NCBI GenBank assembly: GCA_018052705.1
Contig: JAGPMW010000005.1
Location: forward strand, 1 to 64,000
DNA length: 64,000 nucleotides
DNA from: Selenomonas sp.
GTDB lineage: Bacteria > Bacillota > Negativicutes > Selenomonadales > Selenomonadaceae
Direction: 5' to 3'
In this document: piece after piece, positions 1-64,000 of the stretch
Layout of the letters: each line of letters starts with the position of its first letter
Numbering within the stretch: the stretch's first letter is position 1
Program-made: the position numbers and the translations under genes
The notes under the pieces: model-generated
The model's database searches: none
Seen by the model: only the letters and a program-made list of their open reading frames with translations
Told to the model about the DNA's origin: nothing

Positions 1-144
1 ATCTGCTCTGCCAACGGAGGGAATCCTCCAATGGTTAAGCGGCAAGAATATTATTCTTCTTTAAAGCAGATGGCCTGAGTGTTGAAAGCCCTTGTGGAAA
101 AAGTGTCAACCAATATTGACAATATCAGTACTTTGTAGCATAAT

Positions 145-189
145 ATTCCCTCCAGTAACTATCATTATTTGATAGTTACTGGAGGGAAT
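145..189. repeat. Perfect 20-bp inverted repeat with 5-nt loop
   Basis: Bases 145-164 are the exact reverse complement of 170-189, with TTATT between them. The outer part of the arm (ATTCCCTCCAG) carries a GGAGGGAAT word that also occurs at 16-24. There is no T-run on either side, so a simple intrinsic terminator is unlikely. It could be a mobile-element end pair, a regulator site or a cruciform. Confidence 0.6.
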
Positions 190-410
190 CAAGAACATGT
201 ACCGTATTTTTGTGATGTCCATGTTGGATAGCCTGAACATGGAGCTCGAATCCCGTACCTGCGGGTAATATGACAGTACTTCATTATTGGTCTGGACTTT
301 GTGATCAATTGCCCGTAACTGCGCCAGCTATGCCAGCAAGGTATTTTGACGTGCCTTCTCACTTTCTTCCAGCCCTTGCATCTGGCTCTTGATTTCTTGA
401 ACCTGCACGA
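190..410 (-). pseudogene. Possible gene remnant, coiled-coil-like, with internal stop
   Basis: Reading the minus strand from about 410 gives a plausible amphipathic segment (VQVQEIKSQMQGLEESEKAR) followed by a TAG at 330-328. The frame then stays open for another 45 or so codons (including AIDHKVQTNNEVLSYYPQVR). There is no ribosome site or start, because the frame begins immediately below the fucO terminator. I do not recognise the family. It may be a truncated, stop-interrupted fragment or simply chance. Confidence 0.2.
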
Positions 411-426
411 CACTTGTTAACTATTC

Positions 427-467
427 AAAAAAACTGTGGCATAGGTAATAGATTACTCATGCCACAG
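427..467 (-). terminator. Intrinsic terminator after fucO
   Basis: On the minus strand, CTGTGGCAT pairs with ATGCCACAG and is followed by seven T residues. It lies about 20 bases after the fucO stop codon. Confidence 0.85.
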
Positions 468-487
468 CTTCTCCTCACAGGTCAGGT

Positions 488-1639
488 TTAAAGAATGGCT
501 TTGTAGATATCCACAATCTGCGTCGCTGTTACATCACGTGGATTGCCCGGTGTGCAGGCATCGACAATAGCGGAATCCGCCAGGAACTGCAGGTCTTTCT
601 CCTGAACCCCAATTTCCGACAACTTACGTGGAATACCAACGTCATCGGCCAGTTGCTGGACTGCCGCAATAGCTGCCTGCTGATAAGCAGCCTGATCCAT
701 CCCATCGACTCCCTCAACGCCCATAGCCCTGGCTACCTCGCGATAGCGCTCCCCTGTAGCCGGCGCATTGAATTTCAGTACTGGTGCCAGCAGAATCGCA
801 CAAGCCATGCCATGTGGAATATCATAGACCGCAGATAACGGATGTGCCATTGAATGATCAATCCCCAGCCCTATGTTAGAAAAGCCCATACCAGCAATGT
901 ACTGCCCCAGTGCCATCTGTTTACGCCCTTCCGGGTTGCCCTTCACCGATTGCCGAAGATTCTTCGAAATGATCTCAATTGCCTTGAGATGCATCATATC
1001 TGTCAGCTCCCAGGCACCTTTCGTAATGTAGCCTTCAATAGCGTGAACCAGCGCATCCATCCCTGTCGATGCACAAAGACGCGGTGGCATCGAAGCACAC
1101 ATATCCGAATCGACAATTGCAACCACTGGGATATCGTGCGGATCTGCACAGACAAATTTACGATGCTTTTCTGTATCAGTGATGACATAGTTGATCGTCA
1201 CCTCAGCAGCTGTGCCAGAGGTCGTCGATACAGCAATGATAGGCATTGCCTTATTCTTGGTCGGCGAGGCCCCCTCAAGACTCCGCACATCTGCAAACTC
1301 CGGATTCTTCATGATGATGGCAACAGCCTTGCTGGTGTCGATCGCCGATCCGCCACCGATAGCAACCAGGATATCTGCACCACTATCCTTGCATGCCTGC
1401 ACGCCTTCCTGCACATTCTCGATTGTTGGATTCGGTTTAATCTTGTCATAGACCGCATACGCTATACCATTGCTGTCCAGCAACCCAGTCACCTTGGTGG
1501 CTACCTGAAACTTCATGAGATCTTTGTCCGTCACAACCAGAACCTTCTTACAACCACGGCCCTGTACCTCTGACACAATATCCTGTATCGCGCCTGGTCC
1601 GAAATATGATGTTTCATTCAATATAATACGACTTGACAT
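488..1639 (-). CDS. fucO: Lactaldehyde reductase / iron-dependent 1,2-propanediol dehydrogenase
   Basis: Group III (iron-containing) alcohol dehydrogenase of 383 residues, the same length as E. coli FucO and very similar throughout. It has the N-terminal NAD-binding part with GGGSAIDTSKA and a C-terminal metal domain. The expected iron ligands are present: Asp and His in GMDALVHAIEGY and two His in DHSMAHPLSAVYDIPHG. In the family it interconverts lactaldehyde and 1,2-propanediol in the cytoplasm. The start is ATG with GAGGAGG upstream. It is monocistronic, with its own promoter and terminator, and is divergent from a dicarboxylate-type symporter. No fucose or rhamnose genes are nearby, so the true substrate could be another small aldehyde or alcohol. 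Confidence 0.92.
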   Translation of the reverse strand: MSSRIILNETSYFGPGAIQDIVSEVQGRGCKKVLVVTDKDLMKFQVATKVTGLLDSNGIAYAVYDKIKPNPTIENVQEGVQACKDSGADILVAIGGGSAIDTSKAVAIIMKNPEFADVRSLEGASPTKNKAMPIIAVSTTSGTAAEVTINYVITDTEKHRKFVCADPHDIPVVAIVDSDMCASMPPRLCASTGMDALVHAIEGYITKGAWELTDMMHLKAIEIISKNLRQSVKGNPEGRKQMALGQYIAGMGFSNIGLGIDHSMAHPLSAVYDIPHGMACAILLAPVLKFNAPATGERYREVARAMGVEGVDGMDQAAYQQAAIAAVQQLADDVGIPRKLSEIGVQEKDLQFLADSAIVDACTPGNPRDVTATQIVDIYKAIL

Positions 1640-1690
1640 AAATTATTCCTCCTCTATGCTCCGTGTAATACATGAACCTATCTGAGTTTT

Positions 1691-1719
1691 ACTATAAACC
1701 TCCCTGTATAATAAGTCAA
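1691..1719 (-). promoter_or_regulatory. Promoter for fucO
   Basis: TTGACT (1719-1714), 17-nt spacer, TATAGT (1696-1691), on the minus strand 50 bases upstream of the fucO start. Confidence 0.6.
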
Positions 1720-1812
1720 GAAATTGGAACTTTTCTGTAAATTTAATACTATTTGGCGATAAACAAGTCTAAAAAACGAGTACTTTCTTTCCAAATAGAG
1801 TACATTTACATA

Positions 1813-1842
1813 TTGACAAATGTACGCCGTATAGTATATATT
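1813..1842 (+). promoter_or_regulatory. Promoter for the symporter gene
   Basis: Consensus TTGACA at 1813-1818, 18-nt spacer, TATATT at 1837-1842. About 60 bases separate it from the downstream ATG, whose ribosome site is GGGAGGA. Confidence 0.6.
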
Positions 1843-1903
1843 TATAAGCATAGTACATATTCTTTAGTAATATATTTTTATTATTGAACAGGGAGGACTC
1901 ATT

Positions 1904-3163
1904 ATGAAATTAAAATTTAAACTGCCTGGCCTTGCTACGCAGATCTTCCTCGGTCTAGTATTGGGTATACTGGTTGGAGCAGCCTTCCCAGACTTAGGCA
2001 AACAGCTCAAACCGCTCGGTGATATTTTTATCCGCATGATCAAAATGATTGTCGTGCCATTAATCTTTAGTTCACTCGTGATGGGCATTGCCGGAACTGG
2101 TGACTTTAAGAAACTGGGGCGGCTCGGCGGAAAATCGATTTTCTGGTTTGAGTTCGCTACGACCATTGCTCTCATTGTTGGTTTGATTGTTGTCAACGTA
2201 CTCCAGCCCGGTGTCGGAGTTGCCATTCAGGCCGGCGACAGTACTGCCATCGCTGATGCAGCTAAAAAAGGCATCGATCATGTGGCCATGCTCGTGAACA
2301 TCATCCCGACAAATATCGTGGATGCCATGGCCCGTCAGGATATGCTCCAGATCATCTTCTTTTCCTGCTTCTTTGCTGTTGCCGCCGCTGGCTGTGGCAA
2401 GGAAGGTCAATCCATCATTAATCTCTCGAAATCCATTGCTCACATCATGTTCAAATTCACGCATTATGTGATGTGTGTCGCTCCAATCGGTATCTTCGGC
2501 TCGATTGCCTACACCGTTGGAACTTATGGACTCGGGATGCTTTTACCACTCGGCAAATTGATTCTTTCACTCTATGCAGCGCTTATCATATTCCTGATCA
2601 TTATGATGGCTATCGCTTCAGCTTTTACGAAAATCAACATGTTCCATTTCATTGCTGCTCTCAAAGAACCTCTGCTTCTTGCTTTCTCTACAGCAGCAAG
2701 CGAAGCAGCTCTGCCGATTGCCATGGAAAAACTTGAGAAACTGGGGGTACCGAAACATATCGTCAGCTTTGTTCTGCCACTGGGCTACACCTTCAATCTT
2801 GACGGCTCAACGCTCTATAGCGCCTTGGCTACCGTCTTTATTGCTCAGGTGTATGGCATACCATTCCCCATTGAAACGCAGCTGCTGATGCTCATAACCC
2901 TTATGTTGTCTACCAAAGGGATTGCAGCCGTTCCAGGAGCCTCTCTGATCGTCATTGCCGGCACTGCAACCGCCTTTGGTCTGCCAGTGGAAGGCATTGC
3001 CATCATCCTGGGCGTTGACCGTGTACTCGATATGGCCCGCACAGTCTGCAATGTTACCGGCAACTGCATTGCCTCAGTCATCGTAGCCCGTTGGGAAAAC
3101 GAAATGAGCCCCGAAGCTCCCAGCATTGCGTACAGAGAATCGCTGGCAAATGAAGACAATTGA
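1904..3163 (+). CDS. Dicarboxylate/amino-acid:cation symporter (DAACS/GltP-DctA family)
   Basis: Inner-membrane secondary transporter of 419 residues, typical length for glutamate/aspartate or C4-dicarboxylate symporters. The first hairpin loop reads FSTAASEAALPIAMEKLEKL where many members have a serine-rich TSSS motif. The conserved substrate/cation region GYTFNLDGSTLY follows, then the second re-entrant region KGIAAVPGASLIV. Eight transmembrane helices are expected. Which substrate (glutamate, aspartate, fumarate, succinate) cannot be told from sequence alone. It is transcribed alone, divergent from fucO, from a good TTGACA promoter, and ends at a strong bidirectional terminator. Confidence 0.88.
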   Translation: MKLKFKLPGLATQIFLGLVLGILVGAAFPDLGKQLKPLGDIFIRMIKMIVVPLIFSSLVMGIAGTGDFKKLGRLGGKSIFWFEFATTIALIVGLIVVNVLQPGVGVAIQAGDSTAIADAAKKGIDHVAMLVNIIPTNIVDAMARQDMLQIIFFSCFFAVAAAGCGKEGQSIINLSKSIAHIMFKFTHYVMCVAPIGIFGSIAYTVGTYGLGMLLPLGKLILSLYAALIIFLIIMMAIASAFTKINMFHFIAALKEPLLLAFSTAASEAALPIAMEKLEKLGVPKHIVSFVLPLGYTFNLDGSTLYSALATVFIAQVYGIPFPIETQLLMLITLMLSTKGIAAVPGASLIVIAGTATAFGLPVEGIAIILGVDRVLDMARTVCNVTGNCIASVIVARWENEMSPEAPSIAYRESLANEDN

Positions 3164-3166
3164 TCT

Positions 3167-3230
3167 ATAGATAGTAAGAAGACCCCAGTTCGTCAAATTT
3201 ATGACAAACTGGGGTCTTCTTACTATCTAT
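3167..3230. terminator. Bidirectional terminator (24-bp stem)
   Basis: Arms 3167-3190 and 3207-3230 are perfect reverse complements, with an inner GACCCCAGTT core and a loop of about 16 nt. It sits between the convergent symporter gene and the unknown gene ending at 3235, and probably serves both. Confidence 0.85.
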
Positions 3231-3234
3231 ATGA

Positions 3235-4152
3235 TTATTTTGACGTCTGCATTTCCTGCAAACGAGTGTTGACTAAATCGATCCATTCACCATGAAAGCC
3301 AACTTCCATCAGCAGTTCTTCCAACGATTCAATCCGAGGCTGTTCTATGAACATGAGTACCCGCTTTTTCTCTATAGAACGATAGATATAGTAGTCTGTC
3401 GGAATCTGACTCTCGGCAGGAAAAGCTACCGTATACTCGTGATACATTTTATCATGCATCGACTCAAATACCGCTGTAGAGCGAACAGCATAGGCTTTCC
3501 ACGCTTCCGGGAGAGCAGGCAGCAGGCTGCGAACCTTAGTCTCAATCTCTCCAGCCTCTGTTCGGTATTCATCCAACGCCTGCTTTACAGCCGTCGTATC
3601 CTCGAGCATTACGCCACAAATAAAATCGCGAAGGGCGTTGAAATCGCTAAGATCGTACTGCAAGAAATCTTCCGGCTTCTTCACAGCAGCCAGCCAGTTA
3701 CTGAGACTTTTCTCCATCGCGGCCCGCGCTTTGGCGACCACCAGTTCATCTGCATCATGAAGGCGGCTGGCCAGATTGACAACAACCTGCTCAGCTTCAG
3801 TACTCGTAAATACAGCCTTGGCTGCACAGGCCCGGCACAAGCCCACAGCCTCATTCGTAAACGGTTCGCCGGCTTCAATCTCGCCCATGAAAGGGAATCG
3901 CTTGCCCAGCTTATCATAGATCTGCCGTTCCCCAGCGAGTTTCCCCTTGGAATAGTAGGTTAACGGACGTGGCTGATAAACTACCGTTGTTATGGCTTGG
4001 CAGGACTCACAATGATATTCCTTATCCACCAGATTTACCGGGATGTCCCGCTGCGAATTTGGCTTAAAGAACGCATAAGGCACAGTCTCTACAAAGCAAT
4101 AATTGAAAACATTTAACAGATTATCCGTAATCCGGGATGGTTCATTCGACAT
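3235..4152 (-). CDS. Conserved hypothetical protein with paired CxxC motifs
   Basis: A 305-residue soluble protein that I do not recognise. Two CxxC pairs (C48/C51 in YHCESCQ and C106/C109 in GLCRACA) suggest a split zinc ribbon in the first third. The remainder is acidic and helical, with no signal peptide or membrane segment. I chose the ATG at 4152 because GAGGAG lies 10 bases before it; the ATG 18 bases further upstream overlaps that ribosome site. It is followed by a shared terminator. The tRNA operon lies upstream on the same strand but is separated by its own terminator. Confidence 0.7.
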   Translation of the reverse strand: MSNEPSRITDNLLNVFNYCFVETVPYAFFKPNSQRDIPVNLVDKEYHCESCQAITTVVYQPRPLTYYSKGKLAGERQIYDKLGKRFPFMGEIEAGEPFTNEAVGLCRACAAKAVFTSTEAEQVVVNLASRLHDADELVVAKARAAMEKSLSNWLAAVKKPEDFLQYDLSDFNALRDFICGVMLEDTTAVKQALDEYRTEAGEIETKVRSLLPALPEAWKAYAVRSTAVFESMHDKMYHEYTVAFPAESQIPTDYYIYRSIEKKRVLMFIEQPRIESLEELLMEVGFHGEWIDLVNTRLQEMQTSK

Positions 4153-4215
4153 CAGTGAACAACTCCTCATTCATAATTGATAGTTATGCCTCATTATAAC
4201 ACAAATATGCACACA

Positions 4216-4249
4216 AAGAAAAAGCCCGAAAGAATTTCTCTCAGGCTTA
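4216..4249 (-). terminator. Terminator of the tRNA operon
   Basis: On the minus strand, AAGCCTGA pairs with TTCGGGCTT around a GAGAAATTC loop, followed by TTTTCTTT. It lies just below the last tRNA-Cys. Confidence 0.8.
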
Positions 4250-4259
4250 CATTTCATTT

Positions 4260-4333
<74 letters not shown>

Positions 4334-4343
4334 AAAATAAAAA

Positions 4344-4418
4344 TGGAGCGGAAAACGAGGCTCGAACTCGCGACCCCCACCTTGGCAAGGTGGTGCTCTA
4401 CCACTGAGCTATTTCCGC
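4344..4418 (-). tRNA. tRNA-Gly (GCC), second copy
   Basis: The acceptor GCGGAAA pairs with TTTCCGC, CCA is encoded and the anticodon loop carries GCC (CTTGCCAAG). The sequence is identical to the copy at 4515-4589, pointing to recent duplication or conversion of a Gly-Cys pair. Confidence 0.95.
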
Positions 4419-4432
4419 GTAAGATATAAAAT

Positions 4433-4507
<75 letters not shown>

Positions 4508-4514
4508 GAAAATA

Positions 4515-4589
4515 TGGAGCGGAAAACGAGGCTCGAACTCGCGACCCCCACCTTGGCAAGGTGGTGCTCTACCACTGAGCTATTTCCGC
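4515..4589 (-). tRNA. tRNA-Gly (GCC), first copy
   Basis: Same cloverleaf as 4344-4418, with anticodon GCC and encoded CCA. It is separated from tRNA-Asp by 5 bases. Confidence 0.95.
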
Positions 4590-4594
4590 ATAAA

Positions 4595-4671
4595 TGGCGA
4601 CCCGAAAGGGACTTGAACCCTTGACCTCCGCCGTGACAGGGCGGCATTCTAACCAACTAAACTACCGGGCC
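4595..4671 (-). tRNA. tRNA-Asp (GTC)
   Basis: A 77-nt cloverleaf. The acceptor GGCCCGG pairs with TCGGGTC (two G-U pairs), the discriminator is G and CCA is encoded. The anticodon loop CTGTCAC carries GTC. It is the first gene of the five-tRNA operon. Confidence 0.95.
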
Positions 4672-4707
4672 ATCCTTTTTCGTTGCTCTTGTTCAGCAAC
4701 ATGTATT

Positions 4708-4736
4708 ATTATACGGATAAGGCTGTAAATTGTCAA
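4708..4736 (-). promoter_or_regulatory. Consensus promoter of the tRNA operon
   Basis: Perfect TTGACA (4736-4731), 17-nt spacer and perfect TATAAT (4713-4708) on the minus strand. Transcription would begin about 30 bases before tRNA-Asp. Confidence 0.9.
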
Positions 4737-4774
4737 TACTAAATTTGTGTTTTTTTTACAACCTTCCTTTCTTG

Positions 4775-5272
4775 TTAATGATTCCCCACAATTGCCGTTA
4801 CTCTGCGGTAAACAGACTGATCCATATCATCAACTGGACGCCAGCTCCCATCGTCGAATCGAGTCATGACATCCCTGCCCTGAAGTTTAAAATAAACCAG
4901 CCGCTCCGGCCCTTCAATCCCCTTAGCTGTAACATGCTTGACTTTCGCCTGCCAAAGATTTCCGTCCTTATCCGCAACTACGGAGCCGGCAACAATAAAA
5001 AGTTTTGTCCCCTCGAACGTATACGCCAGTTCATCAGTAACTGGCACCGCCGGCCGCACTACAGGAGCCGGTGCCGCTGGTATGGCAGGCTTCTGCTGCG
5101 GTTCTGTTTTTGGCAGCTCTGCCGACTCACTCGTTGTCTCTGTCTCCTGACTGGCCTGCGCATTATCTCCTTTAGAATTATGCGGCCAGAACATTGCCCC
5201 CGCCAGGCCACCAAACAGCAACATTACCAATAGAATTACAAAAATTTTCTTTTTTTGTTTAATCTGTTTCAT
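4775..5272 (-). CDS. Membrane-anchored secreted protein of unknown function
   Basis: A 165-residue protein that I do not recognise. After a basic KQKKK stretch there is one hydrophobic segment (about residues 10-27), then a Thr/Ser/Glu- and Pro/Ala-rich linker (about 33-75), then a compact C-terminal domain of about 90 residues with many charged and aromatic positions. This is the layout of an inner-membrane-anchored periplasmic protein. The start at 5272 is chosen because GGTGGAG lies just before it and because the TATAAT at about 5303-5308 would place upstream in-frame ATGs at or before the transcript start. It lies upstream of the tRNA operon on the same strand. Confidence 0.65.
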   Translation of the reverse strand: MKQIKQKKKIFVILLVMLLFGGLAGAMFWPHNSKGDNAQASQETETTSESAELPKTEPQQKPAIPAAPAPVVRPAVPVTDELAYTFEGTKLFIVAGSVVADKDGNLWQAKVKHVTAKGIEGPERLVYFKLQGRDVMTRFDDGSWRPVDDMDQSVYRRVTAIVGNH

Positions 5273-5302
5273 TTTCTCCACCATTTTGTACGATTTGCTT
5301 TC

Positions 5303-5332
5303 TACCATCATTATACAGGAAAGGCCCCCACA
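5303..5332 (-). promoter_or_regulatory. Promoter for the membrane-anchored protein gene
   Basis: TTGTCG, about 18 nt, then TATAAT on the minus strand, upstream of the gene starting at 5272. The -10 is perfect and the -35 matches 4 of 6. Confidence 0.55.
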
Positions 5333-5375
5333 CCGACAAGCCTGTATAGTGGGCAGATTTGTCCCCACTGCATAT

Positions 5376-5418
5376 GAAAATACTGCAGACAAAATCCCAT
5401 GTCTGCAGTATTTTCAAA
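5376..5418 (-). terminator. Terminator after the 117-residue protein gene
   Basis: TGAAAATACTGCAGACA and its reverse complement flank an 8-nt loop (minus strand GGGATTTT), directly below the stop codon at 5425. The stem ends in a T-rich arm. Confidence 0.7.
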
Positions 5419-5424
5419 TCAGTC

Positions 5425-5778
5425 TCAGAGGTCCTCATGTACCTCTGTAAAATAAATCACGGTAACCGTGTCTTCCATCAGTATCCGGCGCTGATAGATA
5501 TTTTCAAAATCCTTTACCAGCTCTTCCTTTGAATTGATCTCAGGGTTCTGATGATCCAGATCATGTAAAGTCAACGTCCCCATCGTCTTGACCATAACTT
5601 TGTCCAAATAGGCCGGATAAAGTTTATGCTTTGGCTCCCCCTTCTTGCCCGCTGTCATCCATACGATCGAGCCTTCTGGATAAAGCTTGCTCACATCTCC
5701 AATGCGAACAGTACAATTCTTTGTGCGCTCCATCAGCATTTTTTTGTGCTTAGCTGCCTGAAAGTTCAATGCCATCAT
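5425..5778 (-). CDS. Small basic protein, possibly ASCH/PUA-like RNA-binding
   Basis: A 117-residue soluble protein. It opens with MALNFQ and a KHKKMLMERTKNCTVRIGD segment, followed by a beta-rich middle (SIVWMTAGKKG, VMVKTMGTLTL) and an acidic end. The pattern of a request to raise, hold or move followed by VRIGD and a later KVMVKT strand reminds me of ASCH/PUA-like domains, but this is by eye only. The start at 5778 follows GGAGAT with 8-nt spacing. It has no close co-transcribed neighbour and ends in its own terminator. An extended -10 (TGCTATAAT) lies near 5855-5863 upstream. Confidence 0.6.
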   Translation of the reverse strand: MMALNFQAAKHKKMLMERTKNCTVRIGDVSKLYPEGSIVWMTAGKKGEPKHKLYPAYLDKVMVKTMGTLTLHDLDHQNPEINSKEELVKDFENIYQRRILMEDTVTVIYFTEVHEDL

Positions 5779-5863
5779 AATAAAGCATCTCCAATCTGTT
5801 GTTTTTATCCATATTAGATTGCATACCATGTTAATACTGTTATATATTCGTTTTATTATAGCA

Positions 5864-6108
5864 TATTTCCTGCCATCTGCGAAACTTTATTTGTAACGCT
5901 ATAAAGATCATTCGTATATTTTACGCGGGCTTGCGAACTATTTTATGTGCAGTGTGTATGCAGCAGACAAAGTTTGTTTCATTCTATTAATAATTGAATA
6001 GGTCTATGCAAAAAGACAGTTTCGACATCTGGGTTTCAGAATTACTCTGATCCCATGTATCTTAGTACGAATATGGTTTTTTGCTTACTTTTTCTATGCT
6101 TTTCATGC
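5864..6108. other. Intergenic stretch, nothing assigned
   Basis: Between the 117-residue protein gene and the first small-RNA unit I see no reading frame with a ribosome site, no strong hairpin and no repeat of the downstream units. A few AT-rich words resemble promoter elements, but none is paired convincingly. Confidence 0.5.
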
Positions 6109-6117
6109 CCTATATGC

Positions 6118-6195
6118 TATAATACCGGTATAGGTCTTTTGTCATCCAACAAAACCTTAAAGACGTCATCTTACTTATGACGTCTTTTTCTTTTC
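6118..6195 (+). ncRNA. Candidate small RNA A with own promoter and terminator
   Basis: An extended -10 (TGCTATAAT, with TATAAT at 6118-6123) would start a transcript near 6130. It would end at an intrinsic terminator (GACGTCAT pairing with ATGACGTC, then TTTTTCTTTT) near 6195, giving about 65 nt. A second, imperfect stem can form between AGG-TTTTG and CAAAA-CCT in the first half. There is no start codon with a ribosome site inside. The -35 is poor in this copy. Confidence 0.6.
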
Positions 6196-6283
6196 CCTGA
6201 TATATTCATTCATCGCCCCTATACTTACAAGGATAAAGCTAGAGGCAAGCACTGACTCCCGGCACGTTGCTGTTCAAAGATAG

Positions 6284-6385
6284 TTGCCCGATATTTCCCT
6301 ATATGCTATAATACCAGTATAGGTCTTTTGTCATCCAACAAAGCCTAAAAGACGTCATCTTGCTTATGGCGTCTTTTTCTTTTTC
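6284..6385 (+). ncRNA. Candidate small RNA B, tandem paralogue of A
   Basis: TTGCCC at 6284-6289, 17-nt spacer, TATAAT at 6307-6312 with extended TG. The transcript would be about 6319-6385. The terminator stem is kept: the only arm change, A to G (ATGGCGTC), gives a G-U pair. The loop changes TTACTT to TTGCTT and the upstream stem changes AAAACC to AAAGCC. Changes falling in loops or as wobble pairs support a structured RNA. Confidence 0.62.
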
Positions 6386-6584
6386 TGATGCATCCCGCTT
6401 TATTCCTTCCTATAATTACACGGATAGAACTGCGATAGGAACGAGTGTTGCTTTGCGACCATTGATAAAGTAGCTCTCTATTGGACTTAAAAGGCTTTAA
6501 ACATATTCTTTCTTGCTCATTTATGATAAAATAATATTTGTTCGAGTATCTATTTATTTACAACATAACGAGGAGGCAATCATT

Positions 6585-7295
6585 ATGCTGAATTTCAAAC
6601 ATCTGGCCGTGGTCCTTGCGGCCATCATGACTCTTACTATGGGAACGGCCGCAGCAGCAGACACTCCTGCCCGCCCGCTGCTCTCGGTTGACGGCCAGGG
6701 AATAGCTACAGCTGCACCAGATCAGGCTACCGTGACAATTGGCGTATCCAGTCATGCCTCTGATGCAGGAAAAGCACAGAACGACAATGCCTGGAAATCT
6801 GATCAGATTAATCAGGCAATCAAAGCACTCGGAATCGATAGCAAAGATATACAGACGAATAACTACTCATTCCAGCCTACCTACCAGACGGATGCCAAAC
6901 ATAGCAATGAAATTAACGGCTATACGGTAGACAATTCCATTGTTGTAATTGTCCGCAATATCAAGCAGACAGGCAAAGTCATTGATGCTGCGCTCCGGTC
7001 CGGAGCCAACGAGATCCACTCTCTAGAGTTTTCGGCAAGCGATACGCGTTCAGTCAGGAAAGAGGCTCTCACGAATGCGGTACAAGATGCCCGTGACAAA
7101 GCGGATATCCTTGCCAAAGGGCTGGGAAAACGCATTACTGGGATCCAGAATGTATCCGAAAGCACAGGTTATATGGAATCCCGCCGGTTTAGCAACACCA
7201 TGCTGATGGCCGCAAAAGCTGTTGATACGACTGTTGAACCTGGCAGTCTGTCGCTCACTGCACGTGTCCATATCGACTTTATCCTTGGAGAATAA
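6585..7295 (+). CDS. SIMPL-domain (DUF541) secreted protein
   Basis: A 236-residue protein with a clear signal peptide (hydrophobic residues 7-25, cleavage near AAAADTP). A SIMPL domain follows, beginning LLSVDGQGIATAAPDQATVTIGV and continuing to the terminal ARVHIDFIL strand. Family members such as E. coli YggE are periplasmic and linked to stress tolerance; the molecular activity is not settled. GAGGAGG lies 8 bases before the ATG at 6585; the reading frame extends upstream but without a ribosome site. It is followed 25 bases later by an acyltransferase gene and is probably co-transcribed with it. Confidence 0.85.
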   Translation: MLNFKHLAVVLAAIMTLTMGTAAAADTPARPLLSVDGQGIATAAPDQATVTIGVSSHASDAGKAQNDNAWKSDQINQAIKALGIDSKDIQTNNYSFQPTYQTDAKHSNEINGYTVDNSIVVIVRNIKQTGKVIDAALRSGANEIHSLEFSASDTRSVRKEALTNAVQDARDKADILAKGLGKRITGIQNVSESTGYMESRRFSNTMLMAAKAVDTTVEPGSLSLTARVHIDFILGE

Positions 7296-7320
7296 TCAAA
7301 GTAAGGAGTCCTTTCATTTC

Positions 7321-8484
7321 ATGCAAGAATCTACGCAGATTACCGCGACCACACCACGCAAGCCAAGGCTGGCTGCCATAGAATACATTCGTGGTATCTC
7401 TATGATGGGTGTCATCGGCATTCATGTCGGTTCACAATATCTCAGTAATACAGCGGCCAATATTCATCTGGTTGCACTTTTCGAGACTGCGACGCGCTTC
7501 AGCGTGCCGATCTTTTTTTTCATTTCAGCTTTTGGTTTATTTTACAACCTTGACCTAAAAGCTCCCTTCAGTTATCAGGACTTCCTGAAGCGCCGTTTCA
7601 AGACCGTACTGGTCCCGTACCTCGTCTGGTCGATCTTCTATCTGGCTCACGATGGCATCCTGTATGGTGTAGGTTTTCCAGATCCGCTGCATCTGCTGAC
7701 CATCCTCTTCTTCGGCAATGCAAAATACCAGTTATATTTCCTCGTGATACTGCTCTGGTTCTATCTGTTGATGCCTCTGTGGATCTGGATGGTCCGCCGG
7801 TCCGGCGCCATGAGCCTTACTTTACTGCTTTTTGCCCAGCTGGCCTTCGATTACTGGTCGAGCTTCAGCGTAAGCTTCAATATATTTGTCTACGGACTGC
7901 CTGATGCTTCGCTGCTGAAACCATTTCTTATGTATCGCCTGAACTACTGGGTGTTTCACTACGCCTTTATCTTCGTGCTTGGTGGGTGGCTGGCAGTCCA
8001 TATCGATGCCTTCATGCGATTCATGCGCGAACACCGGCTGGCCATTACCCTATTCTTTTGGGCCAGTTTTGCCGCACTGATGGCTTACTACTATCAGTTG
8101 ATCTTCGTTACCGGATACACTCCGCTGGAAGCGATTAATACCGCACATCAGCTCTGCCCGGCCGGCATCTTCTACACGATTGCCGCTTCGCTGTTCTTCT
8201 TTATGATCTTCACTTATCAGCGATACCCGTCGTGTCTCAATCCGGTCCTGCACCAGCTTGGCAAGCATTCCTATTTCGCTTATCTTGCACATCCGGTAGC
8301 TATCGCCTATCTGGCCTTGCTCCTCGAGCATTCCGGTCGTATCATGACTGCTCCTATGGCTATTGCCTTCTACTTTTCTACGCTGGCATTAGCCGTGATT
8401 GCTGCTGTCCTGTGCAGAAAGATTGGTACTATTTGGCCATGTTTCAATGAATGGACCATTGGCGTTTACCCGAAAAAGAAATAA
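7321..8484 (+). CDS. Membrane acyltransferase, family 3 (OafA/NodX-like)
   Basis: A 387-residue polytopic membrane protein starting RLAAIEYIRGISMMGVIGIHVG. This is the usual opening of acyltransferase-3 proteins, with the essential His in the first helix (GIHVG). About ten hydrophobic helices follow. Family members transfer acetyl or other acyl groups to extracytoplasmic sugars (O-antigen, peptidoglycan, exopolysaccharide). The substrate is not predictable here. AAGGAG lies 13 bases before the ATG. It follows the SIMPL gene and ends at a bidirectional terminator shared with the convergent phosphoesterase gene. Confidence 0.85.
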   Translation: MQESTQITATTPRKPRLAAIEYIRGISMMGVIGIHVGSQYLSNTAANIHLVALFETATRFSVPIFFFISAFGLFYNLDLKAPFSYQDFLKRRFKTVLVPYLVWSIFYLAHDGILYGVGFPDPLHLLTILFFGNAKYQLYFLVILLWFYLLMPLWIWMVRRSGAMSLTLLLFAQLAFDYWSSFSVSFNIFVYGLPDASLLKPFLMYRLNYWVFHYAFIFVLGGWLAVHIDAFMRFMREHRLAITLFFWASFAALMAYYYQLIFVTGYTPLEAINTAHQLCPAGIFYTIAASLFFFMIFTYQRYPSCLNPVLHQLGKHSYFAYLAHPVAIAYLALLLEHSGRIMTAPMAIAFYFSTLALAVIAAVLCRKIGTIWPCFNEWTIGVYPKKK

Positions 8485-8513
8485 TCCCCAAAGACTATCA
8501 TGGTTCAGTTTAT

Positions 8514-8574
8514 AAAATGCTCCCTTTATAGTAACACTGAAATAAAACACCGTTACTATAAAGGGAGCATTTTT
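8514..8574. terminator. Bidirectional terminator between convergent genes
   Basis: A 21-bp perfect stem (AAATGCTCCCTTTATAGTAAC and its reverse complement) with a 16-nt loop and T-rich or A-rich ends on both sides. The right edge touches the stop codon of the phosphoesterase gene at 8573-8575. Confidence 0.85.
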
Positions 8575-9529
8575 ATGCCATAAATGTCCGATCAAGTGAC
8601 GGCATCCACTGCCCTCGTTTATGATTAAAAGTTCGGACCTCAATTCGATCTTCATAAAGATACAAAGAATTAGTCGTGATTTCCTTACGGTCCATACAAT
8701 CATTATGGATATCCCACGTATTCGCATTGTACTGATTAATGTCCACTGCTGCATAGCTAGCATTCGTATAGGGAGTATGTGTGTGTCCGGACACCCATAG
8801 CCGGATCTGCGGATTTGCATCCAGCAGAGGATGCAGGCGGTCCTCAGGCATAGCAATGAAACGCTCTGTATTTATGATTTTGCTATAGTCAAGCAAAGTC
8901 TTATATAGCGGCCCATGAAAAAAAATTAACGTAGGCATGTTCTGATGCGCTGACAGATCATTCGCCAGCCAGTTCAGCTGCTCCTCGCCAATTGCTGTTG
9001 GAAGCGGTCCTTCTTCTGCAGAGAGGAAAATCAGGTGATATCGTCCGACATCTTTGGTATACCAGCGCTTTGGCAACTGCCAGAACGTCCGAAAATACTC
9101 CAGCTTACGTTTCCAGCTCGCAGAATCCCCCATCTCCGGCTTACCATTCGCCTTCGGTGAATCCTTGTACAGAAACTCATGATTCCCATTAATCACCCAT
9201 AGTTTCCGGGTAAGCTTTCCAAAAAACTGCCTTATATAGGCATACTCTTTCGGTACGGCCCGTTGCTCCACGATATCGCCAACAACAGCTACCGCATCCA
9301 CATCATCCCAGCTATTGATATCCTGGATCACCCCATTCTTAGCTTCCAGTATCACCTGCTGATCCACAGCCTTTGGATGTTCCAGCACCCTCACTGGAAG
9401 ATGCGGATCTCCCAATACCACCAGTCGATAATATTCCCGATCGCCAGCCCGCACCAGCTCCTGCCATCCCCCAAGGCAGAATGCCCCCAGACTAATCACT
9501 AAACTGCGGATAAAATTACGACGATTCAT
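8573..9529 (-). CDS. Exported metallophosphoesterase with twin-arginine-like signal
   Basis: 318 residues. The N-terminus NRRNFIRSLVISLGAFCLGG fits a Tat signal (RRxF then a hydrophobic stretch). The calcineurin-like metal site is complete: GDPH, GDIVE, GNHE, FHGP and GHTH. The substrate is unknown; such proteins include phosphodiesterases and pyrophosphatases of lipids or nucleotides. Two adjacent ATGs exist. The second (9529) is 6-7 bases from AGAGGAG and is preferred over 9532. A large hairpin separates it from pepD upstream. Confidence 0.82.
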   Translation of the reverse strand: MNRRNFIRSLVISLGAFCLGGWQELVRAGDREYYRLVVLGDPHLPVRVLEHPKAVDQQVILEAKNGVIQDINSWDDVDAVAVVGDIVEQRAVPKEYAYIRQFFGKLTRKLWVINGNHEFLYKDSPKANGKPEMGDSASWKRKLEYFRTFWQLPKRWYTKDVGRYHLIFLSAEEGPLPTAIGEEQLNWLANDLSAHQNMPTLIFFHGPLYKTLLDYSKIINTERFIAMPEDRLHPLLDANPQIRLWVSGHTHTPYTNASYAAVDINQYNANTWDIHNDCMDRKEITTNSLYLYEDRIEVRTFNHKRGQWMPSLDRTFMA

Positions 9530-9544
9530 CATAATCTCCTCTTT

Positions 9545-9594
9545 ATAAAACAGGCGCACCATTACAGGATAAAAAACCTGTCAAGGTACGCCTT
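9545..9594 (-). terminator. Long hairpin between pepD and phosphoesterase gene
   Basis: AGGCG-ACC-TTGACAGG folds back on CCTGTAA-GGT-CGCCT with single mismatches, followed by TTTTA. It ends only about 5 bases before the ribosome site of the downstream gene, so it may act as terminator of pepD and also limit readthrough. Confidence 0.6.
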
Positions 9595-9600
9595 TTAAAC

Positions 9601-11049
9601 TTATTGCTTCGCAATCTTATGCAGTGTCTCAACAATAAGATCAACCTGTGGTTTCACCGTTTCCAGCAACAGCTTCTCATTTGGACTGTGAATATCTATT
9701 GTTGTCACACCAATGGAAACCATGTCAAGGTTTGGATTCTTCAGGAAGTGCCAGCCGCATTCCAGCCCTGCATGAATGGTCTCTACCTTCATCGCCGTAC
9801 CATTCTGCTCTTTGAATGTCTCTGCCATAATCTTAGCCAGCTTGCAGTCTTTATTTTCCTTCCACCCTGGAGACTGAGTGCCAATATGAGCTGTAAAGCC
9901 CGTCAGATCAGCCCATTCCTGTGCCATGAAACGGAACTCATCCAGTTTCTGGTCTACAGCCGAGCGAGGGAAATACTGTATAGCCACTTCCCCATCACTC
10001 ATGGTAACGACGCCCAGATTAGCAGACGTTTCGACCAATCCCGGAATAACGGTAGACATCGCATAAACGCCCGTATGGAGGATTGTCAAGAGACGAACAA
10101 GACGTGTTGCATCTTCGGGATTGATAACCCGGTCCGGCTTCTCAACACTTGTAAGCACGAAAACCATATCAGGATCTACATTACCGTACATTTTTTGGAA
10201 ACGAAGCTGCTGATCATTCAGAACGGTTTCAATATCCACTTTCGACAGATCCGTGACGATTACCGCCTTGGCATCATTAGGGATTGCATTACGAGCCTTG
10301 CCGCCAGTAAAAGCTGCTAATTCAACATTGCCTTTTGCCTGCAATGCAGCAATTGCCATAGCCATCGTACGCAGCGCATTACCTCGGCCATCGCCGATAC
10401 GCTCCCCAGAGTGACCACCCAGCAGTCCTTTTACCTCGATAGTCCATGCCGATGAACCAACAGCAGCAGTATACGTCAGCTTGCGCGTAAAGTCGAGATT
10501 GACACTGCCTGCACTCCCAACTGTCAGTTCATCCACATTCTCCGAATCGCAGTTGATCAGATAGCTGGCATCCGTCAGATGAGCAGCACCCAGATGAATA
10601 GCTCCGGTCATTCCTTGTTCCTCATCTACCGTCACAAGCATGCGCAGTGGTCCATGATCCTTGGCATGCTTCATAATATAGATGGCCTCAGCCACGCCGA
10701 TGCCATCATCCGCTCCCAGGCTTGTCCCTTCTGCCTCAAGGTATTTCTCGCCACGTACAAGTTTAATAGCATCTTTCAACGGATCGAATGTATAGCCTTC
10801 TTCTGCAACGCAAACCATATCCATATGCCCCTGCAGGATTGTAAGCGGTGCTTTCTCAAAACCCTTGCTGGCCGGTTTATCCGCAATGATATTATTCTTC
10901 TCATCCTGAATTACCGCAAAATCAGCATCCGTCAGATATTTCTTCAAAAAGTCACTGACTGCCTGCTCATGACCAGACTGGCGGGGAATCGCCGCCAGAT
11001 GATTGAACTCATCTAACACACCTTCTAAGATCTCATTGTTCTGTTCCAT
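9601..11049 (-). CDS. pepD: Aminoacyl-histidine dipeptidase (Xaa-His, M20 family)
   Basis: 482-residue cytoplasmic zinc dipeptidase. Metal and catalytic motifs are in order: QGHMDMV, GADDGIGVA, DEEQGMTGA and INCDSEN. The dimerisation-domain motif GGHSGERIGDGRGNAL and a C-terminal EVETIHAGLECGWH-like His motif follow. In the family it cleaves Xaa-His and a range of other dipeptides. The start at 11049 follows GAGAGG with 7-nt spacing. It stands alone between the sepF paralogue terminator and the phosphoesterase gene. Confidence 0.9.
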   Translation of the reverse strand: MEQNNEILEGVLDEFNHLAAIPRQSGHEQAVSDFLKKYLTDADFAVIQDEKNNIIADKPASKGFEKAPLTILQGHMDMVCVAEEGYTFDPLKDAIKLVRGEKYLEAEGTSLGADDGIGVAEAIYIMKHAKDHGPLRMLVTVDEEQGMTGAIHLGAAHLTDASYLINCDSENVDELTVGSAGSVNLDFTRKLTYTAAVGSSAWTIEVKGLLGGHSGERIGDGRGNALRTMAMAIAALQAKGNVELAAFTGGKARNAIPNDAKAVIVTDLSKVDIETVLNDQQLRFQKMYGNVDPDMVFVLTSVEKPDRVINPEDATRLVRLLTILHTGVYAMSTVIPGLVETSANLGVVTMSDGEVAIQYFPRSAVDQKLDEFRFMAQEWADLTGFTAHIGTQSPGWKENKDCKLAKIMAETFKEQNGTAMKVETIHAGLECGWHFLKNPNLDMVSIGVTTIDIHSPNEKLLLETVKPQVDLIVETLHKIAKQ

Positions 11050-11102
11050 CGGAATACCTCTCAATTCATAACTAAAATATTGTAAACCATAAACACATAA
11101 AA

Positions 11103-11140
11103 GAGACCAGACAATCCCCGCCGGAGACTGCCTGGTCTCA
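11103..11140 (-). terminator. Terminator after second sepF
   Basis: GAGACCAGGCA pairs with TGTCTGGTCTC (one G-U) around a GC-rich loop, followed by TTTTA on the minus strand. Confidence 0.8.
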
Positions 11141-11167
11141 TTAATAATACACGAATACGGGCAGCGA

Positions 11168-11716
11168 TTAATCTGTCAATGCCAGAGTCATAGCCTCAGC
11201 AACATCGACCCCATTCGGCACATAAAGAACAATCTGACCAGATACCCGCTTAGCACAGCCATCCAGCACATAGCACACGCCATTGACAAAGTCACAGATT
11301 CGGCGCTGCTCATCAGCTTCAATTTTCTCATAGTTGACCACACAGGCTTTGCCGTCTTTCAAATCATCAGCAATAGCTGTTACCTGATCAAAATTACGCG
11401 GTGCATAAATCTGCACCTTAAGCTCTGATGTCTTCGTCGTATGAACTGTGAGCTGTGGACGCGATTTCTCTGTCTGCACATGGAAATCCGCCGTATAGCT
11501 TGGGCGCTCTATCTGAATCGAACCGCCATTGGAAACCTTATACTCTTCGGTATAGCTGGATGACGAACTCGCACGATCGTTTGCCACAGCATGAACAGCC
11601 GGCTGTTTGTCTGTGCGCCGCACATCTGCCTCAAGTTCATCCACGTCATCCAAGGGTGGCATAATAACATCCACCAATCCCATCACTTTATCTTTAATTA
11701 CCGACAAACCACCCAT
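11168..11716 (-). CDS. Second SepF-like cell-division protein
   Basis: 182 residues. The C-terminal 85 residues match the SepF (YlmF) core and align with the window's other SepF (25356-25850): VQIYAPRNFDQVTAIADDL, VVNYEKIEADEQRRICDF, then a VCYVLDGCAKRV segment. The N-terminus starts MGGLSVIKDKVMGLVDV, resembling the SepF membrane-targeting helix, and is joined by a variable Ser-rich linker (residues about 40-75). SepF polymers anchor FtsZ to the membrane at the septum. The start at 11716 follows GGAAGG. It lies outside the ylm cluster, downstream of typA, and carries two extra Cys in the core. It may be specialised. Confidence 0.8.
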   Translation of the reverse strand: MGGLSVIKDKVMGLVDVIMPPLDDVDELEADVRRTDKQPAVHAVANDRASSSSSYTEEYKVSNGGSIQIERPSYTADFHVQTEKSRPQLTVHTTKTSELKVQIYAPRNFDQVTAIADDLKDGKACVVNYEKIEADEQRRICDFVNGVCYVLDGCAKRVSGQIVLYVPNGVDVAEAMTLALTD

Positions 11717-11827
11717 ATCATCTCGCCCTTCCAATAGTATATGCATTATTCCGTTCGATTCTTAAAAATAGTCTCTAAAATCCCCATTTACCTCTTATTA
11801 TGATATCATAGTTCGCCATAAAAAGCA

Positions 11828-11864
11828 AAAGTCCTACCAAAAAAAATATTTTTTGGTAGGACTT
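11828..11864 (-). terminator. Terminator of typA
   Basis: AAGTCCTACCAAAAAA and its reverse complement form a 16-bp stem followed by TTTGCTTTTTAT on the minus strand. Confidence 0.8.
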
Positions 11865-11900
11865 CTTTATTGATTTCACGTAAACAAAATTGATATAAAT

Positions 11901-13718
11901 TTATTTGCGGTTGCTCTTGGCATTACGTCCACGAACAGTACGGTCAAGGATGGATTTACGCAGGCGAACATGTTCCGGCGTAACTTCAACCAGCTCATCA
12001 TTATTGATATACTCAATTGCCTGTTCCAGCGACAGAAGCCGCGGCGGCGTGATACGAACTGCTTCATCGGAAGAAGACGTACGCATGTTGGATACGTTTT
12101 TCTTCTTGCATGGATTAATATCAATATCACTCTCACGAGAGTTCTCACCAATGATCATGCCTTCATAGACAGCCTCATTCGGAGAAATGAACATCGTCCC
12201 GCGATCCTGCAGCGTAAAGATACCATAAGCTGTCGTCTCGCCCTGCTCGAAAGCAACTAACGATCCACGCGTACGTCCCGGGATATCTCCTTTGTACGGT
12301 GCATACCCATGGAATACATGGTTCATAATACCATTACCCTTGGTATTCGTCAGCAGCTCCGAACGGAAACCGATCAGTCCACGGGCCGGAATCGTGAATT
12401 CAAGGCGCATATAGCCAGCGGTCTCCGTCATATTGACGAGCTCAGCCTTACGCGTTCCGAGCGACTCCATGACAGCTCCCATGAATTCCTGTGGTACCTC
12501 TACCGTCAAGTTCTCGATTGGTTCGCAGAGCTGGCCGTTGATGGTCTTATAGACAACTTCCGGTTTGCCGACTTGCAGCTCGTATCCCTCACGACGCATC
12601 TGCTCGATCAGGATCGACAGATGAAGCTCACCACGGCCAGAAACCTTGAATACATCTGCCGAGTCAGTCTCTTCAACCTTCATGGCAACATTCGTTTCGA
12701 TTTCTTTGTACAAGCGGTCACGAAGGTGACGCGACGTGACAAAATGCCCCTCGCGGCCAGCATACGGGCTGGTGTTGACGCCGAACGTCATCGACAGTGT
12801 CGGCTCATCAATATTAATAGCCGGCAATGCTTCTGGATTCTCAGCATCTGCAACTGTATAGCCAATGCTGACATCGCCCAGGCCTGTCAAGGCAACAATT
12901 TCGCCCATACCGGCCTCTGGTGTCTCAACGCGCTGCAGGCCCTGGTAGATAAATACCTTGCCGATACGAGCTTTCGTCGTCTGATCCCCGTTGATGATAG
13001 CAACACTCTGATTTGTCTTTGCCTTACCGCGGATAATACGACCGATAGCGACACGGCCAACGAACGGATCAGCTTCGAGCGTTGTAACCATCATCTGCAG
13101 AGGGCCCTCAGCATCACCGTGTGGTGCCGGGATCTCTTTGACAATCGTAGCCATCAGCGGCTCAAGATTATCACTGTCATCATCCATGCTGTACTTGGCA
13201 ATACCATCACGAGCCGTAGCGTAGATTACGGGGAAATCCAGCTGGTCATCATCAGCATCCAGCTCCATGAAAAGTTCCAGAACTTCATCATAGACATCAT
13301 CTACACGCTGGTTTGGCTTATCGATCTTGTTGATTACAACGATCGGTTTAAGTCCCTGCGCCAGCGCCTTCCTGAGCACGTACTTCGTCTGTGGCATCGG
13401 GCCCTCAAAAGCATCAACCAACAGCAGAACGCCATTCACCATGTTCAGAACACGCTCAACCTCGCCACCGAAATCCGCATGGCCCGGAGTATCAACAATG
13501 TTGATCTTGATGTCGTTGTACATCAGGGCCGTGTTCTTCGACAGGATAGTGATACCGCGCTCACGCTCGATGTCGCCAGAGTCCATAACACGCTCCGCAA
13601 CCTGCTCATTGGAACGGAATACATGGCTCTGCTTCAGCATCGCATCTACCAGCGTCGTCTTGCCATGGTCGACGTGGGCGATGATGGCGATATTTCTCAG
13701 TTTTTCATTCGTGCTCAT
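11901..13718 (-). CDS. typA: Ribosome-associated GTPase TypA/BipA
   Basis: 605 residues, the normal length of this translational GTPase. G motifs: [10 protein letters not shown] (P-loop), RGITI (switch), [24 protein letters not shown]-like domains and the TypA-specific C-terminus ([14 protein letters not shown]...[25 protein letters not shown]) follow. It binds the ribosome in the EF-G site and is linked to 50S assembly at low temperature or stress. It has its own promoter in the gap after metK and an additional hairpin in its leader. Confidence 0.97.
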
Positions 13719-13742
13719 TCTTTTAAATTCTGCCTCCTATTT

Positions 13743-13774
13743 ATAAAGAAAGGATACATAAACCTGTATCCTTC
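13743..13774 (-). terminator. Hairpin with T-run in the typA leader / after metK
   Basis: GGAAGGATACA pairs with TGTATCCTTTC around GGTTTA and is followed by TTTAT, about 10 bases before the typA ribosome site. Its position downstream of a good promoter means it could attenuate typA as well as stop metK transcription. Confidence 0.6.
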
Positions 13775-13785
13775 CAAATCAACGT

Positions 13786-13814
13786 AACATATACAATCTT
13801 AATATATGTGTCAA
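13786..13814 (-). promoter_or_regulatory. Promoter for typA
   Basis: Perfect TTGACA (13814-13809), 17-nt spacer, TATGTT (13791-13786) on the minus strand, located after the metK stop codon. Confidence 0.6.
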
Positions 13815-13850
13815 GCGTTGTCAATATCTTTTTGTCTGAACCCCGATTCC

Positions 13851-15041
13851 TCAGAGGCCTGCTTCCTGCTTCAGAATGGCGGCCTTATCGGTGTGTTCCC
13901 ACGGCAGATCGACATCCGTACGGCCGAAGTGCCCATAAGCAGCCGTCTGTTTATAAATTGGACGACGCAAATCCAGCATCTTGATGATTCCGGCTGGGCG
14001 CAGATCGAAATGTTTGCTTACCAGTGCTTCAATCGTTTCTTCATCTACTTTATTCGTCCCGAAGGTATCTACCATAACGGATACTGGATACGCTACACCA
14101 ATCGCATAAGCAAGCTGGATTTCGCACCGTTCAGCCAGGCCAGCAGCCACAATATTCTTGGCTACATAACGAGCGGCATAAGCTGCACTGCGATCTACTT
14201 TCGTGGGGTCCTTGCCGGAGAAAGCGCCGCCGCCATGACGAGCCCAGCCGCCATAAGTATCTACGATGATCTTGCGGCCAGTAAGACCGGAATCACCCTG
14301 CGGACCGCCAATGACGAACTTGCCCGTCGGGTTGATAAAGATCTTCGTATCCTTAAGCATGAGATCTGCCGGAACAACAGCCTTGATGACATGCTCAATG
14401 AGATCCTTGCGAATCTGCTCCAGCGTCACATCGGCATCATGCTGGGTCGAGATAACGATCGTATCGACTGCTACCGGTTTGCCATCCTCATAGACGATAG
14501 TAACCTGCGTCTTGCCATCCGGACGGAGATACGGCAGTGTACCATTCTTGCGAACTTCCGTCAGGCGACGTGCCAGGCGATGTGCCAGTGCAATCGGTAA
14601 CGGCATGAATTCCGGCGTCTCATTTGTGGCGTACCCAAACATCATCCCCTGATCGCCTGCACCGACGGCTTCCGCCTCATCCATCTTACCTTCACGGGAC
14701 TCCAGTGCCTGATTTACCCCCTGGGCAATATCTGGAGACTGCTCGTCCAACGAGACCAGAATGCCGCAAGTTGCAGCATCAAAGCCATACTTTGCACGCG
14801 TATAGCCGATTTCGCGAACCGTATTGCGAATAATCTTCGGGATATCCACATAGCAGCTCGTAGAAATCTCGCCGACAACATGTACCTGACCGGTCGTGAC
14901 CAGGGTCTCGCAAGCCACACGGCCTTGCGGGTCCTGGGCGATGATTGCATCCAGGATGCTGTCTGAAATCTGATCTGCCATCTTATCCGGATGACCTTCT
15001 GTCACCGATTCCGATGTAAACAGCATACGTTTTTTACTCAT
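13851..15041 (-). CDS. metK: S-adenosylmethionine synthetase
   Basis: 396 residues, full length. It makes SAM from methionine and ATP in the cytoplasm. Motifs: [20 protein letters not shown] (ATP/methionine site), [12 protein letters not shown], and GGGAFSGKD with the phosphate-binding Lys. ATG at 15041 with AAGGAGGTAGGATC directly before it; longer in-frame extensions run into the riboswitch leader. The SAM-I riboswitch upstream implies repression by its product. Confidence 0.98.
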
Positions 15042-15112
15042 GATCCTACCTCCTTGATAGAAAACAATAGTTACGCTGAATCCTCTCAAATTCCGTTCAA
15101 GTTGAAGTAAAA

Positions 15113-15255
15113 AAAGCTCTCATTAATTAATGAGAGCTTCTAAATTCTTACTCTCATCTTCTAGGCTTTACCTAAAGGAATTGGCACCGTTCATATAATA
15201 TGATGGTTGCCGCGGTTTCACAGGGCCATTCCCTCCACCGCTCTAGATGAGTTCA
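15113..15255 (-). promoter_or_regulatory. SAM-I (S-box) riboswitch with terminator, controls metK
   Basis: On the minus strand the order is standard. P1 5' arm is CTCATCT (about 15253-15246), then GGTGGAGGGAATGGCCCTGT, GAAACC-CGGCAACC, GGTGCCAATTCC, and the P1 3' arm AGATGAGAG (15160-15150). The expression platform is a strong terminator, AAGCTCTCATT pairing with AATGAGAGCTT plus a T7 run (15113-15143). SAM binding stabilises P1 and lets the terminator form. Confidence 0.95.
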
Positions 15256-15277
15256 TATTCAGCTTTGTTACGATATT

Positions 15278-15306
15278 ATTGTAATCGAGATCTGACTAAC
15301 TGTCAA
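15278..15306 (-). promoter_or_regulatory. Promoter of the SAM riboswitch-metK transcript
   Basis: Perfect TTGACA (15306-15301), 17-nt spacer, TACAAT (15283-15278). The start would be near 15271, about 18 bases before the riboswitch P1. Confidence 0.85.
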
Positions 15307-15358
15307 GCAAAAAATGAACTTCATTCACTTTTTTCCAGAACCAATATTCCTGCATCTC

Positions 15359-15826
15359 TCAATTCTGCATCGTTCGCGTATGCTTGACTACCTGCGGACG
15401 AATTACTTCATTTTTTTGGAACAGTTTGCTTTTTTTCATAGCTTTGAGTTTGCTGTCGCTTTCGATAATAAAATTCGATACCTGCTGCACAGCTTCATCG
15501 CTTAGTGAAGTAAACATACCCTCATGCGCATGTCCTTTGACGATGGCAAAGTTTCCGAATACAAGATCCGGACCTTCGGGATTAAGGTAGCGGAGATCAG
15601 CATTCCCCTGAATGTAGAGAGAGACAACGATCTTATCCTTGCCCTTCATGAATACTTCGTCGTCATAGAATATCGTATAATCCGTGCCCTGATAGGTAAA
15701 CGGAAACGTAGACATGCCACCAATCTCGCTGCTGATCGCGGCCGCTGCTGCCTGAAGATCTCCAAGGTCAGCTTCGTGCAGACGGACATTCCAGTCGTCG
15801 GCCTCTCTACAGGTCAGATATCTCAT
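15359..15826 (-). CDS. Conserved hypothetical protein downstream of coaBC
   Basis: 155-residue soluble protein, family not recognised. It has a conserved-looking MRYLTCREADDWNVRLHE start, a DUF-like beta core (TYQGTDYTIFYDDEVFMKGKD, IVVSLYIQGNADLRYLNPEG) and a basic C-terminal helix. The ATG at 15826 overlaps the coaBC stop (ATGA) and has GGAGGAAG before it, so translation is coupled. It is the last gene of the dapF-yicC-remA-gmk-rpoZ-coaBC operon. Position next to metK and coenzyme A synthesis gives no firm functional hint. Confidence 0.75.
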   Translation of the reverse strand: MRYLTCREADDWNVRLHEADLGDLQAAAAAISSEIGGMSTFPFTYQGTDYTIFYDDEVFMKGKDKIVVSLYIQGNADLRYLNPEGPDLVFGNFAIVKGHAHEGMFTSLSDEAVQQVSNFIIESDSKLKAMKKSKLFQKNEVIRPQVVKHTRTMQN

Positions 15827-17046
15827 GCTTCCTCCACTTCTTTGTCCGTAGGCAGACAAGCTGCCATATGATCAAGAATAATCCCGGCCAGTTCTTTCTT
15901 GCTCATGAGCGGATATTCCGTCATCGTGCCGTCTTTAGCAAAGAGCTTAATCCGGTTGGTATCAACACCAAATCCAGCATCTGCCTGCGATACATCATTG
16001 GCGACAATAAAATCAAGATTTTTCTTTACCAGTTTCCTTTTTGCATATTCCTCAACACGGCATGTCTCGGCAGCAAAGCCGACCAGCAGCTGCCCGGTCT
16101 TGCGCTGGCCAAGGTCAAAAAGGATATCCGGGTTGCGCTCTAAATGGAGCACCAGCTCATCATCACTCTTCTTGATCTTCTCTGCTGCGACAGTCTTTGG
16201 ACGATAGTCAGCAACAGCGGCTGACATGATGACGGCATCTGTATCAGCAAAACGAGCCAATACCTCAGATTGCATCTGACGAGCTGTATCGATATGTACG
16301 GTCTCCACTCCTGAAGGCTCAGGCAGATTTGACGGACCGGATATAAGAACGACATCTGCCCCCCGCCTCGAAGCCTCAGCGGCAATCGCATAGCCCATAC
16401 GTCCAGTCGAATGGTTGCCGATATAGCGAACAGGATCCAAAGGCTCGATGGTGCCACCAGCAGTCACAAGAAGCCGGCGTCCAGCCAGAGAATCCTCCGG
16501 CTGGAAAAAGGCCTCAATTGCACGCACGATATCAGAAGGCTCAGGCAGGCGTCCTTTGCCATTAATACCACAAGCCAGATGCCCGGCAGCAGGCTCAATG
16601 ATATGAACCCCCCGCCGCTTCAGCTCAGCAATATTGCGCTGGGTAATAGGATTCTCATACATATTGGTGTTCATCGCGGGAGCTACAAAGATTGGTGCTT
16701 TAGTTGCGAGCAGCGTCGTCGTCAACATGTCATCAGCAATCCCTGTGGCTGCCTTGGCCAGGATATTAGCTGTCGCTGGAACGAGCAGCATGAGATCTGC
16801 CAACTGTGCTAAAGCAATATGTTCCACGTTAAAGTTAGGGACTTTGCTCCACATGTCCACAGTGACAGGCTGACCACTGATTTCACGAAAGGTCAACTCA
16901 GTAACAAACTCAGCGGCTTCTTTGGTCATGATGACATGAACCTGTGCACCAGCCTTACGCAGACGGCTGACTACTTCGACGGCTTTATACGCGGCAATCC
17001 CCCCTGTGACCCCCAGGACGATCTTTTTGCCGCTTAGTCGCTCCAT
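15823..17046 (-). CDS. coaBC: Bifunctional CoaBC (phosphopantothenoylcysteine synthetase/decarboxylase)
   Basis: 407 residues. The N-terminal CoaC flavin decarboxylase domain (about 1-185) has the catalytic His (H76 in NVEHIALA), the PAMNTNMY motif and the HLACGINGKGRLPE Cys loop. The C-terminal CoaB synthetase domain has VTAGGTIEPLDPVRYIGNHS, SAAVADYRP and AKDGTMTEYP. Together they convert 4'-phosphopantothenate plus Cys to 4'-phosphopantetheine. It sits 3 bases after rpoZ in a conserved Firmicutes operon order and is translationally coupled to the next gene. Confidence 0.96.
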   Translation of the reverse strand: MERLSGKKIVLGVTGGIAAYKAVEVVSRLRKAGAQVHVIMTKEAAEFVTELTFREISGQPVTVDMWSKVPNFNVEHIALAQLADLMLLVPATANILAKAATGIADDMLTTTLLATKAPIFVAPAMNTNMYENPITQRNIAELKRRGVHIIEPAAGHLACGINGKGRLPEPSDIVRAIEAFFQPEDSLAGRRLLVTAGGTIEPLDPVRYIGNHSTGRMGYAIAAEASRRGADVVLISGPSNLPEPSGVETVHIDTARQMQSEVLARFADTDAVIMSAAVADYRPKTVAAEKIKKSDDELVLHLERNPDILFDLGQRKTGQLLVGFAAETCRVEEYAKRKLVKKNLDFIVANDVSQADAGFGVDTNRIKLFAKDGTMTEYPLMSKKELAGIILDHMAACLPTDKEVEEA

Positions 17047-17049
17047 GGC

Positions 17050-17286
17050 TTAAAGGTCAGCCTTGGCAATCTTGTAAGCAATCTTGCCTTCGGCGATTTC
17101 TTCTAACGCATTCGTAACACTCTTGGTGGAACGCTGCTTAATCTCTTTGACTTCTTCGCCCTCTACCATCTGGCGGGCCCGTTTGGAAGCGCAGACTACA
17201 AGGCCGTAACGGCTGTCGACTTTGGACATGAGTGTATCTGTGGACGGATTGACCATGCTCATTTCTGGTTTACTGCTTACTTTCAT
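17050..17286 (-). CDS. rpoZ: RNA polymerase omega subunit
   Basis: 78 residues, basic. It has the omega core SRYGLVVCASKRARQMVEG followed by KSVTNALEEIAEGKI, and binds the beta-prime subunit to help assemble core polymerase. The start codon shares one base with the gmk stop (TAATG), typical of gmk-rpoZ pairs. Confidence 0.95.
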   Translation of the reverse strand: MKVSSKPEMSMVNPSTDTLMSKVDSRYGLVVCASKRARQMVEGEEVKEIKQRSTKSVTNALEEIAEGKIAYKIAKADL

Positions 17287-17888
17287 TATTGTTCTAACTC
17301 CTCAATCTTATCTTCATTTCGGCTGACACGGCAGTGCTCCGCGATCATAATACTTTTGATATGTTTGACCGCGTTCTTGACTGTATCATTTACGACGATA
17401 TAATCATACTTCTTGCCTATAGCAATTTCTGCTTTAGCAGCACCAAGGCGCTTGCCCAGAGAGTCTTCCGTCTCCGACCCGCGTCCGCGGATCCGGCGTT
17501 CGAGCTCACCAATTGACGGTGGCAGCAGAAAGATAAACAGGCCTTCAGGACACTTTTTCATAACATTCAGTGCCCCCTGGGTATCAATCTCGAGCAGGAT
17601 ATCCTCGCCAGCAGCAAGGCGCTCTTCAATCTTCCCCAGTGGAGTCCCGTAATAGTTGCCATATACGTTAGCATATTCGAGGAAACCACCATCCCCAATC
17701 ATTTTCTCGAACGTAGCTTTATTCAGAAAATAATAATTCTGCCCGTCTATCTCACCGGTCCGCGGCTTGCGCGTAGTGGCAGAAATCGAGTAGGCCAGGT
17801 CTGGTGTCTGCGTCAACAGCTCTGTACAGACAGTTCCCTTACCGGTGCCCGATGGCCCGGAAACGACAATCAATAACCCTTTGTTCAT
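17286..17888 (-). CDS. gmk: Guanylate kinase
   Basis: 200 residues. P-loop [17 protein letters not shown]-binding [15 protein letters not shown], lid [15 protein letters not shown]. It phosphorylates GMP to GDP in the cytoplasm. ATG overlaps the remA stop by 4 bases. Confidence 0.97.
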
Positions 17889-18181
17889 GCTTGTGCTTCG
17901 TCTTCTTTCTCTTTTATTTCTGTCTTCGCGTCTGTATCATCATCATCATCGACACGATGAGCTACGGTCTCTGGCTGTACCGCTGACAGGATCACATGGT
18001 CACTGTCCATAATAATGACCGCACGAGTACGGCGCCCATAGGTTGCGTCAATCAGCCGTTCCCCATCCCGGGCTTCCTGAATAATACGTTTGATTGGCGC
18101 CGACTCAGGACTCACGATTGCTACGACGCGATTCGCCGATACAATATTGCCAAAGCCGATATTGATGAGTTTGATATCCAT
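17885..18181 (-). CDS. remA: RemA-like DNA-binding protein (DUF370)
   Basis: 98 residues. The conserved DUF370/RemA core [63 protein letters not shown] is intact, followed by an acidic tail (DDDDD then K/E-rich) not present in the shortest homologues. In B. subtilis RemA activates matrix and osmoprotection genes. In non-biofilm species its regulon is unclear. It lies in the usual yicC-remA-gmk-rpoZ order. Confidence 0.92.
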
Positions 18182-18195
18182 GCTGGTATCTCCCC

Positions 18196-19074
18196 TTACT
18201 CGATATTTTGTACCTGCTCGCGCAGCTTCTCGACCTCGCTTTTCATGTCGACAACAATCTGCGCAACCTCGCTGCTGTTTGCTTTTGAACCGATAGTATT
18301 CGTCTCACGGTTCAGTTCCTGAATTAGGAAGTCCAGCTTTCGTCCAACGGGTTCATCGGCCTTGCGGATGATCTGGCGGAACTGCTGGAAATGACTTCCC
18401 AGGCGAACTACTTCTTCTGTATAATTGACTTTGTCAGCATATAGAGCTGTCTCCTGAATGATCCGCGCCTCATCGATGCCAGCATCGGCCAGATTCTCTG
18501 TAAGAACAGTCTGCAGATGATCGCGATAACCCTGCACTATCGCTGGAGCGAGCTTATGTACCTGCTCCGTATACTGTTCCAGACGATCAAGCCGGTGCAG
18601 AAAATCCTGACAGATATTTTCTCCTTCGGTCTGACGCATTGCATCGAACTGCTGCAGAGCATCTTCCATAGCCTGCAATAAGACTGGCCCCATCGGCGAT
18701 ATGTCGGTATCACGGTCTACCTGCAGAATATCCGGAAAATCTGTAAAGGTTTTCACATCATCCGGACGGGCAACATGCAGCATATCACTCATATCATTGA
18801 GCGCCTGATGATAGGCCTGTACCAGTCCTTTATTCACATGAATACAAGCCTGTGTTTCACGTTTATCAATAAAGTTGATATAGATATCCATCTTACCACG
18901 GGCAGCCACACGCCTGATTGCCTTACGCAAGGCGTCTTCCCAAGGGTTCAGCTGACGTCCCATATGAAAGTTCAGTTCCAAAAACCGCTGGTTGACAGCT
19001 TTGAGCTCGACTAATACTTTATAGTCATCGGTCTCTGCAACAGCTGCTCCAAATCCAGTCATACTTTTAAGCAT
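18196..19074 (-). CDS. yicC: YicC/YloC-family endoribonuclease
   Basis: 292 residues. The conserved start [14 protein letters not shown] and the family C-terminus [45 protein letters not shown] are both present. Family members are metal-dependent endoribonucleases that act on structured RNA and small RNAs. It lies 15 bases after dapF and 14 before remA, in one operon. Confidence 0.93.
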
Positions 19075-19089
19075 GGGAATGCCTCTTTT

Positions 19090-19935
19090 CTACTGATTAT
19101 CGGTCAGTTGACCAGTGAACACCTGCTCAGCCGGACCAGTCATGAATACATGATTATTCTCCGCCCACTCAACGATGAGTTTGCCGCCATCCAGCTCAAC
19201 CTCAACCTTCCGGTCAGCCTTGCCGTTCAGCACGCCAGCTACCACTGTTGCGCAGGACCCCGTCCCGCAGGCCAGCGTAATAGCCGCGCCACGTTCCCAG
19301 ACGCGCATACGTACATGGGTGCGATCTTTGATTTCAACAAACTCGGTATTTGTCTTCCGTGGAAACTGCACGTGATGCTCAAACTGAGATCCCAATTGCT
19401 CTATGGGAAAGGCCTCGGCATCATCAACAAAGATAACACAATGCGGATTGCCCATCGATACAGCAGTCATCTGGTAGCTTTCTCCAGCAACCGTGATAGG
19501 CTGGCTGATAACTCTCTGTCCGTCGTATCCTTTAACCGGAATCTCCTCGCCCAACAGGCGCGGCTCACCCATATCAACCTGAACACCGGTGACTTCGCCA
19601 TTGATGAATACGATTTTAGGCACAAGAATACCGGCACCAGTCTCAACTGTGAATTCCGTCTTCTTTGTCAGCCCATAGTCGTACAGATACCGGGCAAAAC
19701 AACGAATGCCATTGCCACACATCTCAGCTTCGCTGCCATCTGTATTGAAGATGCGCATACGGAAATCTGCTTTATCCGAGGCTAATACTACCAGAATACC
19801 ATCGGCTCCCACACCATAATGACGGTCGCACACCTTGCGTGAAAGCTCAGCATAGTCTGCCGGTTCTTCCTTTATGCAATCCAAAAGCACAAAATCATTA
19901 CCACAGCCCTGCCATTTCGTAAATTTACTAATCAT
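19090..19935 (-). CDS. dapF: Diaminopimelate epimerase
   Basis: 281 residues. The two catalytic Cys motifs are present: EAEMCGNGIRCFAR and TLACGTGSCAT. The start motif is FTKWQGCGNDFVLLD. It converts LL- to meso-diaminopimelate for lysine and peptidoglycan. First gene of the dapF-yicC-remA-gmk-rpoZ-coaBC operon. The ribosome site GGAGGGGGA precedes the ATG. Confidence 0.96.
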   Translation of the reverse strand: MISKFTKWQGCGNDFVLLDCIKEEPADYAELSRKVCDRHYGVGADGILVVLASDKADFRMRIFNTDGSEAEMCGNGIRCFARYLYDYGLTKKTEFTVETGAGILVPKIVFINGEVTGVQVDMGEPRLLGEEIPVKGYDGQRVISQPITVAGESYQMTAVSMGNPHCVIFVDDAEAFPIEQLGSQFEHHVQFPRKTNTEFVEIKDRTHVRMRVWERGAAITLACGTGSCATVVAGVLNGKADRKVEVELDGGKLIVEWAENNHVFMTGPAEQVFTGQLTDNQ

Positions 19936-19969
19936 GGGAGATCCCCCTCCAGTCTGCTCTTATCATACC

Positions 19970-19998
19970 ATTATATTGATTTTTCTCTTCTTATGCAA
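19970..19998 (-). promoter_or_regulatory. Promoter for the dapF operon
   Basis: TTGCAT (19998-19993), 17-nt spacer, perfect TATAAT (19975-19970), 35 bases above the dapF start. The -35 is weak. Confidence 0.5.
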
Positions 19999-20052
19999 GC
20001 ATTCGGCCGTAAAAACCCGAAAAGCAATAAAAATCTATGGATTTCCTGTAAT

Positions 20053-20082
20053 TTGACCCTTGGTGTGAGAGAATGGTATAAT
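20053..20082 (+). promoter_or_regulatory. Promoter for rqcH
   Basis: TTGACC at 20053-20058, 18-nt spacer, TATAAT at 20077-20082, divergent from the dapF promoter. Confidence 0.65.
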
Positions 20083-20120
20083 TGTATCCGACCTATATAA
20101 CAGAAAGAATGAGGAAAAAA

Positions 20121-21875
20121 ATGAGTCTTGATGGCTTTTCTATGCACACACTGGTGCATGAACTGAATACAAAGCTGGCTGGAGGCCGTATTGACAAAAT
20201 CACACAACCTAATAAGCAATCTGTGATTCTATCGATACGACAGCCGGGACAGAACTATCTCTTGCATATCTCAATAAATTCACAGAACCCATCGGCACAT
20301 CTGCTGGAAAGGAATCTCGAGAATCCACCAGAACCACCTGTGTTCTGTATGGTTCTGCGCAAGCAGTTGGAAACCGGACGTATCGCGGCCATACGCCAGC
20401 ATGGATTGGATCGTATTCTGCTGATGGATGTCGACTCTCTCGCTGCTGGCGGCCAAATCATTACGAAGACACTAGTCATGGAGTTCATGGGCAAGTACAG
20501 CAATATCATCCTGATTCAGGATGGTTCAATCATCGACGCTCTGCGTAAAATTGGTACGAACAGCAGCCGTGTCCGTACCGTCCTGCCAGGAGACTACTAT
20601 GAGCTGCCGCCAGGGCAGGACAAGTTGGACCTCTTCACTGCCGATCGCAACGCCCTGTTGCAGCGTATTAAACAAGATCCAGAGCAGCGCCTCGACAAGG
20701 CGATCCTTGATACCTGCATGGGTTTCGGTCCGGTATCGGCCAAGGAAACCTGCTTCCTCGCCGGAATTGCGCCCAGCACTCGTATCAACACACTGGAAAC
20801 CATCGATTTCGATGCCATAGCTGATGCACTGGCAGAGGTACGAACAGCCGCATCTGCCGAACAGCCGGAGCCGGTCCTGCTGCTTGATATGAACAAGAAG
20901 CTGCTGGCGAGCGCGGCTTTCCCGCTCCACTATCTGCCTGATGCTGTTACGCTTTCATTTTCCAGCCTCAGCGCCATGCTGGAGCAGGCTGACCAGCTCA
21001 TTGGCAGCTATGTACTGCCAGATAAAGACCGTTTCCGTAAGCTGGTCAAAAATGAGCTGAACAGGGCTGCCAATAAGCTGGCTAAACTCGACGAGGAAAT
21101 CATTACGGCTGGCAATGCCGAGGACTACCGGGTACGTGGTGATAATCTCATGACATATCAGTATCAGTTCAGCGATCACGCGGATAGCGAAATCACCGTA
21201 CCCAATATCTACAGCGAGAAAGACGAGACCATCACCATTCCGCTCGATCAGCGGTTCGGTATTATTCAGAATATGCAGAACTGCTATAAGAAATATGACA
21301 AGCTCAAGCGCGCTCAGGAACTGCTGCGCATCCAGCGGCGGGAATGCGAGGCCACGATCTCCTATCTGTCCAGCATTGAAGCCTCGCTGCTTGCTTCATC
21401 CAGTATCGCCGAGATAGCAGAAATTCACAACGAGCTGGTTGAATCCGGCTATTTGCGCGAAAAACTAAAGCGCAAAAACAACGACAAGCCATCGCATCCC
21501 TTCCATTTCAGCTCGCCGGACGGTTTGACGATTCTTGTCGGCAAGAATAACTACCAGAATGATAAGCTGACCTTCAAAACCGCCAGCTTCAACGATACCT
21601 GGTTTCACGCCAAAGATATCCCAGGCTCACATGTCATTCTGCGCAACGCAGGAGCTGAACCTGGCGAGGAAGATATCCTGCTCGCGGCTGATCTGGCCGC
21701 TCATTTCAGTCAGGCACAGGGATCATCAAAAATTCCAGTCGATTATACCGAAGTCCGTTATGTCAAGAAGCCATCCGGCAGTAAACCGGGGTTCGTCATT
21801 TTCACGAATCAGAAAACGCTTTATGTCACACCAGACGAAAAGGTACTGGCCCAGATTCTTATCAAAGCCCAATAA
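20121..21875 (+). CDS. rqcH: Ribosome quality-control factor RqcH (NFACT family, formerly FbpA)
   Basis: 584 residues with the NFACT-N, coiled-coil and NFACT-R layout. It starts MSLDGFSMHTLVHELNTKLAGGRIDKI. The C-terminal NFACT-R part reads HVILRNAGAEPGEEDILLAADLAAHFSQAQGSSKIPVDYTEVRYVKKPSGSKPGFV. In Bacillus RqcH recruits tRNA-Ala to stalled 50S subunits and adds alanine tails. The ATG at 20121 follows GAGG; an upstream in-frame ATG at 20082 lies on the -10 box and cannot be used. The coiled coil (about residues 300-440) is intact. Confidence 0.94.
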   Translation: MSLDGFSMHTLVHELNTKLAGGRIDKITQPNKQSVILSIRQPGQNYLLHISINSQNPSAHLLERNLENPPEPPVFCMVLRKQLETGRIAAIRQHGLDRILLMDVDSLAAGGQIITKTLVMEFMGKYSNIILIQDGSIIDALRKIGTNSSRVRTVLPGDYYELPPGQDKLDLFTADRNALLQRIKQDPEQRLDKAILDTCMGFGPVSAKETCFLAGIAPSTRINTLETIDFDAIADALAEVRTAASAEQPEPVLLLDMNKKLLASAAFPLHYLPDAVTLSFSSLSAMLEQADQLIGSYVLPDKDRFRKLVKNELNRAANKLAKLDEEIITAGNAEDYRVRGDNLMTYQYQFSDHADSEITVPNIYSEKDETITIPLDQRFGIIQNMQNCYKKYDKLKRAQELLRIQRRECEATISYLSSIEASLLASSSIAEIAEIHNELVESGYLREKLKRKNNDKPSHPFHFSSPDGLTILVGKNNYQNDKLTFKTASFNDTWFHAKDIPGSHVILRNAGAEPGEEDILLAADLAAHFSQAQGSSKIPVDYTEVRYVKKPSGSKPGFVIFTNQKTLYVTPDEKVLAQILIKAQ

Positions 21876-21926
21876 TAAACAGGGGACTTGTTCCGCATGA
21901 TAGCCGGAACAAGTCCCCTGTTTATT
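21874..21926. terminator. Bidirectional terminator between rqcH and pyrR
   Basis: A 21-bp stem (AATAAACAGGGGACTTGTTCC and its complement) with an 11-nt loop. It begins inside the rqcH stop codon and ends 3 bases before that of pyrR. Confidence 0.88.
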
Positions 21927-21928
21927 AT

Positions 21929-22489
<561 letters not shown>

Positions 22490-22498
22490 TCACTCCTG

Positions 22499-23446
22499 TC
22501 ATTTACTCTGTTTTGCTTTTGCCTGCCTGTCGCGCAATGCTGTAAGGATCTTTTTCATATCCTCTGGCAGAGGCGCTTCAAACTGCATTTCCGCTCCCGT
22601 CGAGGGATGCCTCAGAGTCAGCAGCAAAGAATGCAGCGCCTGACCCGCAATAGCAAATGGAGTCGTCTTGCGAGGGCCATATTTAGGATCATTGACTAAT
22701 GGATGACCGATGCTGGTCATATGCACCCGGATCTGATGCGTACGACCAGTCTCAAGCTGACACTCCACCAGTGTGTAGTCACCGAAGCGTTCGAGTACCT
22801 TAAAATGAGTCACAGCTGACTTGCCATTTTCCTGTACGATTGCCATCTTTTTGCGATCCGTCAGATGACGGCCGATATCGCCCTTAATGATCCCAGCTTC
22901 TTCTTTGATATTGCCATGGACAACCGCCCGATAAATGCGATGTGCAGATTTCGTACGAATCTGCTCCGCCAGATTGATATGAGCCTTATCGTTCTTGGCA
23001 CAAACCATAACACCTGAAGTATCCTTATCCAAACGGTGAACGATCCCCGGACGAATCTCGCCGTTGATTCCCGATAAATCCTGACAATGAAACAGCAAAG
23101 CGTTAACAAGTGTGCCTGTGTTCACACCAGAAGCGGGATGAACGACCATGCCACGAGCTTTATTGACGACAATGATATCTTCATCTTCATAAAGAATATC
23201 CAGCGGGATATCTTCGGCCTTGATCTCAACAGGCTCGGCCTCTGGGATTGTCAACGTGATGATCTCATTGCCATTCAGCTTATAATTCGCTTTGCGTACT
23301 CTGCCGTCTACTAAAGCGCCACCATCCCGTAAAAGCTTCTGCACATGTGCCCGGGAGAAATCGGGCTGCTGCCGTACCAGAAATACATCCAGACGTTCGC
23401 CCGTCTGATCAGCTTGATAAGTTACTGTCTCTAACATATTATTCAT
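22499..23446 (-). CDS. RluD-family 23S rRNA pseudouridine synthase
   Basis: 315 residues. N-terminal S4 domain (about 14-75, ERLDVFLVRQQPDFSRAHVQKLL), then a catalytic domain with GIVHRLDKDTSGVMVCAKN containing the catalytic Asp. It most resembles B. subtilis YlyB/RluD, which modify helix 69 of 23S rRNA; the exact sites are not certain. The start overlaps the lspA end by 8 bases; lspA-ylyB-pyrR is a standard order. Confidence 0.93.
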   Translation of the reverse strand: MNNMLETVTYQADQTGERLDVFLVRQQPDFSRAHVQKLLRDGGALVDGRVRKANYKLNGNEIITLTIPEAEPVEIKAEDIPLDILYEDEDIIVVNKARGMVVHPASGVNTGTLVNALLFHCQDLSGINGEIRPGIVHRLDKDTSGVMVCAKNDKAHINLAEQIRTKSAHRIYRAVVHGNIKEEAGIIKGDIGRHLTDRKKMAIVQENGKSAVTHFKVLERFGDYTLVECQLETGRTHQIRVHMTSIGHPLVNDPKYGPRKTTPFAIAGQALHSLLLTLRHPSTGAEMQFEAPLPEDMKKILTALRDRQAKAKQSK

Positions 23447-23882
23447 CCGTTTCTTTCATCTTGACCATAATCGCATAAATCATACTGGCAACCCCTAGCA
23501 CTATGGCAACATCGGCCAGATTGAAAACCGGCCAGATCCGGAAATCGAAAAAATCTACCACCAGCCCGTTGCGGACACGATCGATAAGATTTCCCACAGC
23601 ACCAGCCAGCAGCGCTACACAGCCGTAATGCAAATATGCACACTGCCGCCTCAGCCATGGATAATACCAGCCAAAAGCACCAATGATCAATATTCCGGCC
23701 AGAATAAAGAACCACCGCTGATGCTCAAGCATGCCAAATGCCGCGCCTGGATTCAGCACATATGTAATATGAAAGATCCCGTCAACAACGGGAATACTTT
23801 GCCCAGGTACCATATTTGACGAAATATAAAATTTCACTAGCTGGTCCACTATAAGTAAGACCACAAACAAACAAATTGCCAT
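23439..23882 (-). CDS. lspA: Lipoprotein signal peptidase (SPase II)
   Basis: 147 residues, four membrane helices. Aspartyl protease motifs GNLIDRVRNG..VDFFDF and FNLADVAI supply the catalytic Asp pair. It removes signal peptides from prolipoproteins such as the ABC binding protein at 52442-53392. The ribosome site lies within the divIVA end (AGGAGGGATGA), unusually far (about 15 bases) from the ATG. Confidence 0.96.
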   Translation of the reverse strand: MAICLFVVLLIVDQLVKFYISSNMVPGQSIPVVDGIFHITYVLNPGAAFGMLEHQRWFFILAGILIIGAFGWYYPWLRRQCAYLHYGCVALLAGAVGNLIDRVRNGLVVDFFDFRIWPVFNLADVAIVLGVASMIYAIMVKMKETDE

Positions 23883-23893
23883 TATCTACGGAT

Positions 23894-24505
23894 TCATCCC
23901 TCCTGAGCCTCTTCCTTTATGACATTCTCAGCAATTGCCGGCTGCTGATCCTGAACAGCCTTCTGCAGTGGCTCAGCCTGCGTACCTTCCGCCTTTGCCA
24001 ATTTCTCCTCGCGTTCAGGATCCGGCAAAGTGTCAAGTGTATCATGAATTACTGACAGCTCGGACTCCAATGTCAGCTTAATCTTACGCAAAAACTGATT
24101 CTTTTCACGGACCAGCCGATCATATTCGTTCACAACAGCCCGCACTTTTTCCGTTGCTTCGTCCAGCTGCTGTTTAGCGCTCATCTCTGCTTCACGACGC
24201 ATATTCTGGCATTCCTTAGCCGCATTCGTCCGCATTTCTTCTACATTCTTCCGCGCATTTGCCGTGACTTCTTCAGCCGTTTTCTGTGCCACGAGCAACG
24301 TATCCTTCAGATTATTTTCCAGCTGCTGATACTGTTCATTATCCTTCTGGGCTCGCTCAAGATTTTCTTTCAACCGATCATTTTCACGAAACAATTTCTC
24401 ATAATCATTGACGATCTGATCAAGAAAATCATCGATCTCATCCTCGTTGTAACCACGGAAGCTGCGCTTGAAATCTTTGTTATGAATGTCCATTGGTGTA
24501 AGCAA
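23894..24505 (-). CDS. divIVA: DivIVA cell-division/pole protein, TTG start
   Basis: 203 residues. The lipid-binding N-terminal domain (LTPMDIHNKDFKRSFRGYNEDEIDDFLDQI) is followed by a long coiled coil (about 40-165) and a Glu/Gln-rich tail. It recognises negatively curved membrane at septa and poles. The first codon is TTG, 8 bases after AGGAGA, and the resulting start aligns with Bacillus DivIVA better than the internal Met. Placed beside ylmH and sepF as in other Firmicutes. Confidence 0.94.
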   Translation of the reverse strand: MLTPMDIHNKDFKRSFRGYNEDEIDDFLDQIVNDYEKLFRENDRLKENLERAQKDNEQYQQLENNLKDTLLVAQKTAEEVTANARKNVEEMRTNAAKECQNMRREAEMSAKQQLDEATEKVRAVVNEYDRLVREKNQFLRKIKLTLESELSVIHDTLDTLPDPEREEKLAKAEGTQAEPLQKAVQDQQPAIAENVIKEEAQEG

Positions 24506-24540
24506 GATGATTATCTCCTATCTATGTCTTTATAAAGGTA

Positions 24541-25335
24541 TTATAAGTATCGTTTAAGAACAACTGCCGTACGCCCTTTTTTTGTCTGGCCACGCACCTC
24601 AGCTACCTCAAGGCGCCCACGGCCGCGCATGGAAAGGATATCTCCTTCCTTGACATTCTGCGAAGCATTCTTTACCGGCTGCCAATTGAGTTTGAGCTTA
24701 TCTGCCGCAATATCAGCAGCAGCGCGGCTGCGCGATGATCCGAAGCCTGAGGCCGCAATGGAGTCAATACGCAGGGATGCAACGGTGGCCCGGATCTCCT
24801 TGCAGCGCTCTTCTTTTGGCACGATGTCAGCAAGGTCCGCATATTCACAACTCACACCTACAGTGCCAATCTTCGTGAGATTCAGTAACAAATACTCGGC
24901 CATCTTCTTGTCGCAGAGTATCCGGACAGAATCATTCGTAACCAGCAGATCGCCCAAACGATCACGCTCAATCCCCAGCGCCATAAGCGAGCCCAATACA
25001 TCACGGTGTGACAGTCGGGCAAACTGGCCATTCCAGGCCGCCCGTATACAATCGATATCAAAACCAAGCGGATTGCCAGCAAAATCCTCATGCACATACA
25101 TTGCCCGGACACGCTCTGCCCCCTGATAGCCGCCAGCAAAATCAAGCCGGATATTGCCATAATTAGCCGCCACAGTTTCAGCTATTTCCTGACCAAACGG
25201 GTCAAGGAACTCACTGATACGAAACTTTTGGGTTCGTTGCACAGCCTCGGCCAGATCTACCAGTTTGATTACTGTTTCCTCGCCTTCAGTGCCTTTATAG
25301 AACCGAATTAATTTTTCTTTCTGTTCATTTGCCAT
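24541..25335 (-). CDS. ylmH: YlmH, S4-domain RNA-binding protein
   Basis: 264 residues. N-terminal YlmH domains are followed by a C-terminal S4 domain (about 185-262: SIAASGFGSSRSRAAADIAADKLKLNWQPV..VKEGDILSMRGRGRLEV). In Bacillus YlmH has been linked to ribosome-associated quality control together with RqcH, in addition to its long-known co-location with division genes. It lies between sepF and divIVA. Confidence 0.93.
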   Translation of the reverse strand: MANEQKEKLIRFYKGTEGEETVIKLVDLAEAVQRTQKFRISEFLDPFGQEIAETVAANYGNIRLDFAGGYQGAERVRAMYVHEDFAGNPLGFDIDCIRAAWNGQFARLSHRDVLGSLMALGIERDRLGDLLVTNDSVRILCDKKMAEYLLLNLTKIGTVGVSCEYADLADIVPKEERCKEIRATVASLRIDSIAASGFGSSRSRAAADIAADKLKLNWQPVKNASQNVKEGDILSMRGRGRLEVAEVRGQTKKGRTAVVLKRYL

Positions 25336-25355
25336 AATATCCTGATATCCGCCTC

Positions 25356-25850
25356 TTATTTCTTCAGCCAGGGCATCTCTGTCGATACCTTATGCTCATC
25401 TTCCGTATAGCTTACATTGACATTGCTCGGTGCACACAAGAATACATTATGTCCGACCTTCTTGATCTCACCATTAAGTGCATACGTCGTGCCGCTGATA
25501 AAATCAATAATCCGCTTGGCATCCTCAGCCTCAGTCTTCTCAAAGTTAATGACGACTGGCTTTTTTTCCCGCAGATTATTCGCAACCTGCTGTGCATCAT
25601 CAAACGTCTTCGGTTCAATAACAATGACCTTCATCTTGATGCTGTTGACTACATTCTCCCGTGCTGATGCGGCCGAATGGAAATCGACCACGTTACGGGA
25701 ATTATCTTCGTGTCCCATGCCCATTCCCTCTTCCTGTTCTTCGCGCTTATTTTCCGACGAACGGCTCAGCTCTTCAATTTCCTGATTCAGCTTATCATCT
25801 TCAGGATCAAGTAAGCCCATCTTGCCACAGACTTTATCAATTATGCTCAT
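25356..25850 (-). CDS. sepF: SepF cell-division protein (ylm cluster copy)
   Basis: 164 residues. The N-terminal MSIIDKVCGKMGLLDPEDD is the expected amphipathic membrane helix. It is followed by a Glu-rich linker and the SepF core (KVIVIEPKTFDDAQQVANNLREKKPVVINFEKTEAEDAKRIIDFISGTTYALNGEIKKVG). It anchors FtsZ filaments to the membrane. The ATG at 25850 is preferred to the GTG 9 bases upstream, because GAGGTG sits 6 bases before it. See the second paralogue at 11168-11716. Confidence 0.94.
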   Translation of the reverse strand: MSIIDKVCGKMGLLDPEDDKLNQEIEELSRSSENKREEQEEGMGMGHEDNSRNVVDFHSAASARENVVNSIKMKVIVIEPKTFDDAQQVANNLREKKPVVINFEKTEAEDAKRIIDFISGTTYALNGEIKKVGHNVFLCAPSNVNVSYTEDEHKVSTEMPWLKK

Positions 25851-25865
25851 TTTCTCCACCTCATG

Positions 25866-26558
25866 TTAGTATTGACGTGGTCCAAAGATGGCGGTGCCAA
25901 CCCGGACAATATTTGCGCCTTCCTCCACAGCAATACGATAATCATGGGTCATACCCATCGATAAATATGTAATATTCGCCGTCAAGTAGGGAATTTCCTT
26001 TACCCGCTGATAGATTTCATGCATTTTTCGGAATAACGGCCGGCACTGCTCCACCTGCTCATAGTTTGGCGCAATACACATGAGACCGCGAAGCCGGAGG
26101 TTCGGCAGTGTTTCAACCAGGTCCAGCAGCCCACGTAAGTCTTCTTCATAGATGCCAGACTTACTGTCTTCTTTTGCCAGATTCACCTGCACCAGGATAT
26201 CCTGCACCTTGTCAATTTTTTCGGCTTCTTTATTGATGGCCCGGGCCAGATGAACCGAGTCTACCGAGTGGATGAGATCGAAATAGCGAACTGCCTGCTT
26301 CGCTTTGTTGGTCTGAAGATGACCGATAAGATGCCAGACAACCTCACGCTCCAGCGTATCATATTTCCCGATAGCTTCCTGAATGCGGTTCTCGCCGATA
26401 TCTGTCGCTCCAGCATCAATTGCCTCACGCATCTCCTCAATCCCATGGTTCTTAGTCACAGCAATCAGCTTGACTGGCGCATCCTGCGGCACACTGTTTC
26501 GATGCTGTCTGGCCTCTTCGATTATTTGCTCTACCTCATGCAGCCTGTCCTTTATCAT
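25866..26558 (-). CDS. yggS: YggS/YlmE pyridoxal-phosphate homeostasis protein
   Basis: 230 residues, PLP-binding TIM barrel. The PLP Lys lies in VKLIAVTKNHG, followed by GENRIQEAIGK, HLIGHLQTNKAK, and GLMCIAP..LSMGMTHDYRIAVEEGANIVRVG. No enzymatic activity is known; it buffers PLP and affects amino-acid metabolism. It lies in the ylmD-ylmE-ylmF order. Confidence 0.95.
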   Translation of the reverse strand: MIKDRLHEVEQIIEEARQHRNSVPQDAPVKLIAVTKNHGIEEMREAIDAGATDIGENRIQEAIGKYDTLEREVVWHLIGHLQTNKAKQAVRYFDLIHSVDSVHLARAINKEAEKIDKVQDILVQVNLAKEDSKSGIYEEDLRGLLDLVETLPNLRLRGLMCIAPNYEQVEQCRPLFRKMHEIYQRVKEIPYLTANITYLSMGMTHDYRIAVEEGANIVRVGTAIFGPRQY

Positions 26559-26577
26559 GCGATCCCCCCTTTGCCTC

Positions 26578-27399
26578 TTAATACTTGTTTAATGCAATAA
26601 CCGCTGCCATACGGCCAGTCCTGCCGCCATCGGCCCGATAAGAGTAGAACCACTGATGACTGCAGGCCGTGCAGGTGGCGGCCATATCAATATGGTCCGC
26701 CGTAAGGCCCGCCGCCAGCAGCTGCAGGCGGTTAGCCTCCCAGAGATTGAGATGCGTCCCCCCCGCCTGATCATGGATCAGATCTGCCTCATGACCTGGG
26801 AAAGCAGCACGAAACTGATTCGCAACCTCGCTGCCAACTTCGTAGCAGCACGGACCAATAGCGGGTCCAATACCGGCGAGCAGGTCAGCCGGATCGGTAC
26901 CGAATTCAGCCTGCATGCGCCCGACTGTCTGCTGCGCAATACGAGCTGCGGTCCCCTTCCAGCCGCCATGAGCAATACCTACGGCGCTATTTACAGGGTC
27001 AAGAAACATGACCGGCGTGCAATCCGCGAAGCATAGCATGAGAGGCAGTCCGGGCTCATCCGTAATCAGCGCATCTGTCTGTCCAATAGAATCCTGATAA
27101 TTCTGTGCACCACGCCCCGCCTCTTTGCGGCCGACCCGCTCGATATTTATCCCGTGTATCTGTTCCGGTGTCACCAGTTCCTCCGCCTTGAGCCCGAGCG
27201 CATGCAAGAAGCGTTGCCGGTTCTCCCAGACAGCTTCTGGTTCATCACCAACATGCAATGCCATATTGAGCGAGGCATACGGCTTCTGACTAACGCCGCC
27301 CAGGCGGCCACTCAGACCGTGAATGCAGTTTTCCTCTGAAAACGAGGAGAACTTTCCCCGCCAAAGATTATCTCTCATGTGTTCCAATACAAAACTCAT
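26578..27399 (-). CDS. pgeF: PgeF/YlmD, peptidoglycan editing factor (laccase-like domain)
   Basis: 273 residues. Metal-site motifs: FADCTPVMFLDP, GIAHGGWKGTAARIA, GPAIGPCCYEVG and CTACSHQWFYSYRADGGRTGR. In E. coli the YfiH homologue removes L-Ser misincorporated into peptidoglycan precursors; related proteins have polyphenol oxidase or adenosine deaminase activity. The start at 27399 follows AGAGGA; the frame runs 60 bases further but overlaps the preceding gene. Confidence 0.92.
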   Translation of the reverse strand: MSFVLEHMRDNLWRGKFSSFSEENCIHGLSGRLGGVSQKPYASLNMALHVGDEPEAVWENRQRFLHALGLKAEELVTPEQIHGINIERVGRKEAGRGAQNYQDSIGQTDALITDEPGLPLMLCFADCTPVMFLDPVNSAVGIAHGGWKGTAARIAQQTVGRMQAEFGTDPADLLAGIGPAIGPCCYEVGSEVANQFRAAFPGHEADLIHDQAGGTHLNLWEANRLQLLAAGLTADHIDMAATCTACSHQWFYSYRADGGRTGRMAAVIALNKY

Positions 27400-27427
27400 G
27401 TCATCACATCCTCTATTCAGCAGTTCA

Positions 27428-29152
27428 TCAGCAAACACCGCAGCGGTGACATCCATCAAAGCATTGCAGCGTTGGTTTCAGTGCCGCGGCCTTCATTAAT
27501 TCATCGTAAATATATTTACGGGTAAAGCCCATATCCAGAGTATCCCAGGGGAACACTTCATCCTCAGCCCGTTCCCGGTAGAGATAGTCCTCAGCCCGAA
27601 GTCCACAGTCCTTGAGCACACGTTTAAACGCCTTGCTTCCGCCCAGATCAACAGCCTGCAGCAGCGCCTCGCCTACCTGTCGGTCACCACGGGCAAGCAC
27701 GCCCTGAATATAAGCTTCTTTCGGCGACTCAATGTTCACAATGACATGTGCGCGTTTCCGAAGCGACTGTGCCAGATGTTTCAGAGCCTTCTCAACCTGC
27801 TTGCGTTCGGCCATCGGCTTCCATTGAAACGGGGTAAACGGCTTTGGAATAAATGGATTAACACTTAGTGTCAGCATCCCATTGCTGCCACGTTCCTCCA
27901 TGTAGTCCTTGAGACGATTCGCCAGATCAATGATGGCTTCAATATCCTCATCCTGCTCGAACGGCAGCCCGATCATGATGTATAAACGGAAATTACGAAT
28001 GCCGGCTGCGAGTCCGAGATCCATCGCGGTAAACAGGTGCTTTTCCTCGATGCCCTTGTTGATGACTGCACGCATACGTACACTGCCAGCCTCTGGTGCC
28101 ATCGTCAGTGTCTTCAACCCACTGCCAGCCAGCGAATCCACCAGCTCCTTTGTCACCGAATCCGCCCGGAATGATGCCACGGACATGGACAGCCCCTCGC
28201 CCAGTATCTCACGGCATAACTCGTTGATTTCCGGATAGTCTGAAATAGCAGCCCCCATGAGGCCAATACGTTTGCCCAGTTTCAGTGCGTCCTTCACCTC
28301 ACGAGTCACAATACCGAGTGACCGGTTGCGGGGACGGCGGAAACAGTAACCGGCCATGCAGAAGCGGCAATGGCGGCCACAACCGCGGGCAGTCTCGATC
28401 AGGTAGAAATTGAATTCTGTATTATCAGTGAGTACAACCGTATGGGCAGGGAACTGATCAAGATCCTGCACCCATTGACGAGCAACAGTTGCCGGAACGC
28501 CAGCCTGAGGCTCTATGCGCACAAGCTGATGCTCTGCATCATAGTGATGCACATATAAGGACGGTACATATACGCCAGGAACAGCCGCGAGCTGACGAAG
28601 CATTCCCTGGCGGCTCGCTCCGGCCCGCCTTGCAGATTCATAACAATCCATTAAAGCTGGCACAATGACCTCGCCCTCGCCGATAACAAAGGCATCAACA
28701 ACTGCCGCCAATGGCTCCGGATTAAACGTAGCACAGGGACCACCCGCGATAATAAGCGGATCACGCTCGTCCCGCTCGGCAGCCCGAACCTTGACCCGTC
28801 CCAGTTGCAGCATCTCAATCACATGGAAGTAATCCATCTCGAACGAAAGTACAAAAGCAATAACAGGGAACTCATAAAGCGCCCGTTGATTCTCAATGCT
28901 CATAAGCGGAGTTCGCGTGTTTGCATAACGCTGAATATCCTTCCGCGCTGGCAGGAATACACGTTCACAAGCCGTATTTTCGCGTTTGTTTAATAATTCA
29001 TAAATGATGTGCAAGCCAAGATTGGACATCCCTACAAAATAAGAATTAGGGTAAACCAGTGCAACAGACGTACGCGTGCCAGCCGGATATTTGTAATAGC
29101 CGGTCTCCTGTTCCAGCTGCGCTTTCAGTTCATGCTTGAGTTCCCAGTCCAA
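27428..29152 (-). CDS. B12-binding-like radical SAM protein (TIGR03960-type)
   Basis: 574 residues. A Rossmann-like N-terminal domain (VALVYPNSYFVGMSNLGLHIIYELLN, GGPCATFNPEPLAAVVDAFVIGEGE) resembles cobalamin-binding radical SAM enzymes. The radical SAM centre is CGRHCRFC (residues about 258-265). The C-terminus ends in a Cys-rich CFDGCHRCGVC motif. Members are often split or fused with a DUF2344 partner; none follows here. The substrate is unknown, though tRNA/RNA or metabolite modification is plausible. Confidence 0.85.
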   Translation of the reverse strand: MDWELKHELKAQLEQETGYYKYPAGTRTSVALVYPNSYFVGMSNLGLHIIYELLNKRENTACERVFLPARKDIQRYANTRTPLMSIENQRALYEFPVIAFVLSFEMDYFHVIEMLQLGRVKVRAAERDERDPLIIAGGPCATFNPEPLAAVVDAFVIGEGEVIVPALMDCYESARRAGASRQGMLRQLAAVPGVYVPSLYVHHYDAEHQLVRIEPQAGVPATVARQWVQDLDQFPAHTVVLTDNTEFNFYLIETARGCGRHCRFCMAGYCFRRPRNRSLGIVTREVKDALKLGKRIGLMGAAISDYPEINELCREILGEGLSMSVASFRADSVTKELVDSLAGSGLKTLTMAPEAGSVRMRAVINKGIEEKHLFTAMDLGLAAGIRNFRLYIMIGLPFEQDEDIEAIIDLANRLKDYMEERGSNGMLTLSVNPFIPKPFTPFQWKPMAERKQVEKALKHLAQSLRKRAHVIVNIESPKEAYIQGVLARGDRQVGEALLQAVDLGGSKAFKRVLKDCGLRAEDYLYRERAEDEVFPWDTLDMGFTRKYIYDELMKAAALKPTLQCFDGCHRCGVC

Positions 29153-29172
29153 CAGCTTTTCCCTCCCAGCAT

Positions 29173-29661
29173 TTACACTCGATCATCCTGTTTCTTCTCT
29201 TCTTCGGCCTTGTGCGCCTGCAGCACCTTGAGTTCCTCCAAAAAGCTGCTGATATCAGCAAATTTCCGATAGACCGAAGCGAACCGGATATAAGCCACTT
29301 CATCAAAGTCCTTGAGCCGATTCATGATCAACTCACCAATCTTTGCCGAAGGAACTTCCTGATCCATCGTATTGCGGACGTCTCTTTCAATATCATTCAC
29401 CAGTGCAGTGATGCGCTCAATGGATATGTCCCGTTTATCACACGAACGTATAATCCCATTGAGTATCTTATCTTTCTTGAATACCTCCCTGCGGCCATCC
29501 TGTTTCACCACCATCAGCGGCAGCTTCTCTACCACCTCATAGGTTGTGAATCGGCGGCCACAGGAAACACATTCCCTCCGGCGGCGGATGGTCGTCCCTT
29601 CCTCCGCTGCCCGGGAATCAATTACCTTGCTGTCATCTTCTTTACAATACGGACATCTCAT
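29173..29661 (-). CDS. nrdR: Transcriptional repressor NrdR
   Basis: 162 residues. The N-terminal zinc ribbon (MRCPYCKEDDSKVIDSR..RRRECVSCGRRFTTYE) is followed by an ATP-cone domain (LMVVKQDGRREVFKKDKILNGIIRSC). It represses ribonucleotide reductase genes when dATP-bound. The ATG/stop overlap of 4 bases with ygiQ puts it in the same operon. No nrd gene is in the window. Confidence 0.96.
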   Translation of the reverse strand: MRCPYCKEDDSKVIDSRAAEEGTTIRRRRECVSCGRRFTTYEVVEKLPLMVVKQDGRREVFKKDKILNGIIRSCDKRDISIERITALVNDIERDVRNTMDQEVPSAKIGELIMNRLKDFDEVAYIRFASVYRKFADISSFLEELKVLQAHKAEEEKKQDDRV

Positions 29662-31544
29662 CGCCGCACCTTCTTTCCCTGCTTTTTTCGCTTATTCACA
29701 TCGTTCCCCTTTGGCTGATGTCCAGACGGCGCGACCAGACGGATTTCACCGTCGCGCTTTTTGGGCCGTACGAGACAATGTGCATCAAAACCAATCAGAT
29801 CTTCGCGTTGAGCAATATGCAATGCTTTCCGCACAATATCATGGTTCTGGGGCAGCCAATACTGCATCAGGGCCCGCTGCATGAGTTTCTCTTCATAGGA
29901 CTTGGCTGTATAGACCTTTTCTCCAGTCATCGGGTCAAGTCCAGTATACCACATGCAGGTAGACAGCGTGCCCGGAGTCGGAATGAAATCCTGCACCTGT
30001 TGCGGATGATAGCCCATATCCCGGATAAACTCCGCCAGTTCGATGGCATCCTCAAGCTTGGCACCAGGATGACTGGACATAAAGTAAGGGACCAGATACT
30101 GCTTTAAACCAAGGCGTTCATTCATCTTGCGAAAACGCTCGGCAAAACGCTGATACACGCTGCGATTGGACTTCCCCATGATTCTGGTCACCCGATCTGA
30201 GATATGTTCCGGCGCAATTTTCAGCTGCCCACTGATATGATACTTGCAAAGCTCGGCCAGGAAGTCATCGTTAGCCAGCAACAGATAGTCAAAACGTACG
30301 CCAGAACGCACAAACACCTTTTTCACCCCTGGCACAGCCCGCAACTTGCGCAATAGACGAATATAGTCGCTATGATCCGCTACAAGGTTCTGACAGGGAA
30401 CCGGAGACAGACAGGCCTTGCCCCGGCAGGTGCCGCGATCTAATTGTCCGTCACAGCTCGTACGGCGGAAGTTTGCAGTTGGACCGCCGACATCGTGGAT
30501 ATATCCTTTGAATCCCGGCTGACGAGTAAGGATTTTCGCCTCCCGCAGCAGCGACGCCTCACTGCGGCGCTGAATAATCCGTCCCTCATGCGAAATGATA
30601 GCACAAAAATTACAGCCGCCAAAACAGCCCCGATGACTCACAAGGCTGAACTGAACCTCCTGGATAGCAGGAATACCGCCATCTTTGTCGTAAACAGGAT
30701 GCCAGGTCCGCTGATAGGGCAGATCGTAGATCTCATCCATCTGCGCCTCAGATAGTGGTCTGGCCGGTGGATTCTGTACCACACACCATTCATCATTTTG
30801 CTGTGCGAGCTTACGCCCGCGGATGGCATCCTGTTCGAGATACTCAAGCTTGAAAGCCTCGGAAAATTTCCGCTTATCTTTTGCTGCTTCCGCATAAGAA
30901 GGCAGCTCAAGGTAATCCCAGACATAGTCAAGCCCCGGCACACGATAGCAGGTTCCCTGAACATCCTGAATGTTGCCGATGTCAACTCCCTGCTGTAAGT
31001 CTGCTGCCACCTCGAGCAATGCCCGTTCGCCCATGCCGAATATCAGCAGATCCGCCTGACTGTCTACAAGAATGGATCTGCGCACAGCATTAGACCAGTA
31101 ATCATAATGTGCCAGACGACGCAGGCTGGCCTCAATGCCACCAATAATTATTGGACAATCCGGGTATAGTTCACGCAAACGATTGCAATAGACAATTGTT
31201 GCTCTTTCTGGGCGGAATCCTGCCCGTCCCCCCGGCGAATAGGCATCCTGATGGCGCATTTTTTTTGCTGCTGTAAACTTATTCAACAAAGAATCCATAT
31301 TCCCAGCAGAAACAAGAAACCCCAGCCGCGGTCTCCCCAGGCGGTCAAAATCCCTGGTAGAATGCCAGTCGGGCTGGGGAATGATTCCTACTTTATATCC
31401 ATGCTTCTCCAAAAGGCGGCAGAGGATGGCCGGCCCAAAGCTGGGATGATCTACATACGCATCACCAGATACAAAAATGAAATCCAGCTGCTCCCAGCCC
31501 CGTTCCTCCATATCTTTTTTGCTAATCGGCAAAAATTCATTCAT
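29658..31544 (-). CDS. YgiQ-family radical SAM protein
   Basis: 628 residues, the usual length. The radical SAM motif lies in GCFGGCNFCAIISHEGR. The N-terminal cobalamin-like domain is intact, and the C-terminal helical HVLP-type segment contains QDFIPTPGTLSTCMWYTG. Family function is not established. It starts at the rodZ stop (TAATG) and overlaps nrdR, forming a tightly coupled trio with a second radical SAM gene just beyond nrdR. Confidence 0.92.
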   Translation of the reverse strand: MNEFLPISKKDMEERGWEQLDFIFVSGDAYVDHPSFGPAILCRLLEKHGYKVGIIPQPDWHSTRDFDRLGRPRLGFLVSAGNMDSLLNKFTAAKKMRHQDAYSPGGRAGFRPERATIVYCNRLRELYPDCPIIIGGIEASLRRLAHYDYWSNAVRRSILVDSQADLLIFGMGERALLEVAADLQQGVDIGNIQDVQGTCYRVPGLDYVWDYLELPSYAEAAKDKRKFSEAFKLEYLEQDAIRGRKLAQQNDEWCVVQNPPARPLSEAQMDEIYDLPYQRTWHPVYDKDGGIPAIQEVQFSLVSHRGCFGGCNFCAIISHEGRIIQRRSEASLLREAKILTRQPGFKGYIHDVGGPTANFRRTSCDGQLDRGTCRGKACLSPVPCQNLVADHSDYIRLLRKLRAVPGVKKVFVRSGVRFDYLLLANDDFLAELCKYHISGQLKIAPEHISDRVTRIMGKSNRSVYQRFAERFRKMNERLGLKQYLVPYFMSSHPGAKLEDAIELAEFIRDMGYHPQQVQDFIPTPGTLSTCMWYTGLDPMTGEKVYTAKSYEEKLMQRALMQYWLPQNHDIVRKALHIAQREDLIGFDAHCLVRPKKRDGEIRLVAPSGHQPKGNDVNKRKKQGKKVRR

Positions 31545-32398
31545 TATTTCTTGCTATCCTTATTGTTCTTTGCAGCACTATCGGCGGCTGGTCCTTCCGG
31601 CGTATAGGTTTTCTCAACGACCTGGCCTTTATCACCAAGATTGCCAAGTTCTTTACCGTTCAACTTAACCTCAACAGCACTAGCATTTCCAGCGGTGATC
31701 ACGATCTTTTCTTTACCCTTCCAAGTCTCAGTCTTACCCTTGTCCATTGTGCCCTCGTAGACGGTTTTGCCATCTACGATAACCTGCGTCCAGCAACGAT
31801 CAGTAAACTTGGCTCCCAACTCGACCCCGTCAATTTTCTTCGCGGTATCGGCTGGTTTTGCAACAGGGGCATCCTGCTGTGGTGTTTTAGCCTGCTGGGT
31901 CACAGGCACTGACTTCTTTGTAGCAGCACTATCACCATTGCTCATAAGATAGTAGGCTCCACCGGCAACTGCGAGCACAACAGCAGCTACCAGCAGCAAA
32001 TTCTGCCGTTTATGTGAGGATTGAACGCGCTGACGAAAGTCCTCCCCAGTCGCATAGCCTGATCCGGTTGGTTTGACCTTTCCAGCCGTTGGTGAGGGAG
32101 TGGTGACTGGAGCTGATGCTGCGGGTTTCACCTCTGTTGCGGCTGGCTCTTCGACAGCTGGCACAGCATCTGGATGATTTTCATCCATATACTGCTTGAC
32201 CAATGCCGATGCGTCCAGTTTTAAGAAATTTGCATAATTTCGGATGAAGCCCTTCGTGTAGACCTCACCTGGCAGCTTGGCATATTCTCCTGCCTCAATG
32301 GATTCTATATATAACGCACGGATACTCGTGCCTTTCTCAACATCTTTGACCGTCAGGTTGTTTTTCTCGCGCTCTGCACGCAGCTTATCACCTATCAT
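31544..32398 (-). CDS. rodZ: RodZ-like morphogenesis protein
   Basis: 284 residues, single-pass membrane. N-terminal Cro-type HTH (about 1-65: MIGDKLRAEREKNNLTVKDVEKGTSIRALYIESIEAGEYAKLPGEVYTKGFIRNYA), linker, transmembrane helix (about 133-150, LLLVAAVVLAVAGGAYYL) and periplasmic DUF4115 beta domain ending at a K/D-rich tail. RodZ links MreB filaments to the elongasome. First gene of the long operon, with a good promoter upstream. Confidence 0.93.
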   Translation of the reverse strand: MIGDKLRAEREKNNLTVKDVEKGTSIRALYIESIEAGEYAKLPGEVYTKGFIRNYANFLKLDASALVKQYMDENHPDAVPAVEEPAATEVKPAASAPVTTPSPTAGKVKPTGSGYATGEDFRQRVQSSHKRQNLLLVAAVVLAVAGGAYYLMSNGDSAATKKSVPVTQQAKTPQQDAPVAKPADTAKKIDGVELGAKFTDRCWTQVIVDGKTVYEGTMDKGKTETWKGKEKIVITAGNASAVEVKLNGKELGNLGDKGQVVEKTYTPEGPAADSAAKNNKDSKK

Positions 32399-32468
32399 AA
32401 TCGTTCAAAAACCTCCCATGGTATCGTGATTATCACGTATTTGCCTGAATCAAGCACTACCACACTCC

Positions 32469-32497
32469 ATTATACATAAATATTCTGCCCAATACAA
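32469..32497 (-). promoter_or_regulatory. Promoter of the rodZ-to-pyrR operon
   Basis: TTGTAT (32497-32492), 17-nt spacer, TATAAT (32474-32469) on the minus strand. It would drive up to 12 genes. Confidence 0.6.
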
Positions 32498-32544
32498 ATT
32501 TTTTTCCGAAATAGCAGGAATCGCCCGATTTATGTATAAACAGA

Positions 32545-32577
32545 AAAAAGACCATCAGCATCACTTGCCGATGGTCC
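32545..32577 (-). terminator. Terminator overlapping the end of the D-Ala-D-Ala carboxypeptidase gene
   Basis: GACCATCGGCA pairs with TGCTGATGGTC (one G-U), followed by six T residues. The 5' arm lies in the last codons (GTIGK) and the stop codon of the gene ending at 32561. Confidence 0.85.
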
Positions 32578-33409
32578 CCACAGTCGAATCTGTTTTCTTG
32601 CTGAATCCGTAATCAAGCAAAGCAGCTGCTTCGCTGAATCTGGTGTCCTCGTCTGCCGAGTGCATGACGATCACCAGCAGTTCCCGTCCATCGCGCTGAG
32701 CAGCTGCCATCAGGCAGCCGCGGGCAGCACTCGTCCAGCCGGTTTTCCCACCGGTACAGCCAGGATAGCTGCGCAGCAGTTCGTTGGTGTTCACACAATA
32801 CTCACTGTGTGCCTGTGGCTGAATATAATAGATATTGATCTCATTTGTACCGACAATCCGTCGGAACTGCTGGTTCTGCATCGCATAGCAGGCCAGCTTT
32901 GACATATCACGGGCAGTTGAATAATGGCTACTGTCCGGCATACCGTTAGCATTGACGAAGTGGCTGCCAGTCATCCCCAGTATCTGCGCCTTGCGATTCA
33001 TGAGCTGCGCAAAATAATCAATATCACCACCAGCCAGCGTCTCCCCGACCGCGGTTGCACAGCCATTATCGGAAATCATCATCATCTGCTGAAGCATATC
33101 TCCCAGGCGAAGCTGATAGCCTGGCTGCAGCCGGGTGCACTCAACATCAGCAGCATTGCTGCTGGTTTCCACAATCCGATCCATCTTGCCGTTTTCCAAA
33201 GCAAGAATGCACGTCATGATTTTCGTCATACTGGCAGGGTATTCCCGCTTATCAGCATTTTTCTCAAAAAGCACTTCGCCAGTTGCTTCATTGACCACAA
33301 TGGCAGCATCAGCTGTAATATCCGGAGCAGCAGCCAGCGCTGTCGTCCACACCAGCATTTGCAGTAATCCAACGACCAGTCCTGCTATCACTTGTTTTCT
33401 GAATTTCAT
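32561..33409 (-). CDS. D-alanyl-D-alanine carboxypeptidase, short form
   Basis: 282 residues. A signal peptide (1-27) is followed by a PBP5-type penicillin-binding domain with SxxK at S60-K63 (PASMTKIM), SDN (MISDNGCATAVGE) and KTG (GGKTGWTS). The usual C-terminal beta domain and amphipathic membrane anchor of DacA/DacF (total about 380-400 residues) are absent. It trims the terminal D-Ala of peptidoglycan stems. It ends at the cleanly positioned terminator, so the shortness is not an obvious frameshift. Confidence 0.88.
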   Translation of the reverse strand: MKFRKQVIAGLVVGLLQMLVWTTALAAAPDITADAAIVVNEATGEVLFEKNADKREYPASMTKIMTCILALENGKMDRIVETSSNAADVECTRLQPGYQLRLGDMLQQMMMISDNGCATAVGETLAGGDIDYFAQLMNRKAQILGMTGSHFVNANGMPDSSHYSTARDMSKLACYAMQNQQFRRIVGTNEINIYYIQPQAHSEYCVNTNELLRSYPGCTGGKTGWTSAARGCLMAAAQRDGRELLVIVMHSADEDTRFSEAAALLDYGFSKKTDSTVGTIGK

Positions 33410-33431
33410 CGTCTTAGTAAGTCTCTTTTCC

Positions 33432-34586
33432 TTATTTCGGTTCTTTATTCCTCAATGCCTGTACAATATCTGCCAATGCCTCTACAAAGCGCTGCAAATC
33501 ATCCTGAGTTGTGAATCGTCCCAGCGTAACCCGCAGCGCTGAAGATGCCTGTGCCTTTGTCTGCCCCATGGCCAGCAGCACATGAGAGGGCTCGAGTGAA
33601 CCCGCGCTGCAGGCGCTGCCTGCAGACACAGCAAACCCGGCCATATCAAGCCGGATCAACAGGCTGTCATGCGGCAGTCCCTTAATTCCAAAGTTTACGC
33701 TGCCAGGCAGACGATACTTCAGATCTCCATTGATCCACGTACCATCAATTGCCAGTATTTCCTGTATCAGGATATCGCGCAGCTCTGACAGACGTTCCCA
33801 TTCCGGTCCCAGTTCCGCCATCGCCAATTCTGAAGCTTTGCCAATACCTACAATTGCCGCCACATTCTCGGTACCAGCCCGCAGCCCACGTTCCTGTTCC
33901 CCACCATGGATCAGGCTGTCCGGCTGAAAACCGCGCCGAATATAAAGCACGCCGATTCCTTTCGGCCCATAGATTTTATGGCTCGAAAGCGACAGGCCAT
34001 CAACATGAAGCTCATCTACCGCCAAGGGGATATGTCCAGCCGCCTGAACGGCGTCCGTATGAAAGAATATTCCGCGTTTCTGAAGCCAGCCTCCAATCTC
34101 AGAAATCGGCTCAATTGTGCCAACTTCATTATTTGCGGTCATAATACTGACTAGAATCGTATCATCACGAACAGCTTCCTGAACGGCTTTCGGCATTACC
34201 CGCCCGTCAATGTCCACTGGCAACCAGGTCACTGAAAATCCTTCCTGCTCGAGATAACGACAGGCATTCTGCACCGCCGGATGCTCAATTCGGGTTGTCA
34301 CGATATGGCTGCCTCTGCCCGCGCGCCGCAAAGCAAAAGCCATCCCCTTGATGGCCCAGTTATCACTCTCACTGCCACCACTGGTAAAGAATATCTCCGA
34401 CGGGTCCGCCTGAAGCAGCGCAGCGACCTGTTCTCTAGCCGCAGCTACGGCCTGACGAGCCTCACGCCCAAAGGAATAGATGGCAGATGCATTGCCAAAA
34501 CGATCCGTGAGATACGGCATCATTGCCTGCAATACCCGCTCATCGAGCGGCGTTGTTGCTGCATAGTCCAGATAAACAGGCTTCAT
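33432..34586 (-). CDS. Cysteine desulfurase (NifS/IscS family)
   Basis: 384 residues, PLP enzyme. It starts MKPVYLDYAATTPLDERVLQAM. The PLP Lys lies in SLSSHKIYGPKGIGVLYIRRG. The active-site Cys lies in SAGSACSAGSLEPSHVLLAMG. It mobilises Cys sulfur for Fe-S clusters and tRNA thiolation; MnmA at 55786-56877 needs such a donor. The start at 34586 overlaps the rrf2 stop (ATGA). No iscU-like scaffold gene is adjacent. Confidence 0.95.
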   Translation of the reverse strand: MKPVYLDYAATTPLDERVLQAMMPYLTDRFGNASAIYSFGREARQAVAAAREQVAALLQADPSEIFFTSGGSESDNWAIKGMAFALRRAGRGSHIVTTRIEHPAVQNACRYLEQEGFSVTWLPVDIDGRVMPKAVQEAVRDDTILVSIMTANNEVGTIEPISEIGGWLQKRGIFFHTDAVQAAGHIPLAVDELHVDGLSLSSHKIYGPKGIGVLYIRRGFQPDSLIHGGEQERGLRAGTENVAAIVGIGKASELAMAELGPEWERLSELRDILIQEILAIDGTWINGDLKYRLPGSVNFGIKGLPHDSLLIRLDMAGFAVSAGSACSAGSLEPSHVLLAMGQTKAQASSALRVTLGRFTTQDDLQRFVEALADIVQALRNKEPK

Positions 34587-35032
34587 CGTGCACACCCCAC
34601 ATGCTCACGGCCCTCATCATTTTCCAGCAGGGTCTGGAGCGTAATACTGTTCAATACGCCACTGATACTGTCACAAACTTTCTCCCAGATACCACGCGTC
34701 ACACAAGCGCAAGCCTTGTCACAACACTGTTCTTCGGCCTCAGCATCTGCCAGCAGGCAGTCGACAACGGCAATCGGCCCTTCTACGGTCGTAATGATCG
34801 CGCCAATCGTGATTTCTGACGGTGCCTTGCCCAGCATATAACCGCCCTGAGCTCCACGGATGCTCTGGACCAGCCCCTCACGGCGCAATGGCACCATAAG
34901 CTGCTCCAGATAATTCTCTGAAAGGCCCTGGCTCTGAGCCACGCTCTTTAAGGATACGGGGCCGTCACCATAGCGCAGCGCCAGCTCGTACAAAGCCGTC
35001 ACACTGTATCTTCCTTTTGTTGATATTTTCAT
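34583..35032 (-). CDS. Rrf2-family regulator (IscR/CymR-like)
   Basis: 149 residues. Rrf2 winged HTH: MKISTKGRYSVTALYELALRYGDGPVSLKSVAQSQGLSENYLEQLMVPLRREGLVQSIRGAQGGY. A Cys-rich segment follows (C92, C103, C104, C108, C110), in the region where IscR binds [2Fe-2S] with C92, C98 and C104. It is translationally coupled to the desulfurase, so it probably senses Fe-S or cysteine status. The ligand spacing differs from IscR. Confidence 0.92.
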   Translation of the reverse strand: MKISTKGRYSVTALYELALRYGDGPVSLKSVAQSQGLSENYLEQLMVPLRREGLVQSIRGAQGGYMLGKAPSEITIGAIITTVEGPIAVVDCLLADAEAEEQCCDKACACVTRGIWEKVCDSISGVLNSITLQTLLENDEGREHVGCAR

Positions 35033-35114
35033 GATCCACCTCTGAATCCCGAGTAGTTTAGTCAGATTTCATCTTTCCAATATAGCAGAAACAGCCTTTG
35101 CTGTCAAAGCCGAT

Positions 35115-36479
35115 TTAAAACCGCTCTGGCCAGCAATGATGTAAATATGCGCCGAGACGTTTTTCCTCGCCATTACCTGATGGCTCATAATAATGTGCTG
35201 CCGACAGTTCCTCCGGCAGATATTGCTGGGATGTGAAATGGCCCGGATAGTCATGCGGATAGATATATTCCGTTCCATGCCCAAGTTGGGATGCGCCCTT
35301 GTAATGTGCATCCCGGAGATGGACCGGCACTGTCCCACAGTTTTTCGTTTCCACATCCCGCAGCGCAGCAAAGATCCCCTTGCATGCCGCGTTGCTCTTA
35401 GGCGCTGATGCTACATAAGTCACTGCCTGCCCTAATGTTATTTTAGCTTCAGGCATACCGATGAACTGGACCGCATTGGCCGCATTCATCGCTACAACCA
35501 GTGCCAGCGGATCGGCATTGCCCACATCCTCCGAGGCACAGATCACAATACGACGGGCAATAAACTTCACATCCTCGCCGGCTGCCAGCATCCGGGCCAG
35601 ATAGTGCAGCGCTGCATCAGGATCGCTGCCCCGCATGCTCTTGATAAAAGCCGACACTGTATCATAATGATTGTCCCCTTTTTTATCATAGCGCTGAACC
35701 TTTTGTCCCAAGATCTCCTGGACCATTGCCAGCGTAATGGTTCCACCGCTTAGTGGCAGCATCGCGGCCGCCCCCTCGAGAATATTAAGCGCCATCCTGG
35801 CATCGCCGCCTGCCAGCTGGGCAATCGCCAGCAGTACCTCGTCTGTTGACTCGATAGACTGCGCGCCGAGCCCTCGTTCCGTATCGGCCAATGCCTGCTG
35901 TAGAATCTTCACGAGCTGCCCATCCGTAAGCTGATACAACCGCACAATACGGACCCTGGACAGCAGGGCGTGATTGACCTCAAAGAACGGATTCTCTGTA
36001 GTAGCACCAATCAGAATCAGCCGCCCATCCTCTACATACGGCAGCAATACATCCTGCTGACTCTTGTTAAAACGATGGATCTCGTCAATAAACACAATCG
36101 TCTGCTTTTGATAGTACCGACGCTTTTCATCGGCTTCCCTGACAATCTGACGGATATCCTGGATACCAGCGGATACCGCGTTGAGCTTGCAAAACACACT
36201 GCCGGTCATGCCTGCAATCATCTGCGCCAGAGTCGTCTTACCAGTGCCTGGTGGTCCATAAAAGATCATCGAGGAGATCTGATCCTGTTCGATCATTCGC
36301 CGCAAGAAATGCCCGCTTCCCACGGCCTCCTGTTGACCAATAAACTCCTTAAAATTCCGCGGCCGCATACGCCTGGCGAGCGGTTCAAACTGCCTTGCCG
36401 GTCCATCTGTACTGCCCATAGCACTGCTGTCAGCGGCAGCGAACAGGTCCATTGCGCTGCCGGCTCCTTTATCTGCCAT
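35115..36479 (-). CDS. rarA: Replication-associated recombination protein RarA/MgsA
   Basis: 454 residues, AAA+ clamp-loader relative. Walker A GPPGTGKTTLAQMIAG, Walker B IVFIDEIHRFNKSQQD, sensor GATTENPFFEVN. The C-terminal tetramerisation part reads FIKSMRGSDPDAALHYLARMLAAGED. It acts at stalled forks with SSB. AAGGA precedes the ATG by 4 bases; dut ends 5 bases upstream. Confidence 0.95.
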   Translation of the reverse strand: MADKGAGSAMDLFAAADSSAMGSTDGPARQFEPLARRMRPRNFKEFIGQQEAVGSGHFLRRMIEQDQISSMIFYGPPGTGKTTLAQMIAGMTGSVFCKLNAVSAGIQDIRQIVREADEKRRYYQKQTIVFIDEIHRFNKSQQDVLLPYVEDGRLILIGATTENPFFEVNHALLSRVRIVRLYQLTDGQLVKILQQALADTERGLGAQSIESTDEVLLAIAQLAGGDARMALNILEGAAAMLPLSGGTITLAMVQEILGQKVQRYDKKGDNHYDTVSAFIKSMRGSDPDAALHYLARMLAAGEDVKFIARRIVICASEDVGNADPLALVVAMNAANAVQFIGMPEAKITLGQAVTYVASAPKSNAACKGIFAALRDVETKNCGTVPVHLRDAHYKGASQLGHGTEYIYPHDYPGHFTSQQYLPEELSAAHYYEPSGNGEEKRLGAYLHHCWPERF

Positions 36480-36484
36480 TTCCT

Positions 36485-36940
36485 TCAGCCCTTTCCTGTC
36501 GACCCAAATCCGCCCTGCCGCTCGGCCCCCTGTCCGACAGCATCATCATCTGCAACCAGATAGCGGCCAAATATCCCCTGTGCGATACGATCCCCTTTCC
36601 GAATAGCAAACGACTCGCTGCCACGATTCCAGAGGGCGATATAGATATGCCCCTCATTATCAGGGTTGTCATAATAGTCGGCATCAACCACCCCCACGCT
36701 GTTCACAAGGACCAGCTGATGTTTCACTGCCATACTCGAACGAATATGGATAGTCAGCACCTCATCAGGCTGCATATAAGCTTTGATACCCGTCGGAATC
36801 ATGACCTGCTCATCAGGCCCGATAGTCACCGACTCACCAGCCTCAAAATCATAGCCAGCACTAGCCGCGGTCTTGCGCACCGGCAGGCTGATACCTTTAT
36901 CCTGCCAATCCCTCACTATATCAAATCCTCTTGTTTTCAT
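36485..36940 (-). CDS. dut: dUTP diphosphatase (trimeric type)
   Basis: 151 residues. The five dUTPase motifs are in order: AASAGYDFEA, IRSSMAVKH, NSVGVVDADYYDNPDNEGHI, RIAQGIF and RQGGFGSTG. The motif-5 Phe-Gly-Ser-Thr end is complete. It hydrolyses dUTP to dUMP and PPi. The ATG at 36940 follows AAAGGAG; upstream in-frame codons overlap the hfq terminator. Confidence 0.93.
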   Translation of the reverse strand: MKTRGFDIVRDWQDKGISLPVRKTAASAGYDFEAGESVTIGPDEQVMIPTGIKAYMQPDEVLTIHIRSSMAVKHQLVLVNSVGVVDADYYDNPDNEGHIYIALWNRGSESFAIRKGDRIAQGIFGRYLVADDDAVGQGAERQGGFGSTGKG

Positions 36941-36969
36941 AAAATCTCCTTTACTGCTATAGCAGATAG

Positions 36970-37002
36970 AAGAAAGGCCTTCCCGCCGGAAGGCCTTTCC
37001 AT
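36970..37002 (-). terminator. Hairpin between hfq and dut
   Basis: GGAAAGGCCTTCC and GGAAGGCCTTTC flank a short GGCG loop, with a T-rich tail (TTTCTTCT) on the minus strand. A perfect GC stem, moderate T-run; partial readthrough into dut-rarA is likely. Confidence 0.65.
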
Positions 37003-37008
37003 GTACGC

Positions 37009-37263
37009 TCAATTCTCTTTTTCTTCACGTTTATCCGGGCCAAAGATACCACCGACTTCACGAGCCGGAGTAATGGTAGATATCGCATGCTTATAAACCA
37101 TCTGTTGTTTTCCCTGGACCTCCAGCACCACCGTGAAATTATCAAAGCCTCTGACGCTTCCCTTAATCTGGAAGCCATTCATCAGATGAATCGTAACCGC
37201 AACATTTTCCTTGCGGACCTGGTTCAGGAAACTATCCTGCAGATTGATTATTTTTGCCGGCAT
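37009..37263 (-). CDS. hfq: RNA chaperone Hfq
   Basis: 84 residues. Sm1 motif [48 protein letters not shown] and Sm2 motif [12 protein letters not shown] are intact; the tail is short and charged. It forms a hexamer that binds poly-U ends of small RNAs. The ATG at 37263 follows GGAGGG. It lies downstream of miaA, as in many bacteria. The paired candidate small RNAs at 6.1-6.4 kb would be natural clients (inference). Confidence 0.97.
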
Positions 37264-37302
37264 AAAGAGTCCCTCCATGTATCACAATATGTATAATATA
37301 TT

Positions 37303-38253
37303 CTATTTCATCCGGAAAAATCCTGCCACATCAGTAAAAACCTTTGCGGTAAGTTCCCCTTCAGGCATTTCATCGACCATATACCAATGAATATATGGCA
37401 TCCGACGATACCAGGTCAGCTGCCGCTTGGCAAAATGACGAGTCGACTTTTGGATCAACTCCACTGCTTCTTCACGAGATATTTCTCCAGCCAGCCAGCC
37501 AGCCGTTTCCTTATAGCCAATCCCCTTCATTGCCTGCATATCACGAGTCACACCATGAGCCAGCAAATGCCGAACTTCATCGGCAAGACCATTCGCAAAC
37601 ATTTGCAGCACCCGCTGATCGATCCGCTCGTAAAGTGACTGCCGCTCACGATTCAGCCCAATTACAAAAACATCATAGCACAGACTATCCGCATCATTTC
37701 CCTGCTTAGCCTGTGAAATCTGTTCCCCACTAAAATGAGCCACCTCAAGAGCGCGAATTACGCGTCGAAAATCGTTGACATGCAGCCGGGCCGCTGCAAC
37801 AGGATCAATCTGAGCCAGCAACCCATGAACGTAATCACGGCCTCGGCTGCGCCCCAATTCCTCAAGCTGCCGCCGATATGACACATCAGCGGTAGTTTCA
37901 TTGAACTGATATCCCTCCAGCAGAGCCTTAACATAAAGCCCTGTACCACCGGCCAGAATTGGAATCCGGCCTTCGGCATTGATTTGATGAATAATTGGAC
38001 GGGCCTGCTCAACAAACTCCGTGACATTAAACGCAGCCGATGGCTCCAGGATATCCACCAGATGATGAACCACCCCCTGCCGCTCTGCCGGTGTCGGCTT
38101 GGCTGAACCAATATCAAACCCCCGATAAACGAGCATCGAATCGCCAGACAGTATCTCTGAGCGCAGCCGTTTCGCGAGTTCAATCGACAACGCAGTCTTG
38201 CCAACAGCAGTCGGACCGAGGATGACAATCAGTTTTTCTCTGCCTGCCGTCAT
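37303..38253 (-). CDS. miaA: tRNA dimethylallyltransferase
   Basis: 316 residues. P-loop VILGPTAVGKTALSIELAKRL, SGDSMLVYRGFDIGSAKP, then the AGGTGLYVKALL and QAMKGIGYKE motifs. It adds dimethylallyl to A37 of tRNAs reading UNN codons, including the two tRNA-Cys in this window. The start shares a base with the preceding stop (TGATG). Confidence 0.97.
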   Translation of the reverse strand: MTAGREKLIVILGPTAVGKTALSIELAKRLRSEILSGDSMLVYRGFDIGSAKPTPAERQGVVHHLVDILEPSAAFNVTEFVEQARPIIHQINAEGRIPILAGGTGLYVKALLEGYQFNETTADVSYRRQLEELGRSRGRDYVHGLLAQIDPVAAARLHVNDFRRVIRALEVAHFSGEQISQAKQGNDADSLCYDVFVIGLNRERQSLYERIDQRVLQMFANGLADEVRHLLAHGVTRDMQAMKGIGYKETAGWLAGEISREEAVELIQKSTRHFAKRQLTWYRRMPYIHWYMVDEMPEGELTAKVFTDVAGFFRMK

Positions 38254-38930
38254 CAGTCCAGCTCAATCGTTGCCGCCGGCTCCACAATATGAACCTCTGC
38301 GCGGGACATTGCTTCCGTAAGTTCTTTATAATGACGAACATCCTGATTGATTACCGGCCAGGTATTATAGTGGACAGGAATAACGTGACGGGCATTGAGC
38401 CATTGGGCTGCCAGCGCAGCATCTTCAAGCCCCATCGTATAGTTATCGCCAATCGGCAGGATAGCATAATCAATCTCATCCTTGCGGCCAATAAGCTGCA
38501 TATCTCCAAACAAAGCGGTATCGCCAGCGAAATAAATCTGTAAACCACCAATATACACAACATAGCCACAAGCAATACCGCCAGCTACACCTGAGCTGTG
38601 TTTAGCCATCGTCATACGAACCTTACCAAACGGCAAATGCAGCGACCCGCCAAGGTTCATCGGATGCTGCCGCAGCCCCGGTACACGCTCCTCACAAAGG
38701 CGCAATACTTCAGGTGTGCTGACCAGTTCTGCCCCGTTGCGGCCCGCAATCTCCGGGGCATCCCCCAGATGATCGCTATGTGCATGAGAGATCAGAATGA
38801 AATCGCAATCGACCTCTTCTGCCTTGATTGCAGCTTTCGGATTTCCTGTCAAAAATGGATCCACCAGTACCTTATAATGTCCATCATCCAACAGAAAACA
38901 GGAATGTCCGTAATATGTGAAATTTACCAT
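38253..38930 (-). CDS. UPF0173 metal-dependent hydrolase (metallo-beta-lactamase fold)
   Basis: 225 residues. Metal motif FILISHAHSDHLGDAPEIA, with further His/Asp in MTMAKHSSGVAGGIACGYV, YFAGDTALFGDM and ARHVIPVHYNTWPVI. The start FTYYGHSCFLLDDG is the family opening. The substrate is unknown. ATG at 38930 chosen because AAGGAG is 10 bases upstream; the GTG at 38939 is too close to it. First gene of the miaA-hfq group. Confidence 0.9.
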   Translation of the reverse strand: MVNFTYYGHSCFLLDDGHYKVLVDPFLTGNPKAAIKAEEVDCDFILISHAHSDHLGDAPEIAGRNGAELVSTPEVLRLCEERVPGLRQHPMNLGGSLHLPFGKVRMTMAKHSSGVAGGIACGYVVYIGGLQIYFAGDTALFGDMQLIGRKDEIDYAILPIGDNYTMGLEDAALAAQWLNARHVIPVHYNTWPVINQDVRHYKELTEAMSRAEVHIVEPAATIELD

Positions 38931-39071
38931 AGCTTTCACGCTCCTTCTTGGTTGCCCCTTCTTTTTTTACGTGCTATGCTATAAGCACTATAAATATTAT
39001 ATCACAATTGTAGGATTCATTGTCACACCCTACATATTTTTCATGGCTATCTAACCGGAATCGAGGTCTCT

Positions 39072-39779
39072 ATGAACGTATCCCAATTAGATTTTCCTCA
39101 GCTTACTATCCGTTTGACAAACCCTCTCAGTCAAAGGCCCCAGCTCCTCGTTACTGGTGGCAGAGCACCGTCTCCTCAGTGGTTGAAAACGCTGCGTCCT
39201 CACTGCAGTAGTTTTTGGGCAGCTGACCACGGAATTGATGCCTGCTACGCAGCTGGACTGCCGCCAGACCACTGGATCGGTGACGGTGACAGTGTCAGTA
39301 CAGCTGCTCGCCAATGGATGACCGAACTGCGCATTCCAGTAAGGCCTTTGCCAACAGATAAGGATTTTACCGATACACAGATTGCCCTGACGGCTATGAC
39401 TGCCGATCCCAACGAAGGGCTGATCATTACCGGTGCGTTCGGGGGCCGCTTCGATCATCTCTACAGCACCCTGTTCGACTGTTCAGCCCGGGCTGTTCCC
39501 TGCTTTCTGATTGACGAACAGGAAGCAGTATTTTACGTAAAAGCCGATGCGCCCCTGGCACTTACCTGTCATAAACGCCCCAAAGCACTTTCCCTAATTC
39601 CTTTTACACGAACCTGTGATGGTGTCACGATCAACAATGTCCGCTGGACACCTGACTCCACCCTTCGTCAGGCATTTCCTAATGCAATCAGCAACGAAGT
39701 GCTCGATCAGCAGCAACCGGTATGTATCAGTATTACCAGCGGCATCCTGGGTATCTATCTCTACTGGGGCCAAGGCTGA
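39072..39779 (+). CDS. thiN: Thiamine diphosphokinase
   Basis: 235 residues. TPK motifs ADHGIDACYAAGLPPDHWIGDGDSV, PTDKDFTDTQIALTAM and GAFGGRFDH, with a C-terminal beta domain. It makes thiamine diphosphate from thiamine and ATP. It is divergent from UPF0173 and convergent with the methyltransferase gene 13 bases later; a hairpin (GGCTGAAA/TTTCAGCT, 39775-39799) spans the gap. Confidence 0.9.
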   Translation: MNVSQLDFPQLTIRLTNPLSQRPQLLVTGGRAPSPQWLKTLRPHCSSFWAADHGIDACYAAGLPPDHWIGDGDSVSTAARQWMTELRIPVRPLPTDKDFTDTQIALTAMTADPNEGLIITGAFGGRFDHLYSTLFDCSARAVPCFLIDEQEAVFYVKADAPLALTCHKRPKALSLIPFTRTCDGVTINNVRWTPDSTLRQAFPNAISNEVLDQQQPVCISITSGILGIYLYWGQG

Positions 39780-39792
39780 AATGCCTTAGGTT

Positions 39793-40599
39793 TCAGCTGA
39801 ATTGCCGCTGACGCACGGCCTCGTAGAGAACAATGGCAGCTGACATTCCGACGTTTAACGATTCTGCCTGTCCATACATGGGAATATAGGTCTTTACTGC
39901 AGATTGCAGCAGCTTGGCTGAAACGCCATTGCCCTCATTGCCAAACACGACCGCGCATTTCTGCGTAAAATCCTGCTCAAAGTGTGGCCGGGCCGTCTCG
40001 TCGAGCGCTGTAGCGTATAGCTTTAACTCACGCGTTGTCGCAAAATCCTGCAGTTCTTCCAGCGACACCTCGTCACATACAGGCAAATGGAACAGACTCC
40101 CCATCGCCGCCCGCACGGTTTTTTCGCCAAATACATCCACCGCGCCTTTCATGAGGATGACTGCATCTGCACCAACTGAATCCGCCGTCCGAATAATAGT
40201 CCCGGCATTGCCCGGGTCCTGAACTCCATCCAAAATGACATAAAGCCCATTCTCTGCTGCCGGCAATTCTGCCAGGCAGCTTTTTTTTTGCTCCATGACC
40301 AGCAGTATTCCCTGAGGTGTATCGGTAGCACTAACCTTCCGGTATAATGTATCAGGCACTTCATAAAGCGGACATTCCTGCCGTTCAAGCTGGTCCAGCA
40401 GATCTGAGCCACGGCTTTGCCGTGCCATTTCTGCGGTATACAATGCATAGCGCAGCCCCCAGCCTGATCCAGCGGCCATCTCAGCCAATCGTATCCCTTC
40501 AGCCAGAAACAAGCCTTCCCTGGTTCGATGTTTACGATTTGTCAGACTCGCTGCCAGTTTAATCTTCTTATTCGTCAGACTGTCAATCCGTTCCCGCAT
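39793..40599 (-). CDS. TrmH/SpoU-family rRNA methyltransferase
   Basis: 268 residues. An N-terminal substrate-binding domain is followed by SPOUT motifs LDGVQDPGNAGTIIRTADSVGAD, VVFGNEGNGVS and IPMYGQAESLNVGMSAAIVLYEAVRQR. These proteins 2'-O-methylate 23S rRNA or tRNA. The closest by eye are the YsgA/RlmB-like enzymes next to rplT in Firmicutes. GGAGG lies 7 bases before the ATG. Confidence 0.92.
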   Translation of the reverse strand: MRERIDSLTNKKIKLAASLTNRKHRTREGLFLAEGIRLAEMAAGSGWGLRYALYTAEMARQSRGSDLLDQLERQECPLYEVPDTLYRKVSATDTPQGILLVMEQKKSCLAELPAAENGLYVILDGVQDPGNAGTIIRTADSVGADAVILMKGAVDVFGEKTVRAAMGSLFHLPVCDEVSLEELQDFATTRELKLYATALDETARPHFEQDFTQKCAVVFGNEGNGVSAKLLQSAVKTYIPMYGQAESLNVGMSAAIVLYEAVRQRQFS

Positions 40600-40623
40600 A
40601 GCTGTGCCTCCATCCTTTATACA

Positions 40624-40662
40624 AGAAAAGGGTTTGATGGAATCAACAACTCCATCAAACCC
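40624..40662 (-). terminator. Terminator after rplT
   Basis: GGGTTTGATGGA and TCCATCAAACCC flank a 9-nt loop, followed by TTTTCTTG on the minus strand. It ends the thrS/infC cluster before the methyltransferase gene. Confidence 0.85.
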
Positions 40663-40680
40663 ACTTACCAGTCCTGTAGA

Positions 40681-41034
40681 TTACAGGTTCTCTTTTGCAA
40701 CAGCAACGAGCTGAGCAAATGCCTTCTCATCCGAGATGGCAAGGTCAGCCAGCATCTTGCGGTTAACCTCAACGCCAGCCTTCGTCAGGCCGCATACCAG
40801 ACGGCTGTAGGAAATGCCGTTGATACGTGCAGCAGCGTTGATACGTGCAATCCAAAGACGGCGGAAGTTGCCCGTCTTTGCACGACGATCACGACGTGCA
40901 TAATAGAGAGCCTTCATCAGGGTCTCGTTAGCTTTCTTAAACTGTTTGCTCTTGGAACCCTTGTAGCCCTTGGTGAGCTTCAGGATTTTCTTATGACGTC
41001 TATGTGCAGTCACGCCTACTTTTACTCTTGGCAT
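40681..41034 (-). CDS. rplT: 50S ribosomal protein L20
   Basis: 117 residues, basic. The N-terminal extension [37 protein letters not shown] is typical. In Firmicutes and gamma-proteobacteria L20 also represses its own operon by binding the infC leader. Third gene of infC-rpmI-rplT. Confidence 0.98.
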
Positions 41035-41083
41035 GGTTTCATCCTCCTAAAAAACAAGTAGTAGTCTCAAATCAATGTCGCAA

Positions 41084-41281
41084 TTAAGCGTACGGAAGCA
41101 TTCTCTTTACACGGCCGTAATCAGCGGACGTAGCAAGAGCAGCTTTACGCATATTACGTTTGCGTTTCGGTGATTTCTTCTCGAGAATATGGCTCTTAAA
41201 AGCCTTGTTACGTTTGAATTCACCACTACCCGTTACGGTAAAGCGTTTTGCAGCAGCTCTGCGAGTTTTAATCTTTGGCAT
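41084..41281 (-). CDS. rpmI: 50S ribosomal protein L35
   Basis: 65 residues: [33 protein letters not shown]. It overlaps the end of infC by 14 bases, the normal coupling in this operon. Confidence 0.98.
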
Positions 41282-41849
41282 TACTGTTTTCCTCCTTAGT
41301 CTGAGTCATATCCGACATCTTTGGTTTCGATGCTTTCTGCACCTTCGGTGCAACAATCATCGTCATATTTTTTCCTTCAAGTTTGGCATTGCGCTCGATG
41401 GAAACCAAACCGCCCAGCTTCTCAGCTACACGGCTCAGCACCTCTTTGCCGAGTTCTGGATGAGAAAGCTCTCTTCCGCGGAACATGATAGTCACTTTGA
41501 CTTTATTTCCTTCTTCGACAAAGCGAAGAGCATTCTTCAACTTGACGTCAAAATCGTGTTGTTCAATATTCGGGCGAAGCTTGACTTCTTTAATGCTGAC
41601 TACTTTTTGTTTCTTTTTTGCTTCTTTCTCCCGTTTCTGCTGCTCGTATCTATACTTACCGAAATCCATGATACGGCAGACCGGCGGCTTTGCTTTTGGC
41701 GCAACCTCCACCAGATCAAGATGCTGTTCCTCCGCCATGTGAAGCGCCTCGCGGGTCAGCATAACGCCGAGCTGCTCACCAGTTGCGCTGGTTACACGCA
41801 CTTCACGGATGTGAATTTCTTCATTGATGCGTAACGAGTCTCTGCTAAT
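41268..41849 (-). CDS. infC: Translation initiation factor IF-3, predicted ATT start
   Basis: 193 residues. The N-domain begins [28 protein letters not shown]; the C-domain carries [19 protein letters not shown] and [16 protein letters not shown]. The only start placing the N-terminus correctly is ATT at 41849-41847, 8 bases after AGGAGGT. Rare initiation codons are a known feature of infC, used for autoregulation because IF-3 discriminates against them. No ATG, GTG or TTG is available at this site; upstream in-frame ATGs lie in the regulatory leader. Confidence 0.95.
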
Positions 41850-41859
41850 AGTAGCACAC

Positions 41860-41992
41860 CTCCTGATAAAATATTCTCTATAAAACAAGAAAAGAGGCGG
41901 CATAAAACCACCTCTCAAAAACTCATGCTATAAACCATACTGATCTTTTTACCAGCAGGTGAGAAGCGGTGGCTCCTTCTTGTTCACGACTC
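41860..41992 (-). promoter_or_regulatory. infC/L20-type autoregulatory leader with attenuator
   Basis: Between the promoter and infC the RNA has a GTGAACAAGAAGGAGCCACC-type stretch with CGCTTCTCACC, as seen in L20-family leaders, then a terminator (GAGAGGTGG pairing with CCGCCTCTTTT, 41885-41915). The layout fits L20-dependent attenuation of infC-rpmI-rplT. Confidence 0.8.
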
Positions 41993-41996
41993 AGTT

Positions 41997-42025
41997 AGTA
42001 TAACATACCCCTATCCTCGTGTCAA
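41997..42025 (-). promoter_or_regulatory. Promoter of infC-rpmI-rplT
   Basis: Perfect TTGACA (42025-42020), 17-nt spacer, TATACT (42002-41997), just after the thrS stop codon. Confidence 0.85.
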
Positions 42026-42032
42026 CATGTTC

Positions 42033-43952
42033 TTAGTACTTTTCTTCCTTGCTGGCAACCTTCTGCTGCAGATACTCGATGAAAGCCTGTACACTCATCG
42101 TCTCGCTGTCCTTCTCACCATACTTGCGTACAGCCGCCGTCTGATCTGCGACTTCCTGGTCACCAACCACAAGCGTATACGGCGTTTTCTTTACCTGGCT
42201 CTCACGAATCTTATAGCCAACCTTCTCGTTACGATCATCGACTTCTACACGCAGTCCAAGATCGAACATCTTCTTCTTGAGCTCATAAGCATAGTCCGCA
42301 TGTTTGTCCGTTATCGGCAGAATGCGAACCTGTACTGGTGCAAACCAGGCCGGGAATGCACCGGCATAATTCTCGATCAAAATACCGATAAAACGTTCAA
42401 TTGAACCATATACTACACGGTGCAGCATAACTGGCCGATGTTTCTCGCCGTCTTCGCCAACATACGTGAGATCGAATTTCTCCGGCATCAGCATATCCAG
42501 CTGGATCGTACCGCACTGCCAGGTACGGCCGATAGAATCACGCAGATGGAAGTCAATCTTCGGGCCATAAAAAGCGCCATCACCTTCATTGACGATATAT
42601 TTCAGACCACGATGATCCAACGCATTGCGGAGTGCAGCCGTTGCCTTCTCCCATATCTCATCAGATCCCATCGAGTCATCTGGGCGCGTAGAAAGTTCAG
42701 CCGTATAAGACAGTCCGAACGTACTGTACACTTCATCGAAGAGGTCAATCGTATGCTGGATCTCTTCCTCAATCTGAGCCGGCGTCAAGAATAGATGAGC
42801 ATCATCCTGCGTAAAGTTACGAACCCGGAACAAGCCATGCAGCTCACCTGATTTCTCATGGCGATGCACAAGACCAAGCTCACCGAGACGAAGTGGGAGA
42901 TCACGATAGCTGTGCTGACGCGTCTTATAGACCAGCATGCCGCCTGGGCAGTTCATTGGCTTGACCGCATAATCTTCGCCATCAATTTTTGTGAAGTACA
43001 TATTCTCCGCATAATGTGCCCAGTGCCCGGACTGCTCCCAGAGCTTGCGGTTCATGATCATCGGCGTCATAATCTCCTGATAACCATAACGGCGATGAAC
43101 TTCACGCCAGTAGTTGATCAGTTCATTACGGACAATCATGCCATTCGGATGGAAGAATGGGAATCCAGGACCTTCCTCATGCAGGCTAAAGAGATCGAGC
43201 TCCTTGCCAAGTTTACGATGATCGCGCTTCTTGGCCTCTTCCAGCATATTGAGATACTCATCAAGATCCGTCTGCTTCTCAAAGGCCGTACCATAAATGC
43301 GCTGCAGCATCTTGTTATGCTCATCACCGCGCCAGTAAGCGCCGGCAATGCTCTGCAATTTGATGGCCTTGACCTTACCCGTTGAAAAGACATGCGGGCC
43401 GGCACAAAGATCCGTGAACTCACCCTGCGTATACAGTGAGATTGTCTCGTCCTCCGGCAGGTCATTAATAAGTTCAACCTTATAATTTTCGCCTTTCTCC
43501 GCAAACAGCTTCAAGGCTGCTGCCCGGCTGACTTCCTGACGCTCCAGCTTCAGGTTCTCCTTAACGATCTTCTTCATTTCTTTCTCGATATCCTGAAGAT
43601 CGGCCTCGCCAAGCTGCTTATCCATATCGATATCATAGTAGAATCCGTTCTCAATAGCTGGTCCGATAGCCAATTGCACATTATTGTCCTTGTAAAGACG
43701 TTTAACGGCCTGCGCCAGAATATGTGATGCCGTATGGCGTAAAGCCCAGCGCCCATCGGCGTCTTCAAAGGTCAGAAAATCTACAGCGCAGTCATGTTCG
43801 AGTATCGTCGTGAGATCTTTCGTCTCACCATCAACTTTTGCCGCTAAAACCTTTTTTGCCAGGCTGTTGCTGACCTGTTTCACAAAATCCAGGATGCTCG
43901 TACCTTCATTTACCTCACGAACAGAGCCATCTTTCATCGTAATCTTTAACAT
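42033..43952 (-). CDS. thrS: Threonyl-tRNA synthetase
   Basis: 639 residues: N-terminal TGS domain (about 1-62, MLKITMKDGSVREVNEGTSILDF), editing domain with HTASHILAQAVKRLY, class II catalytic core (MNCPGGMLVYK, HRHEKSGELHGLFRVRNFTQDDAHLF, YGSIERFIGILIENYAGAFPAWFAP) and anticodon-binding domain. ATG at 43952 has AGGAGGT upstream. Expression is under a threonine T-box. Confidence 0.98.
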   Translation of the reverse strand: MLKITMKDGSVREVNEGTSILDFVKQVSNSLAKKVLAAKVDGETKDLTTILEHDCAVDFLTFEDADGRWALRHTASHILAQAVKRLYKDNNVQLAIGPAIENGFYYDIDMDKQLGEADLQDIEKEMKKIVKENLKLERQEVSRAAALKLFAEKGENYKVELINDLPEDETISLYTQGEFTDLCAGPHVFSTGKVKAIKLQSIAGAYWRGDEHNKMLQRIYGTAFEKQTDLDEYLNMLEEAKKRDHRKLGKELDLFSLHEEGPGFPFFHPNGMIVRNELINYWREVHRRYGYQEIMTPMIMNRKLWEQSGHWAHYAENMYFTKIDGEDYAVKPMNCPGGMLVYKTRQHSYRDLPLRLGELGLVHRHEKSGELHGLFRVRNFTQDDAHLFLTPAQIEEEIQHTIDLFDEVYSTFGLSYTAELSTRPDDSMGSDEIWEKATAALRNALDHRGLKYIVNEGDGAFYGPKIDFHLRDSIGRTWQCGTIQLDMLMPEKFDLTYVGEDGEKHRPVMLHRVVYGSIERFIGILIENYAGAFPAWFAPVQVRILPITDKHADYAYELKKKMFDLGLRVEVDDRNEKVGYKIRESQVKKTPYTLVVGDQEVADQTAAVRKYGEKDSETMSVQAFIEYLQQKVASKEEKY

Positions 43953-44051
43953 GAAATTACCTCCTAAATTACCGGATACAGCAAACCGTATCCAGTCATA
44001 TACGCAACCATACCAATCATTCACCCATGGGCTTATTTCCTGGGGTCGCCT

Positions 44052-44318
44052 AATAAAATAAAGCTCCGTCCCAATAAAGGGACGAAGCTATAATTCGTGG
44101 TTCCACCCTGATTGCCATCCATCATCAATAGACGGCCACTCAGCTCTTGTTAACGGAAGAGAACTCCGTTCCAACTTACACACCGTTGTACGGCTTCAGC
44201 CAGACAGCTCCGAAGTGGTAGCTATAAGCACAATCTCAGGATACTCACACCAACATGCATCCTTCTCTTGGAGACGCTCACTTACAGTCATGTCTTCTTC
44301 AACGCTTTCGCTTGATAG
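44052..44318 (-). promoter_or_regulatory. T-box leader (threonine) upstream of thrS
   Basis: The T-box sequence AGGGTGGAACCACG is at 44109-44096, followed by a terminator (AGCTTCGTCCC/GGGACGGAGCT, 44062-44089, then TTTATTTT) that the T-box can open. In the 5' half, Stem I contains GCTACCACTT; the ACC at 44219-44217 is the likely specifier for tRNA-Thr. Uncharged tRNA-Thr would promote readthrough into thrS. Confidence 0.93.
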
Positions 44319-44323
44319 TCTTC

Positions 44324-44352
44324 ATTATAGAAGTCCTGTTTCTTTGTGTCAA
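44324..44352 (-). promoter_or_regulatory. Promoter of the T-box-thrS transcript
   Basis: Perfect TTGACA (44352-44347), 17-nt spacer, perfect TATAAT (44329-44324), about 7 bases before the T-box RNA start. Confidence 0.9.
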
Positions 44353-44362
44353 GCCATTTCTA

Positions 44363-44674
44363 TTATTTTTCTGCCAGCTCGCGTCCTGTAGAACGCGTCA
44401 GGACCGGAACTTGAATGTTTTGTCCCGCATAAATGCCACTGCCATCAGGGGCCAGTCCATTTACATCAATAATTGCCTGCTGAAGCTCAGCAGCCTGCGT
44501 TTCATCAGCCGTGTAGCGATGGGCCAGACTCCAGACACTATCATCATGCTCAATAACCACGATATCAAAGTTGCTGCTGTGAAGATAGCTATTAGTCAAA
44601 TGGAACGGCATAGCCATCATCACGAATAAAACGCTAACAACACCTGCTATAAGTCTCTTCTTCCACTGTTTCAT
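44363..44674 (-). CDS. YneA-like membrane-anchored LysM protein (putative SOS division inhibitor)
   Basis: 103 residues: a basic start (KQWKKR), a hydrophobic segment (residues about 9-24), then a LysM-type domain (FDIVVIEHDDSVWSLAHRY..INGLAPDGSGIYAGQNIQVPVL, about 40-95). Size and layout match B. subtilis YneA, which halts division during the SOS response. The ATG at 44674 follows AGAGGTG with 8-nt spacing. A TTGCGG-17-TAGAAT promoter with a perfect GAAC-N4-GTTC LexA box at its start point lies upstream. Identity with YneA is inferred from layout and regulation, not from clear sequence match. Confidence 0.72.
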   Translation of the reverse strand: MKQWKKRLIAGVVSVLFVMMAMPFHLTNSYLHSSNFDIVVIEHDDSVWSLAHRYTADETQAAELQQAIIDVNGLAPDGSGIYAGQNIQVPVLTRSTGRELAEK

Positions 44675-44750
44675 CTTCACTGCACCTCTCAACTATTGTC
44701 AAAAAAACGATTGCATCTCAGTAAAACATCTTCACAAAAGTATGTTCTGT

Positions 44751-44816
44751 GAACTTTTGTTCTTATTCTAGCATAGAACAGATATTCCCGCAATAGTTAT
44801 AGCGAACATTTTTTCG
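44751..44816. promoter_or_regulatory. Cluster of three LexA-like SOS boxes in a divergent promoter
   Basis: GAACTTTTGTTC at 44751-44762 is a perfect GAAC-N4-GTTC box. GAACAGATATTC at 44776-44787 and GAACATTTTTTC at 44804-44815 each have one mismatch, the last flanked by C and G as in CGAAC..TTCG. The first overlaps the start of the minus promoter, the second its spacer, and the third lies just upstream of the plus -35. Confidence 0.7.
44765..44793 (-). promoter_or_regulatory. Promoter of the LysM protein gene
   Basis: TTGCGG (44793-44788), 17-nt spacer, TAGAAT (44770-44765), immediately upstream of the perfect LexA box. Confidence 0.6.
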
Positions 44817-44817
44817 C

Positions 44818-44846
44818 TTGTCGGATATTTTTCTCTTTGCTACAAT
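44818..44846 (+). promoter_or_regulatory. Promoter of the two small plus-strand genes
   Basis: TTGTCG at 44818-44823, 17-nt spacer, TACAAT at 44841-44846. A one-mismatch LexA box ends 2-3 bases before the -35. Confidence 0.6.
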
Positions 44847-44878
44847 GATAACAACAGTTAATAGAAAGGATGTCCCTT

Positions 44879-45139
44879 ATGCAGATTTACGGTGCAGTGA
44901 TTGTCGAACAGGGCATTACCTTCGCCATCGTTTCCGTACGACAATCGTCAACGCTCTACACAACACGTCTTGTTCAGACCCGTCAGGAATTATCGCAGTT
45001 CTTTCCCAATATGCCTATCATCCTTATGAGTCAGGACAGCAATGGTACCCCGCACTACTATGGACGCAAAGATATCGTTGCCTTCCTCAAAACCATCCGC
45101 GTTGATCAGATTCCATGGAAAATTTATCACATCTATTAA
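44879..45139 (+). CDS. Small unknown protein, putative SOS-regulated
   Basis: 86 residues: MQIYGAVIVEQGITFAIVSV, then RQSSTLYTTRLVQTRQELSQFFPNMPIILM and a terminal VDQIPWKIYHIY. Family not recognised; mixed alpha/beta, no signal or membrane segment. GAAAGGA precedes the ATG by 8 bases. It is divergent from the LysM gene and shares its LexA-box promoter region. In Bacillus the gene beside yneA is a resolvase-type yneB, which this is not. Confidence 0.65.
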   Translation: MQIYGAVIVEQGITFAIVSVRQSSTLYTTRLVQTRQELSQFFPNMPIILMSQDSNGTPHYYGRKDIVAFLKTIRVDQIPWKIYHIY

Positions 45140-45228
45140 AAAGGCGGATACCATTACTCCGTCTGGCACTGCCCTGCTCGAGAAATGGATGCTCCCCTGC
45201 ACTGGTTCCCAGCCGGGATGAGTTCACC

Positions 45229-45471
45229 ATGAAGCTTTATCTGATCAATGATGCACACGATCCATTGGTTCGTAAATTATTCCATGAAGAGATTGAGCGG
45301 CATCAGGAAAAACATCAGTATCTAAAGCTCCGTTGGCAGCAGCTTTTTCAGAGTGACGAATATCGCCGCCAGCATTACGGGCATGCCTTAATCCTCGAGC
45401 AGGCGATTCAGCGCGAGCAGCAGCGTCTCAACTGGCTCAGACACGAATATGAAAATCTCCCGGCGCAATAA
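45229..45471 (+). CDS. Small charged helical protein of unknown function
   Basis: 80 residues, rich in H, Q, R and E: MKLYLINDAHDPLVRKLFHEEIERHQEKHQYLKLRWQQLF then a second helix LEQAIQREQQRLNWLRHEYENL. Predicted two-helix hairpin. It starts 90 bases after the previous gene with a modest GGGATGAG site and ends at the bidirectional terminator, so it is probably in the same transcript as the 86-residue gene. No family recognised. In Bacillus the third gene of the yneA group is ynzC, also a small helical protein, but the sequences are not obviously related. Confidence 0.6.
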   Translation: MKLYLINDAHDPLVRKLFHEEIERHQEKHQYLKLRWQQLFQSDEYRRQHYGHALILEQAIQREQQRLNWLRHEYENLPAQ

Positions 45472-45510
45472 AAAATCCCGTGACCAGCTATGGCCACGGG
45501 ATTTTTTATT
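45467..45510. terminator. Bidirectional terminator
   Basis: AATAAAAAATCCCGTG and its exact complement form a 16-bp stem (12-nt loop), T-rich on both strands, between the 80-residue gene and convergent glnA. Confidence 0.9.
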
Positions 45511-45525
45511 GCAGTACTGACTGCA

Positions 45526-47412
45526 TCAGATCATATTCTTGCTATAGGAATCATAAAGATCTTTAAGTTCCTCTACTTTGTCGTACATCTCAACCTGCAG
45601 GCCAGAAGCCGTTGCATAGTCCCCTTCATTGAGGGCGTTGATCAGCAGCGTAAAGAGCGACTTCTCATCAATGCTGTCTTTGGCAAGATAGCTGCGAATT
45701 CCATTGATTTTATTCCAGTTATAGGAATCCTGATCCGTAACGAAGTCCGACTTGATTTCTTTAGCAGCACGAACAATATCACGATTCTCCGGAATGATAC
45801 GGGCAATAAGTTCCGTCTTCCAGCGCAGCAGCGCACCACCACGGAAAGCACCGATAATCGTATCATTCAATGCGCCACTGGCCATAAGAACTTTTGTCTT
45901 TTCCGGATAGTTCTCAAAGCTCTGCATGTTCTCCCAAACCGTTGCTGGCGGAGCACCAAAGAGGCGATCGCGCTCTTCATCTGTGTAATCTTCAAACACA
46001 TCATCTTCGCTGCGATAAGCGCGATTCTTCTCGAGATAGAAACCAGCCTCACCCGCTTCTTTAGAGAGCTCGCCCAAAAGCTCAGCTGTAGTATGCGTGA
46101 CAGCTGCCCGAATGCCATCGAGGCAGGCCGAGTAGATTGCTGCCAGAACAAGATACGTATTCGTATATGGGTTGCAGGCACGCAGCTCGAAACGGGTAGC
46201 GTACGGATTGCCCAAATCACGAATCAAACCAGCCAGAATTGTACGGTTACGGGAAGGAACCGTCGGCGTATGCCCAAGCGAAGTAACAATACAAACCGGC
46301 GCCTCAAAACCAGGTTTCAAACGATTCAAAGAATCATTCGTAGCCGAAACGAACGGATTGATCGCTTCATAGTTCTTGAGCAGTCCCATGATAGAGCCAT
46401 AACCAACTGCACTCATGAAGTCCTTATTCTGATCATCAGCCGTAAAGAGATTATGTAATTTACCATCTTTCGTGATAGCCGCCATACCGATGTGCGTATG
46501 CTCACCATTACCAGCCAGGCCAATCATCGGTTTAGCCTTAAAGCTGACCTCAAGCCCAACAGAACGGAACGTCTCTTTGACAATCGTACGGACAAAAATC
46601 TCGTTATCCGCTGCCTGTAATGCATCGGCAAAACGCCAGTCAATCTCAAGCTGCTCGCAGACATGCGTCGTATTGCCATTCTCATCGATTTGTGCTTTGA
46701 GTCCGCCGACTTCCTTATGCCCCATCTCGACATCAAATCCGTATTTGTCAAGATCCAGCAGGCATGCTTCCATAGCTGTACGGACAATTCCCTGCGTGCG
46801 CTCCCAATACTGTTCCTGCATAACCTGAGATGCTGACATTTCTTCGATAGCAGCATCCTCGAGCGGAGTCTTGACCCAGAATTCAAGTTCCGTGGCCGAG
46901 GTAAACGAAATATCGGTTACATCAGCGCCATTAATGCTCTCAAGGCCGGACATCTTCGGATTTTCTTTAAAAAGCTGCAGCAGTTCCTTTTTCACATAGC
47001 TGAGTGTATCTGCGAGGACTGCACGAGCATCAACGCGCTTGCCGTCATGAATCAGGAATGCTGGAATACGCAGCGTTCCAACCGGCTTGCCCGTCTCTTC
47101 ATCGCAGAACTCCATATTGTAATCGACAAACCATTTGACGGAGGAATCAATCGGCATATCAACCTTTGCATTATTCAAGGTAGCGATACCAGTCAGAACA
47201 ACAGACGATCCATCGGTCTGAACAGCGGTACCAGCATAGAAATCATCAATATCTTTCAGGAAGATACGCATCGGGATCTTCTCGTCCGTATCATTACCGG
47301 CCATATCGACGCCGACCAACGAAACAAACTTGATTTCCGGATGTGCCTTGAGACTCTTAAGCACATCTTCCTTAGTGGAGTTTGCCGGGATCACATACAG
47401 TAAATCTTCCAT
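45526..47412 (-). CDS. glnA: Glutamine synthetase, extended type
   Basis: 628 residues, longer than the 440-470 of standard GSI but a length seen in Clostridia and Negativicutes. Catalytic motifs: ATELEFWV (Glu for metal), MGHKEVGGLKAQIDENGN, FKAKPMIGLAGNGEHTHIGM (ATP/metal His), SRNRTILAGLI and FELRACNPYTNTYL. It makes glutamine from glutamate, ammonia and ATP. ATG at 47412 with AAGGATGG before it. It has a 170-nt leader with hairpins, and no GlnR-type repressor gene is adjacent. Confidence 0.9.
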   Translation of the reverse strand: MEDLLYVIPANSTKEDVLKSLKAHPEIKFVSLVGVDMAGNDTDEKIPMRIFLKDIDDFYAGTAVQTDGSSVVLTGIATLNNAKVDMPIDSSVKWFVDYNMEFCDEETGKPVGTLRIPAFLIHDGKRVDARAVLADTLSYVKKELLQLFKENPKMSGLESINGADVTDISFTSATELEFWVKTPLEDAAIEEMSASQVMQEQYWERTQGIVRTAMEACLLDLDKYGFDVEMGHKEVGGLKAQIDENGNTTHVCEQLEIDWRFADALQAADNEIFVRTIVKETFRSVGLEVSFKAKPMIGLAGNGEHTHIGMAAITKDGKLHNLFTADDQNKDFMSAVGYGSIMGLLKNYEAINPFVSATNDSLNRLKPGFEAPVCIVTSLGHTPTVPSRNRTILAGLIRDLGNPYATRFELRACNPYTNTYLVLAAIYSACLDGIRAAVTHTTAELLGELSKEAGEAGFYLEKNRAYRSEDDVFEDYTDEERDRLFGAPPATVWENMQSFENYPEKTKVLMASGALNDTIIGAFRGGALLRWKTELIARIIPENRDIVRAAKEIKSDFVTDQDSYNWNKINGIRSYLAKDSIDEKSLFTLLINALNEGDYATASGLQVEMYDKVEELKDLYDSYSKNMI

Positions 47413-47594
47413 CACATACCATCCTTTTCATTACACCAACAGAAAAAACCATACAGAACAAGCCATCTGATATATACAAAATCACCTCAGCTGTATCGTT
47501 CCAAACATGGAATGCCTTATGATTGTGTTCAACAGACAGGACTTTCTCCTGTATGGCTTCATTGCCATTACTCATATGTCTTTCAACAAAGCCT
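47413..47594 (-). promoter_or_regulatory. Long structured leader of glnA
   Basis: A leader of about 170 nt lies between the promoter and the start. It contains ACAGGA-GAAAG-TCCTGT (stem-loop) and the near-palindrome TTCCATGTTTGGAA. Neither matches a known glutamine riboswitch or an ANTAR two-hexaloop target closely. No T-run follows the stems, so attenuation is not obvious. Confidence 0.4.
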
Positions 47595-47623
47595 ATGATA
47601 GCATACTCAAAAACGTTTGTAAA
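47595..47623 (-). promoter_or_regulatory. Promoter of glnA
   Basis: TTTACA (47623-47618), 17-nt spacer, TATCAT (47600-47595) on the minus strand. Confidence 0.6.
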
Positions 47624-47699
47624 GATGTTTCAGCATGTATACTTAACAAACCTATGTACTGCTCATTGTGCACAAATATGAACAGCGCTATATACTTGT

Positions 47700-49334
47700 T
47701 CATTGTCCCCGTCGAATTTTTGCCTGCACCTGCGCCGCAAACACCTCATGCGGCATACCAAAAACATCCTGGAAGGCCTTCCGACTGTCACCACTGTGAC
47801 GGGCAGACTCCTGCCAGTCAAGCAGCGACTTCCAGCCATAACGGTTCACCAGTTCTGCTACGGCATATTCTGCCAGCACCGAAGCTGTGTCATCAGTATA
47901 GCGGTCAGCAACCTGCCGAAACCCCTCAGCAGTCAACATCTGCTCAAGATCCGGCAAATCAGCCTGTTGCAGTGTAGCAAGCCAGGACCGCTGATATGCA
48001 CCAAGAGAACCCAGACCTGACTCTCCCAACCTCGCGACTCCCATGATATACCCACTGCCGCGGGTCAGCCACTCAACATTTCGCTCCGGCTGGCCCATGC
48101 GTTGTGCCTCAAGAATTCGCATCAGCATAACCCCCACGCTGAAGATCTGCTGCCGCTCCTCTTCCAGTTGGCTGACATTCACAAGAATCGTGCTGCCGTT
48201 CTCAATCCAGAGACTGGAGCCCGCCAATTCTTTCGCCCGTTTTTCGGACAAACCGCAGGATTCCATGACAGCCACCGTCAAATCCTGCTGATCTGCCGCT
48301 AGTATCACCTGATATTCGCCGTGAAGCTTCCGCCCCAAACGCGACTGAAAAAGCTGTTGTGTCAATTCAGCCTGGCGCGACAAGCTCTTCACTAACAACT
48401 GCTGAACCCCCGGACGCGCAATAAAATGCAGAACTGCGGGGTGCTGCTGCTCTGCCTGCCACCAGCCATCAAATTCGGCCAGGAATTCCGCCAGGCTGAC
48501 GCCGAAGGCATTCCGGAACGCAGCCTCCCCCTGATGTTCTTTGCCTAACTGACGAAAATATTCAGCCAGTTTCAATCCTTCCTGATTCTTGGCATAATAA
48601 TCCAGCAGATACCAGGTCATCAGATCCGCCATCTGATAAGCGTGTAAATCCTTTTTCATCAATGCTTCGCGCTGTTCGAGCGTATTATGCTGCAGCTTCT
48701 GCGGCGAAACTGCTTTGGGCGCGCTCATAAGATCAGCTTTTGTATCCAGAAGCCATTTCTCACGAGTTTTCCCCCCCATCTGTTCAGCCACTACGGCACC
48801 AACATAATCTGCTGAACCTTCCTCGAGCCAGAACAACGCTTTTTCATCCGTATCATTGCCATCACTAAGCTCATACTGCACCTGATGAAAGAGTTCATGC
48901 GCCGTAGTGCTCCAGCGATCGCTCGAGCCGGACATCACTCCAGCCTTGCCATTAATTGCAGTAACTGCTCTTCGTCCGCCCGACCAGCCGCCAGATATCT
49001 CCGCGATATTTTTGGCCTCATCCGGTTTCAGCTTGAATTCCTTCTCAAGCACCTGTTGATAAACCGGCCCGGAAGCCGCTACATAGACTTTAATCGAGCG
49101 GTTGAGATTTACTCCCATCTCTGTCTCCATAACCTCAGGAAATCTCTGTGCAGCCTGCTGTACATCATCCATAATTCCAGCCTCTGGACTGCCCGCACTG
49201 ATGACCTCGATTGAACCATTTCCCCGGGATCCGACACCTATGACTTCAGCCAGCCTTCCCTGCGCCAACAGTACCCCGGCAGCGGCCCCGGCAATTGCCA
49301 GCAGCAACAGCAGAAAAGCACCCAGTTTCTTCAT
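47700..49334 (-). CDS. Secreted metallopeptidase with duplicated domain; second active site decayed
   Basis: 544 residues. N-terminal signal/anchor (1-25). First gluzincin-type domain with HELFH at 146-150 and WLEEGSADY (169-177; Glu is the third zinc ligand). Residues about 340-544 repeat the same fold: VAVMESCGLSEKRAKEL matches IKVYVAASGPVYQQVL, and EWLTRGSGY (421-429) matches WLEEGSADY. The HExxH position reads GVMLMRI, so this copy cannot bind zinc in the usual way. The ends also match (FQDVFGMPHEVFAAQ versus FRNAFGVSLAEFLAE). Probably an extracytoplasmic protease; substrate unknown. An IS110 element lies just upstream of its promoter region. Confidence 0.82.
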   Translation of the reverse strand: MKKLGAFLLLLLAIAGAAAGVLLAQGRLAEVIGVGSRGNGSIEVISAGSPEAGIMDDVQQAAQRFPEVMETEMGVNLNRSIKVYVAASGPVYQQVLEKEFKLKPDEAKNIAEISGGWSGGRRAVTAINGKAGVMSGSSDRWSTTAHELFHQVQYELSDGNDTDEKALFWLEEGSADYVGAVVAEQMGGKTREKWLLDTKADLMSAPKAVSPQKLQHNTLEQREALMKKDLHAYQMADLMTWYLLDYYAKNQEGLKLAEYFRQLGKEHQGEAAFRNAFGVSLAEFLAEFDGWWQAEQQHPAVLHFIARPGVQQLLVKSLSRQAELTQQLFQSRLGRKLHGEYQVILAADQQDLTVAVMESCGLSEKRAKELAGSSLWIENGSTILVNVSQLEEERQQIFSVGVMLMRILEAQRMGQPERNVEWLTRGSGYIMGVARLGESGLGSLGAYQRSWLATLQQADLPDLEQMLTAEGFRQVADRYTDDTASVLAEYAVAELVNRYGWKSLLDWQESARHSGDSRKAFQDVFGMPHEVFAAQVQAKIRRGQ

Positions 49335-49479
49335 ATCTTCTTGTATGATAATTACAGAAGCAAAATTACATACTTTCCTTTCTTTTAATTATAGGTGTAT
49401 GTGACTATAATACATTCAGATGTTGTGGACTTTTTATTTTTTCCTGTAGTTCAACTACTTAAAGGAGTGTATTGCCGTT

Positions 49480-49600
49480 TCATTATCTGAATTGTTTATA
49501 GTTGGATGTGCCATAAGCTGAGACCAGCTCACGAGTACTAATTTCAATCAAGTCTACGATGATAATCGCTAACGGATGTCACATCATCAATAATAAGGAA
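49480..49600 (+). ncRNA. Candidate IS110 bridge RNA (5' non-coding region)
   Basis: The region can fold into two stem-loops with large internal loops. One has TGAATT (49488-49493) pairing with AATTTCA (49540-49546), the other GATGAT (49558-49563) pairing with ATCATC (49583-49588). Known IS110 bridge RNAs are encoded in the 5' non-coding end and have two loops, one for target and one for donor. GAGACCA at 49520-49526 is the complement of TGGTCTC at the right flank (50894-50900), but a 7-mer match is expected by chance over these lengths. Confidence 0.35.
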
Positions 49601-49614
49601 AGGGGAGTTTTCCC

Positions 49615-50772
49615 ATGATTTACGTCGGCATTGATATTGCCAAGCTCAATCACTTTGCTTCCGTTTTATCTTCTGATGGTAAAGTCCTCGTTGAGCCGTT
49701 CAAATTCACTAATGACAATGATGGCTTCTGTATGCTGCTCTCTGTCTTAGATCACTTCGACAAAGACAACCTCATCATTGGTCTTGAATCTACGGCTCAT
49801 TACGGCAATAACCTTGTTGAATTCCTTGTTCTTAGGCATTTTCATGTCAGTGTCCTCAACCCCATTCAGACTTCCTCTATGCGGAAGAACAGAATCCGTA
49901 AGACCAAGACGGATAAGGTTGACACTTCCATCATTGCCCAAACTCTTATGACCCAGCCCTACAGACTTTTCACGCAATATGACATTGATCTGCTGCACCT
50001 GAAAAATCTGGGCCGTTTCCGTCAAAAGCTCTTGAAGCAGCGTACACGCAATAAAATTATGCTGACTTCTTATCTGGATCAGGCATTCCCTGAACTCCAG
50101 TACTTCTTCAACGGAATCCATCATAAGTCTGTCTACGCTGTTCTAAAGGAGGCGCCTTCTCCGGAAAAGATAACTTCCATGCATATGACTCATCTGGCTC
50201 ATCTTCTTGCATCTGCTTCCAACGGCCATTTCAAGAAAGATAAGGCGCAAGAGTTAAGAGTTCTTGCACAGAAGTCTGTCGGTTCCAGCGACAGTTCTAT
50301 ATCTATTCAGATAACCCAGACCATTGAGCAGATCGAGTTACTGGATATTCAAATGAATGATGTCGAATCCAAAATCCAAACGATTCTTCTTGCTATGGAT
50401 TCAGTCATCACGACCATTCCTGGCATTAGTTATCTGGAAGCCGGAATGATTCTGGGTGAAATAGGAGATGTTCATCGCTTTGCTTCACCCCACAAACTGT
50501 TGGCCTTTGCCGGTCTTGATCCTTCCATACATCAGTCTGGAAATTTCAATGCCAGCCACACAAAAATGTCCAAGAGGGGTTCCAGATACCTCAGATTCGC
50601 GCTGATGTACGCTGCTCACAATGCTGTAAAGAATAATTCTGTATTTAAGCAGCTTTACGACAAGAAACGCGACAGTGGCTTAAACCACTATGGTGCCTTA
50701 GGACATTGCTCAGGCAAACTCGTTCGCATAATCTACAAAATGCTGACTGACAATGTCGCATTTAATCTGTAA
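49615..50772 (+). CDS. IS110-family DEDD transposase
   Basis: 385 residues. The N-terminal RuvC-like DEDD domain has D7 (GIDIAK), E58 ([12 protein letters not shown]), D100 and D103 ([11 protein letters not shown]). The C-terminal transposase-20 domain has the IS110 serine motif ([18 protein letters not shown]). No stop or frameshift, so it is probably active or recently so. GGGGAG precedes the ATG. Confidence 0.93.
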
Positions 50773-50901
50773 ATAACAAGCGAACATATTTTCGTAAAAA
50801 GTTCCGTTTTAGGAGCTTTATTAAAGTTACCCTAATTTATGGACCTGTGGACAAATTCATTCTTTGTTTAAAAAGTGCTTGACTTTTCATAGTTGGTCTC
50901 C

Positions 50902-51651
50902 TTATCTTTGCTGCCATTGGCAGGCATAGTGCTCAACAAGATCAATGATGCCAAAGAGCAACAAACCGATAAAGCTCAATACAACGATACCTGCATACAT
51001 CTCAAGATAATTAACGCGCAGCCATGCATCCATAATGAAATATCCCATACCAAAACGTGTGCCAAATGTCTCAGTAAAGAAAAGAACGGATACGGCCGTA
51101 GCCATAGCAACCCGCACAGCGGTGATGAATTTTGGCAGCGATGCCGGCAGGATAATATCCCGAAACACCTGCGGAAACGAAGCTCCCAAGGAATACAACG
51201 GATAGTAAGTTTCTAACGGAATCGTGCGAATACTGTCACGCACAGCAATAACTACCTGAAATACAATGATGAGAAAAATCATAAGGACCTTCGACAGCTC
51301 GCCTACACCAGCCAGCAGCATCAATATTGGCAGCAATGCGATTTTCGGTATTGGATAAGTCAGATACACCAGTGGCGCCAGATACCGGTCTGCCCGGCGA
51401 AAGTAACCCATGATAACACCAAGCGGATAACCGACAGCTACAGCTAAAGCTAAACCTGCTACAATGCGCCAGAGGCTATATGCGCCATGCAGGCCAATGA
51501 CAGACAGGAATATCTGTCCCAGTTTCAGGAACACCTTATCCGGAGGCGGCACGATGGGCAGCTTCATAATCACGGCAATCAGCCACCAGATTAACAATAG
51601 GAATACTGCCCCTTGTATATAAGAGCGCAAAACAATTTTACTCTTATTCAT
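50902..51651 (-). CDS. ABC transporter permease (SsuC/TauC/ThiX type)
   Basis: 249 residues, six membrane helices, and an EAA-type loop (RTIPLETYYPLYSLGASFPQVFRDIILPASLPKFITAVRVAMATAV). It overlaps the ATPase gene by 8 bases. The importer could take aliphatic sulfonates, taurine, nitrate or thiamine precursors. Nothing in the window fixes the substrate. The stop codon lies close to the IS110 right side. Confidence 0.9.
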   Translation of the reverse strand: MNKSKIVLRSYIQGAVFLLLIWWLIAVIMKLPIVPPPDKVFLKLGQIFLSVIGLHGAYSLWRIVAGLALAVAVGYPLGVIMGYFRRADRYLAPLVYLTYPIPKIALLPILMLLAGVGELSKVLMIFLIIVFQVVIAVRDSIRTIPLETYYPLYSLGASFPQVFRDIILPASLPKFITAVRVAMATAVSVLFFTETFGTRFGMGYFIMDAWLRVNYLEMYAGIVVLSFIGLLLFGIIDLVEHYACQWQQR

Positions 51652-52402
51652 CCCGGTCCCTCCCTGCCTTGATTTTCAACCGCAGCTGCTGACCCATGGC
51701 GAAGAATTCCGGCGAGCCCCGCCGCTCACGGCTGCCACTTAGGGAGTTATCCAGAATTTCTGATACGGCTCCGGGCTGGCATGACATGCGCACGATTTGC
51801 TGACCGAGGTACAGTGCTTCTTCTACATAATGCGTCACAAGCATCGTCGTGATGTTGCTGGCCTGCCAGAGATCGAGAAACACATCCTGCATTTCTTCGC
51901 GCGTAATGGCATCTAAGGCTGAAAAGGGCTCATCCATAAGCAGGATATCGGGATGCAGCAGGAATGCCCGCGCCAGGCTGACCCGCTGCTGCTGCCCGCC
52001 CGATAGTTCCCGCGGATAACGGTGTTCAAGGCCATGAATTCCCAGCCGCTCACAAAGCTGCTCCATCTCCCGGTCCGTATCAGCGGTCAACTCATGCCGG
52101 ATGTTACAGCCCAGACGAATATTATCTGCCACGCTCTTCCATGACAGAAGCCCATAGTTCTGTGGCATGAAGCCGATTTTCATTGACCGTGGATTCACAG
52201 TTGTGCCGTTAATCCTTACCTGCCCCTCATAGTCGTGAATCAGTCCGGCTACCACTTTGAGCAATGTGGACTTACCGCAGCCCGAAGGCCCTATAACAGC
52301 ACAGACCGTCCCTTGCGGAACGGTCAGGCTGACATCATGCAGGACGGTATTTGTTTTGGGGCCAGCCGGATAGCTGACTGATAAATGTGCTACTTCTATC
52401 AT
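51644..52402 (-). CDS. ABC transporter ATP-binding protein (SsuB/TauB/ThiZ type)
   Basis: 252 residues. Walker [25 protein letters not shown] signature [20 protein letters not shown], Walker [20 protein letters not shown], then the H-loop in [13 protein letters not shown]. It pairs with the permease and the lipoprotein at 52442-53392. Confidence 0.93.
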
Positions 52403-52441
52403 GATGATTCTCTTAATTTCATTCTTCCATACGATTAACTG

Positions 52442-53392
52442 TCATTTGCCCAGCAGATTCAGTACGATATCACTGTAACTATAATTTTCCTGTATCAGCC
52501 CCTTGCTGTTGAGCCATTTAATACAGTCCGTTACATCACTTTCTTTTGGCAAGCCGGCTTTATGATACTGTGGCAGTACCAAAGCTTCCTTTGCCGCCGG
52601 CGGGAATCCGCCTTTCTCAATGATAAGGTCAATATACTCGCTGCGGTCAGTCTGGTTCAGATAGTCCACAGCTTTATTGTAAGCACGATACAGCGCCTGA
52701 ATCTCTGCTTTCTTGGTATCCGTGGCCTTTGTCGTGAACAGAATCACCCCCGGATTAATGCCGAGCTCATCTGATCCGGTCACGAACTGGCAGCCATTAT
52801 GAACGGCGATACTCGCCATCGGTTCCGGCAGTGTCGCGGCAGCCAGTTTGCCATTCTGAAGCATCTCCAGCCGGGTCGGAATCTGCGGTATAATGACCTT
52901 GTTGATGCTGTCTCCAGTCATATGCTCCTTCTCCAGGATCTGGTCAGTCACATACTCGATAATAGTGTTGCGCGAGACCGAAACATCCTTTCCCGCCAGG
53001 TCACTGACGGTGTGAACGTCAGCATCCTTACTGGCGATGAGCTTATAGCTGCCATCCGTAAACGATGTTACCTTCACGTCAAAACCGCCAGATTTGGCAA
53101 ATGCTGCAGCCAGCATATCAGAAACCGCCCCATCCAGATTACCGCTTTGCAATGCTGAGTCACGATCCATTGCACTCTTGTACTGCTGGATGTCGACCTT
53201 TACGCCCTCTTCAGCAAAAAAACCTTTTTCCTGTGCGATGATGAAGGGAACAGAATCAGTATCCGGCATTAGGCCGATGGTAATCGGCTGCAGATTCTCT
53301 TTACCGGTACCCGCGTTCTGCTTTTCACTGCCGCAGCCGGCCAATGAAAACAAGGTCAGCAGGAGTAGACTTAAAATAAGAATTTTCTTCAA
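52442..53392 (-). CDS. ABC transporter substrate-binding lipoprotein (NMT1/SsuA type), TTG start
   Basis: 316 residues. Lipoprotein signal KKILILSLLLLTLFSLAGC with the lipidated Cys at residue 20. Mature part ITIGLMPDTDSVPFIIAQEKGFFAEEGVKVDIQQYKSAMDRDSALQSGNLDGAVSDMLA is an SsuA/ThiY-like periplasmic fold. The first codon is TTG at 53392 with AGGAAAG 13 bases upstream; the frame is open further but overlaps the preceding gene by 46 bases and would spoil the signal peptide. LspA (23439-23882) would process it. Confidence 0.88.
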   Translation of the reverse strand: MKKILILSLLLLTLFSLAGCGSEKQNAGTGKENLQPITIGLMPDTDSVPFIIAQEKGFFAEEGVKVDIQQYKSAMDRDSALQSGNLDGAVSDMLAAAFAKSGGFDVKVTSFTDGSYKLIASKDADVHTVSDLAGKDVSVSRNTIIEYVTDQILEKEHMTGDSINKVIIPQIPTRLEMLQNGKLAAATLPEPMASIAVHNGCQFVTGSDELGINPGVILFTTKATDTKKAEIQALYRAYNKAVDYLNQTDRSEYIDLIIEKGGFPPAAKEALVLPQYHKAGLPKESDVTDCIKWLNSKGLIQENYSYSDIVLNLLGK

Positions 53393-53423
53393 TAATATTG
53401 CACTTCTTTCCTGTTTATTCCCA

Positions 53424-54293
53424 TCACTGTGAGAGCAGTCCCTGCAGCATACCAGCACCAACCTTCGCATAGTAGACGGCCTGATCGACTATGCCTTTAT
53501 TCTCCGCATAAGCGTTTTCGGCCTTTGCCTTGATCTGCCCTGCCTCCTGCTTCATCGATGATACGGAATCAAGCTTGGAGTTCACATCATCGAGCATTTG
53601 CTGAGCCTCAGACAGCGAGTCCTTCACCGATGCCACATCAGTATCCGCCTGGGCACTCTGCTGCTTATTCTGCTGCATCTGCTCGTTGCGCTTCGATTCC
53701 TTGCCCGTCACCTTGTCAATAATCTTGCCCAGGGTTGAGCTTGGTGCACTGTCCCCGAGCTGTTCATTTCGGCCACGGGCCCTCCCGGAAGCATCCTCCA
53801 GTTGTGCCTCTCTGGCCTGCAGATCTTTCTTCTGCTGTTCCAGCTGCTCCCGACGGGCCTTGAGATCCCGCTCCTGGTCCACAAGCTTCTGCTCTTTTTC
53901 CTTCATCTGCTGCTGTTGATATTGACGCTGGTTCTGTTTCGCAGCCGACTGATCCTGCGTATATCCAGCAATCATAAATCCGATAAGCAGCGCGGCAGCA
54001 AAGCCGCCCCCGAGAAGAAGACGTTTTTTACGCTTCGGAGTAAGCCATGACTGTTTTGCCGCATCGCCTGAGTAACGATCCTTTCCTGGGGAGTTATCCG
54101 GTGCAAGCTCACGAATATTGCCCATGCCTGATCCACGCTGAGGAATTGGTGGCTGTATCTCCCCATCAACAGGCGGCATAGACTGAGTATCCTCAAGCCG
54201 CGGACGGACCGGCGCTGCTGTTTCTGCCTGTCTCGTCCGCTGAATTTCTTCCGGACGCATATATTGGGTTTTCTCGAGATCCTCTTGTTTCAT
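53424..54293 (-). CDS. Coiled-coil single-pass membrane protein, unknown function
   Basis: 289 residues. A disordered, Pro/Glu/Arg-rich cytoplasmic N-terminus (1-85) is followed by one transmembrane helix (about 92-110, LLLGGGFAAALLIGFMIAGY). Two extracytoplasmic coiled coils follow (about 115-168, and 213-265 with SLSEAQQMLDDVNSKLDSVSSM). Ends KVGAGMLQGLLSQ. No recognised family; layout resembles septal or transporter-associated scaffolds. It lies between DUF3783 and the ABC binding protein and is likely co-transcribed. Confidence 0.7.
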   Translation of the reverse strand: MKQEDLEKTQYMRPEEIQRTRQAETAAPVRPRLEDTQSMPPVDGEIQPPIPQRGSGMGNIRELAPDNSPGKDRYSGDAAKQSWLTPKRKKRLLLGGGFAAALLIGFMIAGYTQDQSAAKQNQRQYQQQQMKEKEQKLVDQERDLKARREQLEQQKKDLQAREAQLEDASGRARGRNEQLGDSAPSSTLGKIIDKVTGKESKRNEQMQQNKQQSAQADTDVASVKDSLSEAQQMLDDVNSKLDSVSSMKQEAGQIKAKAENAYAENKGIVDQAVYYAKVGAGMLQGLLSQ

Positions 54294-54299
54294 GCGCTG

Positions 54300-54725
54300 T
54301 TAATTCTCCGCTTCTTCTCTTTTTTCTTTTTTTTCCTGCTCCTGAAGCATGAAGGCATGTTCCTTCTGCATCGTCAGGCAGAGCCGACGAAGCGTCCATA
54401 ACGTATTGAACGGTGTCACCACCGACTTGAACTGAACCTTCGGTACACCGGCCTCTTTGAGCGCCAGCAGTACTTCATCCAGGCGCTTATTGCGAATGTT
54501 CTGCAGTATCATGACTTCATGCGGGAATACGAAATCTTCGCCTTCTTCCGCTGCTGCAGCAGCTTTAAACCCGTTCACTCCCAGCAAATAACCGATCTTT
54601 TCCCGCCATGCCGCCTGCGGCAGCACCTGCGACTCGATTCCAAGATGCTTCAGTGTTTTACGGGCCAGCTCCAGCTTATCCGCCTCCTGAAATTGATAGA
54701 ATAAAACTTGCTCTTGTCGTTTCAT
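54300..54725 (-). CDS. DUF3783-like protein
   Basis: 141 residues. A thioredoxin-like-sized N-terminus (VLFYQFQEADKLELARKTLKHLGIESQVLP) is followed by a DUF3783-type segment (DFVFPHEVMILQNIRNKRLDEVLLALKEAGVPKVQFKSVVTPFNTLWTLRRLCLTMQKEH) and a charged K/E-rich tail. Function unknown. It is 16 bases after the NYN gene and 6 before the coiled-coil gene. Confidence 0.8.
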   Translation of the reverse strand: MKRQEQVLFYQFQEADKLELARKTLKHLGIESQVLPQAAWREKIGYLLGVNGFKAAAAAEEGEDFVFPHEVMILQNIRNKRLDEVLLALKEAGVPKVQFKSVVTPFNTLWTLRRLCLTMQKEHAFMLQEQEKKEKREEAEN

Positions 54726-54741
54726 CCAGCCTGCTCCTTTT

Positions 54742-55659
54742 TTAATGGGACAATCCCCGCATAATCAGATAAGTTACGAGTTGATCCAGTGAAACCTCTT
54801 CTTCCTGACGACGCGCTTCCAATGATTTTCTTAGTGTCTTGGGCAGCCGCACAGTCAGGCTGCCTTCTGCTGTTTGTTTCGCGGCAGCAACAGGTGCGGC
54901 AACAACGGTCTGCTGTTTTTCCGGCTGTCTGATCATCTTTTCCGTCTGCCCGGATTTTTCCGGTCTGATTGCTTTAACAGCCTTTACCGGTTTAGCTTTT
55001 TTCTGCGGCTGTTCTGTCTTAGACTGTCCCGAGGTATTTTCCTTTGCTTCCGCCTTGTCTGCCTTTACCGGCTTCAACACTTTAGCTTTCTTCACCGGTT
55101 TTGCACTCTGCGCTTTCGGGGCCGGTGCAGCTGTGACCGGCTCCTCATGTATCGCTTTGGCCTTTTTGACAGTTGCCGTCGGCTCTTGGGTTGTTTTTTC
55201 TTTTTTCACTGGGTTCTTTTCTTCTGTCGGATAGACAAAGAATTCATTATACGCATTACGCAGCGTTTCACTGGCCTGCTTTGTTCCCACGCCAATAATA
55301 TAAGATGGTGTTTCCGAATTCAGCAATTCGGCAATCCGTACAAAATCGGAATCTGTAGTAATGATAAGGAATTTCCGTACCCCTTCATCATACAGCAGTT
55401 TAGCGGAATCATAAATAGCAGAATCCAGTGAATTCTTTCCCAGATATGTCCGACTGATCTGCCGAAACGTGAATCCTGGGCGCCGCATGAGTTTGTCCCA
55501 GCGCTTTTGCTCGGGGCGGGCCTCCCAATCTGAAACTACGATCGTCCGGCAAGGCTGAAAGCGTCGTGCCTTGCCTAAGGTATAATTCAGCATTTCAAAC
55601 GGCGCATTTTCGATGTCATAAAGTATCGCAACCGTTTCATTGATTGAATTAAGTGTCAT
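54742..55659 (-). CDS. NYN-domain nuclease-like protein fused to a C-terminal ribbon-helix-helix
   Basis: 305 residues. NYN/DUF88 (LabA/PIN-like) domain about 8-140 with the acidic residues D15 (LYDIEN), D79 (KNSLDSAIYDSAKLL), D103 and D105 (ITTDSDFVRIAELL), suggesting metal-dependent RNA cleavage. Residues about 145-265 are a Lys/Ala/Pro-rich, disordered linker with repeated KKAK and PVKA units. Residues 267-303 (SLTVRLPKTLRKSLEARRQEEEVSLDQLVTYLIMRGL) look like an Arc/MetJ/HicB-type ribbon-helix-helix. Target unknown. Confidence 0.8.
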   Translation of the reverse strand: MTLNSINETVAILYDIENAPFEMLNYTLGKARRFQPCRTIVVSDWEARPEQKRWDKLMRRPGFTFRQISRTYLGKNSLDSAIYDSAKLLYDEGVRKFLIITTDSDFVRIAELLNSETPSYIIGVGTKQASETLRNAYNEFFVYPTEEKNPVKKEKTTQEPTATVKKAKAIHEEPVTAAPAPKAQSAKPVKKAKVLKPVKADKAEAKENTSGQSKTEQPQKKAKPVKAVKAIRPEKSGQTEKMIRQPEKQQTVVAAPVAAAKQTAEGSLTVRLPKTLRKSLEARRQEEEVSLDQLVTYLIMRGLSH

Positions 55660-55785
55660 ACAATCCTTCCTTCAACTTATCTGTTCTACTATGTCATTTC
55701 TTCTCGTTAATTGACACAGCTATATATTGATTATTATTCGCCTCTCCGGGCAAAATTCCTTCTTTAAGCGTTTAAGCGCGCCGGA

Positions 55786-56877
55786 TCAAACATGGTGCAT
55801 AACCGTCTCAATCACGCCACCGCCGATAACGATATCACCATCGTAGAATACGACTGATTGTCCTGGTGTCACCGCCCGCTGATTCTCATCAAAATCTACC
55901 TGAAGCCGTCCATCAGAATGCGGCGTAAGCCTCGCCATGCCTTCATTCTTGCCATAACGGATCTTAGCCGCACAACGCATTGGTGCTGTCAGTTCGTCAA
56001 CAGCAATCCAGTTAAGATCACCAGCGATGAGCCCGCTCGCGAAGACATCGCCAGCGGCGCCAACAACGACCTGGTTTTTAACCATATCGAGCGCCACAAC
56101 GTAAAGTGGCTCAGCAGCAGCTATCCCCAGGCCCTTGCGCTGCCCGATTGTATAAAGCGGGACACCTTCATGACGCCCAAGCACCCTGCCCTGCCGGTCT
56201 ACAATATCGCCCGGCCGCAGACAGGACGGATTCTTCTCTCGCAGATAGGCCTTATAGTCATCATGCGGCACAAAGCAGATCTCCTGACTGTCTGGTTTGT
56301 GAGCTACTGGCAGCTTAAATTTCTCAGCCAGCTCACGAGTGTGAACCTTCGTCATGCCGCCCAGTGGCAACAGAAAATGTTTCAGAGTCTGCTGATTCAG
56401 ATGATACAAGGCATACGACTGATCCTTATGTGTATCAATGCCCTTCTTCAAAAGAGAACGTCCGTCCTCCCCCTGCTCAATGCGTGCATAGTGACCAGTA
56501 GCCAGATAGTCTGCGCCCAATTCGAGCGTCTTGTCCAGCAGAAGACCAAATTTCATGTAGCGATTGCAGGCAATACAGGGATTTGGTGTACGCCCCCTGG
56601 CGTAATCTGCGAGGAAGTAATCGATGACCTGCGATTGAAATTCTTCTTTAAAATTCACAGTATAATGTGGTATTCCCAGAATTTCAGCTACTCGCCGCGC
56701 ATCATCAACACTTTCGAGACTACAACAGCCCCGATCATTACAGTCAAAGTCGCGGCTCTCCTCAGACAGCCGCATCGTTATACCGATAACCTCATAACCC
56801 TGCTCAATCAGGAGTGCCGCCGTCAGTGAACTATCGACGCCGCCACTCATTGCGACAACGACTTTTTTCTTTCCCAT
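55786..56877 (-). CDS. mnmA: tRNA-specific 2-thiouridylase MnmA
   Basis: 363 residues. N-type ATP pyrophosphatase loop MSGGVDSSLTAALL, catalytic Cys in NPCIACNRYMKFG and in SQEICFVP. It thiolates U34 of tRNAs for Lys, Glu and Gln, receiving sulfur from a cysteine desulfurase such as the one at 33432-34586. Divergent from tmcAL. Confidence 0.96.
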   Translation of the reverse strand: MGKKKVVVAMSGGVDSSLTAALLIEQGYEVIGITMRLSEESRDFDCNDRGCCSLESVDDARRVAEILGIPHYTVNFKEEFQSQVIDYFLADYARGRTPNPCIACNRYMKFGLLLDKTLELGADYLATGHYARIEQGEDGRSLLKKGIDTHKDQSYALYHLNQQTLKHFLLPLGGMTKVHTRELAEKFKLPVAHKPDSQEICFVPHDDYKAYLREKNPSCLRPGDIVDRQGRVLGRHEGVPLYTIGQRKGLGIAAAEPLYVVALDMVKNQVVVGAAGDVFASGLIAGDLNWIAVDELTAPMRCAAKIRYGKNEGMARLTPHSDGRLQVDFDENQRAVTPGQSVVFYDGDIVIGGGVIETVMHHV

Positions 56878-57044
56878 ATCTTATCGTCCTGCTTTCTATT
56901 CAGAGCCCAGCTATTCCATGCGAAAAAGCAGGCATCATTTGTTTCACTCGTATCCTTAAGTATAACATAAGTTCGCTGGTTAGTATAGACGATTGGCAGA
57001 CTGCATGATACACTATCAGAAGGAAAATAACAGGAGGATACTTC

Positions 57045-58331
57045 ATGCAGATCACAGGCATTATTACTGAATACAACCCCTTCCACTATGGCCACCAGTA
57101 CCAGATCAAAAAAATCCGGCAGCGGCAGCCAGACTCTCCTATCATTGCTGTGATGAGTGGCAGTTTCACCCAGCGTGGCGATACTGCACTGCTTTCAAAA
57201 TGGGATCGGGCTGACCTTGCAATTCAGGGAGGCTGCGATCTCGTGCTTGAACTGCCATTTGCATTCGCCTGCCGGAGTGCACAGGATTTTGCCCGTGGCG
57301 GAGTCCGTCTGCTCGAGCGGCTGGGCATTGTCAACACGCTGGCCTTTGGCGCCGAAACAGCAGACCTGGCCGCCCTGCAAAATTGTGCCGCAGCAATGGA
57401 TGAGCCTTCGCTGCAGGCTGAGCTTCACGATGCGATTGCCGCCGGAGCTTCTTATGCAACCGCCCTGACTGACTGCACGGCAGCCCATACCGCTGTTGAT
57501 GCTTCCATCCTGCGGCAGCCGAACAATATTCTTGCCATCGAGTACCTCCGCTGCCTTCGCCGCTCATCACTCCAGCCCCTGCTCATCCCACGTCAGGGTG
57601 CGAGCTATCATGACGCATGTCTTGATGCCCCTAATGCTAGTGCCAAGGCAATCAGGCGGGCACTCTCACTTGCTGCCAGCCGCTGCTCCGCGCAGCCCAC
57701 GGCACGGCTGACAGATCAGCTGACACGAGTAGAATGGCAAGCTCTCAAAAAAGCTGCGCCTGCAGCCACAATCACGGCACTGCAGACACTCACCGCCGCA
57801 GAACTGCCTTCTATTGAACGGCTTTGGCTGCCACTGCGTACGATATTGCTGCAAACAAGTCTGCCCACCCTGCGTCAGATTCACGGTATCAATGAAGGGC
57901 TTGAACATCGCATCCTTGACCAGTCAACTCTCACCAATAGTTACGCGGGACTTGTCCGGGCTGTAACAACCAAACGCTATCCAGCCAGCCGGATTGCCCG
58001 CACTCTGCTCTATCTGTTACTGTCAATGCCAAGCACCGATATCAGCCTGTTCGATGAAAGCGGGCCGCTTTACGCCCGTGTTCTGGCGGCAGATCCCGTT
58101 GGCCGCAGCCTGCTCCGCCAGATAAAAACCTGCGGCAGTATTCCCATCATCACTAAAACGAGCACCTTTCTTACAACGAACAAAAGACGCGAAGGAATCA
58201 ACTCCCTCGCGCCACGTGAGCGTATGCTGGCTTATGACACACTGGCCACTGAACTCCGCCAGCTCTGCCAGACCAGTTCTGACCAGAACAATGACTTCCA
58301 GCGATCTCCAATATTCCACCATCAGCAGTAA
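57045..58331 (+). CDS. tmcAL: tRNA(Met) cytidine acetate ligase TmcAL
   Basis: 428 residues. N-terminal nucleotidyltransferase signature GIITEYNPFHYGHQYQI (HxGH) with SGSFTQRGDTALLSKWDRADLAI, as in B. subtilis YlbM/TmcAL, which makes ac4C34 in elongator tRNA-Met with acetate. ACAGGAGGATA precedes the ATG. The end overlaps the convergent lipid-kinase gene by 10 bases. Confidence 0.92.
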   Translation: MQITGIITEYNPFHYGHQYQIKKIRQRQPDSPIIAVMSGSFTQRGDTALLSKWDRADLAIQGGCDLVLELPFAFACRSAQDFARGGVRLLERLGIVNTLAFGAETADLAALQNCAAAMDEPSLQAELHDAIAAGASYATALTDCTAAHTAVDASILRQPNNILAIEYLRCLRRSSLQPLLIPRQGASYHDACLDAPNASAKAIRRALSLAASRCSAQPTARLTDQLTRVEWQALKKAAPAATITALQTLTAAELPSIERLWLPLRTILLQTSLPTLRQIHGINEGLEHRILDQSTLTNSYAGLVRAVTTKRYPASRIARTLLYLLLSMPSTDISLFDESGPLYARVLAADPVGRSLLRQIKTCGSIPIITKTSTFLTTNKRREGINSLAPRERMLAYDTLATELRQLCQTSSDQNNDFQRSPIFHHQQ

Positions 58332-59200
58332 ACAGCAATTGCACCTGGTATCGTATCTATGGTCAGTGGCAGCTGCGGTCCAGCCTCGCCATCCAGATCA
58401 CTTTCCAACGCTTCGGCCGCGCGAATGACAAAATGTTCAGCCTGTAGATGAAGAACGTACGCCTTGTCCGATATTGGTCTGCCCGCAACAAGGTCTGCTG
58501 TGACTGTCATAAGTCTTGGAATGCCACACTTACGGATGGCCAGCAAATCCAGCTTGCCATCCGTAACTGAAACATCCCTGGCTACGTTCTTCATACTGCC
58601 AACTACAGCACTATTGATGACCACGAACAAGAAGGCCTCAACCTCGTGCTGCCGGCCATCGGCTTCAATCGTAAGCGGGACAGCGCGAAACTTGGGCAGC
58701 TCACCGATGCCTTTAATGTAATACGCCATCTTGCCAAGCGCATTCTTGAGCCGGGCATCAACCTCATGGGCAATAGACGTCATCATGCCGGCACTGGCCA
58801 CATTAATGAAATAGGTGTCTCCGACCCTGCCGAGATCCATCCGTCTGAACTGTCCAGCCGCAATCTTATCAAAATAGACTTCCATATCCTCGTTGATCTT
58901 GAGATAGGTCGCAAAATCATTCGATGTCCCACTGCCGATAATCCCCAATGGCAGGTCCAGTTGATGCTTCATCATGATATTGACACACTCATGAACTGTT
59001 CCATCTCCGCCAGCAGCCAGTATTCCATCAGGCTCTACTTCCCGGACAAAAGCAGCAAAATCTTCATTGCCTTCTTTTTTTGTACGATAAAGCAGCAACA
59101 AAATTCTTCGGCGCTGAAAGGCCTCAATCATCCCGTCCAGTTTGTTTTTAAACGCCGCATGGCCCGAGACCGGATTATAGAAGAGTACCAGCTTTTTCAA
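58322..59200 (-). CDS. YegS/DgkB-type diacylglycerol/lipid kinase
   Basis: 292 residues. NAD-kinase-like fold: LAAGGDGTVHECVNIMMK and GIIGSGTSNDFATYL (usually GTxNDFA). In the family it phosphorylates diacylglycerol or related lipids, recycling those released by envelope polymer synthesis. Convergent overlap with tmcAL. The ribosome site GGAGG lies before the ATG. Confidence 0.88.
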   Translation of the reverse strand: MKKLVLFYNPVSGHAAFKNKLDGMIEAFQRRRILLLLYRTKKEGNEDFAAFVREVEPDGILAAGGDGTVHECVNIMMKHQLDLPLGIIGSGTSNDFATYLKINEDMEVYFDKIAAGQFRRMDLGRVGDTYFINVASAGMMTSIAHEVDARLKNALGKMAYYIKGIGELPKFRAVPLTIEADGRQHEVEAFLFVVINSAVVGSMKNVARDVSVTDGKLDLLAIRKCGIPRLMTVTADLVAGRPISDKAYVLHLQAEHFVIRAAEALESDLDGEAGPQLPLTIDTIPGAIAVYC

Positions 59201-59213
59201 TGTATATGCCTCC

Positions 59214-59252
59214 TAAAAACGAGCAGCTTCACTCGCGCAGCTGCTCGTTTCT
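59214..59252 (-). terminator. Terminator of the flippase gene
   Basis: AAACGAGCAGCT and AGCTGCTCGTTT flank a 10-nt loop (GCGCGAGTGA), followed by TTT on the minus strand. Confidence 0.8.
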
Positions 59253-59256
59253 TTTG

Positions 59257-60921
59257 TTAATTTTCATCTGTCCTGAACACACCGATACGACGCAGGAATT
59301 TAATCATAATCCGGCCAATCATCGGCATACGCTGCAGGTCATCCTCGAGCAGACCGCCAATCAGCAGCATGACTGCAATATAAACTGCACAGCCGAAGAA
59401 TACGGCACCAAACGTCGAAAGCACGCCAAGATGCCACCATGCCAGCGTCCAATCGTAGAAGAAGTACACGGCAGCCGCCATCACGGCAGCAGACACAATC
59501 GTCTTCAAAAGCTGGGGAATCTCCATGCGATAACCGATGAATTTATAGATGAAGATCAGATTGATGATGGCTGCCACTCCCATATCTGCCGCCGTTGCCC
59601 AGGCAGCGCCCATGATGCCGAGCCACGGCAGTGCTGTGAGCTGCCAGTTCAGGACGACCTTGGCCACCGCCGCCAGGATCATATTGACCATCGGGATTGT
59701 CGGATGCCCAAGCCCCTGGAGGATTCCCGTCGAAACCTGATGTAAACCGAGCAAAATGATGCTGACGGCTGAAATCATAACCGCAGGTCCCGCCCCCGGC
59801 GCATTGTAGATAAGTGCCGAGATCGGCGTTGCCAAAACGAAAACGATAACAAACGCCGGAAAGCAGACAAAGTTCGAGATGCGGACCGAAGCAGCAGTCT
59901 GATTGTACACCCGCTTCATGTCCTTCAGCGCCCGCGCCTCGGAAATAGCCGGCACGATGCTCATAGCCATTGAGGCCGTAATAATGCAGGACAGATTGAC
60001 AAGAGGAACCGCCATACCCGTCAGATAACCAAACAACTCCGTTGCTTCGTTGACACTATAGCCAGCCGCCTCGAGACGCTGCGGCACAATCATCAGGTCC
60101 AGATTCGATACAACTGGCAGCATGATGCTGGCTGCTGATACTGGCAGCGACAACTTAAAAATGCGCTTGATAATCAGCCAGGCAGGCTCTTTATCTGAGC
60201 CCGGCATTGGCTGCAGGTCATTACCGTAATCGCGCTCGATATCGCGGTTCAGCTTCCAGTGGAAATATACAAGCACCATAAGCCCGGCCATTGCTCCGGC
60301 CAAAGCTCCCAGCGACGCACCAGCCGATGCGTAATCAAGGCCCCAGGGCAGCAGCAGCTCCGCCAGCAGAATCATTGTAATAACACGGAAAATCTGCTCC
60401 ACGATCTGCGACACAGCAGTAGGAGTCATACGCTGCCACCCTTGCAGATACCCACGCGAACTCGCCAGCAGTGTTACGAAAAACACAGTTGGGGCAAGCA
60501 CAACGATAGACTTATAGGCACGCGCATCACGAACAAATTGCCAGTCAATCAGCCAGTCCGCCGCAAAATACGTCAAACCCGAAAAAACCAGACCTGTAAA
60601 CAGCATAAGCGCCATCGAGATGCTGAACACCCGCTTCGCTCCGTAGATATCCTTAACAGCTATGCGCTCCGCCGTGATGATTGATATAGCCACCGGCACC
60701 CCCGCCTGTGACACAGTCATCGCAAAGAAATAGATTGGGAAGGCCATCTGGTACAGCCCAATACCCTCACCACCAAGAATCCGGGATACAAAAATCCAGT
60801 TGAGCGAGCCGATGACCTTGACAACAAAACCAGCAACGGTCAAGATAAATGTCCCCTTAAGGAACGACTCGCCCTTGCTGGATTTCTTTTCTTCAACTTC
60901 ATGATTACTAATTGAAAACAC
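59257..60921 (-). CDS. Polysaccharide/lipid flippase (MurJ/SpoVB/Wzx-like MOP superfamily)
   Basis: 554 residues, 14 predicted helices. The N-terminal FLKGTFILTVAGFVVKVIGSLNWIFVSRILGGEGIGLYQMAFPIYFFAM resembles SpoVB and other MATE-type polysaccharide exporters. The species may not sporulate, so a MurJ-like or capsular role is more likely (inference). First codon GTG at 60921; the ribosome site (AGGCGG) is too close, so the exact start is uncertain. Ends at a GC-rich terminator. Confidence 0.83.
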   Translation of the reverse strand: MFSISNHEVEEKKSSKGESFLKGTFILTVAGFVVKVIGSLNWIFVSRILGGEGIGLYQMAFPIYFFAMTVSQAGVPVAISIITAERIAVKDIYGAKRVFSISMALMLFTGLVFSGLTYFAADWLIDWQFVRDARAYKSIVVLAPTVFFVTLLASSRGYLQGWQRMTPTAVSQIVEQIFRVITMILLAELLLPWGLDYASAGASLGALAGAMAGLMVLVYFHWKLNRDIERDYGNDLQPMPGSDKEPAWLIIKRIFKLSLPVSAASIMLPVVSNLDLMIVPQRLEAAGYSVNEATELFGYLTGMAVPLVNLSCIITASMAMSIVPAISEARALKDMKRVYNQTAASVRISNFVCFPAFVIVFVLATPISALIYNAPGAGPAVMISAVSIILLGLHQVSTGILQGLGHPTIPMVNMILAAVAKVVLNWQLTALPWLGIMGAAWATAADMGVAAIINLIFIYKFIGYRMEIPQLLKTIVSAAVMAAAVYFFYDWTLAWWHLGVLSTFGAVFFGCAVYIAVMLLIGGLLEDDLQRMPMIGRIMIKFLRRIGVFRTDEN

Positions 60922-60968
60922 CGCCTATATTTATAAGACATGCCTTTGTGTACTTCGACACATCCGCT

Positions 60969-60997
60969 TTGCAAAATCGTTGCAATACCGCTATAAT
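60969..60997 (+). promoter_or_regulatory. Promoter of the DUF4931 gene
   Basis: TTGCAA at 60969-60974, 17-nt spacer, TATAAT at 60992-60997. The -10 is in the centre of a 33-nt palindrome. Confidence 0.7.
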
Positions 60998-61011
60998 AGT
61001 GGTATTGCAAC
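60979..61011. promoter_or_regulatory. 33-nt near-perfect palindrome over a promoter (operator candidate)
   Basis: GTTGCAATACC and its exact reverse complement GGTATTGCAAC flank GCTATAATAGT, itself nearly palindromic. Only one G/T mismatch pair occurs. It covers the -10. TTGCAA occurs three times (60969, 60980, 61005). No terminator T-run. Confidence 0.65.
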
Positions 61012-61070
61012 ACTATGGATTATACCATATATCGCCTGCATGTTTCCACTATTATTTCTGAGGAGTTCTC

Positions 61071-61853
61071 ATGAGCGACAATTTGCTTGATTTCGATATG
61101 CAAATCGGCCATAAAAAGCCAGAAACCATTATCCATAAGGAGAATCAGTGTCCATTCTGCGACCGCGAGCATTTGACGGATATCCTTGCTACCGATGGCG
61201 AGCTTATCCTGCTGCGCAACAAATACAACGTGCTCACCGGCACAGATCAGTTCGTGCTCATCGAGAGCAGCGTCTGCCACAGTGACATTCCCGATTATAC
61301 ACCGGATCATATGCACCAGCTGATCCGCTTTGGCCTGCAGCAATGGCAAGCCCTGTTCGACTCGGGCCGGTACGCCGACGTCCTCTTCTTCAAGAACTAC
61401 GGTCCCATGTCCGGAGGCACAATCCGCCATCCGCACATGCAGCTGATTGGCTGTCCAACGCTTGATCAGACTAAGCTGTTTAATCCCAAAGAATTTGCCG
61501 GCCCGTCCATTTGCCTGAAAAACGGTGTCAACTTCACCATCTCGGAGCATCCCCGCATCGGTTTTTGGGAACTCAACATCCTTCCGCCCGAGGTTGTCTA
61601 TCCGGCCGCAATCGATACTGCCGCCGATTTCATTCAATTGGGCACACGGTATTTATTGCACCACTTCAGCAAATTCTGCCATAGCTATAATATTTTCTTC
61701 TATCACCACGGGAAACAAATCTATATCAAACTCATGCCGCGCTTTGCTACACCACCAGTATTTGTTGGCTACGGCATCCGCGTCCGCCCGACCAATATCG
61801 AAGACATGGTTCAGGAAATACGCACACTTTATCACTTGAACGAAGGAGTATAA
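61071..61853 (+). CDS. DUF4931/GalT-like nucleotidyltransferase family protein
   Basis: 260 residues. NQCPFC (CxxC, residues 26-30) and GGTIRHPHMQLIGC (HPHxQ as in galactose-1-phosphate uridylyltransferase and HIT enzymes) suggest a nucleotide-hydrolysing or transferring active site. It lacks a recognisable second GalT half. Function unknown. Preceded by the palindrome promoter; a small unknown gene follows after 4 bases. Confidence 0.78.
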   Translation: MSDNLLDFDMQIGHKKPETIIHKENQCPFCDREHLTDILATDGELILLRNKYNVLTGTDQFVLIESSVCHSDIPDYTPDHMHQLIRFGLQQWQALFDSGRYADVLFFKNYGPMSGGTIRHPHMQLIGCPTLDQTKLFNPKEFAGPSICLKNGVNFTISEHPRIGFWELNILPPEVVYPAAIDTAADFIQLGTRYLLHHFSKFCHSYNIFFYHHGKQIYIKLMPRFATPPVFVGYGIRVRPTNIEDMVQEIRTLYHLNEGV

Positions 61854-61857
61854 TTTT

Positions 61858-62202
61858 ATGTGGATCTATTGTGAGGATATCGCCTGGTCTACCGGCGCCT
61901 CCACCATTACCTGCCGCCGCTTCCATCGCAAACAGGCCTGCCTGCAATGGTTCGGCTACAACCTGATCCAGGATGACAGCAGTTACGCTGCCCTGACAAA
62001 AGCAAAACTTCACCGAATCCTGCACGACCGGCAGGCTTCATCGCGGTTGCAGTCAGAAGGCCAACAGCCGGGACAGTGCCTGACAGGAACTCGTACCATT
62101 TATTTCTTTGCTGCCTCAAAGCGGACTGCCCGCAGAGAAAACCTGCAGCCGCCAGCCACAATCTCGCGCAAACTCCTAAAGGCTCACTCCCTGCTGCGAT
62201 AA
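61858..62202 (+). CDS. Small basic protein of unknown function
   Basis: 114 residues: MWIYCEDIAWSTGASTITCRRFHRKQ, then a polar middle and a basic C-terminus (RKLLKAHSLLR). Not recognised. GGAG at 61843-61846 precedes the ATG and the gene follows DUF4931 by 4 bases, so it is probably translated from the same mRNA. A strong terminator follows at 62232. Confidence 0.5.
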   Translation: MWIYCEDIAWSTGASTITCRRFHRKQACLQWFGYNLIQDDSSYAALTKAKLHRILHDRQASSRLQSEGQQPGQCLTGTRTIYFFAASKRTARRENLQPPATISRKLLKAHSLLR

Positions 62203-62231
62203 ACCACTACTACAAAGAAACTGCCAACGCA

Positions 62232-62275
62232 AAAGACGTATCGATGATGTCTGCCATCATCGATACGTCTTTTTT
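62232..62275 (+). terminator. Terminator after the DUF4931 unit
   Basis: AAAGACGTATCGATGATG and its exact complement form an 18-bp stem with a 5-nt loop, then TTTTTT. The remaining bases to the prfC stop at 62356 hold nothing clear. Confidence 0.88.
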
Positions 62276-62355
62276 CATCATCTCATCACTCGCCAGCTCA
62301 AAGCCTCATCAGCAGGATGCCGAAGGAACTCTTTTGCTATTCATGAAATATTTAC

Positions 62356-63981
62356 TCATGCTTCTTTCTTGTCGAACGGCACATGATTGAGCTGTAATTC
62401 CGGATTGTTATCTGTAATCCAGCCCAAGGCCCATTCGTTGTTGACCAGCAATACGGGGTTATGATGCCGGTCATAGACGAACATACCACGATCAGCCCCC
62501 TTGAGCTCGGCCGGTGTAACCTCACGGCCATCTTGGAACGCCATCCAGCGTGCAACCTCATAGGGCTGCATGTTCATCTCGATATCAACATTGTATTCAT
62601 TTTTCAGCCGATACTCGAGCACCTCGAACTGCAAGGTGCCGACCGTCCCGACAATATATGAATCCATACCGGCACCAGCCTGTTGGAACAGCTGGATTGC
62701 ACCTTCCTGCGTCAGCTGCTCGATCCCTTTCACAAACTGCTTGCGCTTCATGGTATCCTTAGCCTGGACACGTGCAAACTTCTCTGGCGGGAACACCGGG
62801 AAATCGGCATACTTGAATTTATGACTGCTGTCGCAGACTGTATCGCCGATGCCGAACACCCCCGGATCGAACAAACCAATGATATCACCCGGATAGGCGG
62901 TATCAATAATCTGCCGATCCTGCGCCAGGAACTGCTGCGGCTGAGACAGTTTGAGCATCTTGCCGCTGCGCTCATGCCAAACTTCCATATTACGCTCAAA
63001 CTTACCTGAGCAAATACGAATAAAAGCAAGACGGTCACGATGAGCCGGGTTCATGTTCGCCTGAATCTTGAATACGAAACCGGAGAACTTCTCATCGTCC
63101 GGTACAATGATGCCATCTGATGAATTACGTGACTGTGGCTGCGGTGCCATGCGGATATAACCTTCAAGGAAGTCCTGCACGCCAAAGTTCGTCATAGCCG
63201 AGCCAAAGAACATTGGTGTCAATTCGCCGGCATTGACCTTATCCATATCAAAATCTTCGCCGGCTTCATTGAGCAGCTCGATATCATCCTGCAAATTCTG
63301 CCAGACATCCTCGCCAATGCGCTCGATCATGACCGGATCACCTGGCTCATAGACATCCGCAATACGTGCTTCCTGCCCATGAGTCGTATCCGTAGCAAAA
63401 AGCAGCACCTTGTCATTGCGACGGTCATAGACGCCCATATATTGGCCATCCTGCCCGATCGGCCAGTTCATCGGATAAGACCGTATCCCCAGAACATTCT
63501 CAATCTCATCCATCAGATCAATTGGAGCCTTGCCGTAATGATCCAGCTTGTTGACAAAAGTGAAGATAGGAATCTCCCGCTGCTTGCAGACCTTGAACAG
63601 TTTCTTGGTCTGTGCCTCGACACCTTTCGCTACATCAATGACCATGACTGCACTGTCCACGGCCATGAGTGTACGATAGGTATCCTCTGAGAAATCCTGA
63701 TGCCCCGGCGTATCGAGAATATTGATACGGCAGCCATCATAGTCGAACTGCAGCACAGACGACGTAACCGAGATACCACGCTGCTTCTCAATCTCCATCC
63801 AGTCAGACACCGCGTGGCGCTGCGTCTTGCGCGACTTAATGGAACCTGCCAGATGAATCGCACCACCATAGAGCAAAAGTTTCTCAGTCAACGTCGTCTT
63901 ACCAGCATCTGGATGCGAAATGATGGCAAAGGTACGACGCTTTTCTATTTCTTTATCAAGTTCTTCACTTAAAGATGACAA
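62356..63981 (-). CDS. prfC: Peptide chain release factor 3, TTG start
   Basis: 541 residues. GTPase motifs ISHPDAGKTTLTEKLL, DTPGHQDFSEDTYR and NKLDHYGKAPIDLMDEI; C-terminus ends VPFDKKEA. It recycles RF1/RF2 after peptide release. The upstream ATG at 63996 is part of the ribosome site region (GGGAGG); the TTG at 63981, 7 bases after it, gives MSSLSEELDKEIEKRRTFAI and fits the family start better. The gene is complete at the right edge. Confidence 0.93.
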   Translation of the reverse strand: MSSLSEELDKEIEKRRTFAIISHPDAGKTTLTEKLLLYGGAIHLAGSIKSRKTQRHAVSDWMEIEKQRGISVTSSVLQFDYDGCRINILDTPGHQDFSEDTYRTLMAVDSAVMVIDVAKGVEAQTKKLFKVCKQREIPIFTFVNKLDHYGKAPIDLMDEIENVLGIRSYPMNWPIGQDGQYMGVYDRRNDKVLLFATDTTHGQEARIADVYEPGDPVMIERIGEDVWQNLQDDIELLNEAGEDFDMDKVNAGELTPMFFGSAMTNFGVQDFLEGYIRMAPQPQSRNSSDGIIVPDDEKFSGFVFKIQANMNPAHRDRLAFIRICSGKFERNMEVWHERSGKMLKLSQPQQFLAQDRQIIDTAYPGDIIGLFDPGVFGIGDTVCDSSHKFKYADFPVFPPEKFARVQAKDTMKRKQFVKGIEQLTQEGAIQLFQQAGAGMDSYIVGTVGTLQFEVLEYRLKNEYNVDIEMNMQPYEVARWMAFQDGREVTPAELKGADRGMFVYDRHHNPVLLVNNEWALGWITDNNPELQLNHVPFDKKEA

Positions 63982-64000
63982 ATTAAATCCTCCCATTTGT

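Follow-up and report, generated by a model that had tools for sequence, protein, structure and literature searches.

Within the window, i.e., the whole stretch of 64,000 nucleotides that was analysed, two direct copies of an 87-bp block were found to reside between a minus-strand gene (5425-5829), the 134-aa protein of which has no Pfam match, and the plus-strand SIMPL/DUF541 gene (6585-7295). Ungapped comparison identified 82 of the 87 positions as identical (94%), with zero indels and a start-to-start distance of 189 bp, and the tandem copies noticed in the preliminary description of this DNA are hence real. For the flanks of the blocks, the same comparison yielded random-looking values, namely 24/88 identical positions upstream and 30/100 downstream. 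As read from the sequence, each block comprises a perfect extended -10 element (TATGCTATAAT), a putative two-hairpin RNA of ~65 nt and an intrinsic terminator. The features considered here are the following:

5897..6498 (edges to a few bases): segment of ~600 bp, missing from syntenic relatives, as delimited by alignment with the relative G020
6108-6194: block copy 1, 87 bp
6113..6123, plus strand: extended -10 of candidate sRNA copy 1, exact TRTGNTATAAT
6130..6194, plus strand: candidate sRNA copy 1, ~65 nt, predicted to fold into hairpin 1 with loop CAUCCA, then the terminator
6159..6187, plus strand: putative intrinsic terminator of copy 1 with T-rich tail (terminator-like site call)
6195..6296: spacer 1, co-duplicated and decayed, best-kept block at about 6218-6235
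6297-6383: block copy 2, 87 bp
6302..6312, plus strand: extended -10 of candidate sRNA copy 2, with a -35-like TTGCCC at 17 nt
6319..6383, plus strand: candidate sRNA copy 2, ~65 nt (from its fold)
6347..6377, plus strand: putative intrinsic terminator of copy 2 with T-rich tail (terminator-like site call)
6384..~6483: spacer 2, a diverged copy of spacer 1, its far half alone not significant

Predicted promoters, terminators and folds of the twin blocks

The extended TATAAT previously reported for both units proved to be a perfect TRTGNTATAAT, of which the window holds six on both strands together as compared to 0.27 expected from shuffles; the two within the twin blocks are the only ones on the plus strand, the other four being located on the minus strand. 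Minus-strand sites include 4193-4203, just past a cluster of five tRNAs (4263-4671), 38996-39006 and 61019-61029. An extended -10 with a terminator at most 110 nt behind it occurs twice in the 64 kb, both times here, whereas 100 windows generated by a Markov model contained no such combination. When the intergenic region alone was simulated by a Markov model 2000 times, one of the sequences possessed a single combination and none possessed two. The starts of the candidate sRNAs were placed about seven bases downstream of the -10 element. By eye, the -35 of copy 1 is poor, so that its promoter activity would depend on the extended -10. A separate promoter and terminator can be assigned to each copy, as is the case for tandem sibling sRNAs, and two related candidate sRNA genes are adjacent to each other in one intergenic region, both assignments coming from the sequence.

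Likewise, the units of ~65 nt with terminators were recovered, since both candidate RNAs were predicted to fold strongly into two hairpins (copy 1, -17.4 kcal/mol, z -5.57; copy 2, -18.9 kcal/mol, z -4.97; 0/200 shuffles as good in either case), the second hairpin of each representing the intrinsic terminator at the terminator-like sites listed above. The 5' hairpin exposes the loop CAUCCA, which lies inside GUCAUCCAAC and is the same in both copies; GUCAUCCAAC occurs four times genome-wide, two of these occurrences being those of the twin blocks. The five differences between the copies are located in the stretch that separates the -10 from the presumed start (6127), in stem 1 (6154, U-A to U-G), in the linker (6158), in the terminator loop (6173) and in the terminator arm (6180, U-A to U-G). 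The earlier statement that these differences keep pairing holds insofar as all 20 of 20 base pairs are retained across the copies, but this is weak evidence, as 12.8% of random mutants with four substitutions retain all pairs as well. With regard to coding potential, seven stop-to-stop frames of at least 36 aa overlap the ~600-bp segment and none of them matched Pfam or PHROG, and a TTG frame running through copy 1 is interrupted by a stop in copy 2.

Tandem duplication and the extra segment

The preliminary description assumed a duplication of 189 bp, which gapped comparison of the spacers showed to be right for the original unit. Here, 63 of 83 aligned bases are identical between spacers 1 and 2, with several indels, and under three scoring schemes 0 of 1000 shuffles were as good. 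The homology signal comes mostly from one collinear stretch of 18 bp, which is kept in nearly the same register and reaches a local score of 26, a value attained by 1/5000 shuffles, 8/5000 Markov sequences and 2/2188 real stretches of the window; the second half of the spacers alone is not significant. For the DNA upstream of copy 1, no relation to the spacer was found. The sequences hence show an old tandem duplication of ~189 bp, only 87 bp of which are well preserved.

Decay of the two parts was uneven: the block differs at 5/87 positions with no indels and the spacer at 20/83 aligned positions plus indels (Fisher p 0.0009; p = 0.0004 with the best spacer stretch omitted), a test which is conservative in that the gapped alignment flatters the spacer, but in which the block had been chosen for its likeness. 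That the block was kept while the co-duplicated spacer decayed is considered the best evidence for function, and the slower decay of the block suggests that the candidate sRNA genes are functional. Purifying selection would be the simplest cause of it, and gene conversion limited to the block could be another cause of its high identity.

Comparison within the genus (22 genomes including the own, 20 of which carry the SIMPL gene) revealed that the pair resides in DNA that relatives lack. In 8 of the 19 other SIMPL-bearing genomes, the start marker of the left neighbour is found at the expected place beside SIMPL, and in all eight of these the marker-to-SIMPL distance amounts to 207-249 bp as compared to 807 bp here. 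The GC content of the ~600-bp segment is 0.377 vs 0.490 for the window. In the adjoining orthologous region (5779-5896), 106 of 117 positions are identical to the nearest relative, G020, and spacers 1 and 2 diverge more from each other than the own genome does from G020 over this region. This would point, weakly, to a segment that arrived already duplicated, or to one that is old and was lost elsewhere; the inference of an arrival in the duplicated state is weak because the compared region contains a promoter. At both edges of the segment (about 5897 and 6498 in the G020 alignment) a GCTWTAAA-like sequence is present (GCTATAAA and GCTTTAAA), which is perhaps a target-site duplication or microhomology. 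Inside the segment, the plus strand of 5985-6108 would fold into a long hairpin with imperfect pairing (z -2.5). It opens with ATAGGTCT, eight bases which both candidate RNAs possess as well. A diverged third unit at this place was considered as possible but lacks statistical support, 78 of 500 shuffles being as good.

Search for relatives

Rfam 15 assigned the twin units to no family at its gathering score, the best sub-threshold match being Phe_leader (22.2 vs 55 bits), and over the whole window gathering and relaxed thresholds alike returned only tRNAs and a SAM riboswitch, both elsewhere. The latter (15151-15253, minus strand, 93 bits) lies ahead of a minus-strand frame (13851-15089), which by its sequence we take to encode a methionine adenosyltransferase.

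When the whole segment was compared as DNA with 189 genomes of the family (own included), no match covered a unit; matches of 24-37 nt were obtained in 8 other genomes (E 0.001-0.01), some of them on terminator arms. The covariance model (R1) matched in 33 other genomes of the same set at E values of up to 0.5, the order-level set consisting of the same 189 genomes. Examination of 18 of these loci (L053-L070) revealed none with an extended -10 TRTGNTATAAT and the CAUCCA loop, most of them being plain terminators at gene ends next to a few other hairpin-like stretches (such as L062 and L067). Two of the 18, L059 and L061, show partial likeness to hairpin 1 and were rejected as they are without the TRTGNTATAAT promoter. 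Among 380 genomes of the class, the model gave four matches outside the family, and the three of them examined are hairpins or terminators without promoter and loop. The covariance-model search called for in the preliminary description, here extended to the class, thus revealed no convincing relative among the matches examined in the family (189 genomes) and the class (380).

The exact 18-mer GGTCTTTTGTCATCCAAC was found in five stretches of public genome contigs and nine of public viral contigs, eight of the latter nine being one repeated sequence, and in 0 of the 14 stretches does it occur in a hairpin-terminator context. Plasmids yielded nine records with short matches only (E 0.3-1), i.e., nothing above chance, phages yielded no match to the twin units, and the own genome holds no further copy elsewhere. 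The pair is consequently regarded as an orphan and as lineage-specific, with no convincing relative in the other 188 family genomes or in the class matches examined, and it appears to be confined to a single strain or species, or else to a small clade. Conservation beyond the own genome, the lack of which the preliminary description had named as refuting its claim, is not supported in the genomes covered; the tandem sRNA pair as such is still the best reading and has been strengthened by the decay of the co-duplicated spacer.

Interpretation and possible targets

In all, the locus is likely to harbour two sibling sRNA genes which derive from the old ~189-bp tandem duplication and would act in trans via a loop seed. 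Three other readings were weighed against this one. According to the first, which is rather unlikely, the ~600-bp insertion was left behind by a mobile element or plasmid, and the units once served in copy control or as antisense RNAs, are now without a role and look alike through gene conversion or a fairly recent duplication. Such an origin would suit a segment that is lineage-specific and lower in GC than the window, and Rfam places ctRNA_p42d below threshold on copy 2, at chance level (15.8 bits, E 2.6); against it, plasmids and phages hold no relative above chance, no protein relic was found in the segment by Pfam or PHROG, no terminal inverted repeats were seen by eye, the genome contains no second locus, and block and spacer decayed unequally. 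Both units are oriented toward the SIMPL gene (6585), which would allow them to be cis-acting pairs of promoter and terminator, by which transcription running on to this gene is insulated or attenuated, instead of free sRNAs. This is quite improbable, given that SIMPL has a spacer of 207-249 bp without the segment in the eight syntenic relatives and that the 5' hairpin with its loop, needless for a terminator, was retained in both copies.

Type I toxin-antitoxin loci typically consist of tandem intergenic repeats with short RNAs, and the arrangement found here matches this, the RNA then being the antitoxin to a small toxin encoded opposite to it or within the spacer. A 9-codon frame, which starts at the loop complement, does lie opposite both copies, but it is very short and unlike between them, no hydrophobic frame is common to both copies, and a 41-aa frame (6055-6180) starts in DNA without a counterpart upstream of copy 2, which renders a toxin-antitoxin locus highly improbable.

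For the preferred reading, i.e., a pair of sibling sRNA genes, precedents are known. In a review, OmrA/OmrB (E. coli), PrrF1/PrrF2 (P. aeruginosa) and AbcR1/AbcR2 (S. meliloti) are described as tandem sibling sRNAs, several such siblings being redundant or not (PMC4211561). These systems likewise consist of two closely related sRNA genes in one intergenic region; unlike them, the twin pair is without an Rfam family, a known target or a homologue in the species searched. Its likeness to known tandem siblings is one of organisation and, as judged by Rfam, does not extend to the sequence. NgncR_162/163 of Neisseria gonorrhoeae are a sibling sRNA pair, too, which reportedly has known metabolic targets; by Rfam alone, no sequence relation to the twin pair was found. 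The csRNAs of Streptococcus are small multi-copy RNAs which are thought to bind mRNA start regions. They are likewise listed in the review (PMC4211561) and are small and multi-copy like the twin pair, but no relation to it by sequence or Rfam was found. A search of the literature for small RNAs in Selenomonas, or for sRNAs and Hfq in Negativicutes, revealed no paper on this subject among the titles listed, the one obtained for Negativicutes dealing with OLE RNA, and small RNAs of Selenomonas-like bacteria, which are Gram-negative Firmicutes, are apparently little studied. The twin units are real and non-random, are probably functional sRNA genes, and would be an orphan addition to the known tandem-sibling kind. 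A kept gene beside its decayed co-duplicated spacer provides an internal clock and with it a clean test of sRNA gain and retention.

As to their action, each copy would give rise to a transcript of its own, an RNA of ~65 nt which is driven by the extended -10 promoter of that copy and ends at its terminator. The 3' hairpin would combine the terminator with a U-rich tail suited to Hfq, for which a role is presumed here; both candidate terminators possess such a tail, and hfq is present in the genome, being encoded, as the preliminary description rightly had it, in the window itself (37018-37227, minus strand; Pfam Hfq E 5.7e-31). The 5' hairpin would display CAUCCA within GUCAUCCAAC as probable antisense seed, the complement of which, UGGAUG, could cover start codons, and the loop is assumed to pair in trans with mRNAs near the ribosome-binding site or start codon, most likely lowering translation. 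With two copies behind unlike upstream DNA, the pair may serve dosage or the integration of two inputs.

A more far-reaching version is put forward tentatively and is itself doubtful: an orphan sRNA family of one species or close lineage may have come on the ~600-bp segment, probably already duplicated, and been kept by selection as a twin regulator, its GUCAUCCAAC loop being directed at a start-codon motif and fabK being a possible target. When the 5' half of the RNA was scanned against 173 candidate starts in the window, the best duplex reached -23.7 kcal/mol, which is not beyond shuffled RNAs (best of 30, -26.0). In the own genome, the pattern GAGG-N(2-9)-TTGGATG occurs at six sites vs two for the reversed control, and one of the six is a convincing gene start, that of fabK, with GGAGG and TTGGATG. 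The first 80 aa of the latter match TIGR03151 at 9.6e-37, which lies below the cut-off of this model since no more than the fragment was compared. The match at the fabK start also coincides in part with the end of the frame before it, and its duplex energy of -13.3 is nothing unusual, so that fabK is named as a possible target in the sense of a lead only.

Follow-up and report, generated by a model that had tools for sequence, protein, structure and literature searches.

An array of LexA-type boxes at the promoter of a YneA-like LysM gene located away from lexA in Selenomonas

The analysis of a 64,000-nt window of Selenomonas DNA, by which we mean the whole stretch studied, indicates that a small LysM protein encoded on its minus strand most likely represents YneA, the SOS division inhibitor, its gene having moved away from lexA, and we infer the function of the protein from comparative evidence. 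This identification is favored because LexA-type boxes are conserved at the promoters of its gene, because the protein co-occurs with LexA, because both are lost together within the genus, and because the yneA and lexA genes are divergent in outgroups.

Organization of the divergent locus

The features of the locus are given below with their coordinates in the window and, where it applies, their strand.

44075-44311, minus strand: T-box leader of thrS (Rfam RF00230, 92.8 bits; gathering threshold, 93)
44363-44674, minus strand: yneA-like gene, 103 aa, with an N-terminal membrane segment, a juxtamembrane N-x-Y-L motif and a LysM domain at residues 44-90
44751-44762: box 1, GAACTTTTGTTC, a perfect GAAC-N4-GTTC, just downstream of the yneA-like -10
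44765-44793, minus strand: yneA-like promoter, with -35 TTGCGG (44793-44788), a spacer of 17 and -10 TAGAAT (44770-44765)
44776-44787: box 2, GAACAGATATTC (minus strand, GAATATCTGTTC), one mismatch, between the yneA-like -35 and -10
44804-44815: box 3, GAACATTTTTTC (minus strand, GAAAAAATGTTC), one mismatch, upstream of the yneA-like -35
44818-44846, plus strand: promoter of the 86-aa gene, with -35 TTGTCG (44818-44823), a spacer of 17 and TACAAT
44879-45139, plus strand: 86-aa conserved protein (SP1), found in 46 of 61 family genomes; phrog_23950
45140-45471, plus strand: remnant of a PadR-family regulator, whose C-terminal half (PF10400) corresponds to the 80-aa ORF at 45229-45471

The three boxes are located between the divergent yneA-like and 86-aa genes, with 53 bp, start to start, separating the outer boxes 1 and 3. 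A first-pass annotation of this DNA had described three ORFs of 103, 86 and 80 aa, a perfect box overlapping the start of the LysM gene promoter, and two one-mismatch boxes within 55 bases, one of them beside the plus promoter. The ORFs exist as described, the two one-mismatch boxes were found at 44776 and 44804, and box 3 ends 2 bp upstream of the -35 of the 86-aa gene, outside the core plus promoter. The perfect box is also present, and only its placement had to be corrected, as it begins two bases past the -10 of the yneA-like promoter, while box 2 abuts the -35 within the spacer.

The LysM protein

The 103-aa protein has the architecture of YneA, a membrane segment followed by one LysM domain within about 100 residues. 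Its hydrophobic stretch, read from the sequence, spans residues 8-24, and its LysM domain scores 26 bits in Pfam, above the cut-off. Among NCBIfam models, that of YneA (NF010723) is the sole match at E < 0.001, with 40.2 bits, which is below the equivalog cut-off of 60; it is the top NCBIfam model in all six members tested (40-58 bits), and it gives 45-58 bits for relatives from other lineages of Negativicutes. Orthologues were found in 27 of the 61 sampled family genomes, and the alignment of 19 orthologues shows, besides the membrane segment and the LysM core, an N-x-Y-L motif that never varies. After a variable linker, A-x-K/R forms the C terminus of many orthologues (44363-44400 in the window), possibly a protease tag by analogy with those of other SOS division inhibitors.

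The two genes on the plus strand

The 46 family genomes that encode the 86-aa protein include LexA-less and YneA-less ones, and its identity across the sampled family genomes is 60-81%. The closest named relatives that it retrieved are Selenomonas (the S. ruminantium group and Selenomonas spp.). Querying the named genomes with the single YneA protein gave no match; named loci were obtained with the 86-aa protein as query. Of the named loci, 74 had sufficient upstream sequence, and among these boxes are found upstream of the 86-aa gene in 20 of the 21 that have a divergent yneA and in 1 of the 53 that do not, which means that the boxes belong to yneA and not to the 86-aa gene. The first-pass annotation had presented the 86- and 80-residue proteins as new SOS partners of the LysM protein and had suggested a search for their homologues near LexA boxes. 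For the 86-aa protein, that search found boxes only beside an adjacent yneA, apart from the single locus just mentioned, and the partnership is not sustained, since the protein persists in LexA-less genomes without boxes. The 86-aa gene is probably an old neighbour with its own promoter and not an SOS gene.

This protein matches the phage family phrog_23950, and it has relatives on 10 IMG/VR contigs, part of which may contain host DNA as well; those at L293-L301, on IMG/VR viral contigs, are 38-60% identical to it, and in L295 the gene directly follows an integrase gene. No matching phage record and no PDB sequence relative were found for it. Its predicted model has a pLDDT of 82, and the fold matches of this model to tRNA-splicing endonuclease subunits (best E 2.6e-3, TM < 0.5) were too weak for a function to be assigned.

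The 80-aa ORF is a truncated, frameshifted PadR remnant. It is homologous (48-65% identity) to the last 80 residues of longer frames, its ATG corresponds to an internal methionine, and the short piece that precedes it, KKADTITPSGTALLEKWM, matches PadR sequence in another frame. A complete regulator would join a winged helix and PF10400 in one frame; of these two domains the window retains PF10400 alone, and the frame is interrupted. Two Selenomonas genomes without LexA encode the PadR-family regulator intact, with 181 and 203 aa. No 80-aa ORF is present at the other yneA loci of the genus. Profile matches to GNAT and CntF were dismissed as noise. The proposal of an 80-aa SOS partner was thus abandoned, as what remains is the C-terminal half of a PadR regulator without its DNA-binding half.

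If all three genes formed one SOS module, LexA at box 3 would repress the plus promoter too, and YneA would have the 86-aa protein as its partner, possibly joined by the 80-aa one. The 2-bp distance between box 3 and the plus -35 agrees with such a module, as does the recurrence of the yneA/86-aa divergent pair, which is present in 12 of 27 family loci and in three other families. We nevertheless regard it as unlikely, given that the 86-aa gene is retained in genomes lacking LexA and in genomes lacking YneA, that the boxes follow yneA, that box 3 lies outside the core plus promoter, and that the 80-aa ORF is a PadR remnant. It would also be rather a long shot that the 86-aa protein is co-regulated through box 3 where the genes are paired, modulating YneA or checkpoint recovery, and has another role in SOS-less genomes.

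Association of yneA with LexA

The host genome encodes one full-length LexA (TIGR00498, 226 bits) and one RecA (TIGR02012, 574 bits). Full-length LexA is present in all 27 family genomes that have YneA; in the 34 that lack YneA, LexA is absent from 23 and present in 11, three of these with weaker full-length matches (Fisher test, 1.2e-8; kinship is ignored in this test and in the genus counts that follow). Within the genus, yneA is present in all nine genomes with LexA and absent from 12 of the 13 without it, the remaining one being an 82% complete genome. Therein, yneA, lexA, and the box of the recA promoter have been lost together, which may represent a single loss event. The Selenomonas subgroup lacking the three (G016, G043, G062, G066, G068, G069, G071, G073 and G074) carries a diverged recA, about 80-85% identical.

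The first-pass annotation had also suggested comparing the boxes with the organism's own recA, lexA, and uvrB promoters, and the outcome was mixed. The same type of box was found at recA, where GAACAATTGTTT lies between the -35 and -10; in that position, GAAC-N4-GTTT is present in 8 of 8 LexA-bearing genomes of the genus and in 0 of 10 without LexA, and the box also occurs in 7 class outgroups. The lexA promoters contain degenerate boxes; that of the organism is GAAAATATGTTT, with two mismatches, in a position where most of the genus has a one-mismatch box. The uvrB promoter of the organism has no box. Another sequence, GAACATAYATATGGTATAAT, is conserved across genera and overlaps the lexA -10 (L005:1371-1391 and other lexA promoters); it is not an N4 palindrome and is a possible variant operator.

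The organism's own lexA and uvrB promoters thus have no clean N4 palindrome, which would fit a scenario where a repressor other than LexA binds genuine boxes, the LysM protein being a general cell-wall protein with no tie to DNA damage. This is very improbable: the same box is present in recA promoters and is gone where the genus lacks lexA, none of the sampled family genomes that lack LexA yielded yneA, and this gene is divergent from lexA in outgroups.

Of the 17 loci from other families of Negativicutes, 9 show this last arrangement. It is seen at none of the 27 loci of the window's family, where yneA is never within 1.5 kb of lexA and instead has thrS nearby (13 of 27) or the 86-aa gene in divergent orientation (12 of 27). 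Divergence from lexA has been reported for Gram-positive SOS division inhibitors (PMC6851548), and in C. thermocellum lexA is divergent from a YneA-like gene (PMC8457756). Most simply, yneA would have left the vicinity of lexA and retained its operators, a direction of movement that we infer. In the window, yneA is just upstream of T-box-thrS and in the same direction, and the T-box leader has a perfect promoter, TTGACA-17-TATAAT, at 44352-44324. Farther along, a 385-aa ORF (49615-50772, plus strand) looks, from its sequence, like an IS110-type transposase.

The box arrays, the co-occurrence with LexA, the recA box, and the synteny of outgroups are comparative evidence that backs the initial proposal of the 103-residue LysM protein as the division inhibitor.

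Conservation and frequency of the boxes

At least one box is present in 25 of the 27 yneA promoters of the family, at least two in 21, and a perfect one in 11, whereas the corresponding values for 243 background windows are 7, 0, and 0. In other Negativicutes families, two or three boxes were found at all 17 yneA loci examined. The promoter layout, -35 and -10 included, is kept in the ten YneA-bearing genomes of the genus: all ten have the AAGAAC half-site of box 1 after the -10 (two with the full perfect box) and GAATNNNNGTTC in the place of box 2, and nine have an identical box 3.

Single sites carry little meaning, because the window contains 27 with at most one mismatch versus 19.6 expected. 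Despite this weak enrichment, it is hardly credible that an AT-rich intergenic region produced these boxes by chance, as the triple cluster, seen once in the window, did not arise in any of 40 dinucleotide shuffles of it, three or more boxes appear in 1 of 2000 shuffles of the 204-bp intergenic region alone, and the position of the boxes is conserved across genera and families.

The whole genome contains 13 perfect GAAC-N4-GTTC sites, only two of them, 44751 and C48:26566, in promoters; since most are within coding sequences, the bare pattern defines no regulon. The second promoter box (L017:2067-2078) is 28 bp upstream of a 193-aa ORF with no Pfam match, which is a candidate for a second SOS gene.

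Proposed mechanism and significance

Negativicutes are diderm Firmicutes. Since Bacillus is monoderm, the mechanism of its YneA is an extrapolation in this class. The minus-strand gene is very probably the Negativicutes orthologue of the SOS-induced division inhibitor yneA, and on this reading LexA would bind its promoter, DNA damage would induce it, and division would be arrested. In the undamaged cell, judging from their position, LexA would occupy boxes 1 and 2, and perhaps box 3, covering the gap between -35 and -10 and the start site and thereby blocking yneA transcription. Upon DNA damage, active RecA would promote the self-cleavage of LexA, and the YneA-like protein would be made. It would be anchored at the divisome by its membrane helix and bind septal peptidoglycan through the periplasmic LysM domain, halting septum synthesis until repair. 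Both parts, the membrane helix and the LysM domain, are present in the Selenomonas protein. In B. subtilis, the membrane helix of YneA binds FtsW, and the binding of its LysM domain to peptidoglycan is required for the septal block (PMC13396833).

We found no description of a LexA-controlled YneA in Negativicutes in the literature searched, and it apparently has not been described in this class so far. Our results indicate that a LexA-controlled YneA is widespread in Negativicutes, where it is probably ancestral, and they provide usable candidate LexA operators in a clade whose regulation is little known. With a subgroup in which lexA, yneA, and the recA box are all missing, the genus Selenomonas constitutes a natural deletion experiment, suited to testing the connection between SOS and division control among close relatives.

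Comparison with known systems

The 80-aa ORF matches the C-terminal domain of PadR-family regulators (PF03551 + PF10400), from which it differs in lacking the DNA-binding half and in its broken frame. By description, the YneA-like protein can be likened to ChiZ of Mycobacterium and SosA of Staphylococcus, small membrane SOS division inhibitors encoded beside lexA (PMC6851548), although SosA, unlike the Selenomonas protein, has no LysM domain. Clo1313_1450 of C. thermocellum (PMC8457756) is, likewise, a YneA-like LysM protein with a LexA site. Its gene and lexA diverge, an arrangement shared by several Negativicutes outgroups, whereas the yneA of the window's family is not beside lexA. Close parallels are found with the YneA proteins of B. 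subtilis and Listeria, which share with the Selenomonas protein one membrane segment and a LysM domain in about 100 aa, GAAC-N4-GTTC boxes in the promoter, and co-occurrence with LexA. The Selenomonas protein differs from them in scoring below the NCBIfam cut-off, in its diderm host, in the three-box array that precedes its gene, and in the location of this gene between the 86-aa gene and T-box-thrS instead of beside lexA.
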